From Clostridiales bacterium (GTDB lineage Bacteria > Bacillota > Clostridia > Christensenellales > Borkfalkiaceae), in contig SVIY01000002.1 of the NCBI GenBank assembly GCA_015069265.1, positions 1 through 46,718 of the forward strand: a stretch of DNA of 46,718 nt, written 5' to 3'. The notes under the pieces are model-generated. The model saw only the letters and a program-made list of their open reading frames with translations. It had not been told where the DNA came from and searched no databases. Below are positions 1-46,718 of this stretch, piece after piece (position 1 is the stretch's first letter; each line of letters begins with the position of its first letter). The position numbers and the translations under genes are program-made.

Positions 1-555
1 CACCCACAAAATTGAAGCAGATACTTTTGAATTTATAATATCTTCAACGTTTTCATATTTTTTAACTTCGGTAAAATAACCCCACTTATATGCTTTATTA
101 ATAAACGTTCTAGTCTTTGCAAAATCTGCCGAAGTAAACGCGCTAGCACATAAAATATAGAAATTTTTATACCTTCTGTATTTTTTAGTATTTATCATAA
201 AATGCCACGGTAGTTTATGATAAGGACAACCGTTTTTATATAGTCTTTCCGAATACTTAAATGTCAATTTGTCTTGTTTTAATCTATTTGCTAAAAGACT
301 ATACGGTGCACTACCATAAATAACAACGTCCGCTTGGTCGATAATTTTTTGGCATTCGCGCTTGCCATCTTCATTTATAAAATTTTGTTTTACGTACGAC
401 GGTTTTTCTTTTTCCCCCCAGCCCATTTTTAATCGTTCTTCGCTTATAGGTATAGTTTCTATAAAATGGTAATCTTCCCCGATAAGTTCAAACATCGCGT
501 CCGAAAATGGTTTTTGGTGGTGATTAAAATAGTTTGATACTAGTGCAATCTTCAT
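1..555 (-). CDS. Glycosyltransferase family protein, C-terminus cut off by the window edge
   Basis: Reverse-strand frame from ATG at 555 open to the window edge, MKIALVSNYFNHHQKPFSDAMFELIGEDYHFIETIPISEERLKMGW...; GT4-like N-terminus in a glycosyltransferase cluster; absent from the ORF track because the stop lies outside. Confidence 0.7.
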   Translation of the reverse strand, partial: MKIALVSNYFNHHQKPFSDAMFELIGEDYHFIETIPISEERLKMGWGEKEKPSYVKQNFINEDGKRECQKIIDQADVVIYGSAPYSLLANRLKQDKLTFKYSERLYKNGCPYHKLPWHFMINTKKYRRYKNFYILCASAFTSADFAKTRTFINKAYKWGYFTEVKKYENVEDIINSKVSASILWV

Positions 556-558
556 TTT

Positions 559-1764
559 TTACTCTTTATATAAATCTATATATTCTGCAAATTTAACCGA
601 CTTATCAAAATTGCTTGCTCTTTTTAGGCACGCCTCTTTTGAATAAGGTTTTTGTTCTTTTATGCGGATTATTTCTTTCTCTATGCCATCTACATCGTTT
701 TTGTCGACAACGCTTCCGCAAGTTTTATCTATAACATCAGGACTACCACCGGTTCTAAAAGTAACAATAGGTGTTCCACAAGCGAGTGACTCTATATTTA
801 CCGTAGGAAAAGTATCCTCTCTTGTGGGATTCACGAATAAATCCGCCGCCGAATAAATCTCTGCAAGTTCTATTTGGTTTTGTGTCCTATGAATAGAAAT
901 AATATTTTCAGGTAACTGCTTATCCAAGTTTTCATCCGTCCCGACAAGTACGATTTGGAAATTTTTATCTAGACGTTTAGAAAGTTCTATAAAAACGTCC
1001 AATCCTTTTCTCTTGCCCCAGCCGAAAGCAACGCCTAAAATAACAAATTTATCTTTTACATAATATTTTTCCCTGAAATTGCTTTCCGTAGGCTTAAACA
1101 CAGACAAGTCAATCCCATTAGGAATAATCTTTACAGGATATTCTTTTAAGAACGATTGTTTTACTAAATCGCCCAACCAATTAGACGGTGTAACAATCGT
1201 CATATTTTCAACGCCCGTAAACCATTTCTTTTTCAATTTATACATTGATTTAGAACGGTCTATATAACTTTTGGGATATGCTTTATATTGAGGACATTTA
1301 TAACAACCAGTTTTCCACTTATCACAGCCTATCATATCAAAATGCGGGCAATGTCCTGTAAACGTCCAACAATCGTGCAACGTCCACAAAACTTTCTTAT
1401 TGCTCTTTTTAAGATAGTTGAACAGCAGTGGAAGATTAATACAAAATTTGTGTAAATTGTGCAGATGTATAACGTCGGGAGAAAAGTTCTCTAAATCTTC
1501 TATAAGATTTTTTGTCCCCTTGCGCGAATAACATCCGTTTCTATCGAACAAACTTCCCAAAAAATAATGGCGTTTATTCTCGGGTATACTTCCCCATTGA
1601 TAATGGTCTTGCAACCCCCCCACCGTTTTTTTCTTTTTTTTGTCGTAAGGGGTTGTGGAATACGTTCTTGCGATTAATCCTTTTTCTCTGGAAAGGTCGG
1701 CAAGTTGAAGCATTATTTTACCCGTGCTCCCGTACGGAATCATATTAATAATGGCGACTCGCAT
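559..1764 (-). CDS. Glycosyltransferase family 4 (GT-B)
   Basis: MRVAIINMIPYGSTGKIMLQLA..., WTLHDCWTFTGHCPHFDMIGCDKWKTGC, C-terminal PTREDTFPTVNIESLACGTPIVTF motif typical of GT4. Confidence 0.9.
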   Translation of the reverse strand: MRVAIINMIPYGSTGKIMLQLADLSREKGLIARTYSTTPYDKKKKKTVGGLQDHYQWGSIPENKRHYFLGSLFDRNGCYSRKGTKNLIEDLENFSPDVIHLHNLHKFCINLPLLFNYLKKSNKKVLWTLHDCWTFTGHCPHFDMIGCDKWKTGCYKCPQYKAYPKSYIDRSKSMYKLKKKWFTGVENMTIVTPSNWLGDLVKQSFLKEYPVKIIPNGIDLSVFKPTESNFREKYYVKDKFVILGVAFGWGKRKGLDVFIELSKRLDKNFQIVLVGTDENLDKQLPENIISIHRTQNQIELAEIYSAADLFVNPTREDTFPTVNIESLACGTPIVTFRTGGSPDVIDKTCGSVVDKNDVDGIEKEIIRIKEQKPYSKEACLKRASNFDKSVKFAEYIDLYKE

Positions 1765-1791
1765 AAAAATTCTCCGTTTTTTCTACTTTTT

Positions 1792-3015
1792 TCAAAACTT
1801 TGCATCGTAACTCACTCGTTTCTCTTGAGTAAGCAAATTTGTTACAACACCATCTATAAAGCAATATGAGGCTAAAAGCCACGGCACACCTCTAATGATA
1901 GGCTCTAACCAAAATTGTATATTGCATACCACATATACGCACGCTACTAGAAGTCTTGTTTTGAAAGTTAAACTCTGCGCCTTAAAACATTTTATCATTC
2001 TGCCCAAAGACTGAACGATATAAACGGCGATAGTAATCAACGCAAAAATACTTGATTCGTCGTAGGTATCAAGATATAAGTCGTGCGCACTGTGTCCATA
2101 TAATTCTCTTATATTTCCACCGCCCCAAGGATAGTCGAAAAAATACTTAACGTACGCTAGTTTATGAGTCATTCTGGCATCTTCGTCTATATCTTGATTG
2201 GTTGTAAATCTATCATAGAAGTTTGATGATTCAAACATAGACTTGATTCCAAATAAATTTACACTATACAGCAAAAACAATACCGCGACAATGATTAGAA
2301 CAATAAATACCGTCTTTAATATATTTTTTTTCTTAACAATACAGGTACAAATAAGCGCAAACACCGTCGTTACGATAATTAGTGCAAAAATTGTTCGTCC
2401 TGCCAAAACCAAGTTATATGCAACAATTACGCAAAGCGCAACAATTGCTATAATCTTCTTAAACTTGCCTACTTTTGAAAATAAAAATGATACTGCTACG
2501 CCAATCATAAGACAAGCAAGTACTGCTTGGCTCGTTGCACTCGCTTCGTCTTTAGTCCAGAAATCTATTACGTGTCGACTAGTAATACCCCGGTTGGTTA
2601 ACATGTTTAGCAAGAAGTGCAACATAACGCCCAACGTTAAAACATATATGACTGCGGAAACTTTTCTTTCTTCTTTTTCAAGGCTTATCCCTGCCTTACT
2701 GTCGCGAACGAATAGGCTTGTACCCATTATGTAGCACAAAGGATAGGTAAAAGGCTTAATCATATTTGTAAACATCGTATGTGACGACGGGTTAAATATC
2801 AATATCGACATAGAGAATAGCAATAGCGCCACCGACGAGGCATTCATAGACACCTTTCTTTTCGGCGTTATTAGAAAAAACAACATTGCTATGTAGATAC
2901 AGTAATAGTACCTATTAATAAAGTTCAAGGCACTCAAAAAAACACAAGCAAGTATTATTAACGTAAATAGTTTTTCGATAGTACTGCCTTCTAAAACCTT
3001 TTTCTGTCCCCTCAA
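1792..3015 (-). CDS. O-antigen ligase/polymerase-like (Wzy/WaaL type) multi-pass membrane protein
   Basis: About 10 hydrophobic segments, large extracytoplasmic loop, position within a polysaccharide cluster. Confidence 0.7.
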   Translation of the reverse strand: MRGQKKVLEGSTIEKLFTLIILACVFLSALNFINRYYYCIYIAMLFFLITPKRKVSMNASSVALLLFSMSILIFNPSSHTMFTNMIKPFTYPLCYIMGTSLFVRDSKAGISLEKEERKVSAVIYVLTLGVMLHFLLNMLTNRGITSRHVIDFWTKDEASATSQAVLACLMIGVAVSFLFSKVGKFKKIIAIVALCVIVAYNLVLAGRTIFALIIVTTVFALICTCIVKKKNILKTVFIVLIIVAVLFLLYSVNLFGIKSMFESSNFYDRFTTNQDIDEDARMTHKLAYVKYFFDYPWGGGNIRELYGHSAHDLYLDTYDESSIFALITIAVYIVQSLGRMIKCFKAQSLTFKTRLLVACVYVVCNIQFWLEPIIRGVPWLLASYCFIDGVVTNLLTQEKRVSYDAKF

Positions 3016-3072
3016 AAGAGTTCCTCCTTAATTAAAAGCAAAACTTTACTTTTAATCACACTGTTTTAATGC

Positions 3073-4275
3073 TTATTTTTTATGCAAAGCAAATCTTATC
3101 TTTGCAGGCACAAATGCTCCATAAATTGAAGCCAACGTCTTCCTGCGGTAAGTACGCGTGAAATACGCCTTCTTCCATATCCCTTTATAAGGCTTCTTAA
3201 AAATTCCGTTATAGAACGTGCTCCTTTCTCTCGGCCTTTTTATAGGATGTTCAAAATTATCGTTTGATTTTACTGCTTCCTTTTCGGTTAACTTATCATA
3301 GAATGCAAACTCGCCTTTTACAGAATCGACAATTTTACGTCCTTTTTCAGAATTTATCCCTACTACCGATATCCCTTCGTCAAACCGTTTGCCGTACTTT
3401 GCAAAAGACCCCCAAAAATCACCTATCGTAAGGTCGGCAAGGCGTTCGCTCTTTGCAAATTTGCACTTATAGCAAGATTCACGCAAGTTAAGTCCATAAA
3501 AGAACGCACTAAAATATGCGGGCAAAACAGGTCTGTGCTTTTTTATTTTATTCTTTTTGCGATACACCACACAAGTGCGGTGTTCCGAACCCCAACCACC
3601 TTTTTCTTTGTTTCTAAACTGTACGTCTATAACCTTTCCGCCAAGTTTTTTTTCTAGGTGCTGAACGTAATCTGCAAAAAATTTAGGACTTGGGACTCCG
3701 TGACACAGTATTTCCATACATAGCAATGACTCATATTCTTTACCCAAATAAATGCGCAACGCAGATATTTGACAGGCCGTTCCAACGAAAAGCACCTCTA
3801 CGCCTTTAACTACGAGGTCTTTAACACCTGAAAAACACTCAAATGCCGTACTTTGCACGTACTTTGACCCATACATACGCTCCACATCTTCCGTCTTATT
3901 TGTCAAGACATGTACTGCTTGTACGTTTTCGTTATACACGCAACCGCACACGTATCCGCCACGTTTAATAAAATGCTCTGCTATAACGCCAAACATTCCC
4001 CCAGACGAACTTTTAAGCAAAGTTTCCTTGTCCTTAATATTTGCACAAAAATACTCTCTATCGTTCAAATAGAACAGATTATCCGATGCATTAGTTGTAG
4101 GACAACTTTTTAAGCACAAGCCACAGTTTACACACGTCGCTTCATCTATTGAAGGCGCTAAAAAGCCCTCCTCGTCCGACACCATTTTTATGCAAGATTT
4201 CGGGCACTTTTCAGCGCAAAGTCCACAACCTGTACATACAGTTTTATCAATTTGAAAAATACTGTTCTTTTCCAT
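3073..4275 (-). CDS. Coenzyme F420 hydrogenase/dehydrogenase beta-subunit-like protein with 2x[4Fe-4S] ferredoxin domain
   Basis: CTGCGLCAEKCPKSC and CVNCGLCLKSCP motifs; SSGGMFGVIAEHFI, GTACQISALR, CHGVPSPKFF, DLTIGDFWG motifs of the FrhB-like family. Confidence 0.9.
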   Translation of the reverse strand: MEKNSIFQIDKTVCTGCGLCAEKCPKSCIKMVSDEEGFLAPSIDEATCVNCGLCLKSCPTTNASDNLFYLNDREYFCANIKDKETLLKSSSGGMFGVIAEHFIKRGGYVCGCVYNENVQAVHVLTNKTEDVERMYGSKYVQSTAFECFSGVKDLVVKGVEVLFVGTACQISALRIYLGKEYESLLCMEILCHGVPSPKFFADYVQHLEKKLGGKVIDVQFRNKEKGGWGSEHRTCVVYRKKNKIKKHRPVLPAYFSAFFYGLNLRESCYKCKFAKSERLADLTIGDFWGSFAKYGKRFDEGISVVGINSEKGRKIVDSVKGEFAFYDKLTEKEAVKSNDNFEHPIKRPRERSTFYNGIFKKPYKGIWKKAYFTRTYRRKTLASIYGAFVPAKIRFALHKK

Positions 4276-4276
4276 G

Positions 4277-5497
4277 TTAACCTTTCTTCATTAATTTTGA
4301 GATAAAGTCAAGTAATTTTTGTGCTTGAATAACGTTAGACTTGTTTTGTAAAACAAATTGCTTTGCTGTGTTTCCCTTTTCGTGATATTCTAGCGCGGTC
4401 TTATCTAAAACAGATTTGAACGTTTCGCACATTCCGTCTTCACTTTCGTCTTCAAATAAATACACGTATTGGTGATATTCTTTGGGCATACCAGGTAGTT
4501 TAGTGGTAAGCAACGGTGTGCCTGAAACCATACATTCCATAGTCTTTGACGGGAAAGAATATTTTACGTATTCTGCATCGGTAAGTCTTGGATTTACAAG
4601 CAAGGTTGCCTCCAACTGTTTTTCTACAATAACACTGTTTGGCTTCGTACCAAAATATTTGATGTTTTCTTTTTCGTTAGAAAGTGCCGTCAACTCTTTT
4701 TCACAGTTTCCGTCGCCATAAATGTGAAGTTGCCAGCCTTGGATATTAGCCTTGAGAAAAGCGTCAACCATTCTTCTAATACCAAATTCCCTATGCACAC
4801 CACCTGCATACATAATAATCTTTGGCGACGTCTTATTATCAATAATGTTCGGTCTAGTCGCCATCTTACTGTCGCAGTGTCCCTCTATGACTATATACGG
4901 TTTGTTCTTGGCGTTAACGACAGCATTCATCTGTTCCGTCAACAACAAATACGCATCATATTTACTAACGTTTGCTTGCGCCCTTTTTTCCCCAAATTTA
5001 GATATCATTCTATTGACAAACGACAAAGTCTTTCGCCTTGCGCCCGACATATACCCGGGAACGTCCGTAACAATTCCTATAACGGGAATTTTATATTTTT
5101 TCCCCATTTTACGAGCAGCTTTTGCAATAGACTGATTTAACACGTCGCAAACTATTGCACAATCTTTGTTTTCACGATATAGCCTTTTTATTTCTTTCTG
5201 CGCCCTTTTTTGTCTTGTGATTTGGCGCAATACGTTCATATTTATAAAAGAGTCGTACACGTAGTGAATATTACCATATACTTCTTCTTCTCTTTTGAAC
5301 TTTATTTGTTTAGTCCACTGTCTGTTAACAGGAAAAGCAGAGATAGAAACCAACTTTCCATCAATGCACGAGGCTAATCCCTCCATTAACAAATTGTGGT
5401 ATTTCTGTGCTTGGGGAAGTTTTCTGGTTATTCCTTTTTCACGCAGTTCGTTGAACTTTTTATCCGAACAACTGCTCGACAAATAAATAATGTCCAT
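4277..5497 (-). CDS. Glycosyltransferase family 4-like protein
   Basis: GT-B fold C-terminal motifs (IYGDGNCEKELTALS, YSFPSKTMECMVSGTPLLTTKLPGMP). Confidence 0.8.
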   Translation of the reverse strand: MDIIYLSSSCSDKKFNELREKGITRKLPQAQKYHNLLMEGLASCIDGKLVSISAFPVNRQWTKQIKFKREEEVYGNIHYVYDSFINMNVLRQITRQKRAQKEIKRLYRENKDCAIVCDVLNQSIAKAARKMGKKYKIPVIGIVTDVPGYMSGARRKTLSFVNRMISKFGEKRAQANVSKYDAYLLLTEQMNAVVNAKNKPYIVIEGHCDSKMATRPNIIDNKTSPKIIMYAGGVHREFGIRRMVDAFLKANIQGWQLHIYGDGNCEKELTALSNEKENIKYFGTKPNSVIVEKQLEATLLVNPRLTDAEYVKYSFPSKTMECMVSGTPLLTTKLPGMPKEYHQYVYLFEDESEDGMCETFKSVLDKTALEYHEKGNTAKQFVLQNKSNVIQAQKLLDFISKLMKKG

Positions 5498-5511
5498 AAC
5501 TAATTCACTCT

Positions 5512-6582
5512 CTAATTGTTTTCTAACGCACCCAAAAGTTTTTGGATGGAACTTCTTTTAAGCGACTCTAACGACTCACTCACGCCACTATATTCCACGC
5601 GTTCCTTTATTCTTTCTAAATCTTCTACTGAACGCATTATTCTTTGTTCAAGCCCAAAGTTTTTCAAGACGTCTTCAATTCTCGCATTGGTCTTCGTTCC
5701 CGGCAATAGCGTAGCAAATTGTTTTTCAAACATAACCGAAAACATTGTCGCGTGAAAAGATGCAGAAAGAACAAAATCGGCATGAAGTATGTAGCCAAGT
5801 ATTTCTTCAGGACCTAGGTCTTTTTCAAATTTATCGCAGTAACATTTTTTGCGGAAACCGCAAATATGAACTATTTCTAAACCAAGTTCTTTTGACAGCA
5901 TTTCAATGGCGCCATCTAAAACTTCGCTCGAATCCGCCAAATACATTACCGCGTAAGGCTTGTCCGTTTTGGGCTTTTTTGCAATTTTCTTAAACTCTTC
6001 CACTTCAAGAAGCGCAACTGGGTCGATGACGTGACTAACGTTCGTGTCTACGTATTTTGCAAGCATTGGAACGGTAACTTTTTCGCGAAGCATAATGTCG
6101 CTAAAATCATTAACTTTACTAGCAATACTTTTTAGTTCGTCATCTGTAAAATTATCCCTGCCCATACTTGTGCCGTATGCAATCTTTTTTCCGTTATTTA
6201 CAAAAGTCAATTTATAAGCATCGTCATTGCCACATGGATGATAGTTATTCCATAATTGGTCGCCACCTGCTATAAACACACGGCTATAGTTTCCGTAATA
6301 TGCTTTTAGGTCGTCTAACGATTTAAACGTACGCTCTGACATAACGTTATTGTTTTTTATAAAATTTTCAAACTTTTTCTTTCTTTTGCAGTATGACTTC
6401 GCGTTAACAAATTTCCCCAACAACGTTTTTATCTTGTTCTTTCCTTGGTCAAAATAGGCTGGTCTATAATCTATAAGGTCTGTTTCATAACCGTTATTTT
6501 CAAGAAAACGACGCAACGAATACGCCTGAAAAACCGACCCAAAATTATGTATGTGATGTATAGTGATTATTGAACATTTCAT
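5512..6582 (-). CDS. Polysaccharide pyruvyl transferase family protein
   Basis: MKCSIITIHHIHNFGSVFQAYSLRRFLENNGYETDLIDYRP; GGDQLWN; SASFHATMFSVMF. Confidence 0.9.
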   Translation of the reverse strand: MKCSIITIHHIHNFGSVFQAYSLRRFLENNGYETDLIDYRPAYFDQGKNKIKTLLGKFVNAKSYCKRKKKFENFIKNNNVMSERTFKSLDDLKAYYGNYSRVFIAGGDQLWNNYHPCGNDDAYKLTFVNNGKKIAYGTSMGRDNFTDDELKSIASKVNDFSDIMLREKVTVPMLAKYVDTNVSHVIDPVALLEVEEFKKIAKKPKTDKPYAVMYLADSSEVLDGAIEMLSKELGLEIVHICGFRKKCYCDKFEKDLGPEEILGYILHADFVLSASFHATMFSVMFEKQFATLLPGTKTNARIEDVLKNFGLEQRIMRSVEDLERIKERVEYSGVSESLESLKRSSIQKLLGALENN

Positions 6583-6603
6583 ATCCCTAACTCCAAGTAA
6601 ATT

Positions 6604-7434
6604 TTAAGAAATTCTAACGTGTTTTTCTTTGTATTCTTCAAAAGACAGCATTTCCTTATAACCCACAACTCCTCGCTTCATCCATTTTAGTCTATTCTTG
6701 AATGATAATCCGGAAAAACTGCTTGTTCTAAATGCAAAATACATCGCCCACAGTCTAAAAGTTTTGGGATGCACTGCTTTATAGTAAACACCTTTTGCGT
6801 AGTAAAACTTTTCATCAACACCCGTAAACCAAGTGGATTCTTCAAAGGACACTTTGCCTATCGTTTTATTTGAAACGTAAAAAGTGAGCCCCGCCTTTTT
6901 AGCATCGGTAAGCCACATACTATCCTCTCCAGAAGGGAACACGCATCCACCTCCAAAAAGAGTGGTAAACCATAAATTAGCCTTTTTGATAGAATCTAAA
7001 CGGAAAGCAATTCTAAATCCACCCCAAGGCATTTTTTCAAACCTTCTATGCTTACGGGTTTTCGGATACACGCGCTGCTTTCTGATTTCACTATCCGTAG
7101 CTAGATGGAAAATTATTATATCTGCTTTTCTACACTTTTCAAACTCGCCGACAACAATCTTCTCAACGTCGTCGACGTATTTAACGTCGTCGTCAGCAAA
7201 CAAACAAATTTCAGCATCGGCATAGGTCAGCGCAATATTTCTATTCTTTCCCACCCCACGCGTCGTAGTCGTAATCATCTTCGCGCTAAATCCGTCACAA
7301 TCTACCTTTTCAAACGCAGTTCGGTCAGCCTGATTTGCAAAAGTAACGTTTGAGTGAATATTCATTTCTCCAATTTTAGAAAAATCTTTTTGGTGCATTG
7401 TAACGCACAATATCTCAAACTTATTCCTTTCCAT
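6604..7434 (-). CDS. Glycosyltransferase family 2-like protein
   Basis: GVGKNRNIALTYADAEICLFADDDVKY nucleotide-sugar/metal-binding region; SGEDSMWLTDAKKAG. Confidence 0.8.
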   Translation of the reverse strand: MERNKFEILCVTMHQKDFSKIGEMNIHSNVTFANQADRTAFEKVDCDGFSAKMITTTTRGVGKNRNIALTYADAEICLFADDDVKYVDDVEKIVVGEFEKCRKADIIIFHLATDSEIRKQRVYPKTRKHRRFEKMPWGGFRIAFRLDSIKKANLWFTTLFGGGCVFPSGEDSMWLTDAKKAGLTFYVSNKTIGKVSFEESTWFTGVDEKFYYAKGVYYKAVHPKTFRLWAMYFAFRTSSFSGLSFKNRLKWMKRGVVGYKEMLSFEEYKEKHVRIS

Positions 7435-8254
7435 CTAAATACTCCGTATAATCTTTTTCTGTGTCGTATATATACGCGTGAACCGCTGCAAGTCTCTGGT
7501 CCTCGGGCGGTAATTTCATGTAGTCGCCATAGCGATATTCTAAATATTCCTTAATCTTCTCAGAGCCGTAGAGAACAGTATCCTCAAACGGCACGTCTAC
7601 TGGCGAAGAAAAGAAGTCTTCATCAAAGAGCCCGTTTCTAAATTTCGCAGGCGTTATCCAGTAGCAATACTTAAAGTCCTTTTGCATGCCGTCATACTTA
7701 TAAATGTGTTTATAAAATCTTTTTGCTAAAAACTTACACGGCAAAAATTTAAGTGCAATGAGCGCAAGTTTTTGTCCTTTACTCTTTGGCTTCCAATTCC
7801 TTTGCGAGAGCGCGTAAAGTGTAACAAATTTTGATTTATAATAAACTTTCTTTTGCACACTCTTTTTATTTGGAACTTTATGCAATATCATAATGTCCAC
7901 GTATATTCCGTGATGCATTTCTGGTCTGTCCATGAAGTGCTTTTCAATAAAGGTCGTTCCATTAAGGCGAACTTTTGCATACTCCAAATAATTGGGCGTT
8001 GTCCTCCATTCCTGCAATACAAACTCTGCACTATTTTCAGTCTCAAATACCTTTTTGAACTTTTCATACTCTTCTGGAGTCATGAAAATATCCAAATCAT
8101 CATCCCACGGAATAAAACCTCCGTGTCTTATAGCACCGAGCGCTGTTCCACCCATTATGTAATACACGATACCGTTATCTCTGCAAAGCTTATCAATGTA
8201 TTTCATCGTGTATAAAATTTTGTCTTGCACCTTACGTACGTTCTTATCTTCCAT
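7421..8254 (-). CDS. LicD family phosphotransferase
   Basis: YYIMGGTALGAIRHGGFIPWDDDLDIFM is the LicD nucleotidyltransferase-fold signature. Confidence 0.93.
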   Translation of the reverse strand: MEDKNVRKVQDKILYTMKYIDKLCRDNGIVYYIMGGTALGAIRHGGFIPWDDDLDIFMTPEEYEKFKKVFETENSAEFVLQEWRTTPNYLEYAKVRLNGTTFIEKHFMDRPEMHHGIYVDIMILHKVPNKKSVQKKVYYKSKFVTLYALSQRNWKPKSKGQKLALIALKFLPCKFLAKRFYKHIYKYDGMQKDFKYCYWITPAKFRNGLFDEDFFSSPVDVPFEDTVLYGSEKIKEYLEYRYGDYMKLPPEDQRLAAVHAYIYDTEKDYTEYLDGKE

Positions 8255-8269
8255 TTTCCACCAATACTA

Positions 8270-9112
8270 TTAAAGTTTTTTCGCCAAGTGATAATACTTG
8301 CTCATAAATTTTTTCATAAACGGAATTTTTGATAATACTTTTGCAACCGCTCTTATTACTTTGAAAATTGCCGTTTTGACAACGTACTTAAATTTTGATT
8401 TAACCCATCTATGCGGATGCATGCTTATTATTGCATTCGCTCCCAAATCTTCAACATAAGAGTAAAGCGCGGTCAAGTTATCAAAAGGAATATTTTTATC
8501 GTCTGACGGAATAACGTCATTATTTATCGGGTCGAATATAAGCTTAAACTTCCTTCCCGCATCGGAAAAATATAAATACTCCGTTCCGCCTACCGCTTTT
8601 TCCTTAAAGTCCACCATAACATCAGTGAGCATGGGGAATTTCCCCTGTACTTTCTCGTTCCTAAAAAAGTCGCGATTAGACGTATATCCTTTTCTTTCAA
8701 CAATCGGATTTCCATGCTGACACAAAGTTATCAAATGAAAATCGTTCTTCTCAAACTTTTCACGCTTTTCTTCAAAATCTTCTATCGCTAACGCAATATC
8801 CCCCCCATTAGCGTCCATAACGTCGTAATGATAGGATATTTCATGTCCCATATCCTGCATTTTTCTAAGCAATTCAACGTTGTTTTCCTCATCTAAAAGA
8901 TAAGCCTGAACGTAGTAAACGCCACGATGCCCGTGTTTGCTTTCTATTTCGGCAATCTTAAAGGCACTCTTTACGTTCGTTTCTACGTCGTGCTTTAAAA
9001 TGACGTAAGAGCAAACCTTTTCCGTCATTAAACGATTTGCCGTTATGCTCTGTACGCCTTTTTCTTGCAATAGGGCGCAGAACTTATCCCAATTTTTATA
9101 AGTAAAAATCAT
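8270..9112 (-). CDS. Divergent polysaccharide-deacetylase-like (NodB-fold) protein
   Basis: VILKHDVETNVKSAFKIAEIE...GHRGVYYVQ...MGHEISYHYDV; weak resemblance to NodB motifs. Confidence 0.5.
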   Translation of the reverse strand: MIFTYKNWDKFCALLQEKGVQSITANRLMTEKVCSYVILKHDVETNVKSAFKIAEIESKHGHRGVYYVQAYLLDEENNVELLRKMQDMGHEISYHYDVMDANGGDIALAIEDFEEKREKFEKNDFHLITLCQHGNPIVERKGYTSNRDFFRNEKVQGKFPMLTDVMVDFKEKAVGGTEYLYFSDAGRKFKLIFDPINNDVIPSDDKNIPFDNLTALYSYVEDLGANAIISMHPHRWVKSKFKYVVKTAIFKVIRAVAKVLSKIPFMKKFMSKYYHLAKKL

Positions 9113-9128
9113 TTTCCCCTGTCCTACT

Positions 9129-9563
9129 TCAATCGTCCGATTGACTGTTTAATTTATTTCTCAAAATCGAAGAGGAAATTCCGTCTGTATGGTCAAGATA
9201 CACAACCTCGCACCCAACTTCTGCAAATTGCCTTTCGTATTCATTCCAAGAAGGCGTTCCTTTCCAGTCCGAACCAACAAAAACTGCGTCCGCACCGTAT
9301 TTTTTAACCGCGGAAATTTTATCCATATCCTCTTGAAGTTCTACGCGGTCAACGTAGCGTATAGCTTCAACTATTGCAACCCTATCTTCTTCACAGATTA
9401 TCGGTCTTTTGTTTTTTCTCTGCAACGATAATTGGTCAGTTGTAACACCTACGACAAGATAGTCGCACATTGCTTTTGCCTTTTTCAAGATGTTTAGGTG
9501 CCCGATATGGAACATATCGTAAACGCCTGTGGTATATCCGATTTTATATTTCTTTTCCGCCAT
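9129..9563 (-). CDS. Cytidylyltransferase-like (glycerol-3-phosphate cytidylyltransferase/TagD-type)
   Basis: YTTGVYDMFHIGHLNILKKAK (HxGH) and DGISSSILRNKL motifs. Confidence 0.88.
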   Translation of the reverse strand: MAEKKYKIGYTTGVYDMFHIGHLNILKKAKAMCDYLVVGVTTDQLSLQRKNKRPIICEEDRVAIVEAIRYVDRVELQEDMDKISAVKKYGADAVFVGSDWKGTPSWNEYERQFAEVGCEVVYLDHTDGISSSILRNKLNSQSDD

Positions 9564-9565
9564 AA

Positions 9566-10390
9566 TTACACCTTCTTTCTAGCAAACTTCTTAAATACCC
9601 ATCCCCTTAATTTATTGGGCATTAAGACTTGTACTATAAACCGCTTGGTAACGTTGATAAAATAAGTTCCAAAACCGATTATCTTATTTTTGCGCATATA
9701 TTTTTGCAACTTTCTCTCGCTTTTGAAGTATTTCCATCCTCCTCTGCGACTGTACATTTCCTTGCCAACCCTAACGTTTGCAAGAATCGTACCCGTGTTC
9801 ATCATTTTATATCCCTTTTGGGCTAGGCGTATCCAGAGATAATAATCTTCTTCGCAGTACCAATCGATATATCCTCCAACGTCTTCAACAGCTTGTTTTT
9901 TAAACATTACCGTCTGCTGATTGAAAGGACAACGTTTTTTCAAATACTCTTTAATTTCCGCGTCAGTTGTGGGAACGTTTCTATAAGCAACTACGTTTTC
10001 TTCTTCCCCAATAAATTCACTTATATCTCCACCAACGATATCTACGTCCTGTTCTGCAAATATTTTAAGTTGTTTTTCAAATCTATCATGAACGCTCACA
10101 TCATCCGCATCCATCAATGCGATAAGGTCATACGAACAGCCCTCAAATCCTGCTCTTCTTGCATTGCCGTGACCTTGATTTTCAGCAAATCTAATCACCT
10201 TAAAATCTGTCATTTGGCAATACTTTTCTATAACCGCTTCTATTTCATTGGGGATAGGTCCGTCCACAACAAGAACCAACTCCGTTGGCTTTACCGTTTG
10301 ATTTATAACGCTATATAACGCTCTATCGAACCAATCAGGATTATCTTTTCCGTATACACACATCGACACGGAAAACTTCAATTCGCTCAT
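9566..10390 (-). CDS. Glycosyltransferase family 2
   Basis: FSVSMCVYGKDNPDWFDRALYSVINQTVKPTELVLVVDGP; LIALMDADDVS. Confidence 0.92.
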   Translation of the reverse strand: MSELKFSVSMCVYGKDNPDWFDRALYSVINQTVKPTELVLVVDGPIPNEIEAVIEKYCQMTDFKVIRFAENQGHGNARRAGFEGCSYDLIALMDADDVSVHDRFEKQLKIFAEQDVDIVGGDISEFIGEEENVVAYRNVPTTDAEIKEYLKKRCPFNQQTVMFKKQAVEDVGGYIDWYCEEDYYLWIRLAQKGYKMMNTGTILANVRVGKEMYSRRGGWKYFKSERKLQKYMRKNKIIGFGTYFINVTKRFIVQVLMPNKLRGWVFKKFARKKV

Positions 10391-11184
10391 GCTTTGCTCC
10401 TTAAAATTTCTTTTGCCTCTGCTTGCTTTTTATCGTATTCTTCTTTACCGACTTTGCCTTCTTGCAATAAGTAATCGCCAAGGTCAATATCAGAAACCGT
10501 TCCTTCTCTAACCGTATCGCTTCTTTTAAGAACCTTACCCACAGTTTTGAATATTATTTTTATATCACCTAAAAGAGAAATTCCCCCATCTATGTACTCT
10601 AAATCATATTCAAATTTTTTCTCCCACGTTATGTTGTTTCGTCCGTTAACTTGTGCAAGTCCTGTAAGCCCTGGACGAACGTTGTGGCGTTTTCTTTGCT
10701 CCTCTGTCATAAACGTCATATCCCTGACCAATTGCGGTCTAGGCCCGACGATTGAAAGGTGCCCCAAGAAAATGTTTATAAGCGATGGAAGTTCGTCCAC
10801 AGAAGTAGACCTTAACCATTGTCCGTATTTAATAACTCTTTGCTCATCAGGAAGAAGCTCTCCGTCCTCTCCACAAACATTAGTCATAGTCCTAAATTTT
10901 AATAGCTTAAATATCCTCTCCTTGCCGTTACGTTTCTTTTTTCCAGGTCGCAATTGAACAAAAAATGGATTGCCTTTCATTTTTATCCAACCTATTAAGA
11001 TAAAAAGCAGTAAAATCGGGGAAATAATTAGTAGCACCGTTCCACTTATCGCAATATCGTAAAACCTCTTAAAAAATTGGCGATAAAAAAGCGCAGATAA
11101 TAAAAGCCACAAAACAAGGGCAACAACAGCTATCGCAGCAATTCCCCACCATTCAGTTACTAATTTTTGCAAAAATTCTTTCAT
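10387..11184 (-). CDS. Bacterial sugar transferase (polyprenyl-phosphate phosphoglycosyltransferase)
   Basis: KRFYDIAISGTVLLIISPILLL, KFRTM, LRSTSVDELPSLINIFLGHLSIVGPRPQL, RPGLTGLAQVNGRN. Confidence 0.95.
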   Translation of the reverse strand: MKEFLQKLVTEWWGIAAIAVVALVLWLLLSALFYRQFFKRFYDIAISGTVLLIISPILLLFILIGWIKMKGNPFFVQLRPGKKKRNGKERIFKLLKFRTMTNVCGEDGELLPDEQRVIKYGQWLRSTSVDELPSLINIFLGHLSIVGPRPQLVRDMTFMTEEQRKRHNVRPGLTGLAQVNGRNNITWEKKFEYDLEYIDGGISLLGDIKIIFKTVGKVLKRSDTVREGTVSDIDLGDYLLQEGKVGKEEYDKKQAEAKEILRSKA

Positions 11185-11190
11185 GATATC

Positions 11191-12429
11191 TTACTCAAAA
11201 CAACTCTTTACAATTTCAATAATTTTTTCCTGTTCTTCTACCGTCATCTTGTTATCGCTAGGCAAACAAAGACCACGTGCGAAAATATCCGCACCTACGT
11301 CCACGCCCTTCCCGGCTATATATGCGTTTGTTTTAGCTCGACCATTACCTTCTTTTGTAATAAAGGGGTTCATACGATACAGAGGTTGCATATGCATTGG
11401 TTTCCAAATAGGTCTACCCTCCGCATTATGTTTTGCAAGCGTTTCTAAAATCTCGGTAGGACAACTCTTCCCTCTTTCTTTTACGTAACACGCCTCGTTA
11501 TCACTACGAACTTGCTTACACATCGCTTGCTCATTAATAAGCAAACATGACAACCAGAAATTGGGTTCAGTGTTATTTTCATCATACGGATTCATAGTTA
11601 CAGGCAAATCCTTAAATCCTTCCTTATAGCGCATATAAATTGCCTTCTTCTGTGCAATATGTTCATTTAAATATCCGTACTGTCCACGAACAACCCCTGC
11701 GATTACGTTGCTCATTCGATAATTGTAACCAACTTCTTCGTGCTGATACCATGGGGCGTCCTCGCGACTTTGAGTGGACCATTTTCTAGCCTTGTTCGCA
11801 GCTTCTAAACTATCCGTTAAAAGCATACCACCCGAAGAACCTGTAATAATTTTATTGCCATTAAACGAAATCGCGTTAAAAGTACCAAACGTTCCCGTCT
11901 GTCTACCTTTATAAGTAGCGCCCAACGATTCTGCCGCGTCTTCAACAATAACTGCGCCGTGCTTTTCACAGATTGCAGTAAGCTCGTCCATTTTAGCTGG
12001 TGTGCCGTAAAGATTAACAACAACAACCACTTTTACGTCGGGATAAATCTCGAACGCCTTTTCTAACGCACGTGGGTCCATATTCCACGTATCGTATTCG
12101 GTGTCTATAAAAATCGGTATTCCCCCCTCGTACATGATTGGGTTTACACTCGCATCAAAAGTAACGTCTGTACAAAAAACTTTATCACCTGATTTTACGC
12201 CGGCAAGTTTCATAGCCAAATGCAAAGCTGCCGTTCCGCAAGAAAGCGCCACAGCATACTTACAACCTACTTTTTCACATGTTAAACGCTCAACCTCGTT
12301 TATGTTTTTTCCAATCGTGGACATCCAGTTAGTGTCATAAGCTTCTTTTACATACCCGATTTCCTCTCCATGCATTGTTGGAGAAGATAGCCAAACTTTT
12401 TTTTCAAATGGTTTAATTTCCATAATCAT
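11191..12429 (-). CDS. DegT/DnrJ/EryC1/StrS aminotransferase
   Basis: MHGEEIGYVKEAYDTNWMSTIG; ALSCGTAALHLAMKLAGVKSGDKV; VEDAAESLGATYKGRQTGTFG; SFNGNKIITGSSGGML. Confidence 0.93.
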   Translation of the reverse strand: MIMEIKPFEKKVWLSSPTMHGEEIGYVKEAYDTNWMSTIGKNINEVERLTCEKVGCKYAVALSCGTAALHLAMKLAGVKSGDKVFCTDVTFDASVNPIMYEGGIPIFIDTEYDTWNMDPRALEKAFEIYPDVKVVVVVNLYGTPAKMDELTAICEKHGAVIVEDAAESLGATYKGRQTGTFGTFNAISFNGNKIITGSSGGMLLTDSLEAANKARKWSTQSREDAPWYQHEEVGYNYRMSNVIAGVVRGQYGYLNEHIAQKKAIYMRYKEGFKDLPVTMNPYDENNTEPNFWLSCLLINEQAMCKQVRSDNEACYVKERGKSCPTEILETLAKHNAEGRPIWKPMHMQPLYRMNPFITKEGNGRAKTNAYIAGKGVDVGADIFARGLCLPSDNKMTVEEQEKIIEIVKSCFE

Positions 12430-12459
12430 ATGCCTCTCTGCATAGTTATAATATTATAT

Positions 12460-12488
12460 ATTATACTATTACATTTAATTGTTGTCAA
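12460..12488 (-). promoter_or_regulatory. Consensus sigma-A promoter upstream of the aminotransferase gene (likely promoter of the polysaccharide cluster)
   Basis: Minus strand reads TTGACA - 17 nt - TATAAT. Confidence 0.8.
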
Positions 12489-12603
12489 CCCTTGTTTGAT
12501 TTTTCTGCAACAAGATTGCGGTTTGTCCATATTTTTGACGCAAAACAGTAAAAAACCACAAACTTATGTTTAGATGTAAAAAAATTATATGTAAATTGAA
12601 AAA

Positions 12604-12638
12604 TTAAACCGCAGAAAACTTCTGCGGTTTTTCTTGTT
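12604..12638. terminator. Rho-independent terminator hairpin
   Basis: ACCGCAGAAaacTTCTGCGGTtttt. Confidence 0.75.
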
Positions 12639-12657
12639 GTTTTATTTTAACACTTCT

Positions 12658-13104
12658 TTATAACTGCCTAGAATACATTTTTAGCGCCTTTCCATTTTTG
12701 CTTAATGCATTCCCTACATGCTTATAGCCTAACTTTAAATGCAAGTTTTGGCTTGCAATATTCTCCTCCCTTATCCCTGCCGTCAATTGCGTAAAACCTT
12801 TCTCTTTTGCAAACTCATACGCCTTAACTAAACTTTTATATGCAAAACCTTTACCGCGATGCTCTGGAAAAATTTCAGGTGCAACGCTTACAACTTCCTT
12901 TCCATGCCCTTGCATGTTAATAACGCCCACCACTTCGTTACCATCTTTTATCATGAAAAAACGGAAAAATTCACCTTGACACAAACACCGTTCGGAATCA
13001 CTTACTAGCAGTTCTCTTCTTTCCTCGGACAAATTTTTATATTCTGTTTTATCAAGCCATACAATATCAGTTCTTGAAATAGGCTTTAATTCTAAATTAT
13101 TCAT
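12658..13104 (-). CDS. GNAT family N-acetyltransferase
   Basis: EIFPEHRGKGFAYKSLVKAYEFAKEKGFTQLTAGIREENIASQNLHLKLGYK acetyl-CoA binding motif. Confidence 0.9.
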   Translation of the reverse strand: MNNLELKPISRTDIVWLDKTEYKNLSEERRELLVSDSERCLCQGEFFRFFMIKDGNEVVGVINMQGHGKEVVSVAPEIFPEHRGKGFAYKSLVKAYEFAKEKGFTQLTAGIREENIASQNLHLKLGYKHVGNALSKNGKALKMYSRQL

Positions 13105-13200
13105 TTTTTACATTATACCATTTTTCATCATCTAAAACAACAAAAATTTAACGCCAAACTTTTAACTAGGTTTACTCTTTAATAATAAACAAGTTAAGTT

Positions 13201-13229
13201 TGTCCTTCGGGCTCATAACCCGAAGGACA
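13201..13229. other. Perfect 11-bp hairpin with the initiator-tRNA anticodon loop (CTCATAA)
   Basis: TGTCCTTCGGG-CTCATAA-CCCGAAGGACA. Confidence 0.85.
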
Positions 13230-13241
13230 GGAAACTCAATT

Positions 13242-13314
13242 TATCTCATAACATAAAAAATCACGACAGGCTTTTGTCTACCGTGATTTTTTCTGGTGGC
13301 GGGAGTGAGATTTG
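13242..13314. repeat. Degenerate direct copy of the tRNA-fMet terminator plus 3'-end region (partner at 22047-22119)
   Basis: 66/73 identical by eye to 22047-22119, same orientation, no gaps. Confidence 0.8.
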
Positions 13315-13416
13315 CTTCTCTCGAGCCTCCCGCAAAATAGTCCACTGGACTATTTTTTCGCCTAAAAGCGAACACGCAACCTAAAGGTTGCTCGCTCCTA
13401 ATTCAAATCCCCTCCC
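13295..13416. repeat. tRNA-3'-end-derived element with imperfect terminal inverted repeats and internal hairpins
   Basis: Starts TGGCGGGAGTGAGATTTG, ends CAAATCCCCTCCC; internal AATAGTCCACTGGACTATT, TCGCCTAAAAGCGA, GCAACCTAAAGGTTGC hairpins. Confidence 0.55.
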
Positions 13417-13570
13417 TTTCCCTTGCATAGCAAAAAGAAAAACACCAACCGTTTGGTTGATGTTTTATTTTTGGTTGAGCGTATAGTACGTAAAACTACA
13501 TATTTTTGTGAAACAATTTAGCCCACCCTAAAATTAAAGTTTTGTATTAGTTATGACACCCGCCCAATGC

Positions 13571-14110
13571 CTACAAGTCCTTTTGTACCATTTCTTGCAA
13601 CGCATAAGAGATTGCTTTTAATTCCTTATCTTTAGTAGAAACTTTTGTTGTAATATTTTTCTTTAACGCCGAATAGTTTACAGGATATTTTTCGCAATAA
13701 ACTTTGCCGTTGGCGGTATATTTTATTGTAAAATTGATAACATCCACTTTATCCGCACCTAATTGCATATTGTCAATATTACAAACGAAATTCTGATTGG
13801 GAGCAATTAACGTTCCAACAATATTTTGAAATGGGGTTATACCTGTTTGATAACTATATTTACTCAAATCAATATCGCAATCCAAACTTTCTATAATAGC
13901 TCCTGTTTTGCCAAAGTTTTTTATTATCAAATAAAATTGAGGGCTTGAAAAGTTTGTTTCATCTCCATAAACAGTTATATATGGTCTATTGCTTTCTTCA
14001 ATCATTTTATGATTTTGCCTTAATGTTATAACAACCGTCACCACGGAAATTACAGCCAAAATAAAAGATAGAATAGAAAGGCTTATATTTATCCAATCAC
14101 TTACAGTCAT
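13571..14110 (-). CDS. Hypothetical protein with one N-terminal transmembrane segment
   Basis: N-terminal TM ISLSILSFILAVISVVTVVITL; last gene of the restriction-modification operon direction. Confidence 0.75.
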   Translation of the reverse strand: MTVSDWINISLSILSFILAVISVVTVVITLRQNHKMIEESNRPYITVYGDETNFSSPQFYLIIKNFGKTGAIIESLDCDIDLSKYSYQTGITPFQNIVGTLIAPNQNFVCNIDNMQLGADKVDVINFTIKYTANGKVYCEKYPVNYSALKKNITTKVSTKDKELKAISYALQEMVQKDL

Positions 14111-14146
14111 AAGTACACCTTAAATTAAAAATGAGTAGTTTTATTT

Positions 14147-15511
14147 TTATATCTTATAAAACTTAAATATTTCTTCTAATGTAATATTCAAGCCGATTGC
14201 CTTATATTTAGGGGCGCAACGTGTGAATAATTCAGTTATCATCTTTCTTTGAACTTCTTTTGTCCCGTAATGAATTGCTTTATGACAAGTAGGACATAAA
14301 GAAACAAGATTTTCTACACAGTCAATATTGATATGATATTTATCCCAAACTTCTTTTTGGAAACATACAGGAATTAAGTGGTGCGCTTCCATATATTTTT
14401 GTTGAGTCTTTTTTGATATAAAAGTTTCGTGCTGATAGTCCTTTTCACACGAATAATATGCTTTTTTAATAGCGATTTTACCCAATAAAGGATTCGTTCT
14501 AAAACGACGACCAACGTCAAATTTAGAAACAGCAACAGGCTCAACAGTATGTGCGCCTTCGCCCGCTTTTTCATTGATATTTGTTTCTTTAATACTGTCA
14601 ACCTTTTCGATATACGCCGTTTCATCTTCTTCATCAATGAAAGAAGATACAGGTATAACTGTAGACGAAACAGCACCACCAGCAGTTTCGGGTTCATCTA
14701 TCAAATTGATATTAAACTTTTGATGATTATAAAGGAAATAGGAATAGTCAACATCTCGCAAGAGTTGTTCGTGCAATTCTTCAAAATCGTATTTTAAGAT
14801 AAAATTGTTATAAAAATAATCATCAAATGCAGGGTTAATTGAAATATACTGAGAATCAATACTGAACAAATTTGTGTTCTTCTTAACGCACGTTAAAACA
14901 CGACTACGACTTTTAAAATCCGCAACAAATTCCGATATGGGTGAATCCAAACGGATAAACTCAATTGCCTCATCGACCTCGCTATAACTTTCACAAGTCA
15001 TAACATACGTATAAAGTTGGTCTATCGTGATTTTTGTTATACCGTACTTTTCTTTAAGTCCTCTTAAAACTTTATAAATGAAAAGTACAGGCAAGATATT
15101 ATAACCTTGGTTATTATTTGCAGTATCAATTATAGCGTGGATTTTTAACTTTAATACCTGTTCCGTTTTTAAAGTATTATATTCCTTACTTTGAAGGGAA
15201 ACCGCTTTAATAATATCAAAAATTGCAGTCGGGTTTTCATCGTTATATGTACCGCCTCTTTCATAAAAGGGGGTTTTAGTTATCATCCCAAAAAATTGCG
15301 GAATAACAAGAATCCTATGTCTATCCGTCTGTATATCATAGCGAGTATGATTTTTAGTGAAATAATCTTCAATATTTGTATTTTCTTTATCAGGGATTTC
15401 ACTAAATAATAGTGCGGATTTATAAGACTCGTCAAAATCTGTTTCTTGCTTTGTAAAAACCCAAACGGAGTTAGGTTTTAATTGTTGCAATTTTTCAGTT
15501 GCTGTTCTCAT
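14147..15511 (-). CDS. HNH endonuclease domain protein (putative restriction endonuclease)
   Basis: C-terminal MEAHHLIPVCFQKEVWDKYHINIDCVENLVSLCPTCHKAIHYG HNH motif; overlaps the methylase gene by 17 bp. Confidence 0.88.
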   Translation of the reverse strand: MRTATEKLQQLKPNSVWVFTKQETDFDESYKSALLFSEIPDKENTNIEDYFTKNHTRYDIQTDRHRILVIPQFFGMITKTPFYERGGTYNDENPTAIFDIIKAVSLQSKEYNTLKTEQVLKLKIHAIIDTANNNQGYNILPVLFIYKVLRGLKEKYGITKITIDQLYTYVMTCESYSEVDEAIEFIRLDSPISEFVADFKSRSRVLTCVKKNTNLFSIDSQYISINPAFDDYFYNNFILKYDFEELHEQLLRDVDYSYFLYNHQKFNINLIDEPETAGGAVSSTVIPVSSFIDEEDETAYIEKVDSIKETNINEKAGEGAHTVEPVAVSKFDVGRRFRTNPLLGKIAIKKAYYSCEKDYQHETFISKKTQQKYMEAHHLIPVCFQKEVWDKYHINIDCVENLVSLCPTCHKAIHYGTKEVQRKMITELFTRCAPKYKAIGLNITLEEIFKFYKI

Positions 15512-16598
15512 TTAATAAACTCCTTGTCAAGTTTGCTAAAAAGTAAGCGATTTTAGGGGGAACTGCATTGCCTATTTGCTTACAAATAGAACTTTTTTTG
15601 CCGTAAAAAATAAAATCATCAGGAAAACTTTGTATTCTTGCCGCCTCACGAGGTGTTAAAGTTCTATTTTCTACAGGATGAATAAATTTCCCACCTGAAG
15701 GCGTATCAAAACGAGTGGTGATTGTCGGCGAAACACCCATTTTTTCTAATCTTCCATATGCGCCACTATGAACGGAATGAATTTCTTCTTCCAAGCAAGT
15801 CCAATTATCGCCTTGCTTAATATGTTGCATACGCTTAATGGCTATATCGCTATGGTTTGTCGCAGTATTATTATATAATATTGCGCTATTACTTGACAAG
15901 TATTTTTGATATGCTGATTTAATAGGTAAAGCAACACATTCACCGTTTTCTGTGGGAGCAGGTATATTTGAAATCGCATCCCAAACAGTTACACGATTAA
16001 AATAATCGGGTTGCTTTGCTAAAATAGTTTCACGTGTTCTTGCAAATAAGTCTTCAATGTCAAAATCTTTATTTTTGCAACCAATTATAATTACACGTTC
16101 TCTTTGTTGAGGAATTCCAAAGTTAAGCCCATTCACAACTTTGTGATGAACATAATATTTATCGCCACCAAAATTCTTTTTATCTGAAAACAGGCTTACT
16201 ATTTCCTTGAAAATAGCCCCTTTAGACATAGTCAAAATGCCTTTTACGTTTTCGATAATAAAAATTTCAGGTTTTACAATTTTCACCACATTAAAATAAT
16301 GCTTAAACAAATAATTTCGAGGGTCGTCAATAAAACCGCCACGTATTCTTGCACCAGCCATAGAAAAGCCTTGACAAGGTGGACCACCGATAATTATATC
16401 AGCTTCACCCTCAGAAAAATTTTGATGATTATCAATCGTACCAATATCTGCAACAAGAGTTTTAGTATCGGGGTGATTTAATTGATAGGTGTTTGCTATT
16501 GAAACATCAAATTCAACAGCTTTTGAAATATAAAACCCTGCTTGCATAAAGCCTGTTGAAAATCCACCGCAACCTGCGAATAAATCTATAACTTTCAT
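15495..16598 (-). CDS. DNA (cytosine-5-)-methyltransferase
   Basis: MKVIDLFAGCGGFSTGF, GGPPCQGFSMAG, ENVKGIL, RIQSFPDDF, QIGNAVPP motifs I/IV/VI/IX/X. Confidence 0.97.
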   Translation of the reverse strand: MKVIDLFAGCGGFSTGFMQAGFYISKAVEFDVSIANTYQLNHPDTKTLVADIGTIDNHQNFSEGEADIIIGGPPCQGFSMAGARIRGGFIDDPRNYLFKHYFNVVKIVKPEIFIIENVKGILTMSKGAIFKEIVSLFSDKKNFGGDKYYVHHKVVNGLNFGIPQQRERVIIIGCKNKDFDIEDLFARTRETILAKQPDYFNRVTVWDAISNIPAPTENGECVALPIKSAYQKYLSSNSAILYNNTATNHSDIAIKRMQHIKQGDNWTCLEEEIHSVHSGAYGRLEKMGVSPTITTRFDTPSGGKFIHPVENRTLTPREAARIQSFPDDFIFYGKKSSICKQIGNAVPPKIAYFLANLTRSLLNENSN

Positions 16599-18697
16599 TC
16601 TTCCTCCGTATTACTTGAAACACTCAAACGATATTTTTCATTGTAATTTTGAATATATTCTTTTTCACTATCACTAAAGCCATAAATCTTTGCTACGACA
16701 TTGTTTATTTCGTTAATCTCATCGTAGCATAATCTATGCACGTAAATGTAATCTGTTTGTTTACTATAAATATACTCTTTTGTTTGATAAAGTTTTTCTT
16801 CGAGTTTGGTTTCCAATTTCTCAAGCAAGATTTGAATTTCTTCATTGAAAAAATCATCACCAATCCTTAAATTGCTTAAATCGTTTTGCGTAATGTGCCA
16901 ACAATCAGAATATGTTTCCCAAAGCAAATAAAACAAGGAAGAGTTTAATAATGCAGCAACAGATTTTTTTCTTATTAGATTTTTTATGAAATACGTTTTA
17001 TATTCTTTTGACGGTTCGGGTGAAGAAAAACATTTTGCCCAAAAAGTCATACGTTGATTTAAAAAGATTGCATTGTCGTTCTTTTCATTTGAAAGCAAGT
17101 CTTCAAAATTCTTTTGACAATCAAGAACCTTCTTCAAAATGCTCAACTTTATTTCATCACCAATTTTAGCAATACCACAGGGATTTACAAAGTTTTTAGT
17201 AGTTCTACAATAATTGATTGATTCAAAGAGTCCGTTGCGCTCATTTTTAGACCAATGATTATATGTTGAGGTGTAAATTTTGCACCCATTCAAAGGCTTT
17301 GTCTTCTTTACAAAAATGATTGACAATTTTTGGTGTACGCCAGTAAATAGACAGGCAGGTCTATCGGAAAAATTTGCGATATAAATGTTTTCACTTTTTT
17401 CAAACAATAAATTCCTTAAAGACTCCATTCTTTGTGTAGAAGTAAGCGATATAGGAACAATCATTCCCATATAAGAATTTTCTTTTAAAATGTTTAAAGA
17501 ATTTTCAAGAATATACGCATACAAATTTCCACATTTCTTAGTAGCATATTCCCCATATTTTGTTATATCGAGTTTGATTTTCGATGATTCTACGTAAGGG
17601 GGATTACCTATAATACAATCAAACCCACCTTTATTAAACACTTGAGGGAATGTTTTTCGCCAATTAAAATCATTATTCTCGCTATCAAGTAGATTTAAGG
17701 AATCGCCGAGATAAAATCGAAAGTCGATTGATTCTACAATATTTTTTGCGATACCTAAATTATATAGATAAAGTTTACATCTTAAATGTATTAACGAAAT
17801 GGCATAATCCAATATATCCACACCGAAAAGACAATTTTTGAAAAGATTAACAACAAAATCATTCAACGAAATATGAAGATACATATTCGTAAGCTTATAC
17901 AAATCTATCATTATATCGGCAGCAGCAATAATGAACGCACCTGTTCCGCAAGTAGGGTCAATAATGGAAAAATTCAATATTTTATCAAAAATCTTAGCTT
18001 TTTCTTCATACGAAAGCTGATTGATTGCATAGGCAAGTTTTTCGATAGGCTTCGACGAATCGTTTAACACTCCAACGTTAGAAGGCTCATCAAACTGCTC
18101 ATAAAAATAAACGGCAAGATTAGAAGAATCACATTTATGCAAAAGAGAGAAAACAATACTATATTCAGCAATATAATTTGTCGTATCTCTGGGCGTGTAA
18201 TATGACCCTGTTTCCTTTTGGTTTACTACCTTTTCTATAACTGAACCAATAACCGTTGGCGTAATTAAGTTGGATTGATTTTCATATTCATCAATCGACC
18301 AAGCAAATTTTTTCAATTCCGAAAGGATGAAATTATGGATATTTTCACCAATCTCTAAATCATAGCAATTAAGAGGCGTCGAAGTAAAACAAGAGAGCAA
18401 ATATTCATTCAAAACATTTACACTTTCTGTTTCTCCTTTATTGATTAAGGAAAGAAGTTTAGTGTAAACCTTGAAAAACTTGCTAATTGTATTTGCGTTC
18501 GACTCGCTATAAGAAGATTTTAATTTGCTTTTTTTATGCTCAATACCCAACAACAAGCATTTCCTTATTTTATCAGCTCGACTTAAGCCTTTTATATAAA
18601 GTTCAATTTGTTCAATAAGCTGTTCTTCTATACGAGTATTAATGACAACGCCTATTTTTTTGCGCCCTGCATTTTCTCTTAATCCGCCACTTGACAT
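16595..18697 (-). CDS. Eco57I-like N6-adenine DNA methyltransferase with N-terminal ribbon-helix-helix-like region
   Basis: DPTCGTGAFIIAAADIMI (motif I), FDCIIGNPPYVESSK (motif IV); N-terminus MSSGGLRENAGRKKIGVVINTRIEEQLIEQIELYIKG. Start set at 18697 (RBS AAAGAGG) rather than ORF-track 18721, which has no RBS and lies almost at the predicted transcription start. Confidence 0.92.
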   Translation of the reverse strand: MSSGGLRENAGRKKIGVVINTRIEEQLIEQIELYIKGLSRADKIRKCLLLGIEHKKSKLKSSYSESNANTISKFFKVYTKLLSLINKGETESVNVLNEYLLSCFTSTPLNCYDLEIGENIHNFILSELKKFAWSIDEYENQSNLITPTVIGSVIEKVVNQKETGSYYTPRDTTNYIAEYSIVFSLLHKCDSSNLAVYFYEQFDEPSNVGVLNDSSKPIEKLAYAINQLSYEEKAKIFDKILNFSIIDPTCGTGAFIIAAADIMIDLYKLTNMYLHISLNDFVVNLFKNCLFGVDILDYAISLIHLRCKLYLYNLGIAKNIVESIDFRFYLGDSLNLLDSENNDFNWRKTFPQVFNKGGFDCIIGNPPYVESSKIKLDITKYGEYATKKCGNLYAYILENSLNILKENSYMGMIVPISLTSTQRMESLRNLLFEKSENIYIANFSDRPACLFTGVHQKLSIIFVKKTKPLNGCKIYTSTYNHWSKNERNGLFESINYCRTTKNFVNPCGIAKIGDEIKLSILKKVLDCQKNFEDLLSNEKNDNAIFLNQRMTFWAKCFSSPEPSKEYKTYFIKNLIRKKSVAALLNSSLFYLLWETYSDCWHITQNDLSNLRIGDDFFNEEIQILLEKLETKLEEKLYQTKEYIYSKQTDYIYVHRLCYDEINEINNVVAKIYGFSDSEKEYIQNYNEKYRLSVSSNTEEE

Positions 18698-18734
18698 ATA
18701 CAACCTCTTTTTGAAATGCAATATCGTTTATCAA

Positions 18735-18764
18735 ATTATATCATTTTTAAAATATGATTGTCAA
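18735..18764 (-). promoter_or_regulatory. Predicted sigma-A promoter of the restriction-modification operon
   Basis: Minus strand TTGACA - 18 nt - TATAAT. Confidence 0.75.
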
Positions 18765-18817
18765 CCCCTTTCAATATGTGAAATAAATAAAAATGCTCAA
18801 AAAATTAATTTTGGCAC

Positions 18818-18880
18818 TAGGACGTGTGCTTGTCTTGATACAAGTCGGTGTCGCTTCGCTCCACCGAGACAAGCACACGC
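18818..18880. repeat. Copy 1 of the CGTGTGCTTGTcttgatACAAGT repeat, in a palindrome with its own inverted copy
   Basis: TAGGACGTGTGCTTGTCTTGATACAAGT...AGACAAGCACACGCC, with inner CGGTG/CACCG stem. Confidence 0.8.
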
Positions 18881-18946
18881 CCAAACTCAAACTTTATCAC
18901 TCGAAAAAGGCAAACTAAAAAACCCCTAAAAATAACGAGCAACGAA

Positions 18947-19070
18947 AATTAAAGCAGACAAAAAAATGAAAGCCGAGTGGGAGGCGAAGTTGCGCACTAA
19001 ACCGTTGGCGCAATCTTTCGCCATAACCCATCTCGGCATTTTTCATTGTTTTTTGATTCTGTCTTTAATT
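18947..19070. repeat. Long imperfect hairpin of about 125 bp (MITE-like or structured RNA)
   Basis: Nested complementary blocks AATTAAAG/CTTTAATT, GCCGAG/CTCGGC, GGCGAA/TTCGCC, TTGCGC/GCGCAA around a 12-nt loop. Confidence 0.75.
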
Positions 19071-19244
19071 GTTTTTACGTTTCCTCGAAATATTCTTTTA
19101 ATTGGGGTATTAGGTGTCCTTTTTTTATTTTAAAATTTTTTCAAAAATTATTTCATTTACGAAATTACCTTTCGTATTTAGATTGTATCTTGTTACAAAA
19201 ATATTAGCCCAAAATTAAGACATAAGAAACACCCTAAATAAAGT

Positions 19245-19281
19245 AAATGACTGTTAGGCGTGTGCTTGTATATATACAAGT
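19245..19281. repeat. Copy 2 of the CGTGTGCTTGT...ACAAGT repeat
   Basis: AAATGACTGTTAGGCGTGTGCTTGTATATATACAAGT. Confidence 0.8.
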
Positions 19282-19426
19282 GAGTGTCTTTTTTACAATT
19301 TTTTATAAGCCATTATAAGTAATTATATTTTCTTAGAAGTCTTTGTATTTTTTTGTAACTTTTAAAAATTTATTGAATAACGCTTAAAGCAATTTTTATG
19401 TAACAATAAAAGCAAGAAAAATAGCC

Positions 19427-19463
19427 AAATGAGAGTTAGACGTGTGCTTGTCTTGATACAAGT
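19427..19463. repeat. Copy 3 of the CGTGTGCTTGT...ACAAGT repeat
   Basis: AAATGAGAGTTAGACGTGTGCTTGTCTTGATACAAGT. Confidence 0.8.
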
Positions 19464-19617
19464 AGAGCATAAATTTCAATGCTAATATTTTTAGATAAAT
19501 CAGTCTTTCTTGGTATTAATGTTTTTGCCATAAACGTTAATTCTACTTTTAATATAAAAACAAAAAATAAATTTCATAGCAAGAGCGTAAAACGCAAAAA
19601 TAGCAAGCCGAGATTTT

Positions 19618-19703
19618 CGCATAGAAACAGTGGTTGTATTTTCAGGGCGTAATACTATTACCCGATTAATTCGGGCTTTTAGTGTTACGCCTTTTTCTAT
19701 GCG
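19618..19703 (+). promoter_or_regulatory. Structured leader RNA candidate (three stacked helices)
   Basis: CGCATAGAAA/TTTCTATGCG (10 bp), GGCGTAATACT/AGTGTTACGCC (10 of 11), CCCGA-TTAAT-TCGGG; ends 3 nt before an AAAGGAGGT ribosome-binding site. Confidence 0.65.
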
Positions 19704-19718
19704 ATAAAGGAGGTAAAA

Positions 19719-19850
19719 ATGAAAAAGAATCAACATTTAGATTTGGTAGCGTTTGGAAAGCCTAGTTTATCCGACTTAAACGAGAGCCAACAAAAGCACT
19801 TTTATATCACTTTGTTAAAACGTATTCAAGAACTAAAAAAGGCGAAATAA
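19719..19850 (+). CDS. Small 43-aa hypothetical protein upstream of the recombinase
   Basis: RBS AAAGGAGGT; MKKNQHLDLVAFGKPSLSDLNESQQKHFYITLLKRIQELKKAK*; not in the ORF track (below the length cutoff). Confidence 0.75.
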   Translation: MKKNQHLDLVAFGKPSLSDLNESQQKHFYITLLKRIQELKKAK

Positions 19851-19874
19851 ACAAGAATTTATCTTTCGCCTTTT
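19837..19874 (+). terminator. Terminator-like hairpin overlapping the 43-aa ORF stop
   Basis: AAAAGGCGAAATAAAcaagaaTTTATcTTTCGCCTTTT. Confidence 0.65.
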
Positions 19875-20046
19875 GAGGAGCTTAAACGAAACTGCTCTTT
19901 TTTACAAGGGTAAAATGTATTGCTTTTAGCAACCCTTGTGAAAAAGGTTGTGTATATAAAAATTCAGATTACATAAGCCGTTCCGTTTTGGTCGCTCCTG
20001 TCGAAAGATAAATTAAAAAATAATTAAAATTAAAGGAGATTAAAAA

Positions 20047-21555
20047 ATGAAAAAATTAAAAACAGCTGTAATTTACGCTAGATACTCTAGCGACAACCAA
20101 ACCGAGCAAAGTATTGAAGGTCAACTTCACGTTTGCCAAGACTATGCGAAATCAAACGATATACTTATCCTTGATACGTATATTGATAGGGCGATGACAG
20201 GAACTAACGATAATCGACCTGCTTTTCAAAAAATGATTGCAGATAGCAAAAAGAAAGAATGGGATTACGTTTTAGTTTACAAATTCGATAGGTTTTCAAG
20301 AAACAAGTTTGAAACGTTAAAACACAAAGCAACGTTAAAAGAAAATGGCGTTCAACTAGTGTCTGCCACCGAGTATTTACCTGATACACCTGAGAGAATT
20401 ATAATGGAATCTATCTTTGAGGGTTATGCAGAATATTATTCGGCAGAATTATCACAAAAGGTTAAACGTGGTATGCGAGAAACACGCAACAAAGGTAATT
20501 TTCAAGGTGGTTATTTACTCTATGGCTACAAAATAGAAAATAAGAAAATAGTTATAGATGAAGAACAAGCCGAAATTATACGCTTTATTTATGAACAATA
20601 TGCAGTAGGCGTTTACGTTAAAGATATTATGCAAAATCTTAATAATAGAGGCATACTTAACAAAGGAAAGCCGTTTGCAAGAAATACTATTTACAACATT
20701 CTTAAAAACGAAAAGTATTCAGGTATTTATCGATTCAAAGATGAAGTTTATGAAAATATGTTCCCACAAATTGTTCCAACCTCTACTTACGAAATAGTGA
20801 GAAAAAAGATTGAAAGTAATAAATACGGAAAGCAAAGCACCGAAACAGTTTATCTATTACGCAATAAACTAAAATGTGGATATTGTGGTAGTTCAATTAC
20901 GGCAGAAGGTGGCACTAGTAGAACAGGCGTTAAAAAACGTTATTACAAGTGTATGGGAAGAAAACTCGGTAATGGTTGCCAAAAATCTATGCAACGAAAA
21001 GAAGCTTTAGAAGAATTTGTTGTGAACGCTACCCTCTCTTATCTAACTGATAAAAATAATTTGGATAATATGATTTCCATTTTACTTAAACACCAAGACA
21101 TTATGGCTAAAGAAAATTTATCACTCAATATGCTTGAAAAAGAAAAACGCCAATGCGAAAATTCGTTAGATAATATTATGAAAGCCATTGAGCAAGGCAT
21201 CATAAACAACACAACAAGTAAACGAATGCGAGAACTTGAAAGCAAACTAGAAGATTTAGAAAAAAAGTTATTACTAGAAAAAAGCAAAATATCCGTTAAA
21301 TTAACCGAAAACGATATTAGAGAGTTCTTTGTTGAAGCGTTAAAACTTGAACCAAAACTTTTAATAAATTATCTAGTAAAGGAAATAAAACTTTATGATG
21401 ATAAAATAGAAATTTATTTCAATAGCCCTATAACAAAAGGTCCTGACAAAAGTCAGGGCTTTTTACTTTTTAAAGAATTTAGAAAAATGGCATTTAAGTA
21501 TAGAAATAATTGCGATACAAAATATAGCAAAATTGAAACAGAAATTTACATATAA
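20047..21555 (+). CDS. Large serine recombinase (resolvase, recombinase, zinc-ribbon and coiled-coil domains)
   Basis: AVIYARYSSDNQTEQSIEGQL catalytic Ser; VYKFDRFSRNKFE; recombinase domain GRNTIYNILKNEKYSG-like region; CGYCGSS...CMGRKLGNGCQ zinc ribbon. Confidence 0.95.
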   Translation: MKKLKTAVIYARYSSDNQTEQSIEGQLHVCQDYAKSNDILILDTYIDRAMTGTNDNRPAFQKMIADSKKKEWDYVLVYKFDRFSRNKFETLKHKATLKENGVQLVSATEYLPDTPERIIMESIFEGYAEYYSAELSQKVKRGMRETRNKGNFQGGYLLYGYKIENKKIVIDEEQAEIIRFIYEQYAVGVYVKDIMQNLNNRGILNKGKPFARNTIYNILKNEKYSGIYRFKDEVYENMFPQIVPTSTYEIVRKKIESNKYGKQSTETVYLLRNKLKCGYCGSSITAEGGTSRTGVKKRYYKCMGRKLGNGCQKSMQRKEALEEFVVNATLSYLTDKNNLDNMISILLKHQDIMAKENLSLNMLEKEKRQCENSLDNIMKAIEQGIINNTTSKRMRELESKLEDLEKKLLLEKSKISVKLTENDIREFFVEALKLEPKLLINYLVKEIKLYDDKIEIYFNSPITKGPDKSQGFLLFKEFRKMAFKYRNNCDTKYSKIETEIYI

Positions 21556-21579
21556 CAATAGTGGCATTTATTCCACGTT

Positions 21580-21709
21580 CCTCTTGACAAGAGCCTCTTG
21601 GGAGTGTGTTTGATAAGGCTTAAAAGAGCCAACAACAAACGCCCCAAGGGGCTTTTTTTATTGCCTTTTGGCAAACTATCCTAACACTCTCCCTTCTCTT
21701 GTAAAGAGG
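21580..21709. repeat. Long imperfect palindrome directly 3' of the recombinase, with a terminator inside
   Basis: CCTCTTGACAAGAG/CTCTTGTAAAGAGG, GGGAGTGTGTT/AACACTCTCCC, inner CCCCAAGGGGC followed by a T-run. Confidence 0.7.
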
Positions 21710-21873
21710 CTTTCGACGGCATAAAAGCCATTTTAAGCCTGTTTTTAATTTTTTAACACAAACCCTTAAGCCATTATTTTGCGTGTTTTAGACAAAAAGA
21801 AAAAGCCCTTAAATTAAGGACTTTGATAGAAAAATAACCCAACCCGATTTTGAGGTTCGGATTAGGTTACGAG

Positions 21874-21916
21874 TGGTTGCGGGAGTGGGATTTGAACCTC
21901 ACGACCTTCGGGTTAT
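21874..21916 (-). pseudogene. Partial tRNA-fMet copy (3' half)
   Basis: 43 bp identical to 22099-22141, then diverges inside the anticodon loop. Confidence 0.9.
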
Positions 21917-22060
21917 TTTGCCTCTCGGCAAAGATACTGCCTTCGGCATATAACGAATCCCCTTTCGCCTTTTTTCTTGTCATTAAAACGCGTTGTTTCT
22001 ATGGCGAAAGCGGGCTCATAGATAACGAAAGCCACGAGCATAAACCTATCTCATAACATA

Positions 22061-22097
22061 AAAAAACACGATAGACTTTTGTCTACCGTGTTTTTTT
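22061..22097 (-). terminator. Terminator of tRNA-fMet
   Basis: Plus strand AAAAAAACACGATAGACttttGTCTACCGTGTTTTTTT. Confidence 0.75.
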
Positions 22098-22098
22098 A

Positions 22099-22176
<78 letters not shown>

Positions 22177-22314
22177 ATATGTTTTCACGCGTCCTTTCGG
22201 ATGCTTAACTATAATATACTATAAATTTGGTTTTGTCAACCATAATAAACAAAAAAATCAAATATATTTTGATATTGGCTTGTATTTTTACTTTCTATTT
22301 GCTACAATTACAGT

Positions 22315-23613
22315 ATGAATATTGATTTGACTACTCTTGTTAAACCTAATCAAACGGTTGCGGTTGCGCTATCCGGTGGAAGCGATTCTATGGCACTTCT
22401 TCATTATATGAAGTCCAATGCCGAAAAATTCCCCTTTACCCTAATTGCGCTGAACGTTGAACACGGAATTAGAGGACAAGATTCAAAACTTGATACTGCT
22501 TTCGTTAAAGATTTTTGCGACAAGGCAAACATCCCCGTACTTTTATACGAAGTGGACTGCGTCAAAAAGGCAGAGAACGAAGGGCTTTCTCTCGAACAGT
22601 CGGCAAGAATCTTAAGATACGAATGCTTTTATAACGCGATAGAGAGCGGTAAATGCGACCTCGTCGCCACAGCGCACCACGCGGACGACAATACCGAGTC
22701 CGTGCTCTTTAATCTGTTTCGCGGAACAGGGATGAAAGGCGTTTCGGGAATTAAGCAAAACTTTGAAAATAAAATTATCCGTCCTTTTCTCTCGATAGAC
22801 AAATATGAAATCGAACAATACGTAAAGGCAAACAATATTCCATTCGTTACAGACCAAACAAATTTTTGCGACGATTACACTAGAAACTTTTTAAGGCTTA
22901 ACGTTATCCCAAAGATTAAAGAAGTTTTTCCCGAAGCAAACAAAAGTATACGTCGGTTTTGCGAAATTGCAATTGATGAAGACGAGTTTTTAGACGAACT
23001 TGCAAAGAGTAGCCTTTCTATAGAAAAAGACGCGATAAAAATACCTTTACCCCTCCACAAAGCGCTTCTATCCCGTGCGGTCATTATTGCGCTTAAAGAG
23101 TTAGGGCTTTCTAAAGACTGGGAAAAGATTCACGTTGACGGTATTAAAGAGTTATCCCTTCTAAATAACGGAAGCAAATTCAGTCTACCAAAAGGTATAA
23201 CTGCAATCAAAGAGTACGACGCGATAGTGCTTTATAAAGAGCATTTAACCGATTGCACCCCAAAAGAATTTAAGATTGGCGAAAACTCTTTTGGCAACAA
23301 AATCTTGATTGCAAAAGTCGTTGACAAAAATTCCGTAAACTTAAAGGACGGATTCTATTTAGACGCTGATAAAATACCCTCTACCGCAGTAATCCGCACA
23401 AAGCAAGAGGGCGACCTATTCACTAAATTCGGTGGCGGAACAAAAAGTCTTGGCGACTATTTTACCGACAAAAAGATACCGCTCCGCAATAGAGCGTCTA
23501 TTCCACTCATTGCAAACGGAAATGAAATTTTATATATATTTGACGTGGCTATATCCGACAACGTTAAAGTTGACGACACCACCTCAACGATAATAAAACT
23601 ATATCAGAAATAA
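22315..23613 (+). CDS. tilS: tRNA(Ile)-lysidine synthase
   Basis: VAVALSGGSDSMALLHYM PP-loop; LDTAFVKDFC; ATAHHADDNTESVLFNLFRGTGMKGVSGI. Confidence 0.95.
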   Translation: MNIDLTTLVKPNQTVAVALSGGSDSMALLHYMKSNAEKFPFTLIALNVEHGIRGQDSKLDTAFVKDFCDKANIPVLLYEVDCVKKAENEGLSLEQSARILRYECFYNAIESGKCDLVATAHHADDNTESVLFNLFRGTGMKGVSGIKQNFENKIIRPFLSIDKYEIEQYVKANNIPFVTDQTNFCDDYTRNFLRLNVIPKIKEVFPEANKSIRRFCEIAIDEDEFLDELAKSSLSIEKDAIKIPLPLHKALLSRAVIIALKELGLSKDWEKIHVDGIKELSLLNNGSKFSLPKGITAIKEYDAIVLYKEHLTDCTPKEFKIGENSFGNKILIAKVVDKNSVNLKDGFYLDADKIPSTAVIRTKQEGDLFTKFGGGTKSLGDYFTDKKIPLRNRASIPLIANGNEILYIFDVAISDNVKVDDTTSTIIKLYQK

Positions 23614-23625
23614 GGATTAGGTCCT

Positions 23626-24960
23626 ATGAAAGACATTATTCAAGCGGTAGAAAAAAACCGCCAACTCATTTTAGATGCAGAGCGCTACATTTGGAAAAAC
23701 CCCGAAACAGGTTTTAAGGAATTTAAGACTTCTAAATACATGGCGGAGCAATTTATTGCGCTTGGGTACAACCTTACCTACGCTGACAATATCACCGGCT
23801 TTTACACCGTTTTAGACACGGGAAAAGAAGGTCCTAACATATTAGTTTTGGGAGAGTTAGATTCCATAATCTGCCACAATCACCCCGATGCCGACGCACA
23901 GACGGGCGCAGTCCACTCTTGCGGACATAACGCGCAATGCGCAGCACTACTTGGGGTTGCGGCAGCGTTAAAGAAAAAAAGCATAATAGATAAACTTTGC
24001 GGTAAAATCACGCTTTGTGCCGTTCCCGCAGAAGAACTTTTGGAAATTGAGTTCCGCTCGCGCTTAAAAGAAAAAGGAATTATAAAATATTTTGGCGGAA
24101 AGGCAGAATTTTTATACCGTGGGTACTTTGACGGCGTAGACCTTGCCTTTATGGTGCACACTTCGGTTGGCGATGAGTTTTATACACGTTCTGGCGCGAT
24201 AGGTTGTATTGCAAAAAACATAATATATAAAGGCAAGTCGGCACACGCAGGTGGAAGTCCGTGGGACGGCAAAAACGCGCTTTACGCAGCCACTCTCGGC
24301 ATAAACGCGTGCAATGCAATTAGAGAGCGTTTCAAGGAAAATGACGTTATTAGATTCCACCCCATAATCACAAACGGCGGTGCAATAGTAAACGCCATTC
24401 CCGAATCGACTGTTTTAGAGAGTTTTGTAAGAGGTAAAACCTTTGAAGCCATAACGTCTGCTAACAAACAAATTAACCAAGCCCTTTGTGGCGCGGCACT
24501 TTCTATCGGTGCAAACGTTGAGATTATTGACACGCCTGGGTACGCTCCCTTATCAAACTCTAAAGAAATGATAAATCTTTCCGAACAAGCCTTTAAGAGT
24601 GTCTACCCCGACCAGACGTTTAAAAAACACGACATATATTGGTCGGCAAGCACGGATATGGGCGACCTTTCTTGCATAATGCCCGTAGTTCACCCCTATG
24701 CTCCTGGCGCAGTTGGAACTGCCCACGGCGACGACTATTATATTAAAGACAAAGAAAAAGCCTGCATTATGAGTGCAGTGTGGCAATTATCTTTACTCAC
24801 CCTACTGTTAGAAAACGGCGGAGAAAAGGCAAAAGAAGTTATCGCCAACTACACTCCCGTATTTAACAGCAAAGAAGAATACTTTGCTTACTGCGATTCA
24901 ATCTCACATTCAGGTGACAGAATTAAATACAGTGCAGACAAAATAGAAGTAGAGGTATAG
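23626..24960 (+). CDS. M20 family metallopeptidase/amidohydrolase
   Basis: HSCGHNAQCAALLGVA; SAHAGGSPWDGKNAL; STDMGDLSCIMP. Confidence 0.9.
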   Translation: MKDIIQAVEKNRQLILDAERYIWKNPETGFKEFKTSKYMAEQFIALGYNLTYADNITGFYTVLDTGKEGPNILVLGELDSIICHNHPDADAQTGAVHSCGHNAQCAALLGVAAALKKKSIIDKLCGKITLCAVPAEELLEIEFRSRLKEKGIIKYFGGKAEFLYRGYFDGVDLAFMVHTSVGDEFYTRSGAIGCIAKNIIYKGKSAHAGGSPWDGKNALYAATLGINACNAIRERFKENDVIRFHPIITNGGAIVNAIPESTVLESFVRGKTFEAITSANKQINQALCGAALSIGANVEIIDTPGYAPLSNSKEMINLSEQAFKSVYPDQTFKKHDIYWSASTDMGDLSCIMPVVHPYAPGAVGTAHGDDYYIKDKEKACIMSAVWQLSLLTLLLENGGEKAKEVIANYTPVFNSKEEYFAYCDSISHSGDRIKYSADKIEVEV

Positions 24961-24961
24961 T

Positions 24962-25825
24962 ATGGTAACCCAAAAGGACGTTTGTGAAACGTTAAAATCG
25001 CTTGGTATAAAAAATGGCGATATTTTGCTTTTCCACTCGTCACTTAAAAGCTTTGGCGAGATAGAAAATGGTGCGGATACAGTTATAGACGGAGTGCTTG
25101 ACGCAGTTGGGACGAATGGGACTGCCGTTGTTCCCACACTAGTTCAAAAAGATTTTTCAAACGCATACAAAAACTGGAACAAAGACACTTCCCCCTCCGA
25201 CGTTGGCTTTATAACCGAAACGTTTAGAAAACGAAAAAACGCAATCCGCTCCGACCAAGCAACGCACAGTGTTTCGGCAATTGGGAAAATGGCAGAATTT
25301 TTAACCAATTCTCATTCCTCTTTCGGTCCCAGGTTTCACGCATACGGCGATTACGCATTCTCCCACGGTTCACCATGGCAAAAGATGTATGACAACGGTG
25401 CAAAAGTGGTGTTTATGGGTTGCGGACTTGAAGCAAACACCTTCCATCATTTTATAGAAGCGATTTACACCGAGGAGATTTTTTCAACACTCCCCGATAA
25501 CGATAAGGTTAAGCAAATGAAAAAGGTAATTGTCGACTTTTCTATGCGCAATGAACACCAAAATCAACTTATAGCCGAAAATAACGGCGGTCCTCCCCAC
25601 ACTTTAATTCGTTTTTCATTTGGCAAAAGAAGGACGAACAACGTGGTTATGGATAAGGAATTATATAAAGAAGGATATTGTGGTCCTTCAAAATTTTTGT
25701 TATTTGACGTTAAAGAATACGTGGATACCTTTTTAGAGCATTTAAGAGCTCATCCCGAAGAATATTATTCTAACGACATCCTAAATTGGATAGAAAAAGC
25801 CAAAAATACGGCTAAGGAGAACTGA
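24962..25825 (+). CDS. AAC(3)-family (aminoglycoside 3-N-acetyltransferase-like) protein, paralog 1
   Basis: GDILLFHSSLKSFGEIENGADTVIDGVLDAVGTNGTAVVPTL; RSDQATHSVSAIG; HGSPWQKMYDNGAKVVFMG. Confidence 0.92.
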   Translation: MVTQKDVCETLKSLGIKNGDILLFHSSLKSFGEIENGADTVIDGVLDAVGTNGTAVVPTLVQKDFSNAYKNWNKDTSPSDVGFITETFRKRKNAIRSDQATHSVSAIGKMAEFLTNSHSSFGPRFHAYGDYAFSHGSPWQKMYDNGAKVVFMGCGLEANTFHHFIEAIYTEEIFSTLPDNDKVKQMKKVIVDFSMRNEHQNQLIAENNGGPPHTLIRFSFGKRRTNNVVMDKELYKEGYCGPSKFLLFDVKEYVDTFLEHLRAHPEEYYSNDILNWIEKAKNTAKEN

Positions 25826-25826
25826 T

Positions 25827-26669
25827 ATGGTAACTAAAAAAGACGTTTGTGAAACTTTAAAATCGCTCGGCGTTAAAAATGGCGATATTTTGCTTTTCCA
25901 CTCCTCGCTTAAAAGCTTTGGACAAACTGAAAACGGCGCGGACACGATAATAGACGGTGCTCTAGAGGCAGTTGGAGAGGACGGAACGTTGGTTGCCCCC
26001 ACCTTGCTTACCAAAAGTTTTTACGTCGCTTACGATATTTTTGATAAAAACACTTCGCCGTGCGAAGTAGGACTTATTCCCGAAACAATGAGGAAACGCC
26101 CCAACGCACTCCGCTCTGACCAAGCGACGCACAGTGTTTCGGCAATCGGGAAAATGGCGGAGTTTTTAACCAACTCTCACTCCACTTCAAAGCCTAGAAA
26201 GTTCCCCTATGGCGACTACGCTTTCTCTCACGGCTCTCCGTGGCAGAAAATGTACGACCTAAACGCAAAGGTGGTTATGATGGGCGCACCGTACGACACG
26301 ATAACCTTCCGCCACTTTGTAGAAGCAATTTATAGTGAAAAAATTATAGATAGCGTAAAGGACGAAAACGTTCGCGAACAACTGCGCGCAAGACTCGTAA
26401 CCTACGACACCATAACCGAATACAAGGATATCGTGCGCCAAACGGGAAACCCTGCTTCCACCGACCTTATAAGATTTCAGTTTGGTACGAAAGAATCGCA
26501 AACGCTTGACCCAAGTATTTGTAAAACGGCTTACTGCGGTTCATCTCTCTTTACCGTATTTAACTGCAAGGACTACGTAGACGGTATGCTTAACGATATT
26601 GAAGCTAACCCAGAAAAGTATTATAACGCGCATATAGTAGAGTTTATAAGCAAAGTAAAATCTCTATAA
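25827..26669 (+). CDS. AAC(3)-family (aminoglycoside 3-N-acetyltransferase-like) protein, paralog 2
   Basis: Clear tandem paralog of the preceding gene, shared MVTxKDVCETLKSLG..KNGDILLFHSSLKSFG and QATHSVSAIGKMAEFLTNSHS. Confidence 0.92.
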   Translation: MVTKKDVCETLKSLGVKNGDILLFHSSLKSFGQTENGADTIIDGALEAVGEDGTLVAPTLLTKSFYVAYDIFDKNTSPCEVGLIPETMRKRPNALRSDQATHSVSAIGKMAEFLTNSHSTSKPRKFPYGDYAFSHGSPWQKMYDLNAKVVMMGAPYDTITFRHFVEAIYSEKIIDSVKDENVREQLRARLVTYDTITEYKDIVRQTGNPASTDLIRFQFGTKESQTLDPSICKTAYCGSSLFTVFNCKDYVDGMLNDIEANPEKYYNAHIVEFISKVKSL

Positions 26670-26755
26670 TTTCGACAAATTAACAAATTTTACTAGTATT
26701 TTTTTAAGCGACGGTATATAATATATATGATAAAATAATAAAAAGGAGATATACA

Positions 26756-27202
26756 ATGAAAATTTCAAGCAACCTCATCACAGCAGTTTTAACAATCGTT
26801 CTTGGCGCATTGCTTATAATCTTTAAGGGCTTTATCCTTAACATTGCAATGACCATAGTCGGTGTTGGCCTAATCGTTTGGGCAGTTATCGACGCACTCG
26901 ACAAAAAATGGACCCCCGCCATTATAAAAGGCGTTGCCGGTGTTCTATTAATCGTTTTAGGCTGGCTTATAACCGGTATTATCCTATACGTATTAGCAGG
27001 ACTTCTCCTAGTTTATGCAGTATACCAAATTTACCTTTTGGTAACGGCTAAAAAGAAAAAATGGGAACTTTTCGTTCAACCCGTTTTGTTTGCCCTCATT
27101 GCAATTCTTTTCTTCTTGCAAGGCTTTGGTTGGGCGTTCGTTGTAGCAGGAATTATCCTTGTAATCCAAGGCATCCTCGCCCTCATCGCTTGTTTTAAGT
27201 AA
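26756..27202 (+). CDS. Small multi-pass membrane protein (DUF308-like)
   Basis: Regularly repeated hydrophobic helices with G/V-rich turns; strong RBS AAAAAGGAG. Confidence 0.7.
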   Translation: MKISSNLITAVLTIVLGALLIIFKGFILNIAMTIVGVGLIVWAVIDALDKKWTPAIIKGVAGVLLIVLGWLITGIILYVLAGLLLVYAVYQIYLLVTAKKKKWELFVQPVLFALIAILFFLQGFGWAFVVAGIILVIQGILALIACFK

Positions 27203-27216
27203 TTGAGTTAAAATTA

Positions 27217-27247
27217 AACCCCGTATCTTGCGATACGGGGTTTTTTG
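27217..27247. terminator. Bidirectional terminator between convergent genes
   Basis: AAACCCCGTATCttgcGATACGGGGTTTTTTG. Confidence 0.85.
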
Positions 27248-27250
27248 TTA

Positions 27251-27778
27251 TTAAAATTTAGGTGTTATTTGTAAATATTCGCAGATTTTGAGCGCGAACT
27301 CCATTGCCGACCTAGGTCCGTTTGCAGTGATTACGTTTCCGTCCACTTGAACGTTTTCGCCCGTGTAGATAGAACGTTTCTTTATTTCGTCTATAAAATC
27401 GGTTGCAGGATAGCAAGTTGCCTTTTTTCCGTCAATCAAGCCGTGTTTAGCTAGCACTACTGCTGGGGACGCGCATATTGCAGACACGAGTTTTTTACTC
27501 TCAAACATCGCTTTAACGCACTCTACTGCCTTTTGGCACTCGGAAACGTACTTTGCGCCGGGCATTCCACCAGGAATCACTATTCCGTCATAATCGTCTT
27601 CTTTTAATTGGTCTATAGTGTAATCGGCTTTTATAGTTATTCCGTGAGAGCAAGTAACTTCCTTTCCCCTAACAGAGAACACGTCGCATTGAACGTCTGC
27701 GCGCCTCAATATATCTATCGGGGTTATCGCTTCAATTTCTTCAGTTCCGTCACTGATTAAAACTGCTATCTTTTTCAT
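27251..27778 (-). CDS. DJ-1/PfpI family protein
   Basis: AVLISDGTEEIEAITPIDILRRA; GIVIPGGMPGAKYV; SAICASPAVVLAKHGL. Confidence 0.93.
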   Translation of the reverse strand: MKKIAVLISDGTEEIEAITPIDILRRADVQCDVFSVRGKEVTCSHGITIKADYTIDQLKEDDYDGIVIPGGMPGAKYVSECQKAVECVKAMFESKKLVSAICASPAVVLAKHGLIDGKKATCYPATDFIDEIKKRSIYTGENVQVDGNVITANGPRSAMEFALKICEYLQITPKF

Positions 27779-27780
27779 AG

Positions 27781-28410
27781 TTACTCCTCTATAGTTTTTG
27801 CAAGACGCTCTGCTAAAATCTTGTGGCTCTCTTCGGTTAGGTGAACTCCGTCCACCCCTACCGCTAAATCAGTATTTTCAATATATTTTATACCGTTTTT
27901 CTCACAATACTCTTTTGATAAAAGGTTGTATTTTTGGCTTTTTTCGGTAGCGCCGTGATACATTCCGTCTGCTTTAGCATATTCGGTATTTTCGTTGACT
28001 AGCGGAATTCCCGACACGATAAGTTCGGGGGTGGTCTTATCTATTTGAGATTTATATCCCTTTATAAACCCAATAAACTTCACTAGCATATTAAATATGT
28101 CTTCTGCCGAATTAGAATAGTCTGCTTTAAGTTCGTTCGTGCCGAGCATTAAAACAAAATAGTCAATCCTATCGTGCGTATCTAGACAAGGTTTGAGATA
28201 ATCAAACCCAATTCTACCCTCTCTACCAGGGCGTTTGTCCTCGGAGAAAAACGTTCTTGAATTAAGTCCTTCCTCAATGACCTCATATTCTTCTCCTAAA
28301 TTACACTTTAACAACCTTGTCCAACGTTTATCTTCGCCGTATCTTAAATGGTCGGTTCCGGAAATATATCCCCAAGTGTTAGAGTCGCCGTAACATAAAA
28401 TTCTTTTCAT
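27781..28410 (-). CDS. SGNH/GDSL hydrolase family protein
   Basis: ILCYGDSNTWGYISGTDHLRYGEDKRWTRLL; MLGTNELK; DGVHLTEESH. Confidence 0.93.
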   Translation of the reverse strand: MKRILCYGDSNTWGYISGTDHLRYGEDKRWTRLLKCNLGEEYEVIEEGLNSRTFFSEDKRPGREGRIGFDYLKPCLDTHDRIDYFVLMLGTNELKADYSNSAEDIFNMLVKFIGFIKGYKSQIDKTTPELIVSGIPLVNENTEYAKADGMYHGATEKSQKYNLLSKEYCEKNGIKYIENTDLAVGVDGVHLTEESHKILAERLAKTIEE

Positions 28411-28476
28411 ATATACCTTCTTTAATATATTCGCGTTTATTATATCACTTTAGCCCCTATTAGTCAATGAAATAAT

Positions 28477-28511
28477 AAAAAGACTACCCTTATAAAAGGA
28501 TAGTCTTTATT
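28477..28511 (-). terminator. Terminator of the groESL operon
   Basis: AAAAAGACTACCCttataaaaGGaTAGTCTTTAT. Confidence 0.75.
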
Positions 28512-28539
28512 TGCTTTTATGAAGCTTTGGAGTGGACTC

Positions 28540-30165
<1,626 letters not shown>

Positions 30166-30178
30166 TTAGTTTGCCTCC

Positions 30179-30463
30179 TTATTCTACAATCGCCAAAATG
30201 TCGCTTTGGCGAATAATCGTCAATTCTTTGCCGTCTACCTTAAATTCACTACCTGCATACTTTGAGTAGAGAACGGTATCCCCAACTTTTACTTGCATAA
30301 CGATTTCCTTTCCGTCGATAACTCCGCCGGGGCCTACCGCTACGATTTTTGCCATTTGTTGCTTTTCTTGAGATGCAGAGGGAAGAATAAATCCGCTTTG
30401 AGTTCTCTCCTCCGTTTCAACGCTCTCAACTACTACCTTATCAAACAAGGGTTTAACTTTCAT
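30179..30463 (-). CDS. groES: Co-chaperonin GroES
   Basis: MKVKPLFDKVVVESVETEERTQSGFILPSASQEKQQMAKIVAVGPG; start trimmed from ORF-track 30529. Confidence 0.97.
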   Translation of the reverse strand: MKVKPLFDKVVVESVETEERTQSGFILPSASQEKQQMAKIVAVGPGGVIDGKEIVMQVKVGDTVLYSKYAGSEFKVDGKELTIIRQSDILAIVE

Positions 30464-30486
30464 ATATTTTATACCTCCGATTGTTT

Positions 30487-30513
30487 TTGGCACTCTCGCA
30501 CTTAAAGTGCTAA
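30487..30513. promoter_or_regulatory. CIRCE element (HrcA operator)
   Basis: TTGGCACTC-N9-AAGTGCTAA, close to consensus TTAGCACTC-N9-GAGTGCTAA, upstream of groES. Confidence 0.95.
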
Positions 30514-30667
30514 CTCTAATTATACACACGCAAAATTTTTTGTCAATAGATTACTGCCAATATTTACCATTTTTTAAATTTATTTTCGACACACACTAAA
30601 CTATTAGAATAAAAGCTTAAAATTATTGTCGAACTTTCAAATTTTCAAACAATGCTTGTCTAACAAA

Positions 30668-30696
30668 AAAGCGACCGCTAAATGCGGTCGCTTTAA
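30668..30696. terminator. Terminator hairpin
   Basis: AAAGCGACCGCtaaatGCGGTCGCTTTAAG. Confidence 0.8.
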
Positions 30697-30708
30697 GTTT
30701 CACTGAAA

Positions 30709-31428
30709 TTAACCGATAGTTTCTTTGAGGTTGGAAACTGCGTTTACTGCGTTGTAACGCGTTTTAGCCTCAATTCCTTGTTCTGCGATAAGAGCATCGA
30801 TAAGTTTCATTGCGTTCTTGAAACCTCTGTCGCTTCTTACCTTAACCATCATAGGAATTTCAACGTACGATTTAACGTCGCTCAAATCTTTCTGGAAGAA
30901 AATCTTTTGGTCGAAAGCATTAACGTCGAGAGCCAAGTGAAGTCTCATCGTCTTGCCACGAATGGTAAGTCTTGCAACGAGTTTTCTACCTAAACGGAAA
31001 GATACGCCTTTGGTAGAAACGCGAGGATTGATTTTACGGAGCGAAATAAATTTATTGTAAATCGCATCGTAATAACCGTGAACCTTGTCGCCAAGTCCGA
31101 GAAGTTTTTCTGCGAAAGCGATTCTCTTTGCAACGTCAATACCTTCTTGAACGTCAGCAACCTCAACTTCTTCAACAGGAGCTTCTGCAACTTCCTCTAC
31201 GGGTTCAGCAGGCGCTTCTTCGGTTACTGCAACTTCTTCAACCGGTGCTTCCACAACTTCCTCTACGGGTTCAGCAGGCGCAACGGGTGCTTGTTCTTCT
31301 TTTTTATTGGGTTTTCTGTCAACCAAAATCGGACCCTTTGCTGCTCTTGATTTGATAACCAAGTATTCAACTAAAAGTACGACAACGGCTACAGCGATAC
31401 ATAACAACAACTTAATCCAAGGATTCAT
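30709..31428 (-). CDS. Membrane-anchored hypothetical protein with E/P/V-A-rich repeat linker
   Basis: N-terminal TM, (APAEPVEEV.EAPVEEV)n low-complexity linker, conserved-looking C-terminal domain. Confidence 0.75.
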   Translation of the reverse strand: MNPWIKLLLCIAVAVVVLLVEYLVIKSRAAKGPILVDRKPNKKEEQAPVAPAEPVEEVVEAPVEEVAVTEEAPAEPVEEVAEAPVEEVEVADVQEGIDVAKRIAFAEKLLGLGDKVHGYYDAIYNKFISLRKINPRVSTKGVSFRLGRKLVARLTIRGKTMRLHLALDVNAFDQKIFFQKDLSDVKSYVEIPMMVKVRSDRGFKNAMKLIDALIAEQGIEAKTRYNAVNAVSNLKETIG

Positions 31429-31560
31429 AGTCTTTCTCCTTTGAGTTTAATATTTTCTTATTGAAAATTATAGCACACTAAAATTTTATTGTCAATACTA
31501 ATTTATAAAATAAATTAACTAAAATTGCCTGTCCTGCAAATATTTTTTCCAAATTTTACC

Positions 31561-33027
31561 TTAAGACTGCCTTTTAGGCTCGCAAGTGACGTTTATGCCT
31601 AGTTTTTTAAGCGTCTTATCGTCAACGTGCGAAAGTACTACCGAGGAGTGCATCTGCGCGCCTTTAAGTTTGGATAATTGGTCCATAGCTTTTTTTGCCG
31701 TGGGGTTAGTAGCCGCGCTTACCGCTAGCGACAGCAACGTTTCGTCCGTATGAAGTCTTGGGTTAGCGCTTCCCATATGGTTTACTTTGAGTTTTTGTAT
31801 AGGTTCTATTACCTTTGAGGATATAACGTCCACCGAATCGTCTATACCTGCAAGTGCTTTAAGACCGTTTAAGAGCGCAGCAGCGCTTGCGCCTAGGAGG
31901 TCGCCCGTCTTGCCAACGACTATTTCTCCCGTGCAAAGTTGCAACGCGCACCCCGGCGCGCCCGTAAGCGCCTCTTTTTCGAGCGCAGGCTTTACTACCG
32001 CACGGTCCGCCGTTGTAATTTGCATTCTCTGCATTAAAATTTCTATCTTTGAGATAACCTCTTTGCCGATTAAACCGCGACGAACGTCGACTTGCGCTGC
32101 ATAGTACCTACGAATAATTTCTTGCTTGCACGCATTTTCAACCAAATCTTTGTCTACGATACAGTACCCAGCCATATTGACCCCCATATCGGTAGGCGAC
32201 TTATACGGGGACTGTCCCATAATTTTGCTCATCATTGCAGATAGAACGGGGAAAATTTCCACGTCTCTATTGTAGTTGACCGCCATTTTGCCGTATGCTT
32301 CCAAATGGAAGGGGTCAATCATGTTCATATCGTTAAGGTCGGCAGTAGCCGCCTCGTACGCCGTGTTAACGGGGTGTTTTAAGGGTAAATTCCAGATGGG
32401 GAAGGTCTCGTACTTTGCATACCCTGCCTTAACTCCGCGTTTATTCTCGTGATAGAGTTGCGATAGGCAGGTCGCCATTTTACCGCTTCCTGGACCGGGG
32501 GCGGTAACCACGACGAGCGGACGAGTAGTAACGACATACTCGTTCTTGCCATACCCCTCTTCGCTCACTATCTTTTCCACTTCAGAGGGATATCCCTCGA
32601 TAGGATAGTGCTTATAGACCTTGATACCGCGCATTTCTAGACGCTTTTGGAAAGCCACAACCGACGGTTGCTCTGCAAAACGAGTAAGAACTACGCTCCC
32701 AACGTAAAAGCCGCGACCTTTGAAAATGTCTATAAGTCTTAAAACGTCCATATCGTACGTTATACCTAGGTCGCTTCTAGTCTTGTTCTTCTCAATGTCG
32801 TTAGCATTGATAACGATTAATATCTCCGCTTTGTCTTTTAGTTGAGAGAGCATTTTTATCTTACTGTCAGGCTCAAATCCCGGCAAAACTCTCGCCGCGT
32901 GATAGTCGTCGAAAAGTTTTCCACCGAATTCGAGGTACAGTTTATCGCCGAACATCTCTATTCTTTCCAAGATTTTCGCCGACTGCATTTCCAAATATTT
33001 AGCGTTGTCAAATCCACGTTTTTCCAT
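31561..33027 (-). CDS. DUF1846 family protein
   Basis: MEKRGFDNAKYLEMQSAKILERIEMFGDKLYLEFGGKLFDDYHAARVLPGFEPDSKIKML. Confidence 0.9.
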   Translation of the reverse strand: MEKRGFDNAKYLEMQSAKILERIEMFGDKLYLEFGGKLFDDYHAARVLPGFEPDSKIKMLSQLKDKAEILIVINANDIEKNKTRSDLGITYDMDVLRLIDIFKGRGFYVGSVVLTRFAEQPSVVAFQKRLEMRGIKVYKHYPIEGYPSEVEKIVSEEGYGKNEYVVTTRPLVVVTAPGPGSGKMATCLSQLYHENKRGVKAGYAKYETFPIWNLPLKHPVNTAYEAATADLNDMNMIDPFHLEAYGKMAVNYNRDVEIFPVLSAMMSKIMGQSPYKSPTDMGVNMAGYCIVDKDLVENACKQEIIRRYYAAQVDVRRGLIGKEVISKIEILMQRMQITTADRAVVKPALEKEALTGAPGCALQLCTGEIVVGKTGDLLGASAAALLNGLKALAGIDDSVDVISSKVIEPIQKLKVNHMGSANPRLHTDETLLSLAVSAATNPTAKKAMDQLSKLKGAQMHSSVVLSHVDDKTLKKLGINVTCEPKRQS

Positions 33028-33040
33028 TGTAAATCGCCTC

Positions 33041-33310
33041 TTATTTAACTAAACCTGCTTTCGTTAAGTTGTCCACGAAAGTTTTTACGTCCTTTCTAGC
33101 TTCTTCCTCTGTCACGTCGTACTCGCCTAATAGCACTCCGACAAGTTCTTCTTCAGTCGCACCGTCTTCTAGCTTTTTCCATAAAAGTGCGCTTGATTCG
33201 TTGAGTTTTATTATTCCGTTAAAACTTTGAGTTGCCTTGCCGACTGCAACGACAATTCTCTGCCCCGCAACTTCGCGAAGCACAAATCCATCTTTAATCT
33301 TCATAATCAC
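33041..33310 (-). CDS. PqqD family protein
   Basis: FVLREVAGQRIVVAVGKATQSFNGIIKLNESSALLWKKLEDGATEEELVGVLLGEYDVTEEEARKDVKTFVDNL. Confidence 0.88.
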   Translation of the reverse strand: MIMKIKDGFVLREVAGQRIVVAVGKATQSFNGIIKLNESSALLWKKLEDGATEEELVGVLLGEYDVTEEEARKDVKTFVDNLTKAGLVK

Positions 33311-34016
33311 TTCTCCCTGTCATCGTTCTATAAGAAAGTTCCGCCGCCTCTCTAGACACGTTACAACCGAGCGTATACAAGTCTAATTGAGTCAGCATCT
33401 TGTCTAGTAGCCCTAAAAGTTTATCCATATCCGCACTCTTTTTAGGTCTTACCGTTTGGTCGAGCAAGGTAAGTATCATTTGGTCTGCGGAAACCTTTTT
33501 GATAACGTTTTCTTTCGCTTGATAAATTTTACAAATAGCCTTTACTTCCGCTCTGCAGTTAGTATCAAGCCCGTGTTTACCGTTCCAAGGCGTTCCGTAA
33601 ACGTAAAACTTGCCGTCGACTAGCCTTATGATAGGCTTATCGTCGTTAACCATAACCGCTCTATCGCCAAGCAGTTCTCTCCACAGTCTTGTGTGCGTGG
33701 ACTTTCCCGTTCCGCTAGGCGCGGTAAAAAGATATGCTTTTCCGTCTACCATAATCGCGCTTGAGTGGAATATTATACCGTCCTCGTTGGAGAGAATATA
33801 AGCGCATAACTTTCTAAAAAGCGCAAGGCTCTCTAGATAATTATCGGGATAATCGAGGGCGTTTACCTTTTCCGCGCCAATATCCTCGTCGGTAATGCTT
33901 ATTAAAAGTTTAGCGTCCTCTTCTCCGCAATACTCGTAATTCTTACACAACTTTTCTGTGTATTTATACTTGAGTTGCGCGTCGAAAACAACGTCTGCTA
34001 TCTTATATCTCGGCAT
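33294..34016 (-). CDS. HPr-kinase-like P-loop protein
   Basis: GIIFHSSAIMVDGKAYLFTAPSGTGKSTHTRLW (Walker A), MVNDDKPIIRL, YGTPWNGK; start set at MPRYK. Confidence 0.82.
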   Translation of the reverse strand: MPRYKIADVVFDAQLKYKYTEKLCKNYEYCGEEDAKLLISITDEDIGAEKVNALDYPDNYLESLALFRKLCAYILSNEDGIIFHSSAIMVDGKAYLFTAPSGTGKSTHTRLWRELLGDRAVMVNDDKPIIRLVDGKFYVYGTPWNGKHGLDTNCRAEVKAICKIYQAKENVIKKVSADQMILTLLDQTVRPKKSADMDKLLGLLDKMLTQLDLYTLGCNVSREAAELSYRTMTGRSDYED

Positions 34017-34162
34017 AATTTTCCTTTTTTTACTGCGGTTTTTTTGCAAAACAAAACTCGGTTACTATTTTATCAAAGCCACCGACCTTTGTCAATATAA
34101 AGATTGATTTTTAAATTAAAATTATATATAATTATAGTGTAAACAAAATCACGGAAGGAAAT

Positions 34163-35254
34163 ATGAAGAAATTATCTATAACGTTATGTTTGATTTTGGT
34201 GTTCGCCTTTGCGCTTACCCTAACCGCTTGTAATAAGGGTGGAAGCGCAATGGACTTTTATTATTTCTCCACCAAAATCCACGTGGAGACCCACGACAAA
34301 AAAATGAGCGATAAAACCATCAATCGCCTAAACGAACTTTTCGCTAACGCGGAAAGAGATTTTGACGTGGAAGGAACAAACTCAATAGTGAAAAAAATAA
34401 ACGACGGAGCGGTTGGCGAAAAAATCTCTATACCCGAGCACACCGTGGGCGTGTTCAAAAAAGCTAAAGACTGTTTTGATTTTACAGACGGGCTATTTTC
34501 ACCGTGCGTTTATCCGCTCGTTAAACTTTGGCAGTTTGATAGTCAGTATAGTAGCGTGATTGATTTTACTCCTCCTACCGAGGAACAAATAAATAGCACC
34601 CTGTCCACCTATTCGGTAGATTTTAACACTCTCAATATTGAAACGGAAAATTTAACCGTTACCAAAACAAAAACGGCTATGATTGACTTTGGCGGAATCT
34701 TAAAAGGAATTGTTGCAGACCAAGCCAAAGACGTGCTTAAAGACGCAGGGCATCAATCTGGATACGTAAGCGTTGGAAGTAGCAGTCTAAACCTTCTTTC
34801 CGTTTCTGAAATTGGCGTTCGCCACCCTAGAAACAATGCAAAGACTCTACTTACTATCGACACCGAAGAGTTATCCTTTACGTCCGTGTCAACTAGCGGA
34901 GACTATGAGAGAGAACACGTCGACAAAGACGGAAATACCTATTCGCACATAATCGACCCTCGTACAGGATACCCCGCAAAAACGGGTATTATGAGTGCGA
35001 CTGTGCTTTGCGAGGACGGTGGCTTTGCCGATGCAATAACCACCGCACTTTTGGTTTGTTCATACTCAAACGAGTCCGACTGCGAACTGCTTAAAATGAT
35101 AGACAAAATCAAAAAGCAATTCCCAACTGACTTCCCCGACGTAAAAATCTTCGTTGCGCTATCCTATCAAGGTCAAAACCTTTTAATTACAAATCAAAAA
35201 CAGGGTGAAGATTTCACCCTGCTCGACAAAGGTTATCAAGTCGTCAACGTTTAA
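34163..35254 (+). CDS. apbE: FAD:protein FMN transferase (ApbE), lipoprotein
   Basis: Lipobox LTLTAC; MIDFGGILKGIVADQAKDVLKDAG; SHIIDPRTGYPA; GFADAITTALLVC. Confidence 0.93.
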   Translation: MKKLSITLCLILVFAFALTLTACNKGGSAMDFYYFSTKIHVETHDKKMSDKTINRLNELFANAERDFDVEGTNSIVKKINDGAVGEKISIPEHTVGVFKKAKDCFDFTDGLFSPCVYPLVKLWQFDSQYSSVIDFTPPTEEQINSTLSTYSVDFNTLNIETENLTVTKTKTAMIDFGGILKGIVADQAKDVLKDAGHQSGYVSVGSSSLNLLSVSEIGVRHPRNNAKTLLTIDTEELSFTSVSTSGDYEREHVDKDGNTYSHIIDPRTGYPAKTGIMSATVLCEDGGFADAITTALLVCSYSNESDCELLKMIDKIKKQFPTDFPDVKIFVALSYQGQNLLITNQKQGEDFTLLDKGYQVVNV

Positions 35255-35895
35255 TTGTTGTTCTTTCCGATTAGAAGACCGAAAAGTTCTTTTTCGGTCT
35301 TTTCGTTTACTTCCGAATTGTCGTAAACAATCTTTCCTCCGCTTAAAATTATAATCCTATCCGCCATAGTAACCGCCTCGTGGATATCGTGGGTTACCAT
35401 TATGACCGTCTTGTTTTCCTTTTTAAATCTTTCACGAAGTACGTTCATCGTGCGGTATTTAACGCTTAAATCGAGCGAGGAAAAGGGTTCGTCCATAAGC
35501 AAGAGGTCGGCAGAATACATTACCCCTCTAATGAGCGCCACTCTTTGCGCCTCGCCACCCGATAAACGTTTGGGGTATGAGTCGAGTTTGCCTTTGACAC
35601 CCAAAACCTCCGCAAAGCCGTCCACGTCCGCGTTTTTACCTAAAACGAGCGCTAGATTTTCTCTTGCCGTAAGGTTATAAAAGAGGTTGGGAGTTTGGAA
35701 AACGTACGAGCATTTTACTCTATCCACCTCACCCTCGTAGTCGGTTAGGTTTGCAATGACGTTAAGTAGCGTTGTTTTGCCGCACCCCGATTCTCCAAGC
35801 ACGCACGTAACTTCGCCCTCTCTAAACTCGATTGAGAATTGGTTAAAGACTTTTGTTTTGGGGTAATTTTTAGTAAGGTTAGTTATCTTAATCAT
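35251..35895 (-). CDS. ABC transporter ATP-binding protein (NitT/TauT type)
   Basis: GESGCGKTTLLNVIANL Walker A; LSGGEAQRVALIRGVMYSADLLLMDEPFSSLD; start trimmed to MIKITNLTKNYP. Confidence 0.93.
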   Translation of the reverse strand: MIKITNLTKNYPKTKVFNQFSIEFREGEVTCVLGESGCGKTTLLNVIANLTDYEGEVDRVKCSYVFQTPNLFYNLTARENLALVLGKNADVDGFAEVLGVKGKLDSYPKRLSGGEAQRVALIRGVMYSADLLLMDEPFSSLDLSVKYRTMNVLRERFKKENKTVIMVTHDIHEAVTMADRIIILSGGKIVYDNSEVNEKTEKELFGLLIGKNNN

Positions 35896-36670
35896 TTCCG
35901 CCCTCCGCTCTAGTCCACTTAAACGCAAAGGTTAAAAGGATTTGGAATACCGCTTCGACCAATATGCCCAATATAACGGCAACCAACGTTAGCGCAAAAA
36001 GTCTAGGCACGTCCATTAGCGCGTTCGCGCTCTGTATCATCCCGCCTATCGAAGTGTACGTCAGCGCCATAACTTCTGCCGAAACGATGACCTTAATGCC
36101 GAAAGAAAGATTACTGCCAAGGTGGGATAAAACGTTTGGAGCAACTAGTGGTAAATAAACCTTAAACACCTTTTGTTTTTTGGTTAGGTTAAACACCTTT
36201 GCCGTGCGCACCACCCCCTCGTCAATGCCGTTTAGAGCAACGTTAAACTGGGCGTATGACATCGGGAACAACACGAGCATTGCAACGATTACGGGCGCGG
36301 TGGTTCTGTCCGTATATATCAATATAAGAACTAGCACCGCCATTGTGGGAAGCGTTCTTATAACAGCAACTATCGGGCGCATTACTCTGCCGAAGTTTTT
36401 AGACATCTTTGTAGGCAAGGAAAATATTCCAGCAAGAACGAACGATATGGCAACCGCAATCACAGTTTTTGCTAGCGTTCTTAAAAGCGCGCGCCAAAAC
36501 AACGCTTCTTTGAACACGTCAAAGAGCGCGCTAAACGTTTGTTTTACACCGGGTATCACGTATTCGTTTTTAACCGTCTTTACCGAAATTATCCACACAA
36601 GCCACATTATAATTAGTGCGATTGCTCCGCAAATAATACTCGGCAAGTTCTTCCTAAAAAACCTTTTCAT
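35888..36670 (-). CDS. ABC transporter permease (NitT/TauT type)
   Basis: TM protein with EAA-like loop; overlaps the ATPase gene. Confidence 0.9.
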   Translation of the reverse strand: MKRFFRKNLPSIICGAIALIIMWLVWIISVKTVKNEYVIPGVKQTFSALFDVFKEALFWRALLRTLAKTVIAVAISFVLAGIFSLPTKMSKNFGRVMRPIVAVIRTLPTMAVLVLILIYTDRTTAPVIVAMLVLFPMSYAQFNVALNGIDEGVVRTAKVFNLTKKQKVFKVYLPLVAPNVLSHLGSNLSFGIKVIVSAEVMALTYTSIGGMIQSANALMDVPRLFALTLVAVILGILVEAVFQILLTFAFKWTRAEGGND

Positions 36671-36677
36671 CTATTCC

Positions 36678-37712
36678 TTATACCGTATAGAAAAATTCGT
36701 CCACGGGGTTACCCCACGCATTAGAAGTTATCGCGTTAAGTTTTGCGATATATCCTTTAACCGCGCCCTTGCACTCGCTTGCAGGCGTAAAGTCAATCGC
36801 GCAGTTGTTTATAACGGAAACGTTTAAGTTGTTTGCCGTAAAAGTTGCCGACATTTCACTATCAACAAATCCGCTCTTTACCGCATCAACAATAGTTTGC
36901 GGGGCAGTTTGTTCGCTAGTCAACCATTCTACGTTTTCATCAAAAGAATTTATTAACGCTTTTACCGTATCATTATTGTTCTCTAAAACGCTCGTCTTTA
37001 CCACAAGCACCGCTTGAGGATAGCCGTTCCCGTCCCCGTAGAGCGCTTGGAGAGAGCCTGCAATAGAAATCTTGCCCTGCGTTGCATTCTGTTTGGTCGT
37101 CGCTAACGGCTCTGCCACTACAAAGTAATCACAATCAGAAGACGGAACGATTAGTTGCGCGCCCTCTTGTCCTGTCGGCAATGCAATAAGATTTACCTTG
37201 TCGCTTTGAACGACACCCGACTCTGTTATATCCACGTATCCGATTTGCCTATCAGACAAAATCGCCTTAAAGGTTAGCCCCGGAACGTTTGCAAGGTTCA
37301 TAACGCCAACCTTTTTGCCAATAAGCTCACTTAAATTATCAGCGGTTATGTTCTGCCCCGTTGCCTTTTTCATTATAAATATGTTTCCGTTAGTTACAGT
37401 CCCAACGAGTTTATATTCTCCCTTGCTTGCAAGCATTTTTACCGCAGCGTTAACGGGCATAATAGCAAGGTCTGCCTTTGGTGATTCGCCCGTAACGAAG
37501 GTCTGAATAGTGCTTGCACCAACGACGTTTATATCCACGTCTGCTACAAGTTCTTTGTCGTTTAAGAGCCTTGCAACCGATAGCGCAGGCGCGCCGTCGG
37601 GAACGTATAGACTCAATTTGTCTTTGGACTGCTCCTCTCCACCGCAGCCGATAGAAAATAAAGCAGTAACCATAAGTAGTGCCGATAAAATTGCCGTTAA
37701 AATCTTTTTCAT
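36678..37712 (-). CDS. ABC transporter substrate-binding lipoprotein (NMT1/SsuA-like)
   Basis: Lipobox ALFSIGC; LSLYVPDGAPALSVARLL...KADLAIMPVNAAVKM. Confidence 0.88.
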   Translation of the reverse strand: MKKILTAILSALLMVTALFSIGCGGEEQSKDKLSLYVPDGAPALSVARLLNDKELVADVDINVVGASTIQTFVTGESPKADLAIMPVNAAVKMLASKGEYKLVGTVTNGNIFIMKKATGQNITADNLSELIGKKVGVMNLANVPGLTFKAILSDRQIGYVDITESGVVQSDKVNLIALPTGQEGAQLIVPSSDCDYFVVAEPLATTKQNATQGKISIAGSLQALYGDGNGYPQAVLVVKTSVLENNNDTVKALINSFDENVEWLTSEQTAPQTIVDAVKSGFVDSEMSATFTANNLNVSVINNCAIDFTPASECKGAVKGYIAKLNAITSNAWGNPVDEFFYTV

Positions 37713-37749
37713 AAGTCCTCTCCTTGTTGAATTAAACTATAAAGGCGGT

Positions 37750-37902
37750 GCAGTATTGCGCAGTATAGAGTGCCGTTTTAAGTGGTTAGATGCAAGCAAG
37801 ACAAGGCTCGCGAAGGGTTTTGGATGAAATAAACCTTTTTGGTTATTGAAGTCAAAACACTAAGCAGTAACGCAGTATTGCGCTGTATATAACCACTTAA
37901 AA
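37750..37902. repeat. Intergenic repeat pair GCAGTATTGCGC[A/T]GTATA plus inverted repeat TTTTAAGTGGTT/AACCACTTAAAA
   Basis: 17/18 direct match between 37750-37767 and 37872-37889; 12/12 inverted match between 37776-37787 and 37891-37902. Confidence 0.75.
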
Positions 37903-38015
37903 AAAGTGAACTCCCTGATTAAAATACAAACCAGGGAGGAACGTGAATCATCAAGACGACTAGCGTCTTGTAAATTCTCATAATTCATCCCTTCGCTATC
38001 AGGCGCACCTTTTAG
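37903..38015 (-). promoter_or_regulatory. Structured leader with terminator-like hairpin upstream of the ABC operon (riboswitch/attenuator candidate)
   Basis: Minus strand: AGGTGCGCC..., CAAGACGctagtCGTCTTG hairpin, then CTCCCTGGTTTGTATTTTAATCAGGGAG followed closely by TTTTTTT. Confidence 0.5.
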
Positions 38016-38125
38016 TTTAGGTATTTATAAATTAAATATAGCATATAAACTGATTATTGTCAATTATATACATAAAAAACATTAATTCTATTGCAAAACA
38101 AAATATTTTGTGTTAAACTTATATT

Positions 38126-38277
38126 GCCAAACTAATTAAATATATACGGGAATATAGGGAATTTCTCTTTTTAGGGATATTCTTTTTTCAACATCATTAT
38201 AGAATTTGATAAAATGCGAATTCCAACTTAATGGTGTTGTTTAGGCATTCCCTATTCCCTATAAGAATTAGTTTGGC
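38126..38277. mobile_element. 152-bp palindromic MITE-like element
   Basis: Perfect 12-bp ends GCCAAACTAATT/AATTAGTTTGGC, then GGGAATATAGGGAAT/ATTCCCTATTCCC, inner AACATCATT/AATGGTGTT. Confidence 0.65.
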
Positions 38278-38302
38278 GACTATCGGAGTTTGCGTTTTTT
38301 GC

Positions 38303-38331
38303 GTCAACTTCGGTTGGCGCATTTTTTATTT
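38303..38331 (+). terminator. Terminator-like hairpin just upstream of the SPFH gene
   Basis: TGCGTCAACttcgGTTGGCGCATTTTTT. Confidence 0.7.
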
Positions 38332-38343
38332 TAAGGAGGTTAT

Positions 38344-39570
38344 ATGGGACAAATTGCAGACATTATAAAATATGAAGGCGACAACTCCACCTTTATATGG
38401 AAACATCCATGCGAAGATTTTAACAGTTTAACGCAACTCATTGTTCACGAATCGCAGGAAGCAATTTTTATGATGAACGGACAAGCGTTAGATATGTTTG
38501 GCGCAGGACGTTATGCTTTAGAAACGCAAAACATCCCTAAACTCGGTAAAATCTTAAACCGAACGACAGGCGACAAAACACCATTCCATTGTGAAGTTTA
38601 TTTTATTAATAAAACAGAACAAATGGCAATTAAATGGGGAACAGATAGTCGTGTTCAGTTTATTGAACCAACATATGGGTTCCCGATTTCTATCGGAGCA
38701 AGTGGCGAAATGACTCTCCGTGCAGACGATTCAAGAAAACTCTTATTAAAACTCGTTGGTACGGAAAACGATTTATCACAAGCAAAGCTCGTTCAGTATT
38801 TCCGCGCTTTCTTGATGACGAAAGTAAAAAGTTATCTTGCACAAACGATAAAATCGCAAGGAATTAATATCTTTGAAATTGACGAGAAATTACAAGAGCT
38901 TTCTGCAAAATTAAACGAAATGCTCCGCCCCGATTTTGAAGATTATGGTGTAGCGCTTGAAAGATTTTTCGTTACGACTATTGTAAAACCTGACGGCGAC
39001 GCTCAATATGAACGCTTTAAGTCTTTACACTTCCGTCAATATGCCGATATAGCTGAGGCAAAATTAAAACAACAAACAGATATTATTTATGCTCAAACGG
39101 AAGCGCAAAAAGTAGTTATTGACTCACAGGCTCAAGCGACAAAGCGCGCGCAAGAAGGCTATACATATCAACAAGAACGCGGTTTTGACGTCGCCCAAGA
39201 TATGGCGCAAAACGAAGCGAGCGGGCAATTTACTAATATGGGTATTGGCCTCGGTATGATGGCTGGTGTTGGTGGCACAATGGCAGGCGTTGTTGGTGGC
39301 GCAATGAACGAAGCTTTCAACGGAACACCTACTACTCAAACTAAATGCGTTAAATGCGGTGCAAGTCTTCCTAATAACGCTAAATTTTGTTTAGAATGTG
39401 GCGAGAAGGTTGTTGAGTCCAACACCATTATTTGTCCTAAATGCGGAAAAACTGTAATTAAAGGTAAGTTTTGCCCCGAATGTGGTCATAAATTCGCAAG
39501 CATTTGTCCTAAATGTGGCGCAGATACAAAAGGCGGTAAATTCTGCCTTGAATGTGGCGAAAAATTATAA
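38344..39570 (+). CDS. SPFH-domain protein with C-terminal multi-zinc-ribbon (virion-core/YdjI-like)
   Basis: MGQIADIIKYEGDNSTFIWKHPCEDFNSLTQLIVHESQEAIFMMNGQALDMFGAGRYAL; C-terminal CVKCGASLPNNAKFCLECGEK, CPKCGKTVIKGKFCPECGHKF, CPKCGADTKGGKFCLECGEK. Confidence 0.9.
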   Translation: MGQIADIIKYEGDNSTFIWKHPCEDFNSLTQLIVHESQEAIFMMNGQALDMFGAGRYALETQNIPKLGKILNRTTGDKTPFHCEVYFINKTEQMAIKWGTDSRVQFIEPTYGFPISIGASGEMTLRADDSRKLLLKLVGTENDLSQAKLVQYFRAFLMTKVKSYLAQTIKSQGINIFEIDEKLQELSAKLNEMLRPDFEDYGVALERFFVTTIVKPDGDAQYERFKSLHFRQYADIAEAKLKQQTDIIYAQTEAQKVVIDSQAQATKRAQEGYTYQQERGFDVAQDMAQNEASGQFTNMGIGLGMMAGVGGTMAGVVGGAMNEAFNGTPTTQTKCVKCGASLPNNAKFCLECGEKVVESNTIICPKCGKTVIKGKFCPECGHKFASICPKCGADTKGGKFCLECGEKL

Positions 39571-39581
39571 GGAGGCAAACG

Positions 39582-40286
39582 ATGAAAAAGAATTTTAAGT
39601 ATTTTGGTATTACTTGGATAGTCGGCTTTATTCTTTTTAACGCGATTACGTTTATAATTCCTAACGAGATTTTTGGCGTAACACGTTTTGATAAAGGCGT
39701 TTTTTGGATAGCATATGGACTTATTACCCTATCGTTTATCGCTCAACTTATAACGGCGTATAAATTTGTTAAAGATAATAGCAACGATAAAACATTCTTA
39801 AACATTCCGCTATTAAGAACTGGATACATAGCAATCATCGTTTCAATAATCGTTGGAATATCCTTTATGATATTCCCTATGCTTCCTGCTTGGATAGGTG
39901 CAATCGTTTGTTTGCTAATTACAGGCTACTTCGTAATTGCTTGCGTTAAGGCTTCTGCCGTAGCAAACATTGTCGCGGATATCGATACAAAAGTAAAAAC
40001 GAAAACGGCTTTTATGCGTATGGCTATCGTAGAAGCAGAAAACATTTTAGCCCGTGCTACTACTAACGAGATAAAAGCAGAAGTAAAAAAGGTTTATGAA
40101 GCGTTAAAATATAGCGACCCAATGTCAAATTCTGCACTTGATGATATTGAGCAAGAAATTAATAACGGCTTAAAGGAACTTAAAAAAGCAGTTACGTGTA
40201 ACGATAGCGCAACAGTTTTAAGTATTGTTGCGGACTTATTACTAAATGTTAAAGAAAGAAATAGTAAATGTAAGGAGTTAAAGTGA
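39582..40286 (+). CDS. Membrane protein with multiple TM segments and a soluble C-terminal domain
   Basis: RBS AAGGAGG then MKKNFKYFGITWIVGFILFNAITF...; start trimmed from 39552. Confidence 0.75.
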   Translation: MKKNFKYFGITWIVGFILFNAITFIIPNEIFGVTRFDKGVFWIAYGLITLSFIAQLITAYKFVKDNSNDKTFLNIPLLRTGYIAIIVSIIVGISFMIFPMLPAWIGAIVCLLITGYFVIACVKASAVANIVADIDTKVKTKTAFMRMAIVEAENILARATTNEIKAEVKKVYEALKYSDPMSNSALDDIEQEINNGLKELKKAVTCNDSATVLSIVADLLLNVKERNSKCKELK

Positions 40287-40295
40287 GGTGTTTTT

Positions 40296-40466
40296 ATGGC
40301 TGATATGGGAACAAAAGAAGCAAGTGAAAAATGGGGCTATTCACAAGCGACAATCAGTAAATGGTGTAGAGAAGGATTGATTCCTAATGCTACACAGGAT
40401 AAGCCTAATAGCCCTTGGCATATACCTAAGGACTCGCAATGTCCAAGAAAAATAAAAGGAGCGTAA
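40296..40466 (+). CDS. 56-aa MerR/excisionase-like helix-turn-helix protein
   Basis: MADMGTKEASEKWGYSQATISKWCREGLIPNATQDKPNSPWHIPKDSQCPRKIKGA*; not in the ORF track. Confidence 0.8.
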   Translation: MADMGTKEASEKWGYSQATISKWCREGLIPNATQDKPNSPWHIPKDSQCPRKIKGA

Positions 40467-40469
40467 AAT

Positions 40470-40787
40470 ATGCGGGTAGAGGAGTTAAAAAACAAATTAA
40501 CAAAAATAGTAGAGGTACAAGTAGAAATTTTTAGGGATGTATGTCATACCTCAAAATATAATTATTTAGCTCTGCATAGTGAGAATTTAACACGTGAAGA
40601 GAAAGAAATAAAAAATCTTTGTGTTGAATGTGTATTAAAACGTAATAGAATATGGATAGATTTAGAAACTCTTGCAGACACCGCTGTTTACAATAGTAAC
40701 AAAGAAAACATCAATAGTGAAATACAAGACTTGGAAATAATTCTTAATAAAATCAACGAGCTCAAGAAAAAAATAAATTGGAATTAA
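40470..40787 (+). CDS. Hypothetical 105-aa protein
   Basis: ORF tightly following the HTH ORF, coiled-coil-rich C-terminus. Confidence 0.65.
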   Translation: MRVEELKNKLTKIVEVQVEIFRDVCHTSKYNYLALHSENLTREEKEIKNLCVECVLKRNRIWIDLETLADTAVYNSNKENINSEIQDLEIILNKINELKKKINWN

Positions 40788-40800
40788 AGGAGAAATAATC

Positions 40801-41805
40801 ATGAAACAATTAACTTGTGAAATGTGTGGAAGTACAGATTTAGTAAAACAAGAAGGGTTTTTCGTGTGTCAAACTTGTGGAACAAAGTATTCTGTTGAAG
40901 AAGCCAAAAAGATGATGATTGAAGGTACTGTTGAGGTTAAAGGTACGGTTAGGGTGGACGATAGTTCGAAGATTAATAATTATTTAGAACTTGCAAAAAC
41001 CGCTTATGAAGGTGATGATATTAATAGTGCTATTTTATATTGTGATAAAGCATTAGAAATTGACCCTAATAATTATAACGCATGGATGCTTCGTGCTAAA
41101 ACCGTTGGATGGGGTTCTTCGTTGGCAAATAAAAAAGTGCGCCAATCTATAACTGCAGCTACAAAAGCAATCGCATTGGCTCCAGAAAACGAAAAAGAAA
41201 AGGTGGCAGACGAATTAATAACTGACTTAACTAAGCAAATATATTCTTTAATCAATTTGGCTGAAAAACTTGCAAAAGTTTCTCCAGTAGAAGCCGCCAA
41301 ACACATACATACAATAATGACAATATGGTTGTCAATTATAAAATTGCCGAATGCTAGTAAAAAAACATTACGCGAAATAATAGATTTATGCAAAGTTATG
41401 TCAGAAACAACACCTTCATATGTAGGGGGAGCTGCAATCACTCACAATAATAATGAGCCATATTGGATAACATTTAAGAAAGCTATACTTCCAGACGAAG
41501 TAACTTCTGTAGAACGAGAAAAGAAACAAGGTAAATCTGGTTGTTACGTTGCAACTTGTGTGTATGGTTCGTATGATTGTCCACAAGTTTGGACTTTAAG
41601 AAGATACCGCGACAATACCCTTGGTTCAACGTGGTATGGAAGAGCATTTATTCGTACATATTATGCGATTAGCCCTACTTTGGTTAAATGGTTTGGTAAA
41701 ACAAAGTGGTTCAAAAAAATGTGGAAAGGCAAACTTGATAGAATGGTTAAAAAATTACAAGACAATGGTGTAGAAAGCACACCATATAACGATAAAAAGT
41801 GGTAA
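40801..41805 (+). CDS. Zinc-ribbon/TPR protein with CFI-box-CTERM-like C-terminus
   Basis: CEMCGSTDLVKQEGFFVCQTCGTKYSVEEAKKM; TPR-like AILYCDKALEIDPNNYNAWMLRAK; GCYVATCVYGSYDCPQVWTLRRYRDNTLGSTWYGRAFIRTYYAISPTLVKWFG. Confidence 0.85.
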   Translation: MKQLTCEMCGSTDLVKQEGFFVCQTCGTKYSVEEAKKMMIEGTVEVKGTVRVDDSSKINNYLELAKTAYEGDDINSAILYCDKALEIDPNNYNAWMLRAKTVGWGSSLANKKVRQSITAATKAIALAPENEKEKVADELITDLTKQIYSLINLAEKLAKVSPVEAAKHIHTIMTIWLSIIKLPNASKKTLREIIDLCKVMSETTPSYVGGAAITHNNNEPYWITFKKAILPDEVTSVEREKKQGKSGCYVATCVYGSYDCPQVWTLRRYRDNTLGSTWYGRAFIRTYYAISPTLVKWFGKTKWFKKMWKGKLDRMVKKLQDNGVESTPYNDKKW

Positions 41806-41817
41806 TGCACATAAACA

Positions 41818-41849
41818 AAAAAGGCAGTCCGTATACGGACTGCCTTTGT
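41818..41849. terminator. Bidirectional terminator
   Basis: AAAAAAGGCAGTCCGTatACGGACTGCCTTTG. Confidence 0.85.
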
Positions 41850-41850
41850 T

Positions 41851-42111
41851 TTAACCAACATCTTTAATCTTTTTATATTTTTTCTTGGTTGCTTCGCCGC
41901 CGCGGAGGTGGCGTTCTGCTAGATTTTTGTCAAGCGCTTTCTTTACCGTTTTATGTAAGTCCTTATCCAAAAAATAAAGCCGTTCGGTTACGTCTTTATG
42001 GACGGTTGATTTGCTAAAATGAAAGACCTTTGCCGTCTTTCTCACGGTTGCGCCCGTGGTGGCGATATATTCCGCCTCTTTTATAATTCTATCGATTATA
42101 TCCTCTCGCAT
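41851..42111 (-). CDS. spoIIID: Sporulation transcriptional regulator SpoIIID
   Basis: IIDRIIKEAEYIATTGATVRKTAKVFHFSKSTVHKDVTERL...LDKNLAERHLRGGEATKKKY. Confidence 0.95.
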   Translation of the reverse strand: MREDIIDRIIKEAEYIATTGATVRKTAKVFHFSKSTVHKDVTERLYFLDKDLHKTVKKALDKNLAERHLRGGEATKKKYKKIKDVG

Positions 42112-42173
42112 AACTTTCCTATCCCCTTATAAAGAATAGTTAAGATTATGCTTTCTTTCGACAAAATATTCGT

Positions 42174-42839
42174 TTATCTATCTTGTTTATTGGAATTTTT
42201 GCGCTTTAATAGTTCTATGAGGTCAAAATTTATAAAACCTCTGCCGAACGCGGTATTTTTCGCCCTCTCTATCCCCTTATAAACAAGGCGAGTTAAGTAG
42301 TAGGCGATAACGCCCGACACACCGCCAACCACTATCCCCCCGACAACGTCGGTAAAATAATGTACGGTAAGGTATATTCTAGACCCTCCCATAAGCAAGA
42401 CGAACACGTACAAGGAAAAGCTCCATTTTTTGTTAAAGTTCAAAAACAGTGCGGTAATAGCGGTCATAGTTACGTTGACGTGTCCGGACGGAAAGGAAAA
42501 TTCCTTTTCCTTATGCGCACCCACCGCTTGCCACATATTAAAATACTCTTCACTCGCGTTATACGGACGAGGGCGAGCAACTGCGTTCTTTATGATGACG
42601 TTTGTTAAAAGCGCACCCACCCCGACGGCAAGCAGTACGTTTAGCCCTGCTCTACGCGTCTTTTTAAAAAGTAAAAGAAGCGCGCCTAGCACGAGGAAAA
42701 ATATTCCGCCCTTACCAAATGCGGAAATAAAAACAAAAAAGGGGGTGAAAAATTCGCCTGCCACCGCCCTTAAATTTGATGCGGAAACAAAAAACCAATT
42801 ATCTATTCCCGCGAATGTTAAATTAAGCCAATCTGCCAT
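42174..42839 (-). CDS. PAP2-family membrane phosphatase
   Basis: KNAVARPRP; SFPSGHVNVT; SRIYLTVHYFTDVVGG. Confidence 0.92.
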   Translation of the reverse strand: MADWLNLTFAGIDNWFFVSASNLRAVAGEFFTPFFVFISAFGKGGIFFLVLGALLLLFKKTRRAGLNVLLAVGVGALLTNVIIKNAVARPRPYNASEEYFNMWQAVGAHKEKEFSFPSGHVNVTMTAITALFLNFNKKWSFSLYVFVLLMGGSRIYLTVHYFTDVVGGIVVGGVSGVIAYYLTRLVYKGIERAKNTAFGRGFINFDLIELLKRKNSNKQDR

Positions 42840-42848
42840 AATCGTCCT

Positions 42849-43598
42849 TTATAAAAGTTTTTGCCATTCATTAAACTGAAAACCGACGTTTTCTTTTCTG
42901 TGCGCGTCAGAAGATATAATTAATTTTCCACCCGCTTTTTTTATCGCGTCTATAACGTTATTTGCTGGATACGGAAAAGTGGTATACCCCCTAGAAATCG
43001 CGCCCGTGTTTATCTCAAAAGGCTTACCTAAAGATATAAGATAATTAAGCGCCCTATCTCTTGCCTCAACGTATCGAGTATCGGTTGTTGAAAACAGTTT
43101 ATCGCCCTCGTTAAACTTTGTAATCAAATCAAAGTGACCGATAATATCGGGTGTAAAGTTTTTGCCGATTAATAAAAGGTTATTATAATAGCTCTCTACC
43201 GCCTTATAATAGTCGCCGTCAAACTTTTCGTTTACGAGGTTTATAAAATATTCGGGGTTATAGTCGACGTGATAATACTCTCCGTCCACCAAAAAGTAGT
43301 GCGAAGAGCCGATACAATAATCATACCCCTCGATAGAGGTGGTGGAAAACACGTCTTGCTCCACTCCGCAAAGCACTTTTATCTTGCCCTTATACTTTTC
43401 TTTTAGGCGTGCCATAAGCGTTATAAACTCACTCTGCCCCTCGATAGAAACGCAGTAAGCGGTATCAAAGGGTGTATAAGAGTGGACGAGTACGCCTATT
43501 TCTTTTAAGCCTTTTTGTATTGCCGACTCTATCATTTGCTCGGGCGAATCTTTTCCGTCGCAAAAGAAAGAGTGGGTGTGCAAGTCCGACAAAATCAT
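42849..43598 (-). CDS. PHP-domain histidinol-phosphatase-like protein
   Basis: SDLHTHSFFCDGKDSPEQMIESAIQKGLKEIG; IISSDAHRKENVGFQF; next to his genes. Confidence 0.85.
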   Translation of the reverse strand: MILSDLHTHSFFCDGKDSPEQMIESAIQKGLKEIGVLVHSYTPFDTAYCVSIEGQSEFITLMARLKEKYKGKIKVLCGVEQDVFSTTSIEGYDYCIGSSHYFLVDGEYYHVDYNPEYFINLVNEKFDGDYYKAVESYYNNLLLIGKNFTPDIIGHFDLITKFNEGDKLFSTTDTRYVEARDRALNYLISLGKPFEINTGAISRGYTTFPYPANNVIDAIKKAGGKLIISSDAHRKENVGFQFNEWQKLL

Positions 43599-44245
43599 TT
43601 TGTCATTTTCTCCTGTTTAACCTTGTGGTCTATAACGTGACGGGAAGCGAGTTCGCGATGAATGTCTTCAAGCGATATTCCCATTTGAATCATTAAAACG
43701 AGGGTGTGGTATGCAAGGTCTGCAATCTCGTAAACGGTTTCCTTTTTGTCGTCGGCTTTAGCGGCGATTATAACCTCGGTGCATTCCTCTCCAACCTTCT
43801 TTAAGATTTTATCCAAGCCCTTTTCAAAGAGGTAGGTAGTATACGACCCCTCTTTCTTTTCGGTCTTTCTGCCCTCGATGAGTTGCATTAAACCCTCAAG
43901 CGAAAACTCGTGCAACTCCTCGTTTTCCCAAACGGGATTGAAAAAGCAAGACGTTTCGCCCGTGTGACATGCAGGGCCGTCAGGCTCTACAACCACGGTT
44001 AGCGCGTCCATATCGCAGTCTGCGGTAATGGAAACTACGTGTTGATAATTACCACTCGTCTCGCCTTTGAGCCAAAGTTCGCCTCTCGAACGACTCCAAA
44101 AACAAGCGAGTTTTTTCTCCATTGTTATTTTTAGGCTTTGTTCGTTCATGTATGCAAGAGTTAACACTTTCTTGCTAACGGCATCCACCACGATTGCAGG
44201 GATAAGTCCGTCTTTATCAAACTTGAGATTTTTTACGTCTATCAT
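43595..44245 (-). CDS. hisIE: Bifunctional phosphoribosyl-AMP cyclohydrolase/phosphoribosyl-ATP pyrophosphatase
   Basis: LTLAYMNEQSLKITMEKKLACFWSRSRGELWLKGETSGNYQHV; C-terminal KKVGEECTEVIIAAK. Confidence 0.97.
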   Translation of the reverse strand: MIDVKNLKFDKDGLIPAIVVDAVSKKVLTLAYMNEQSLKITMEKKLACFWSRSRGELWLKGETSGNYQHVVSITADCDMDALTVVVEPDGPACHTGETSCFFNPVWENEELHEFSLEGLMQLIEGRKTEKKEGSYTTYLFEKGLDKILKKVGEECTEVIIAAKADDKKETVYEIADLAYHTLVLMIQMGISLEDIHRELASRHVIDHKVKQEKMTK

Positions 44246-44258
44246 AATTTATCCTCCG

Positions 44259-45017
44259 TTAAATTCTGACCGGTATTCCGCTCTGGTCGAGAATTTGTTT
44301 TAAGTCACTTATTTTTACTTCGCTAAAATGGAAAATTGATGCGGCAAGTCCTGCATCTACTTTGGGAAGCGTTTGGAAAAGCTCTATAAAGTCCTCCGCC
44401 TTTCCTGCACCGCCCGACGCGATTACGGGAACTGACACTGCCGAACAAACCTTGTCTAGCATTTCGAGGTCAAACCCTTTTTTAACGCCGTCCGTGTCAA
44501 TGGAATTGACTACGATTTCGCCTGCGCCGTTATCCACACCGCGCTTTATCCACTCGATTGCTTCCATACCCGTGTTTTCACGTCCGCCTTTAGCAAACAC
44601 TCTAAACACTCCGTCAACCCTCTTGACGTCGGCTGACAAAACTACGCATTGGTTGCCGTATTTTTTTGCCGCCTCGTAAATTAGGTCGGGGTTTTTTATT
44701 GCGCCCGAATTGACGCTAACCTTATCCGCTCCGCATTTAAGCACTCTATCAAAGTCGTCGAGCGTGTTTATTCCACCGCCCACCGTGAGCGGTATAAATA
44801 TCGTGCGCGCAACCTCTCTTAAAATATCCGTAAAGAGCGCGCGCCCCTCTGCTGAAGCGGTTATGTCGTAAAAGACCAATTCGTCCGCACCGTTGTCGCT
44901 ATAATATTTGCCGAGTTCTACGGGCGACGATACGTCCGATAAGCCTTGAAAATTTACGCCCTTGACCACTCTGCCGTTTTTAACGTCTAAACACGGAATA
45001 ATTCTTTTTGTTATCAT
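44259..45017 (-). CDS. hisF: Imidazole glycerol phosphate synthase subunit HisF
   Basis: [39 protein letters not shown]. Confidence 0.98.
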
Positions 45018-45727
45018 CTTGCCACCTTAATTGCCTCTCTTAAAGAAATTGCCTTGACGTAGTACGCCTTGCCGATTATTGCACCGTAAAGGTCCATTTC
45101 ACGAAGTTTTTTAACGTCATCTATAGACGACACTCCGCCCGATGCGATTATTTGCATATCTAAACTTTCTTGAAGTCTTTTATACAGTTCGTGGTTTGTG
45201 CCTTGCATTGCGCCGTCTTTGCTGATATCGGTGCTGATTATGGTTTTAACGCCTATGCTTTGCATATCCTTGCAGAACTCAAACGCCTCTATCATAGACT
45301 TTTCCGTCCAACCCTTAATTGCAACGAAGCCGTCCTTAATATCCACGCCAACTGCTATTTTATCGCCGTATTTTTCAACCGCTTTTAGTAAAAATTCTTT
45401 ATCCTTAACCGCCGCCGTGCCGAGTATTACCCTTTTTACCCCGACGGAAATATATCTATCGATAACTTCCATGCTGCGAATTCCACCGCCAACCTCGGTA
45501 AAAAGATTGGTGCTGTTTACAAGCTTTTCCACAGTTTCAAGGTTGGGGGTGTCCCCACTTTTCGCGCCCTCTAAATCTACGAGGTGCATATAGGAAGCGC
45601 CTTGCGAGGTAAAGTCTTTGGCAATCTCCACGGGGTTATCACTATACACGGTCATTTGGTTATAGTCGCCCTTATATAGCCTTACCGCCTTTCCGCCAAA
45701 TAAGTCTATTGCAGGAAATATATTCAT
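45014..45727 (-). CDS. hisA: ProFAR isomerase HisA
   Basis: [49 protein letters not shown]. Confidence 0.98.
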
Positions 45728-46347
45728 TATCTTACCCCCATTTCACAGAAAGCGCGAAGAATATTAAGTCCTGCTTTTCCGCTCTTTTCAGGGTGGAATT
45801 GACAGCCGAACACGTTGTCTTTAGCGACTGCCGCGGTGAGCGACGCACCGTATTCGGTGAGAGCGATTACCGATTCTGAACAGTTCGCTCCATAATAGGA
45901 GTGCACGAAATAAACGCACTCTCCCTCACGCAAGTATTTAAATAGTGGGTTTTTATTCCTACCGAACTCTAACTGATTCCAACCTATATGCGGAACTTTG
46001 TATTCTTTGGGTATTACTTCCTCTATTGGCCTAACTTCGCCCGGAATAAGTCCTAGTCCTTCGTGTTCGCCATACTCTAAACTCTTATCGAACAAGAGTT
46101 GCATGCCAAGACAGATTCCAAGTAGCGGTTTACCACTCTTTGCCTCGGACACAACCAACTCTTTTAGTCCCGAATCTTTAAGTTTTTTAGCAGCGTCCGC
46201 AAACGCGCCAACACCCGGCAAAACTATTTTTTCCGCACTCTTTATAACGTTCGGGTCACTCGTTACCACTACGTCTGCGCCAATAGACTTAAATGAACTT
46301 TCTAGCGAGAAAAGGTTTCCGACGCCGTAATCAACGATAGCTATCAT
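45727..46347 (-). CDS. hisH: Imidazole glycerol phosphate synthase subunit HisH
   Basis: IVDYGVGNLFSLESSFKSIG; LLGICLGMQLLFDKSLE; FGCQFHPEKSG. Confidence 0.98.
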   Translation of the reverse strand: MIAIVDYGVGNLFSLESSFKSIGADVVVTSDPNVIKSAEKIVLPGVGAFADAAKKLKDSGLKELVVSEAKSGKPLLGICLGMQLLFDKSLEYGEHEGLGLIPGEVRPIEEVIPKEYKVPHIGWNQLEFGRNKNPLFKYLREGECVYFVHSYYGANCSESVIALTEYGASLTAAVAKDNVFGCQFHPEKSGKAGLNILRAFCEMGVR

Positions 46348-46718
46348 TAAAGAACTCCTTTGGTGGAAGGAATAACGTCCTCAAACCCCTTTTCAATGCT
46401 TATAGCCGTTCTTAAACTTCTTGCAACCGACTTGAACGCCCCCTCGATTATGTGATGAGCATTGCTCCCGTCGAGTTGTTTAACGTGCAAGTTGCATCCG
46501 CAGTTTAATGCGAACGCTTGGAAAAATTCTTCCACGAGTTCGGTGTCGAAATCTCCGACCTTATTTGCCTTTATGTCAAAGTTTCTAACGAAAATTCCTC
46601 TACCCGATAGGTCTATAGCAGAAAGAATTAACGCTTCGTCCATGGGGAGTATCATATTGCCGTAACGGGTTATTCCCTTTTTGTCGCCAAGCGCCTCTTT
46701 AATTGCAAGACCTAGTGC
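46347..46718 (-). CDS. hisB: Imidazoleglycerol-phosphate dehydratase, N-terminus beyond window
   Basis: ALGLAIKEALGDKKGITRYGNMILPMDEALILSAIDLSGRG...NAHHIIEGAFKSVARSLR; frame open to the window edge. Confidence 0.95.
   Translation of the reverse strand, partial: ALGLAIKEALGDKKGITRYGNMILPMDEALILSAIDLSGRGIFVRNFDIKANKVGDFDTELVEEFFQAFALNCGCNLHVKQLDGSNAHHIIEGAFKSVARSLRTAISIEKGFEDVIPSTKGVL

What the first reader, a model, noticed from the sequence alone, without database searches (positions are those of the whole stretch)
38344..41805. Candidate undescribed module: SPFH/zinc-ribbon, membrane protein, mini-HTH, 105-aa protein, zinc-ribbon/TPR-CFI protein
Five co-directional genes with short gaps form a plus-strand block between minus-strand core genes, with its own palindromic leader and terminators at both ends. 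Two members carry zinc ribbons, two have membrane or SPFH (membrane microdomain) features, and one is a tiny HTH. The set resembles a membrane-stress or defence cassette rather than housekeeping. I know of no named system with this exact composition.
Basis: inference. Interest (0 to 1): 0.62.

Follow-up and report, generated by a model that had tools for sequence, protein, structure and literature searches.

The report
Mobile membrane-gene module with RNA switch
A gut bacterium carries a transferable set of membrane-associated genes, whose relatives often include an immune-type TIR protein, behind what looks like a previously unlisted RNA switch that also precedes hundreds of other, mostly cell-surface, accessory genes in related bacteria.

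Summary
The five ORFs and the palindromic leader are real, but "five-gene module" is not the right unit.

1. The conserved core is three genes: SPFH/zinc-ribbon protein, 4-TM protein (MP), zinc-ribbon/TPR protein. I found SPFH and MP on one strand in 36 loci (≤130 nt apart in 35), with a same-strand zinc-ribbon/TPR protein in about 30. In about 20 loci that third protein carries a TIR domain; in four, including the window, a CFI-box; in one, LRRs. Third-gene types are interspersed on the SPFH tree. The core also occurs on a prophage-like contig and a Butyrivibrio plasmid. PspA, partner of the related B. subtilis YdjI, is absent from all carriers tested. HTH and 105-aa genes are not core. The module's site is empty in a same-genus genome.

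2. The leader (38126-38321) belongs to a structured RNA class with no Rfam 15 match: at least 119 loci in a capped scan, 56 of 291 genomes of the class, none in about 195 genomes outside it. P1 and a pseudoknot covary; nearly every copy ends in a terminator, and the pseudoknot strand can instead pair with the terminator apex. It looks like a transcription attenuator, possibly a new riboswitch class, upstream mainly of envelope genes.

Defence function and ligand are untested.

The parts
38111..38119 (+). extended -10 promoter element (TGTTAAACT) fixed 12 nt before P1
   Evidence: Across 95 copies the -10 hexamer (TATACT-like) starts at -12 or -13 from the P1 G in 86; TG at -15/-14 in 77
38126..38294 (+). 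structured leader RNA: P1 38126-38137/38266-38277, P4 38189-38198/38230-38239, P5 38202-38208/38217-38223
   Evidence: CM R1 112.8 bits; P1 98.4% paired with 5 of 12 pairs changed on both sides; P4 arms -17.3 own vs -6.5 kcal swapped; coordinates checked
38216..38224 (+). shared strand GCGAATTCC: pairs with P5 5' arm or with 38285-38293 (pseudoknot)
   Evidence: Pseudoknot 99.7% of cells paired in 37 sequences, 3 of 9 pairs with double changes; P5 92.7%
38282..38293 (+). switching strand ATCGGAGTTTGC: pseudoknot 3' strand (38285-38293) or antiterminator 5' strand (38282-38290)
   Evidence: Pairs with terminator apex in 90% of cells over 167 copies, register slides <=0.60; A-T 148/G-C 11 vs 6 A-C/G-T exceptions at one pair
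38300..38321 (+). intrinsic terminator, UUCG loop; apex 38306-38314 is the antiterminator partner
   Evidence: 140 of 141 copies have such a terminator (46 of 465 control windows)
38333..38339 (+). Shine-Dalgarno AAGGAGG, 12 nt after the terminator stem
   Evidence: Sequence
38344..39570 (+). SPFH (Band_7_1) protein with C-terminal zinc ribbons, 408 aa
   Evidence: Pfam PF13421 2e-39, DZR 2.9e-12; clade apart from resident YdjI-like paralogues
39582..40286 (+). MP: membrane protein, 234 aa, four predicted TM helices + C-terminal helical domain
   Evidence: No Pfam, NCBIfam, PADLOC or PHROG family; AF2 pLDDT 73; no PDB fold match below E=0.2
40296..40466 (+). mini-HTH (HTH_17/excisionase-like), 56 aa; accessory
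   Evidence: PF12728 2.3e-6; 100% in G009 only
40470..40787 (+). 105-aa protein, no family; accessory
   Evidence: No significant hit; 97% in G009 only
40801..41805 (+). zinc ribbon - TPR - CFI-box protein, 334 aa; third core gene
   Evidence: NF041770 72.6 bits at aa 248-316; homologues in the same position in L055, L070, L144, replaced by LRR_5 or TIR versions elsewhere
41817..41850 (.). palindromic terminator between module and SpoIIID
   Evidence: Inverted repeat I5, 94%; terminator-like site
38064..41850 (.). stretch absent from same-genus genome G042, where SpoIIID and the transporter operon are directly adjacent

Best explanation
A horizontally acquired, membrane-associated effector module under an attenuator RNA. 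SHOWN in silico: (a) SPFH + MP + zinc-ribbon/TPR protein form a recurrent operon whose third protein is modular (TIR, CFI-box, LRR or no recognised extra domain) and is exchanged while SPFH-MP stays; (b) the module is an accessory insertion in this genus; (c) it is preceded by a covarying structured RNA with its own promoter, pseudoknot, and mutually exclusive antiterminator and terminator pairings. INFERRED: SPFH oligomers and MP form a membrane platform that senses envelope perturbation or phage entry and holds the zinc-ribbon/TPR protein; triggering releases an effector activity, likely NAD-linked in TIR versions and unknown, possibly membrane-directed, in the CFI version here. INFERRED for the RNA: when strand 38216-38224 captures 38285-38293 in the pseudoknot the terminator forms and the genes are off; when it does not, 38282-38290 pairs with the terminator apex and transcription reads through. 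A ligand or cofactor probably biases that choice.
For: 36 loci with SPFH and MP on one strand, 35 within 130 nt, ~30 with a same-strand zinc-ribbon/TPR protein; named example L144 = leader + SPFH + MP + zinc-ribbon/TPR/CFI; third-gene types interspersed on the SPFH tree, e.g. G148_CFI next to G254_TIR (82/54, weak) and window_CFI next to G009_LRR (100/99); TIR alignment with an invariant E in GxxYEPxI; prophage-like contig L350 with lysin and recombinase just before SPFH-MP-TIR; Butyrivibrio plasmid pNP21; empty site in G042; no PspA in 30 genomes, 9 of 14 controls positive. RNA; no Rfam match.
Against: No experiment. The window copy has no TIR, so an NADase effector cannot be claimed for it. 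TIR alignment to solved plant TIR L6 puts the conserved Glu two residues off the catalytic one (catalytic residue from memory), so catalysis is unproven. Neighbours of this copy are not defence genes; around other copies, defence families among 79 neighbours are a minority. The leader precedes SPFH in only 3 loci (window, G188, L144), not in 90%-identical G009, so RNA and module are separable. Own-vs-swapped pairing of the antiterminator is nearly equal (0.904 vs 0.899) because both strands are conserved; its support rests on register and one covarying pair, and the varying copies are partly related. The P2 arm is less well supported than P4.
Confidence: 0.6

Rival explanations
1. Module is an envelope-stress or membrane-fluidity scaffold of the YdjI type with no immune role; the third protein is an adaptor, not an effector.
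For: SPFH domain is Band_7_1 with C-terminal zinc ribbons, as in YdjI, which with YdjG/H brings PspA to the membrane in B. subtilis (PMC8581546; PMC11237479); the leader's other client genes are mostly envelope proteins.
Against: PspA absent from all 15 carriers tested; module SPFH is a clade apart from resident YdjI-like paralogues (100/99); patchy distribution, mobile-element carriage and TIR/LRR/CFI exchange are unlike a housekeeping stress complex.
Confidence: 0.3
2. Leader RNA is a discrete small RNA, or acts on its own RNA polymerase (put-like), rather than being a ligand-sensing attenuator.
For: Promoter at a fixed 12-13 nt from P1 in 86 of 95 copies and a strong UUCG terminator define both ends of a ~200-nt RNA; client genes share no pathway.
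Against: Terminator sits just before the Shine-Dalgarno (gene start median 59 nt after the core); conserved terminator apex matches the switching strand with a covarying pair; the antiterminator fold is more stable than the terminator in 38 of 49 tested.
Confidence: 0.3
3. Leader is a DNA-level mobile palindrome (MITE, REP or attC-like) rather than an RNA.
For: Multi-copy, scattered; GCCAAAC/GTTTGGC ends resemble integron attC arms (from memory); 24 of 155 copies lie within 600 bp downstream of a tRNA gene, one in a 1.97-kb tRNA-Arg islet with a 46-bp repeat.
Against: Arms differ between copies yet stay complementary; pseudoknot and antiterminator pairings are conserved, with fixed promoter, terminator and ribosome-binding-site order; no arrays.
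Confidence: 0.05

Closest known systems
Bacillus subtilis YdjI-YdjG/H-PspA (PMC8581546)
   Same: SPFH of the Band_7_1 type with C-terminal zinc ribbon, neighbouring membrane protein
   Different: No PspA in carriers; MP matched no known protein family here; third zinc-ribbon/TPR protein with TIR, CFI or LRR; accessory and mobile
TIR-based anti-phage systems (Thoeris ThsB and others)
   Same: Related loci carry a TIR domain in an operon with membrane components; weak PADLOC similarity to ThsB and PDC-S66
   Different: No ThsA-like partner seen; SPFH and MP unknown to PADLOC; the window copy has no TIR
Conflict systems with zinc ribbons, TPR and effector exchange (PMC7159879)
   Same: Conserved core with variable effector-like parts, membrane link
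   Different: No NTPase core; SPFH occurs in that paper only in its reference list
Transcription-attenuating riboswitches (e.g. c-di-GMP class, from memory)
   Same: Aptamer-like junction with pseudoknot, terminator before the ribosome-binding site, alternative pairing, many unrelated client genes
   Different: No Rfam 15 match at E<=1 in 20 copies and at E<=0.5 in the loci of the short variants; ligand unknown; fixed promoter; clients are mostly accessory envelope genes

Membership tests
YdjI/PspA envelope-stress complex | Band_7_1 SPFH with zinc ribbon | tested here: met
   PF13421 2e-39
YdjI/PspA envelope-stress complex | PspA encoded in the genome | tested here: not met
   0 of 30 genomes; control rings in 9 of 14; own genome is only 76% complete but the other carriers are >=93%
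Known anti-phage system (PADLOC) | Matches a PADLOC model | tested here: not met
   No SPFH, MP or CFI match; TIR only weak PDC-S66/ThsB
TIR NADase effector | TIR domain present | tested here: not met
   Absent from the window copy; present in ~20 related loci
TIR NADase effector | Catalytic Glu (in the relatives) | tested here: inconclusive
   Invariant E58, but two residues off the L6 Glu in the alignment
Riboswitch / attenuator RNA | Conserved structure with covariation | tested here: met
Riboswitch / attenuator RNA | Mutually exclusive terminator and antiterminator | tested here: met
   Sequence-level only:
Riboswitch / attenuator RNA | Binds a ligand | not testable with these tools
   Needs in-line probing
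Any Rfam 15 family | Score at or above gathering cut-off | tested here: not met
Integron attC | RYYYAAC/GTTRRRY arms, cassette arrays | tested here: not met
   Arms are GCCAAAC/GTTTGGC; copies fetched are mostly single

The most novel reading that the evidence does not exclude
The leader is a new riboswitch class, with hundreds of copies in Clostridia, that senses a signal of envelope damage or phage attack and switches on mobile envelope and SPFH-linked conflict genes; the SPFH-MP-zinc-ribbon/TPR(-TIR) operon is a new anti-phage system with exchangeable effectors.
Probability: 0.3. Interest if true: 0.9.

Novelty: new variant of a known kind. Interest (0 to 1): 0.74.

Why it matters
A structured RNA found in about a fifth of sampled genomes of a large gut class, with a testable switch and no Rfam entry, would be a candidate new riboswitch class whose client list (lipoproteins, LRR surface proteins, SPFH, TIR) points to an unknown envelope or attack signal. 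Separately, the SPFH-MP-zinc-ribbon/TPR operon would tie an SPFH membrane scaffold to TIR-type immunity in bacteria; I found no paper that describes that link.

Tried and rejected
Five-gene unit: rejected, because HTH and 105 aa were found with the module only in G009. PspA link: rejected. Rfam: no match even at permissive E-values. Flanking att repeats as a general rule: rejected; only L187 is clear, other long repeats occur about as often in control regions (the first try, crashed, and one search's first rows are edge artefacts). Foldseek of MP: no match. CFI model too poor to search (pLDDT 63). One search's antiterminator energies are invalid (implausible values); one search picked the wrong loop; both are superseded. 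One search printed a wrong stretch for the partial copy on C91. Transporter-leader motif as another RNA family: found only in the two same-genus genomes. Literature: no TIR+SPFH defence paper; 'Tir' in PMC11237479 means CesT/Tir chaperones. 'CFI-box': no paper.

Full report
OBSERVATION. The five plus-strand ORFs are exactly where stated, with the stated domains. They lie between a minus-strand ABC-transporter operon and minus-strand SpoIIID. The leader folds at -67 kcal/mol, z=-7.4. A terminator at 38300-38321 lies before the first start codon and a palindromic one closes the block.

WHAT THE MODULE IS. Searches of 248 genomes of the order found the MP in 20 genomes and this SPFH in many more, most of them distant YdjI-like paralogues. 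Fetching neighbourhoods and a second set from the class (22 of 291 genomes) gave 36 loci with SPFH and MP on one strand. The gap is at most 130 nt in 35, and about 30 have a same-strand zinc-ribbon/TPR protein close by. Several loci without one end at a contig edge; L345 was missed by that script's zinc-ribbon filter but carries a TIR protein.

The third protein is modular. About 20 loci have zinc ribbon-TPR-TIR-TPR followed by DUF6273, RCC1 repeats or other tails. Four have a CFI-box (window, L055, L070, L144). G009 has LRR_5 on the same N-terminus. On the SPFH tree these types are interspersed, and module SPFHs are separate from resident paralogues (100/99).

HTH and 105 aa are shared with the module only in G009, a different family, at 100% and 97%, while SPFH is 90% and MP 79%: a recent transfer or mosaic.

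MOBILITY. In same-genus G042, SpoIIID is followed at once by the transporter operon, so the leader plus module is an accessory insertion here (or, less simply, a loss in G042). L350, an IMG/VR contig, has a GH25-like lysin and a serine-type recombinase directly before SPFH-MP-153aa-TIR (the lysin and recombinase are read from sequence, not from a family search). Butyrivibrio fibrisolvens plasmid pNP21 has SPFH, an MP-like protein and a zinc-ribbon protein beside a restriction specificity subunit, a recombinase and a toxin-antitoxin pair. Recombinase-like proteins lie next to several other loci. Around the order loci, 79 neighbours include type I restriction, Dnd/Ssp-like and mads-like proteins, but most are ordinary genes.

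FUNCTION OF THE MODULE (inference). PspA, the partner of YdjI, is absent from all 30 genomes tested, including 15 carriers. MP is predicted as four TM helices plus a confident C-terminal helical domain without a fold match. TIR domains keep an invariant Glu, but its register against a solved TIR is two residues off. I favour a membrane platform with exchangeable effectors; an envelope-stress complex is the main rival.

THE LEADER. Comparing upstream regions showed 88% identity over 74 nt between window and G188. The core motif occurs at dozens of places in 33 of 248 genomes of the order, 3 in this genome, far above a reversed-pattern control, and on three viral contigs carrying one sequence. 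The genome-collection scan stopped at 119 loci; the 80 listed titles are Clostridia-type MAGs, mostly from gut samples. A covariance model finds it in 38 of 248 genomes of the order, 56 of 291 of the class, up to nine per genome, and in none of about 195 phylum genomes outside the class (only the own genome matched). A shorter variant lacks the long arm but keeps P1 and the pseudoknot with changed letters. No Rfam match appeared in the window, in 20 loci, or in 17 loci with short or weak variants.

ANATOMY OF THE LEADER. P1 is 98.4% paired with pair changes C-G/U-A, A-U/U-A/C-G and others. The pseudoknot GCAAAUUCC:GGAGUUUGC is 99.7% paired in 37 sequences. P4 arms differ between copies but match within a copy: -17.3 vs -6.5 kcal/mol for swapped arms. 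P1 pair 10 goes with the N of GACN in most of 97 copies (A-U with A 38, U-A with U 24, C-G with U 20). An extended -10 promoter sits at a fixed distance. A terminator follows in 140 of 141 copies (46 of 465 controls), and the start codon lies a median 59 nt after the core. Clients are enriched for lipoproteins (25% vs 6%), N-terminal signal or TM (55% vs 19%) and any TM (70% vs 33%) (simple predictors).

SWITCH. The strand RUCGGAGUU, part of the pseudoknot, also pairs with the terminator apex AACUUCGGU (90% of cells, at most 60% in shifted registers), and one pair covaries: A-T 148, G-C 11, against 6 A-C or G-T (p=1e-12, not corrected for relatedness). The tail-plus-terminator fold beats the terminator alone by at least 1 kcal in 38 of 49 copies. 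GCAAAUUCC also pairs with GAAUUUG (P5, 92.7%), so P5/antiterminator and pseudoknot/terminator form two alternative states. This is the logic of a transcription attenuator; ligand sensing is inferred.

LOCATION. 24 of 155 copies lie within 600 bp downstream of a tRNA gene, 22 on the same strand; no copy has a tRNA within 600 bp on its downstream side. In L187 one copy and one lipoprotein gene sit between tRNA-Arg and a 46-bp repeat of its 3' end. The leader and the module are separable: SPFH is preceded by it only in the window, G188 and L144, and in L115 it precedes a zinc-ribbon/TPR/TIR-like gene.

VERDICT. Observation confirmed; interpretation partly supported and extended. The module is a new variant of membrane-linked, effector-exchanging conflict-type systems (function unproven). 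The leader is a structured RNA class absent from Rfam 15 and a strong orphan-riboswitch candidate.

Noticed in passing
window 37713-38063, minus strand; L305 8800-9000: The ABC transporter has a leader ~70% identical to that of same-genus G042 (CCTAAACTAAAAGGTGNGCCTGATAG...), with no Rfam match; the motif was found in only these two of 151 genomes.
   Followed up: partly
L187 2347-4390: tRNA-Arg(CCT) with a 46-bp exact repeat of its 3' end 1966 bp downstream, enclosing one leader RNA and a single lipoprotein gene without an integrase: a one-gene islet.
   Followed up: partly
L102-L104 (IMG/VR contigs): The same leader RNA precedes a zinc-ribbon membrane protein on viral contigs.
   Followed up: no
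G000 C64, C77, C84, C91 (L299-L301, L105, L106): Further copies in the window's own genome; two have P1 changed to GTCACAC/GTGTGAC, keeping full pairing, before small and membrane proteins.
   Followed up: partly
L335, L338, L342: MP carries a long C-terminal extension (open frames of about 426-547 aa) in these loci.
   Followed up: no
L144 3136-4206: A 356-aa protein of unknown family follows the SPFH-MP-CFI genes; not searched.
   Followed up: no
L283-L298: Short variant of the RNA (about 115-140 nt, no P4 arm, pseudoknot GCAAGCUCC:GGAGCUUGC), several copies per genome in one family.
   Followed up: partly
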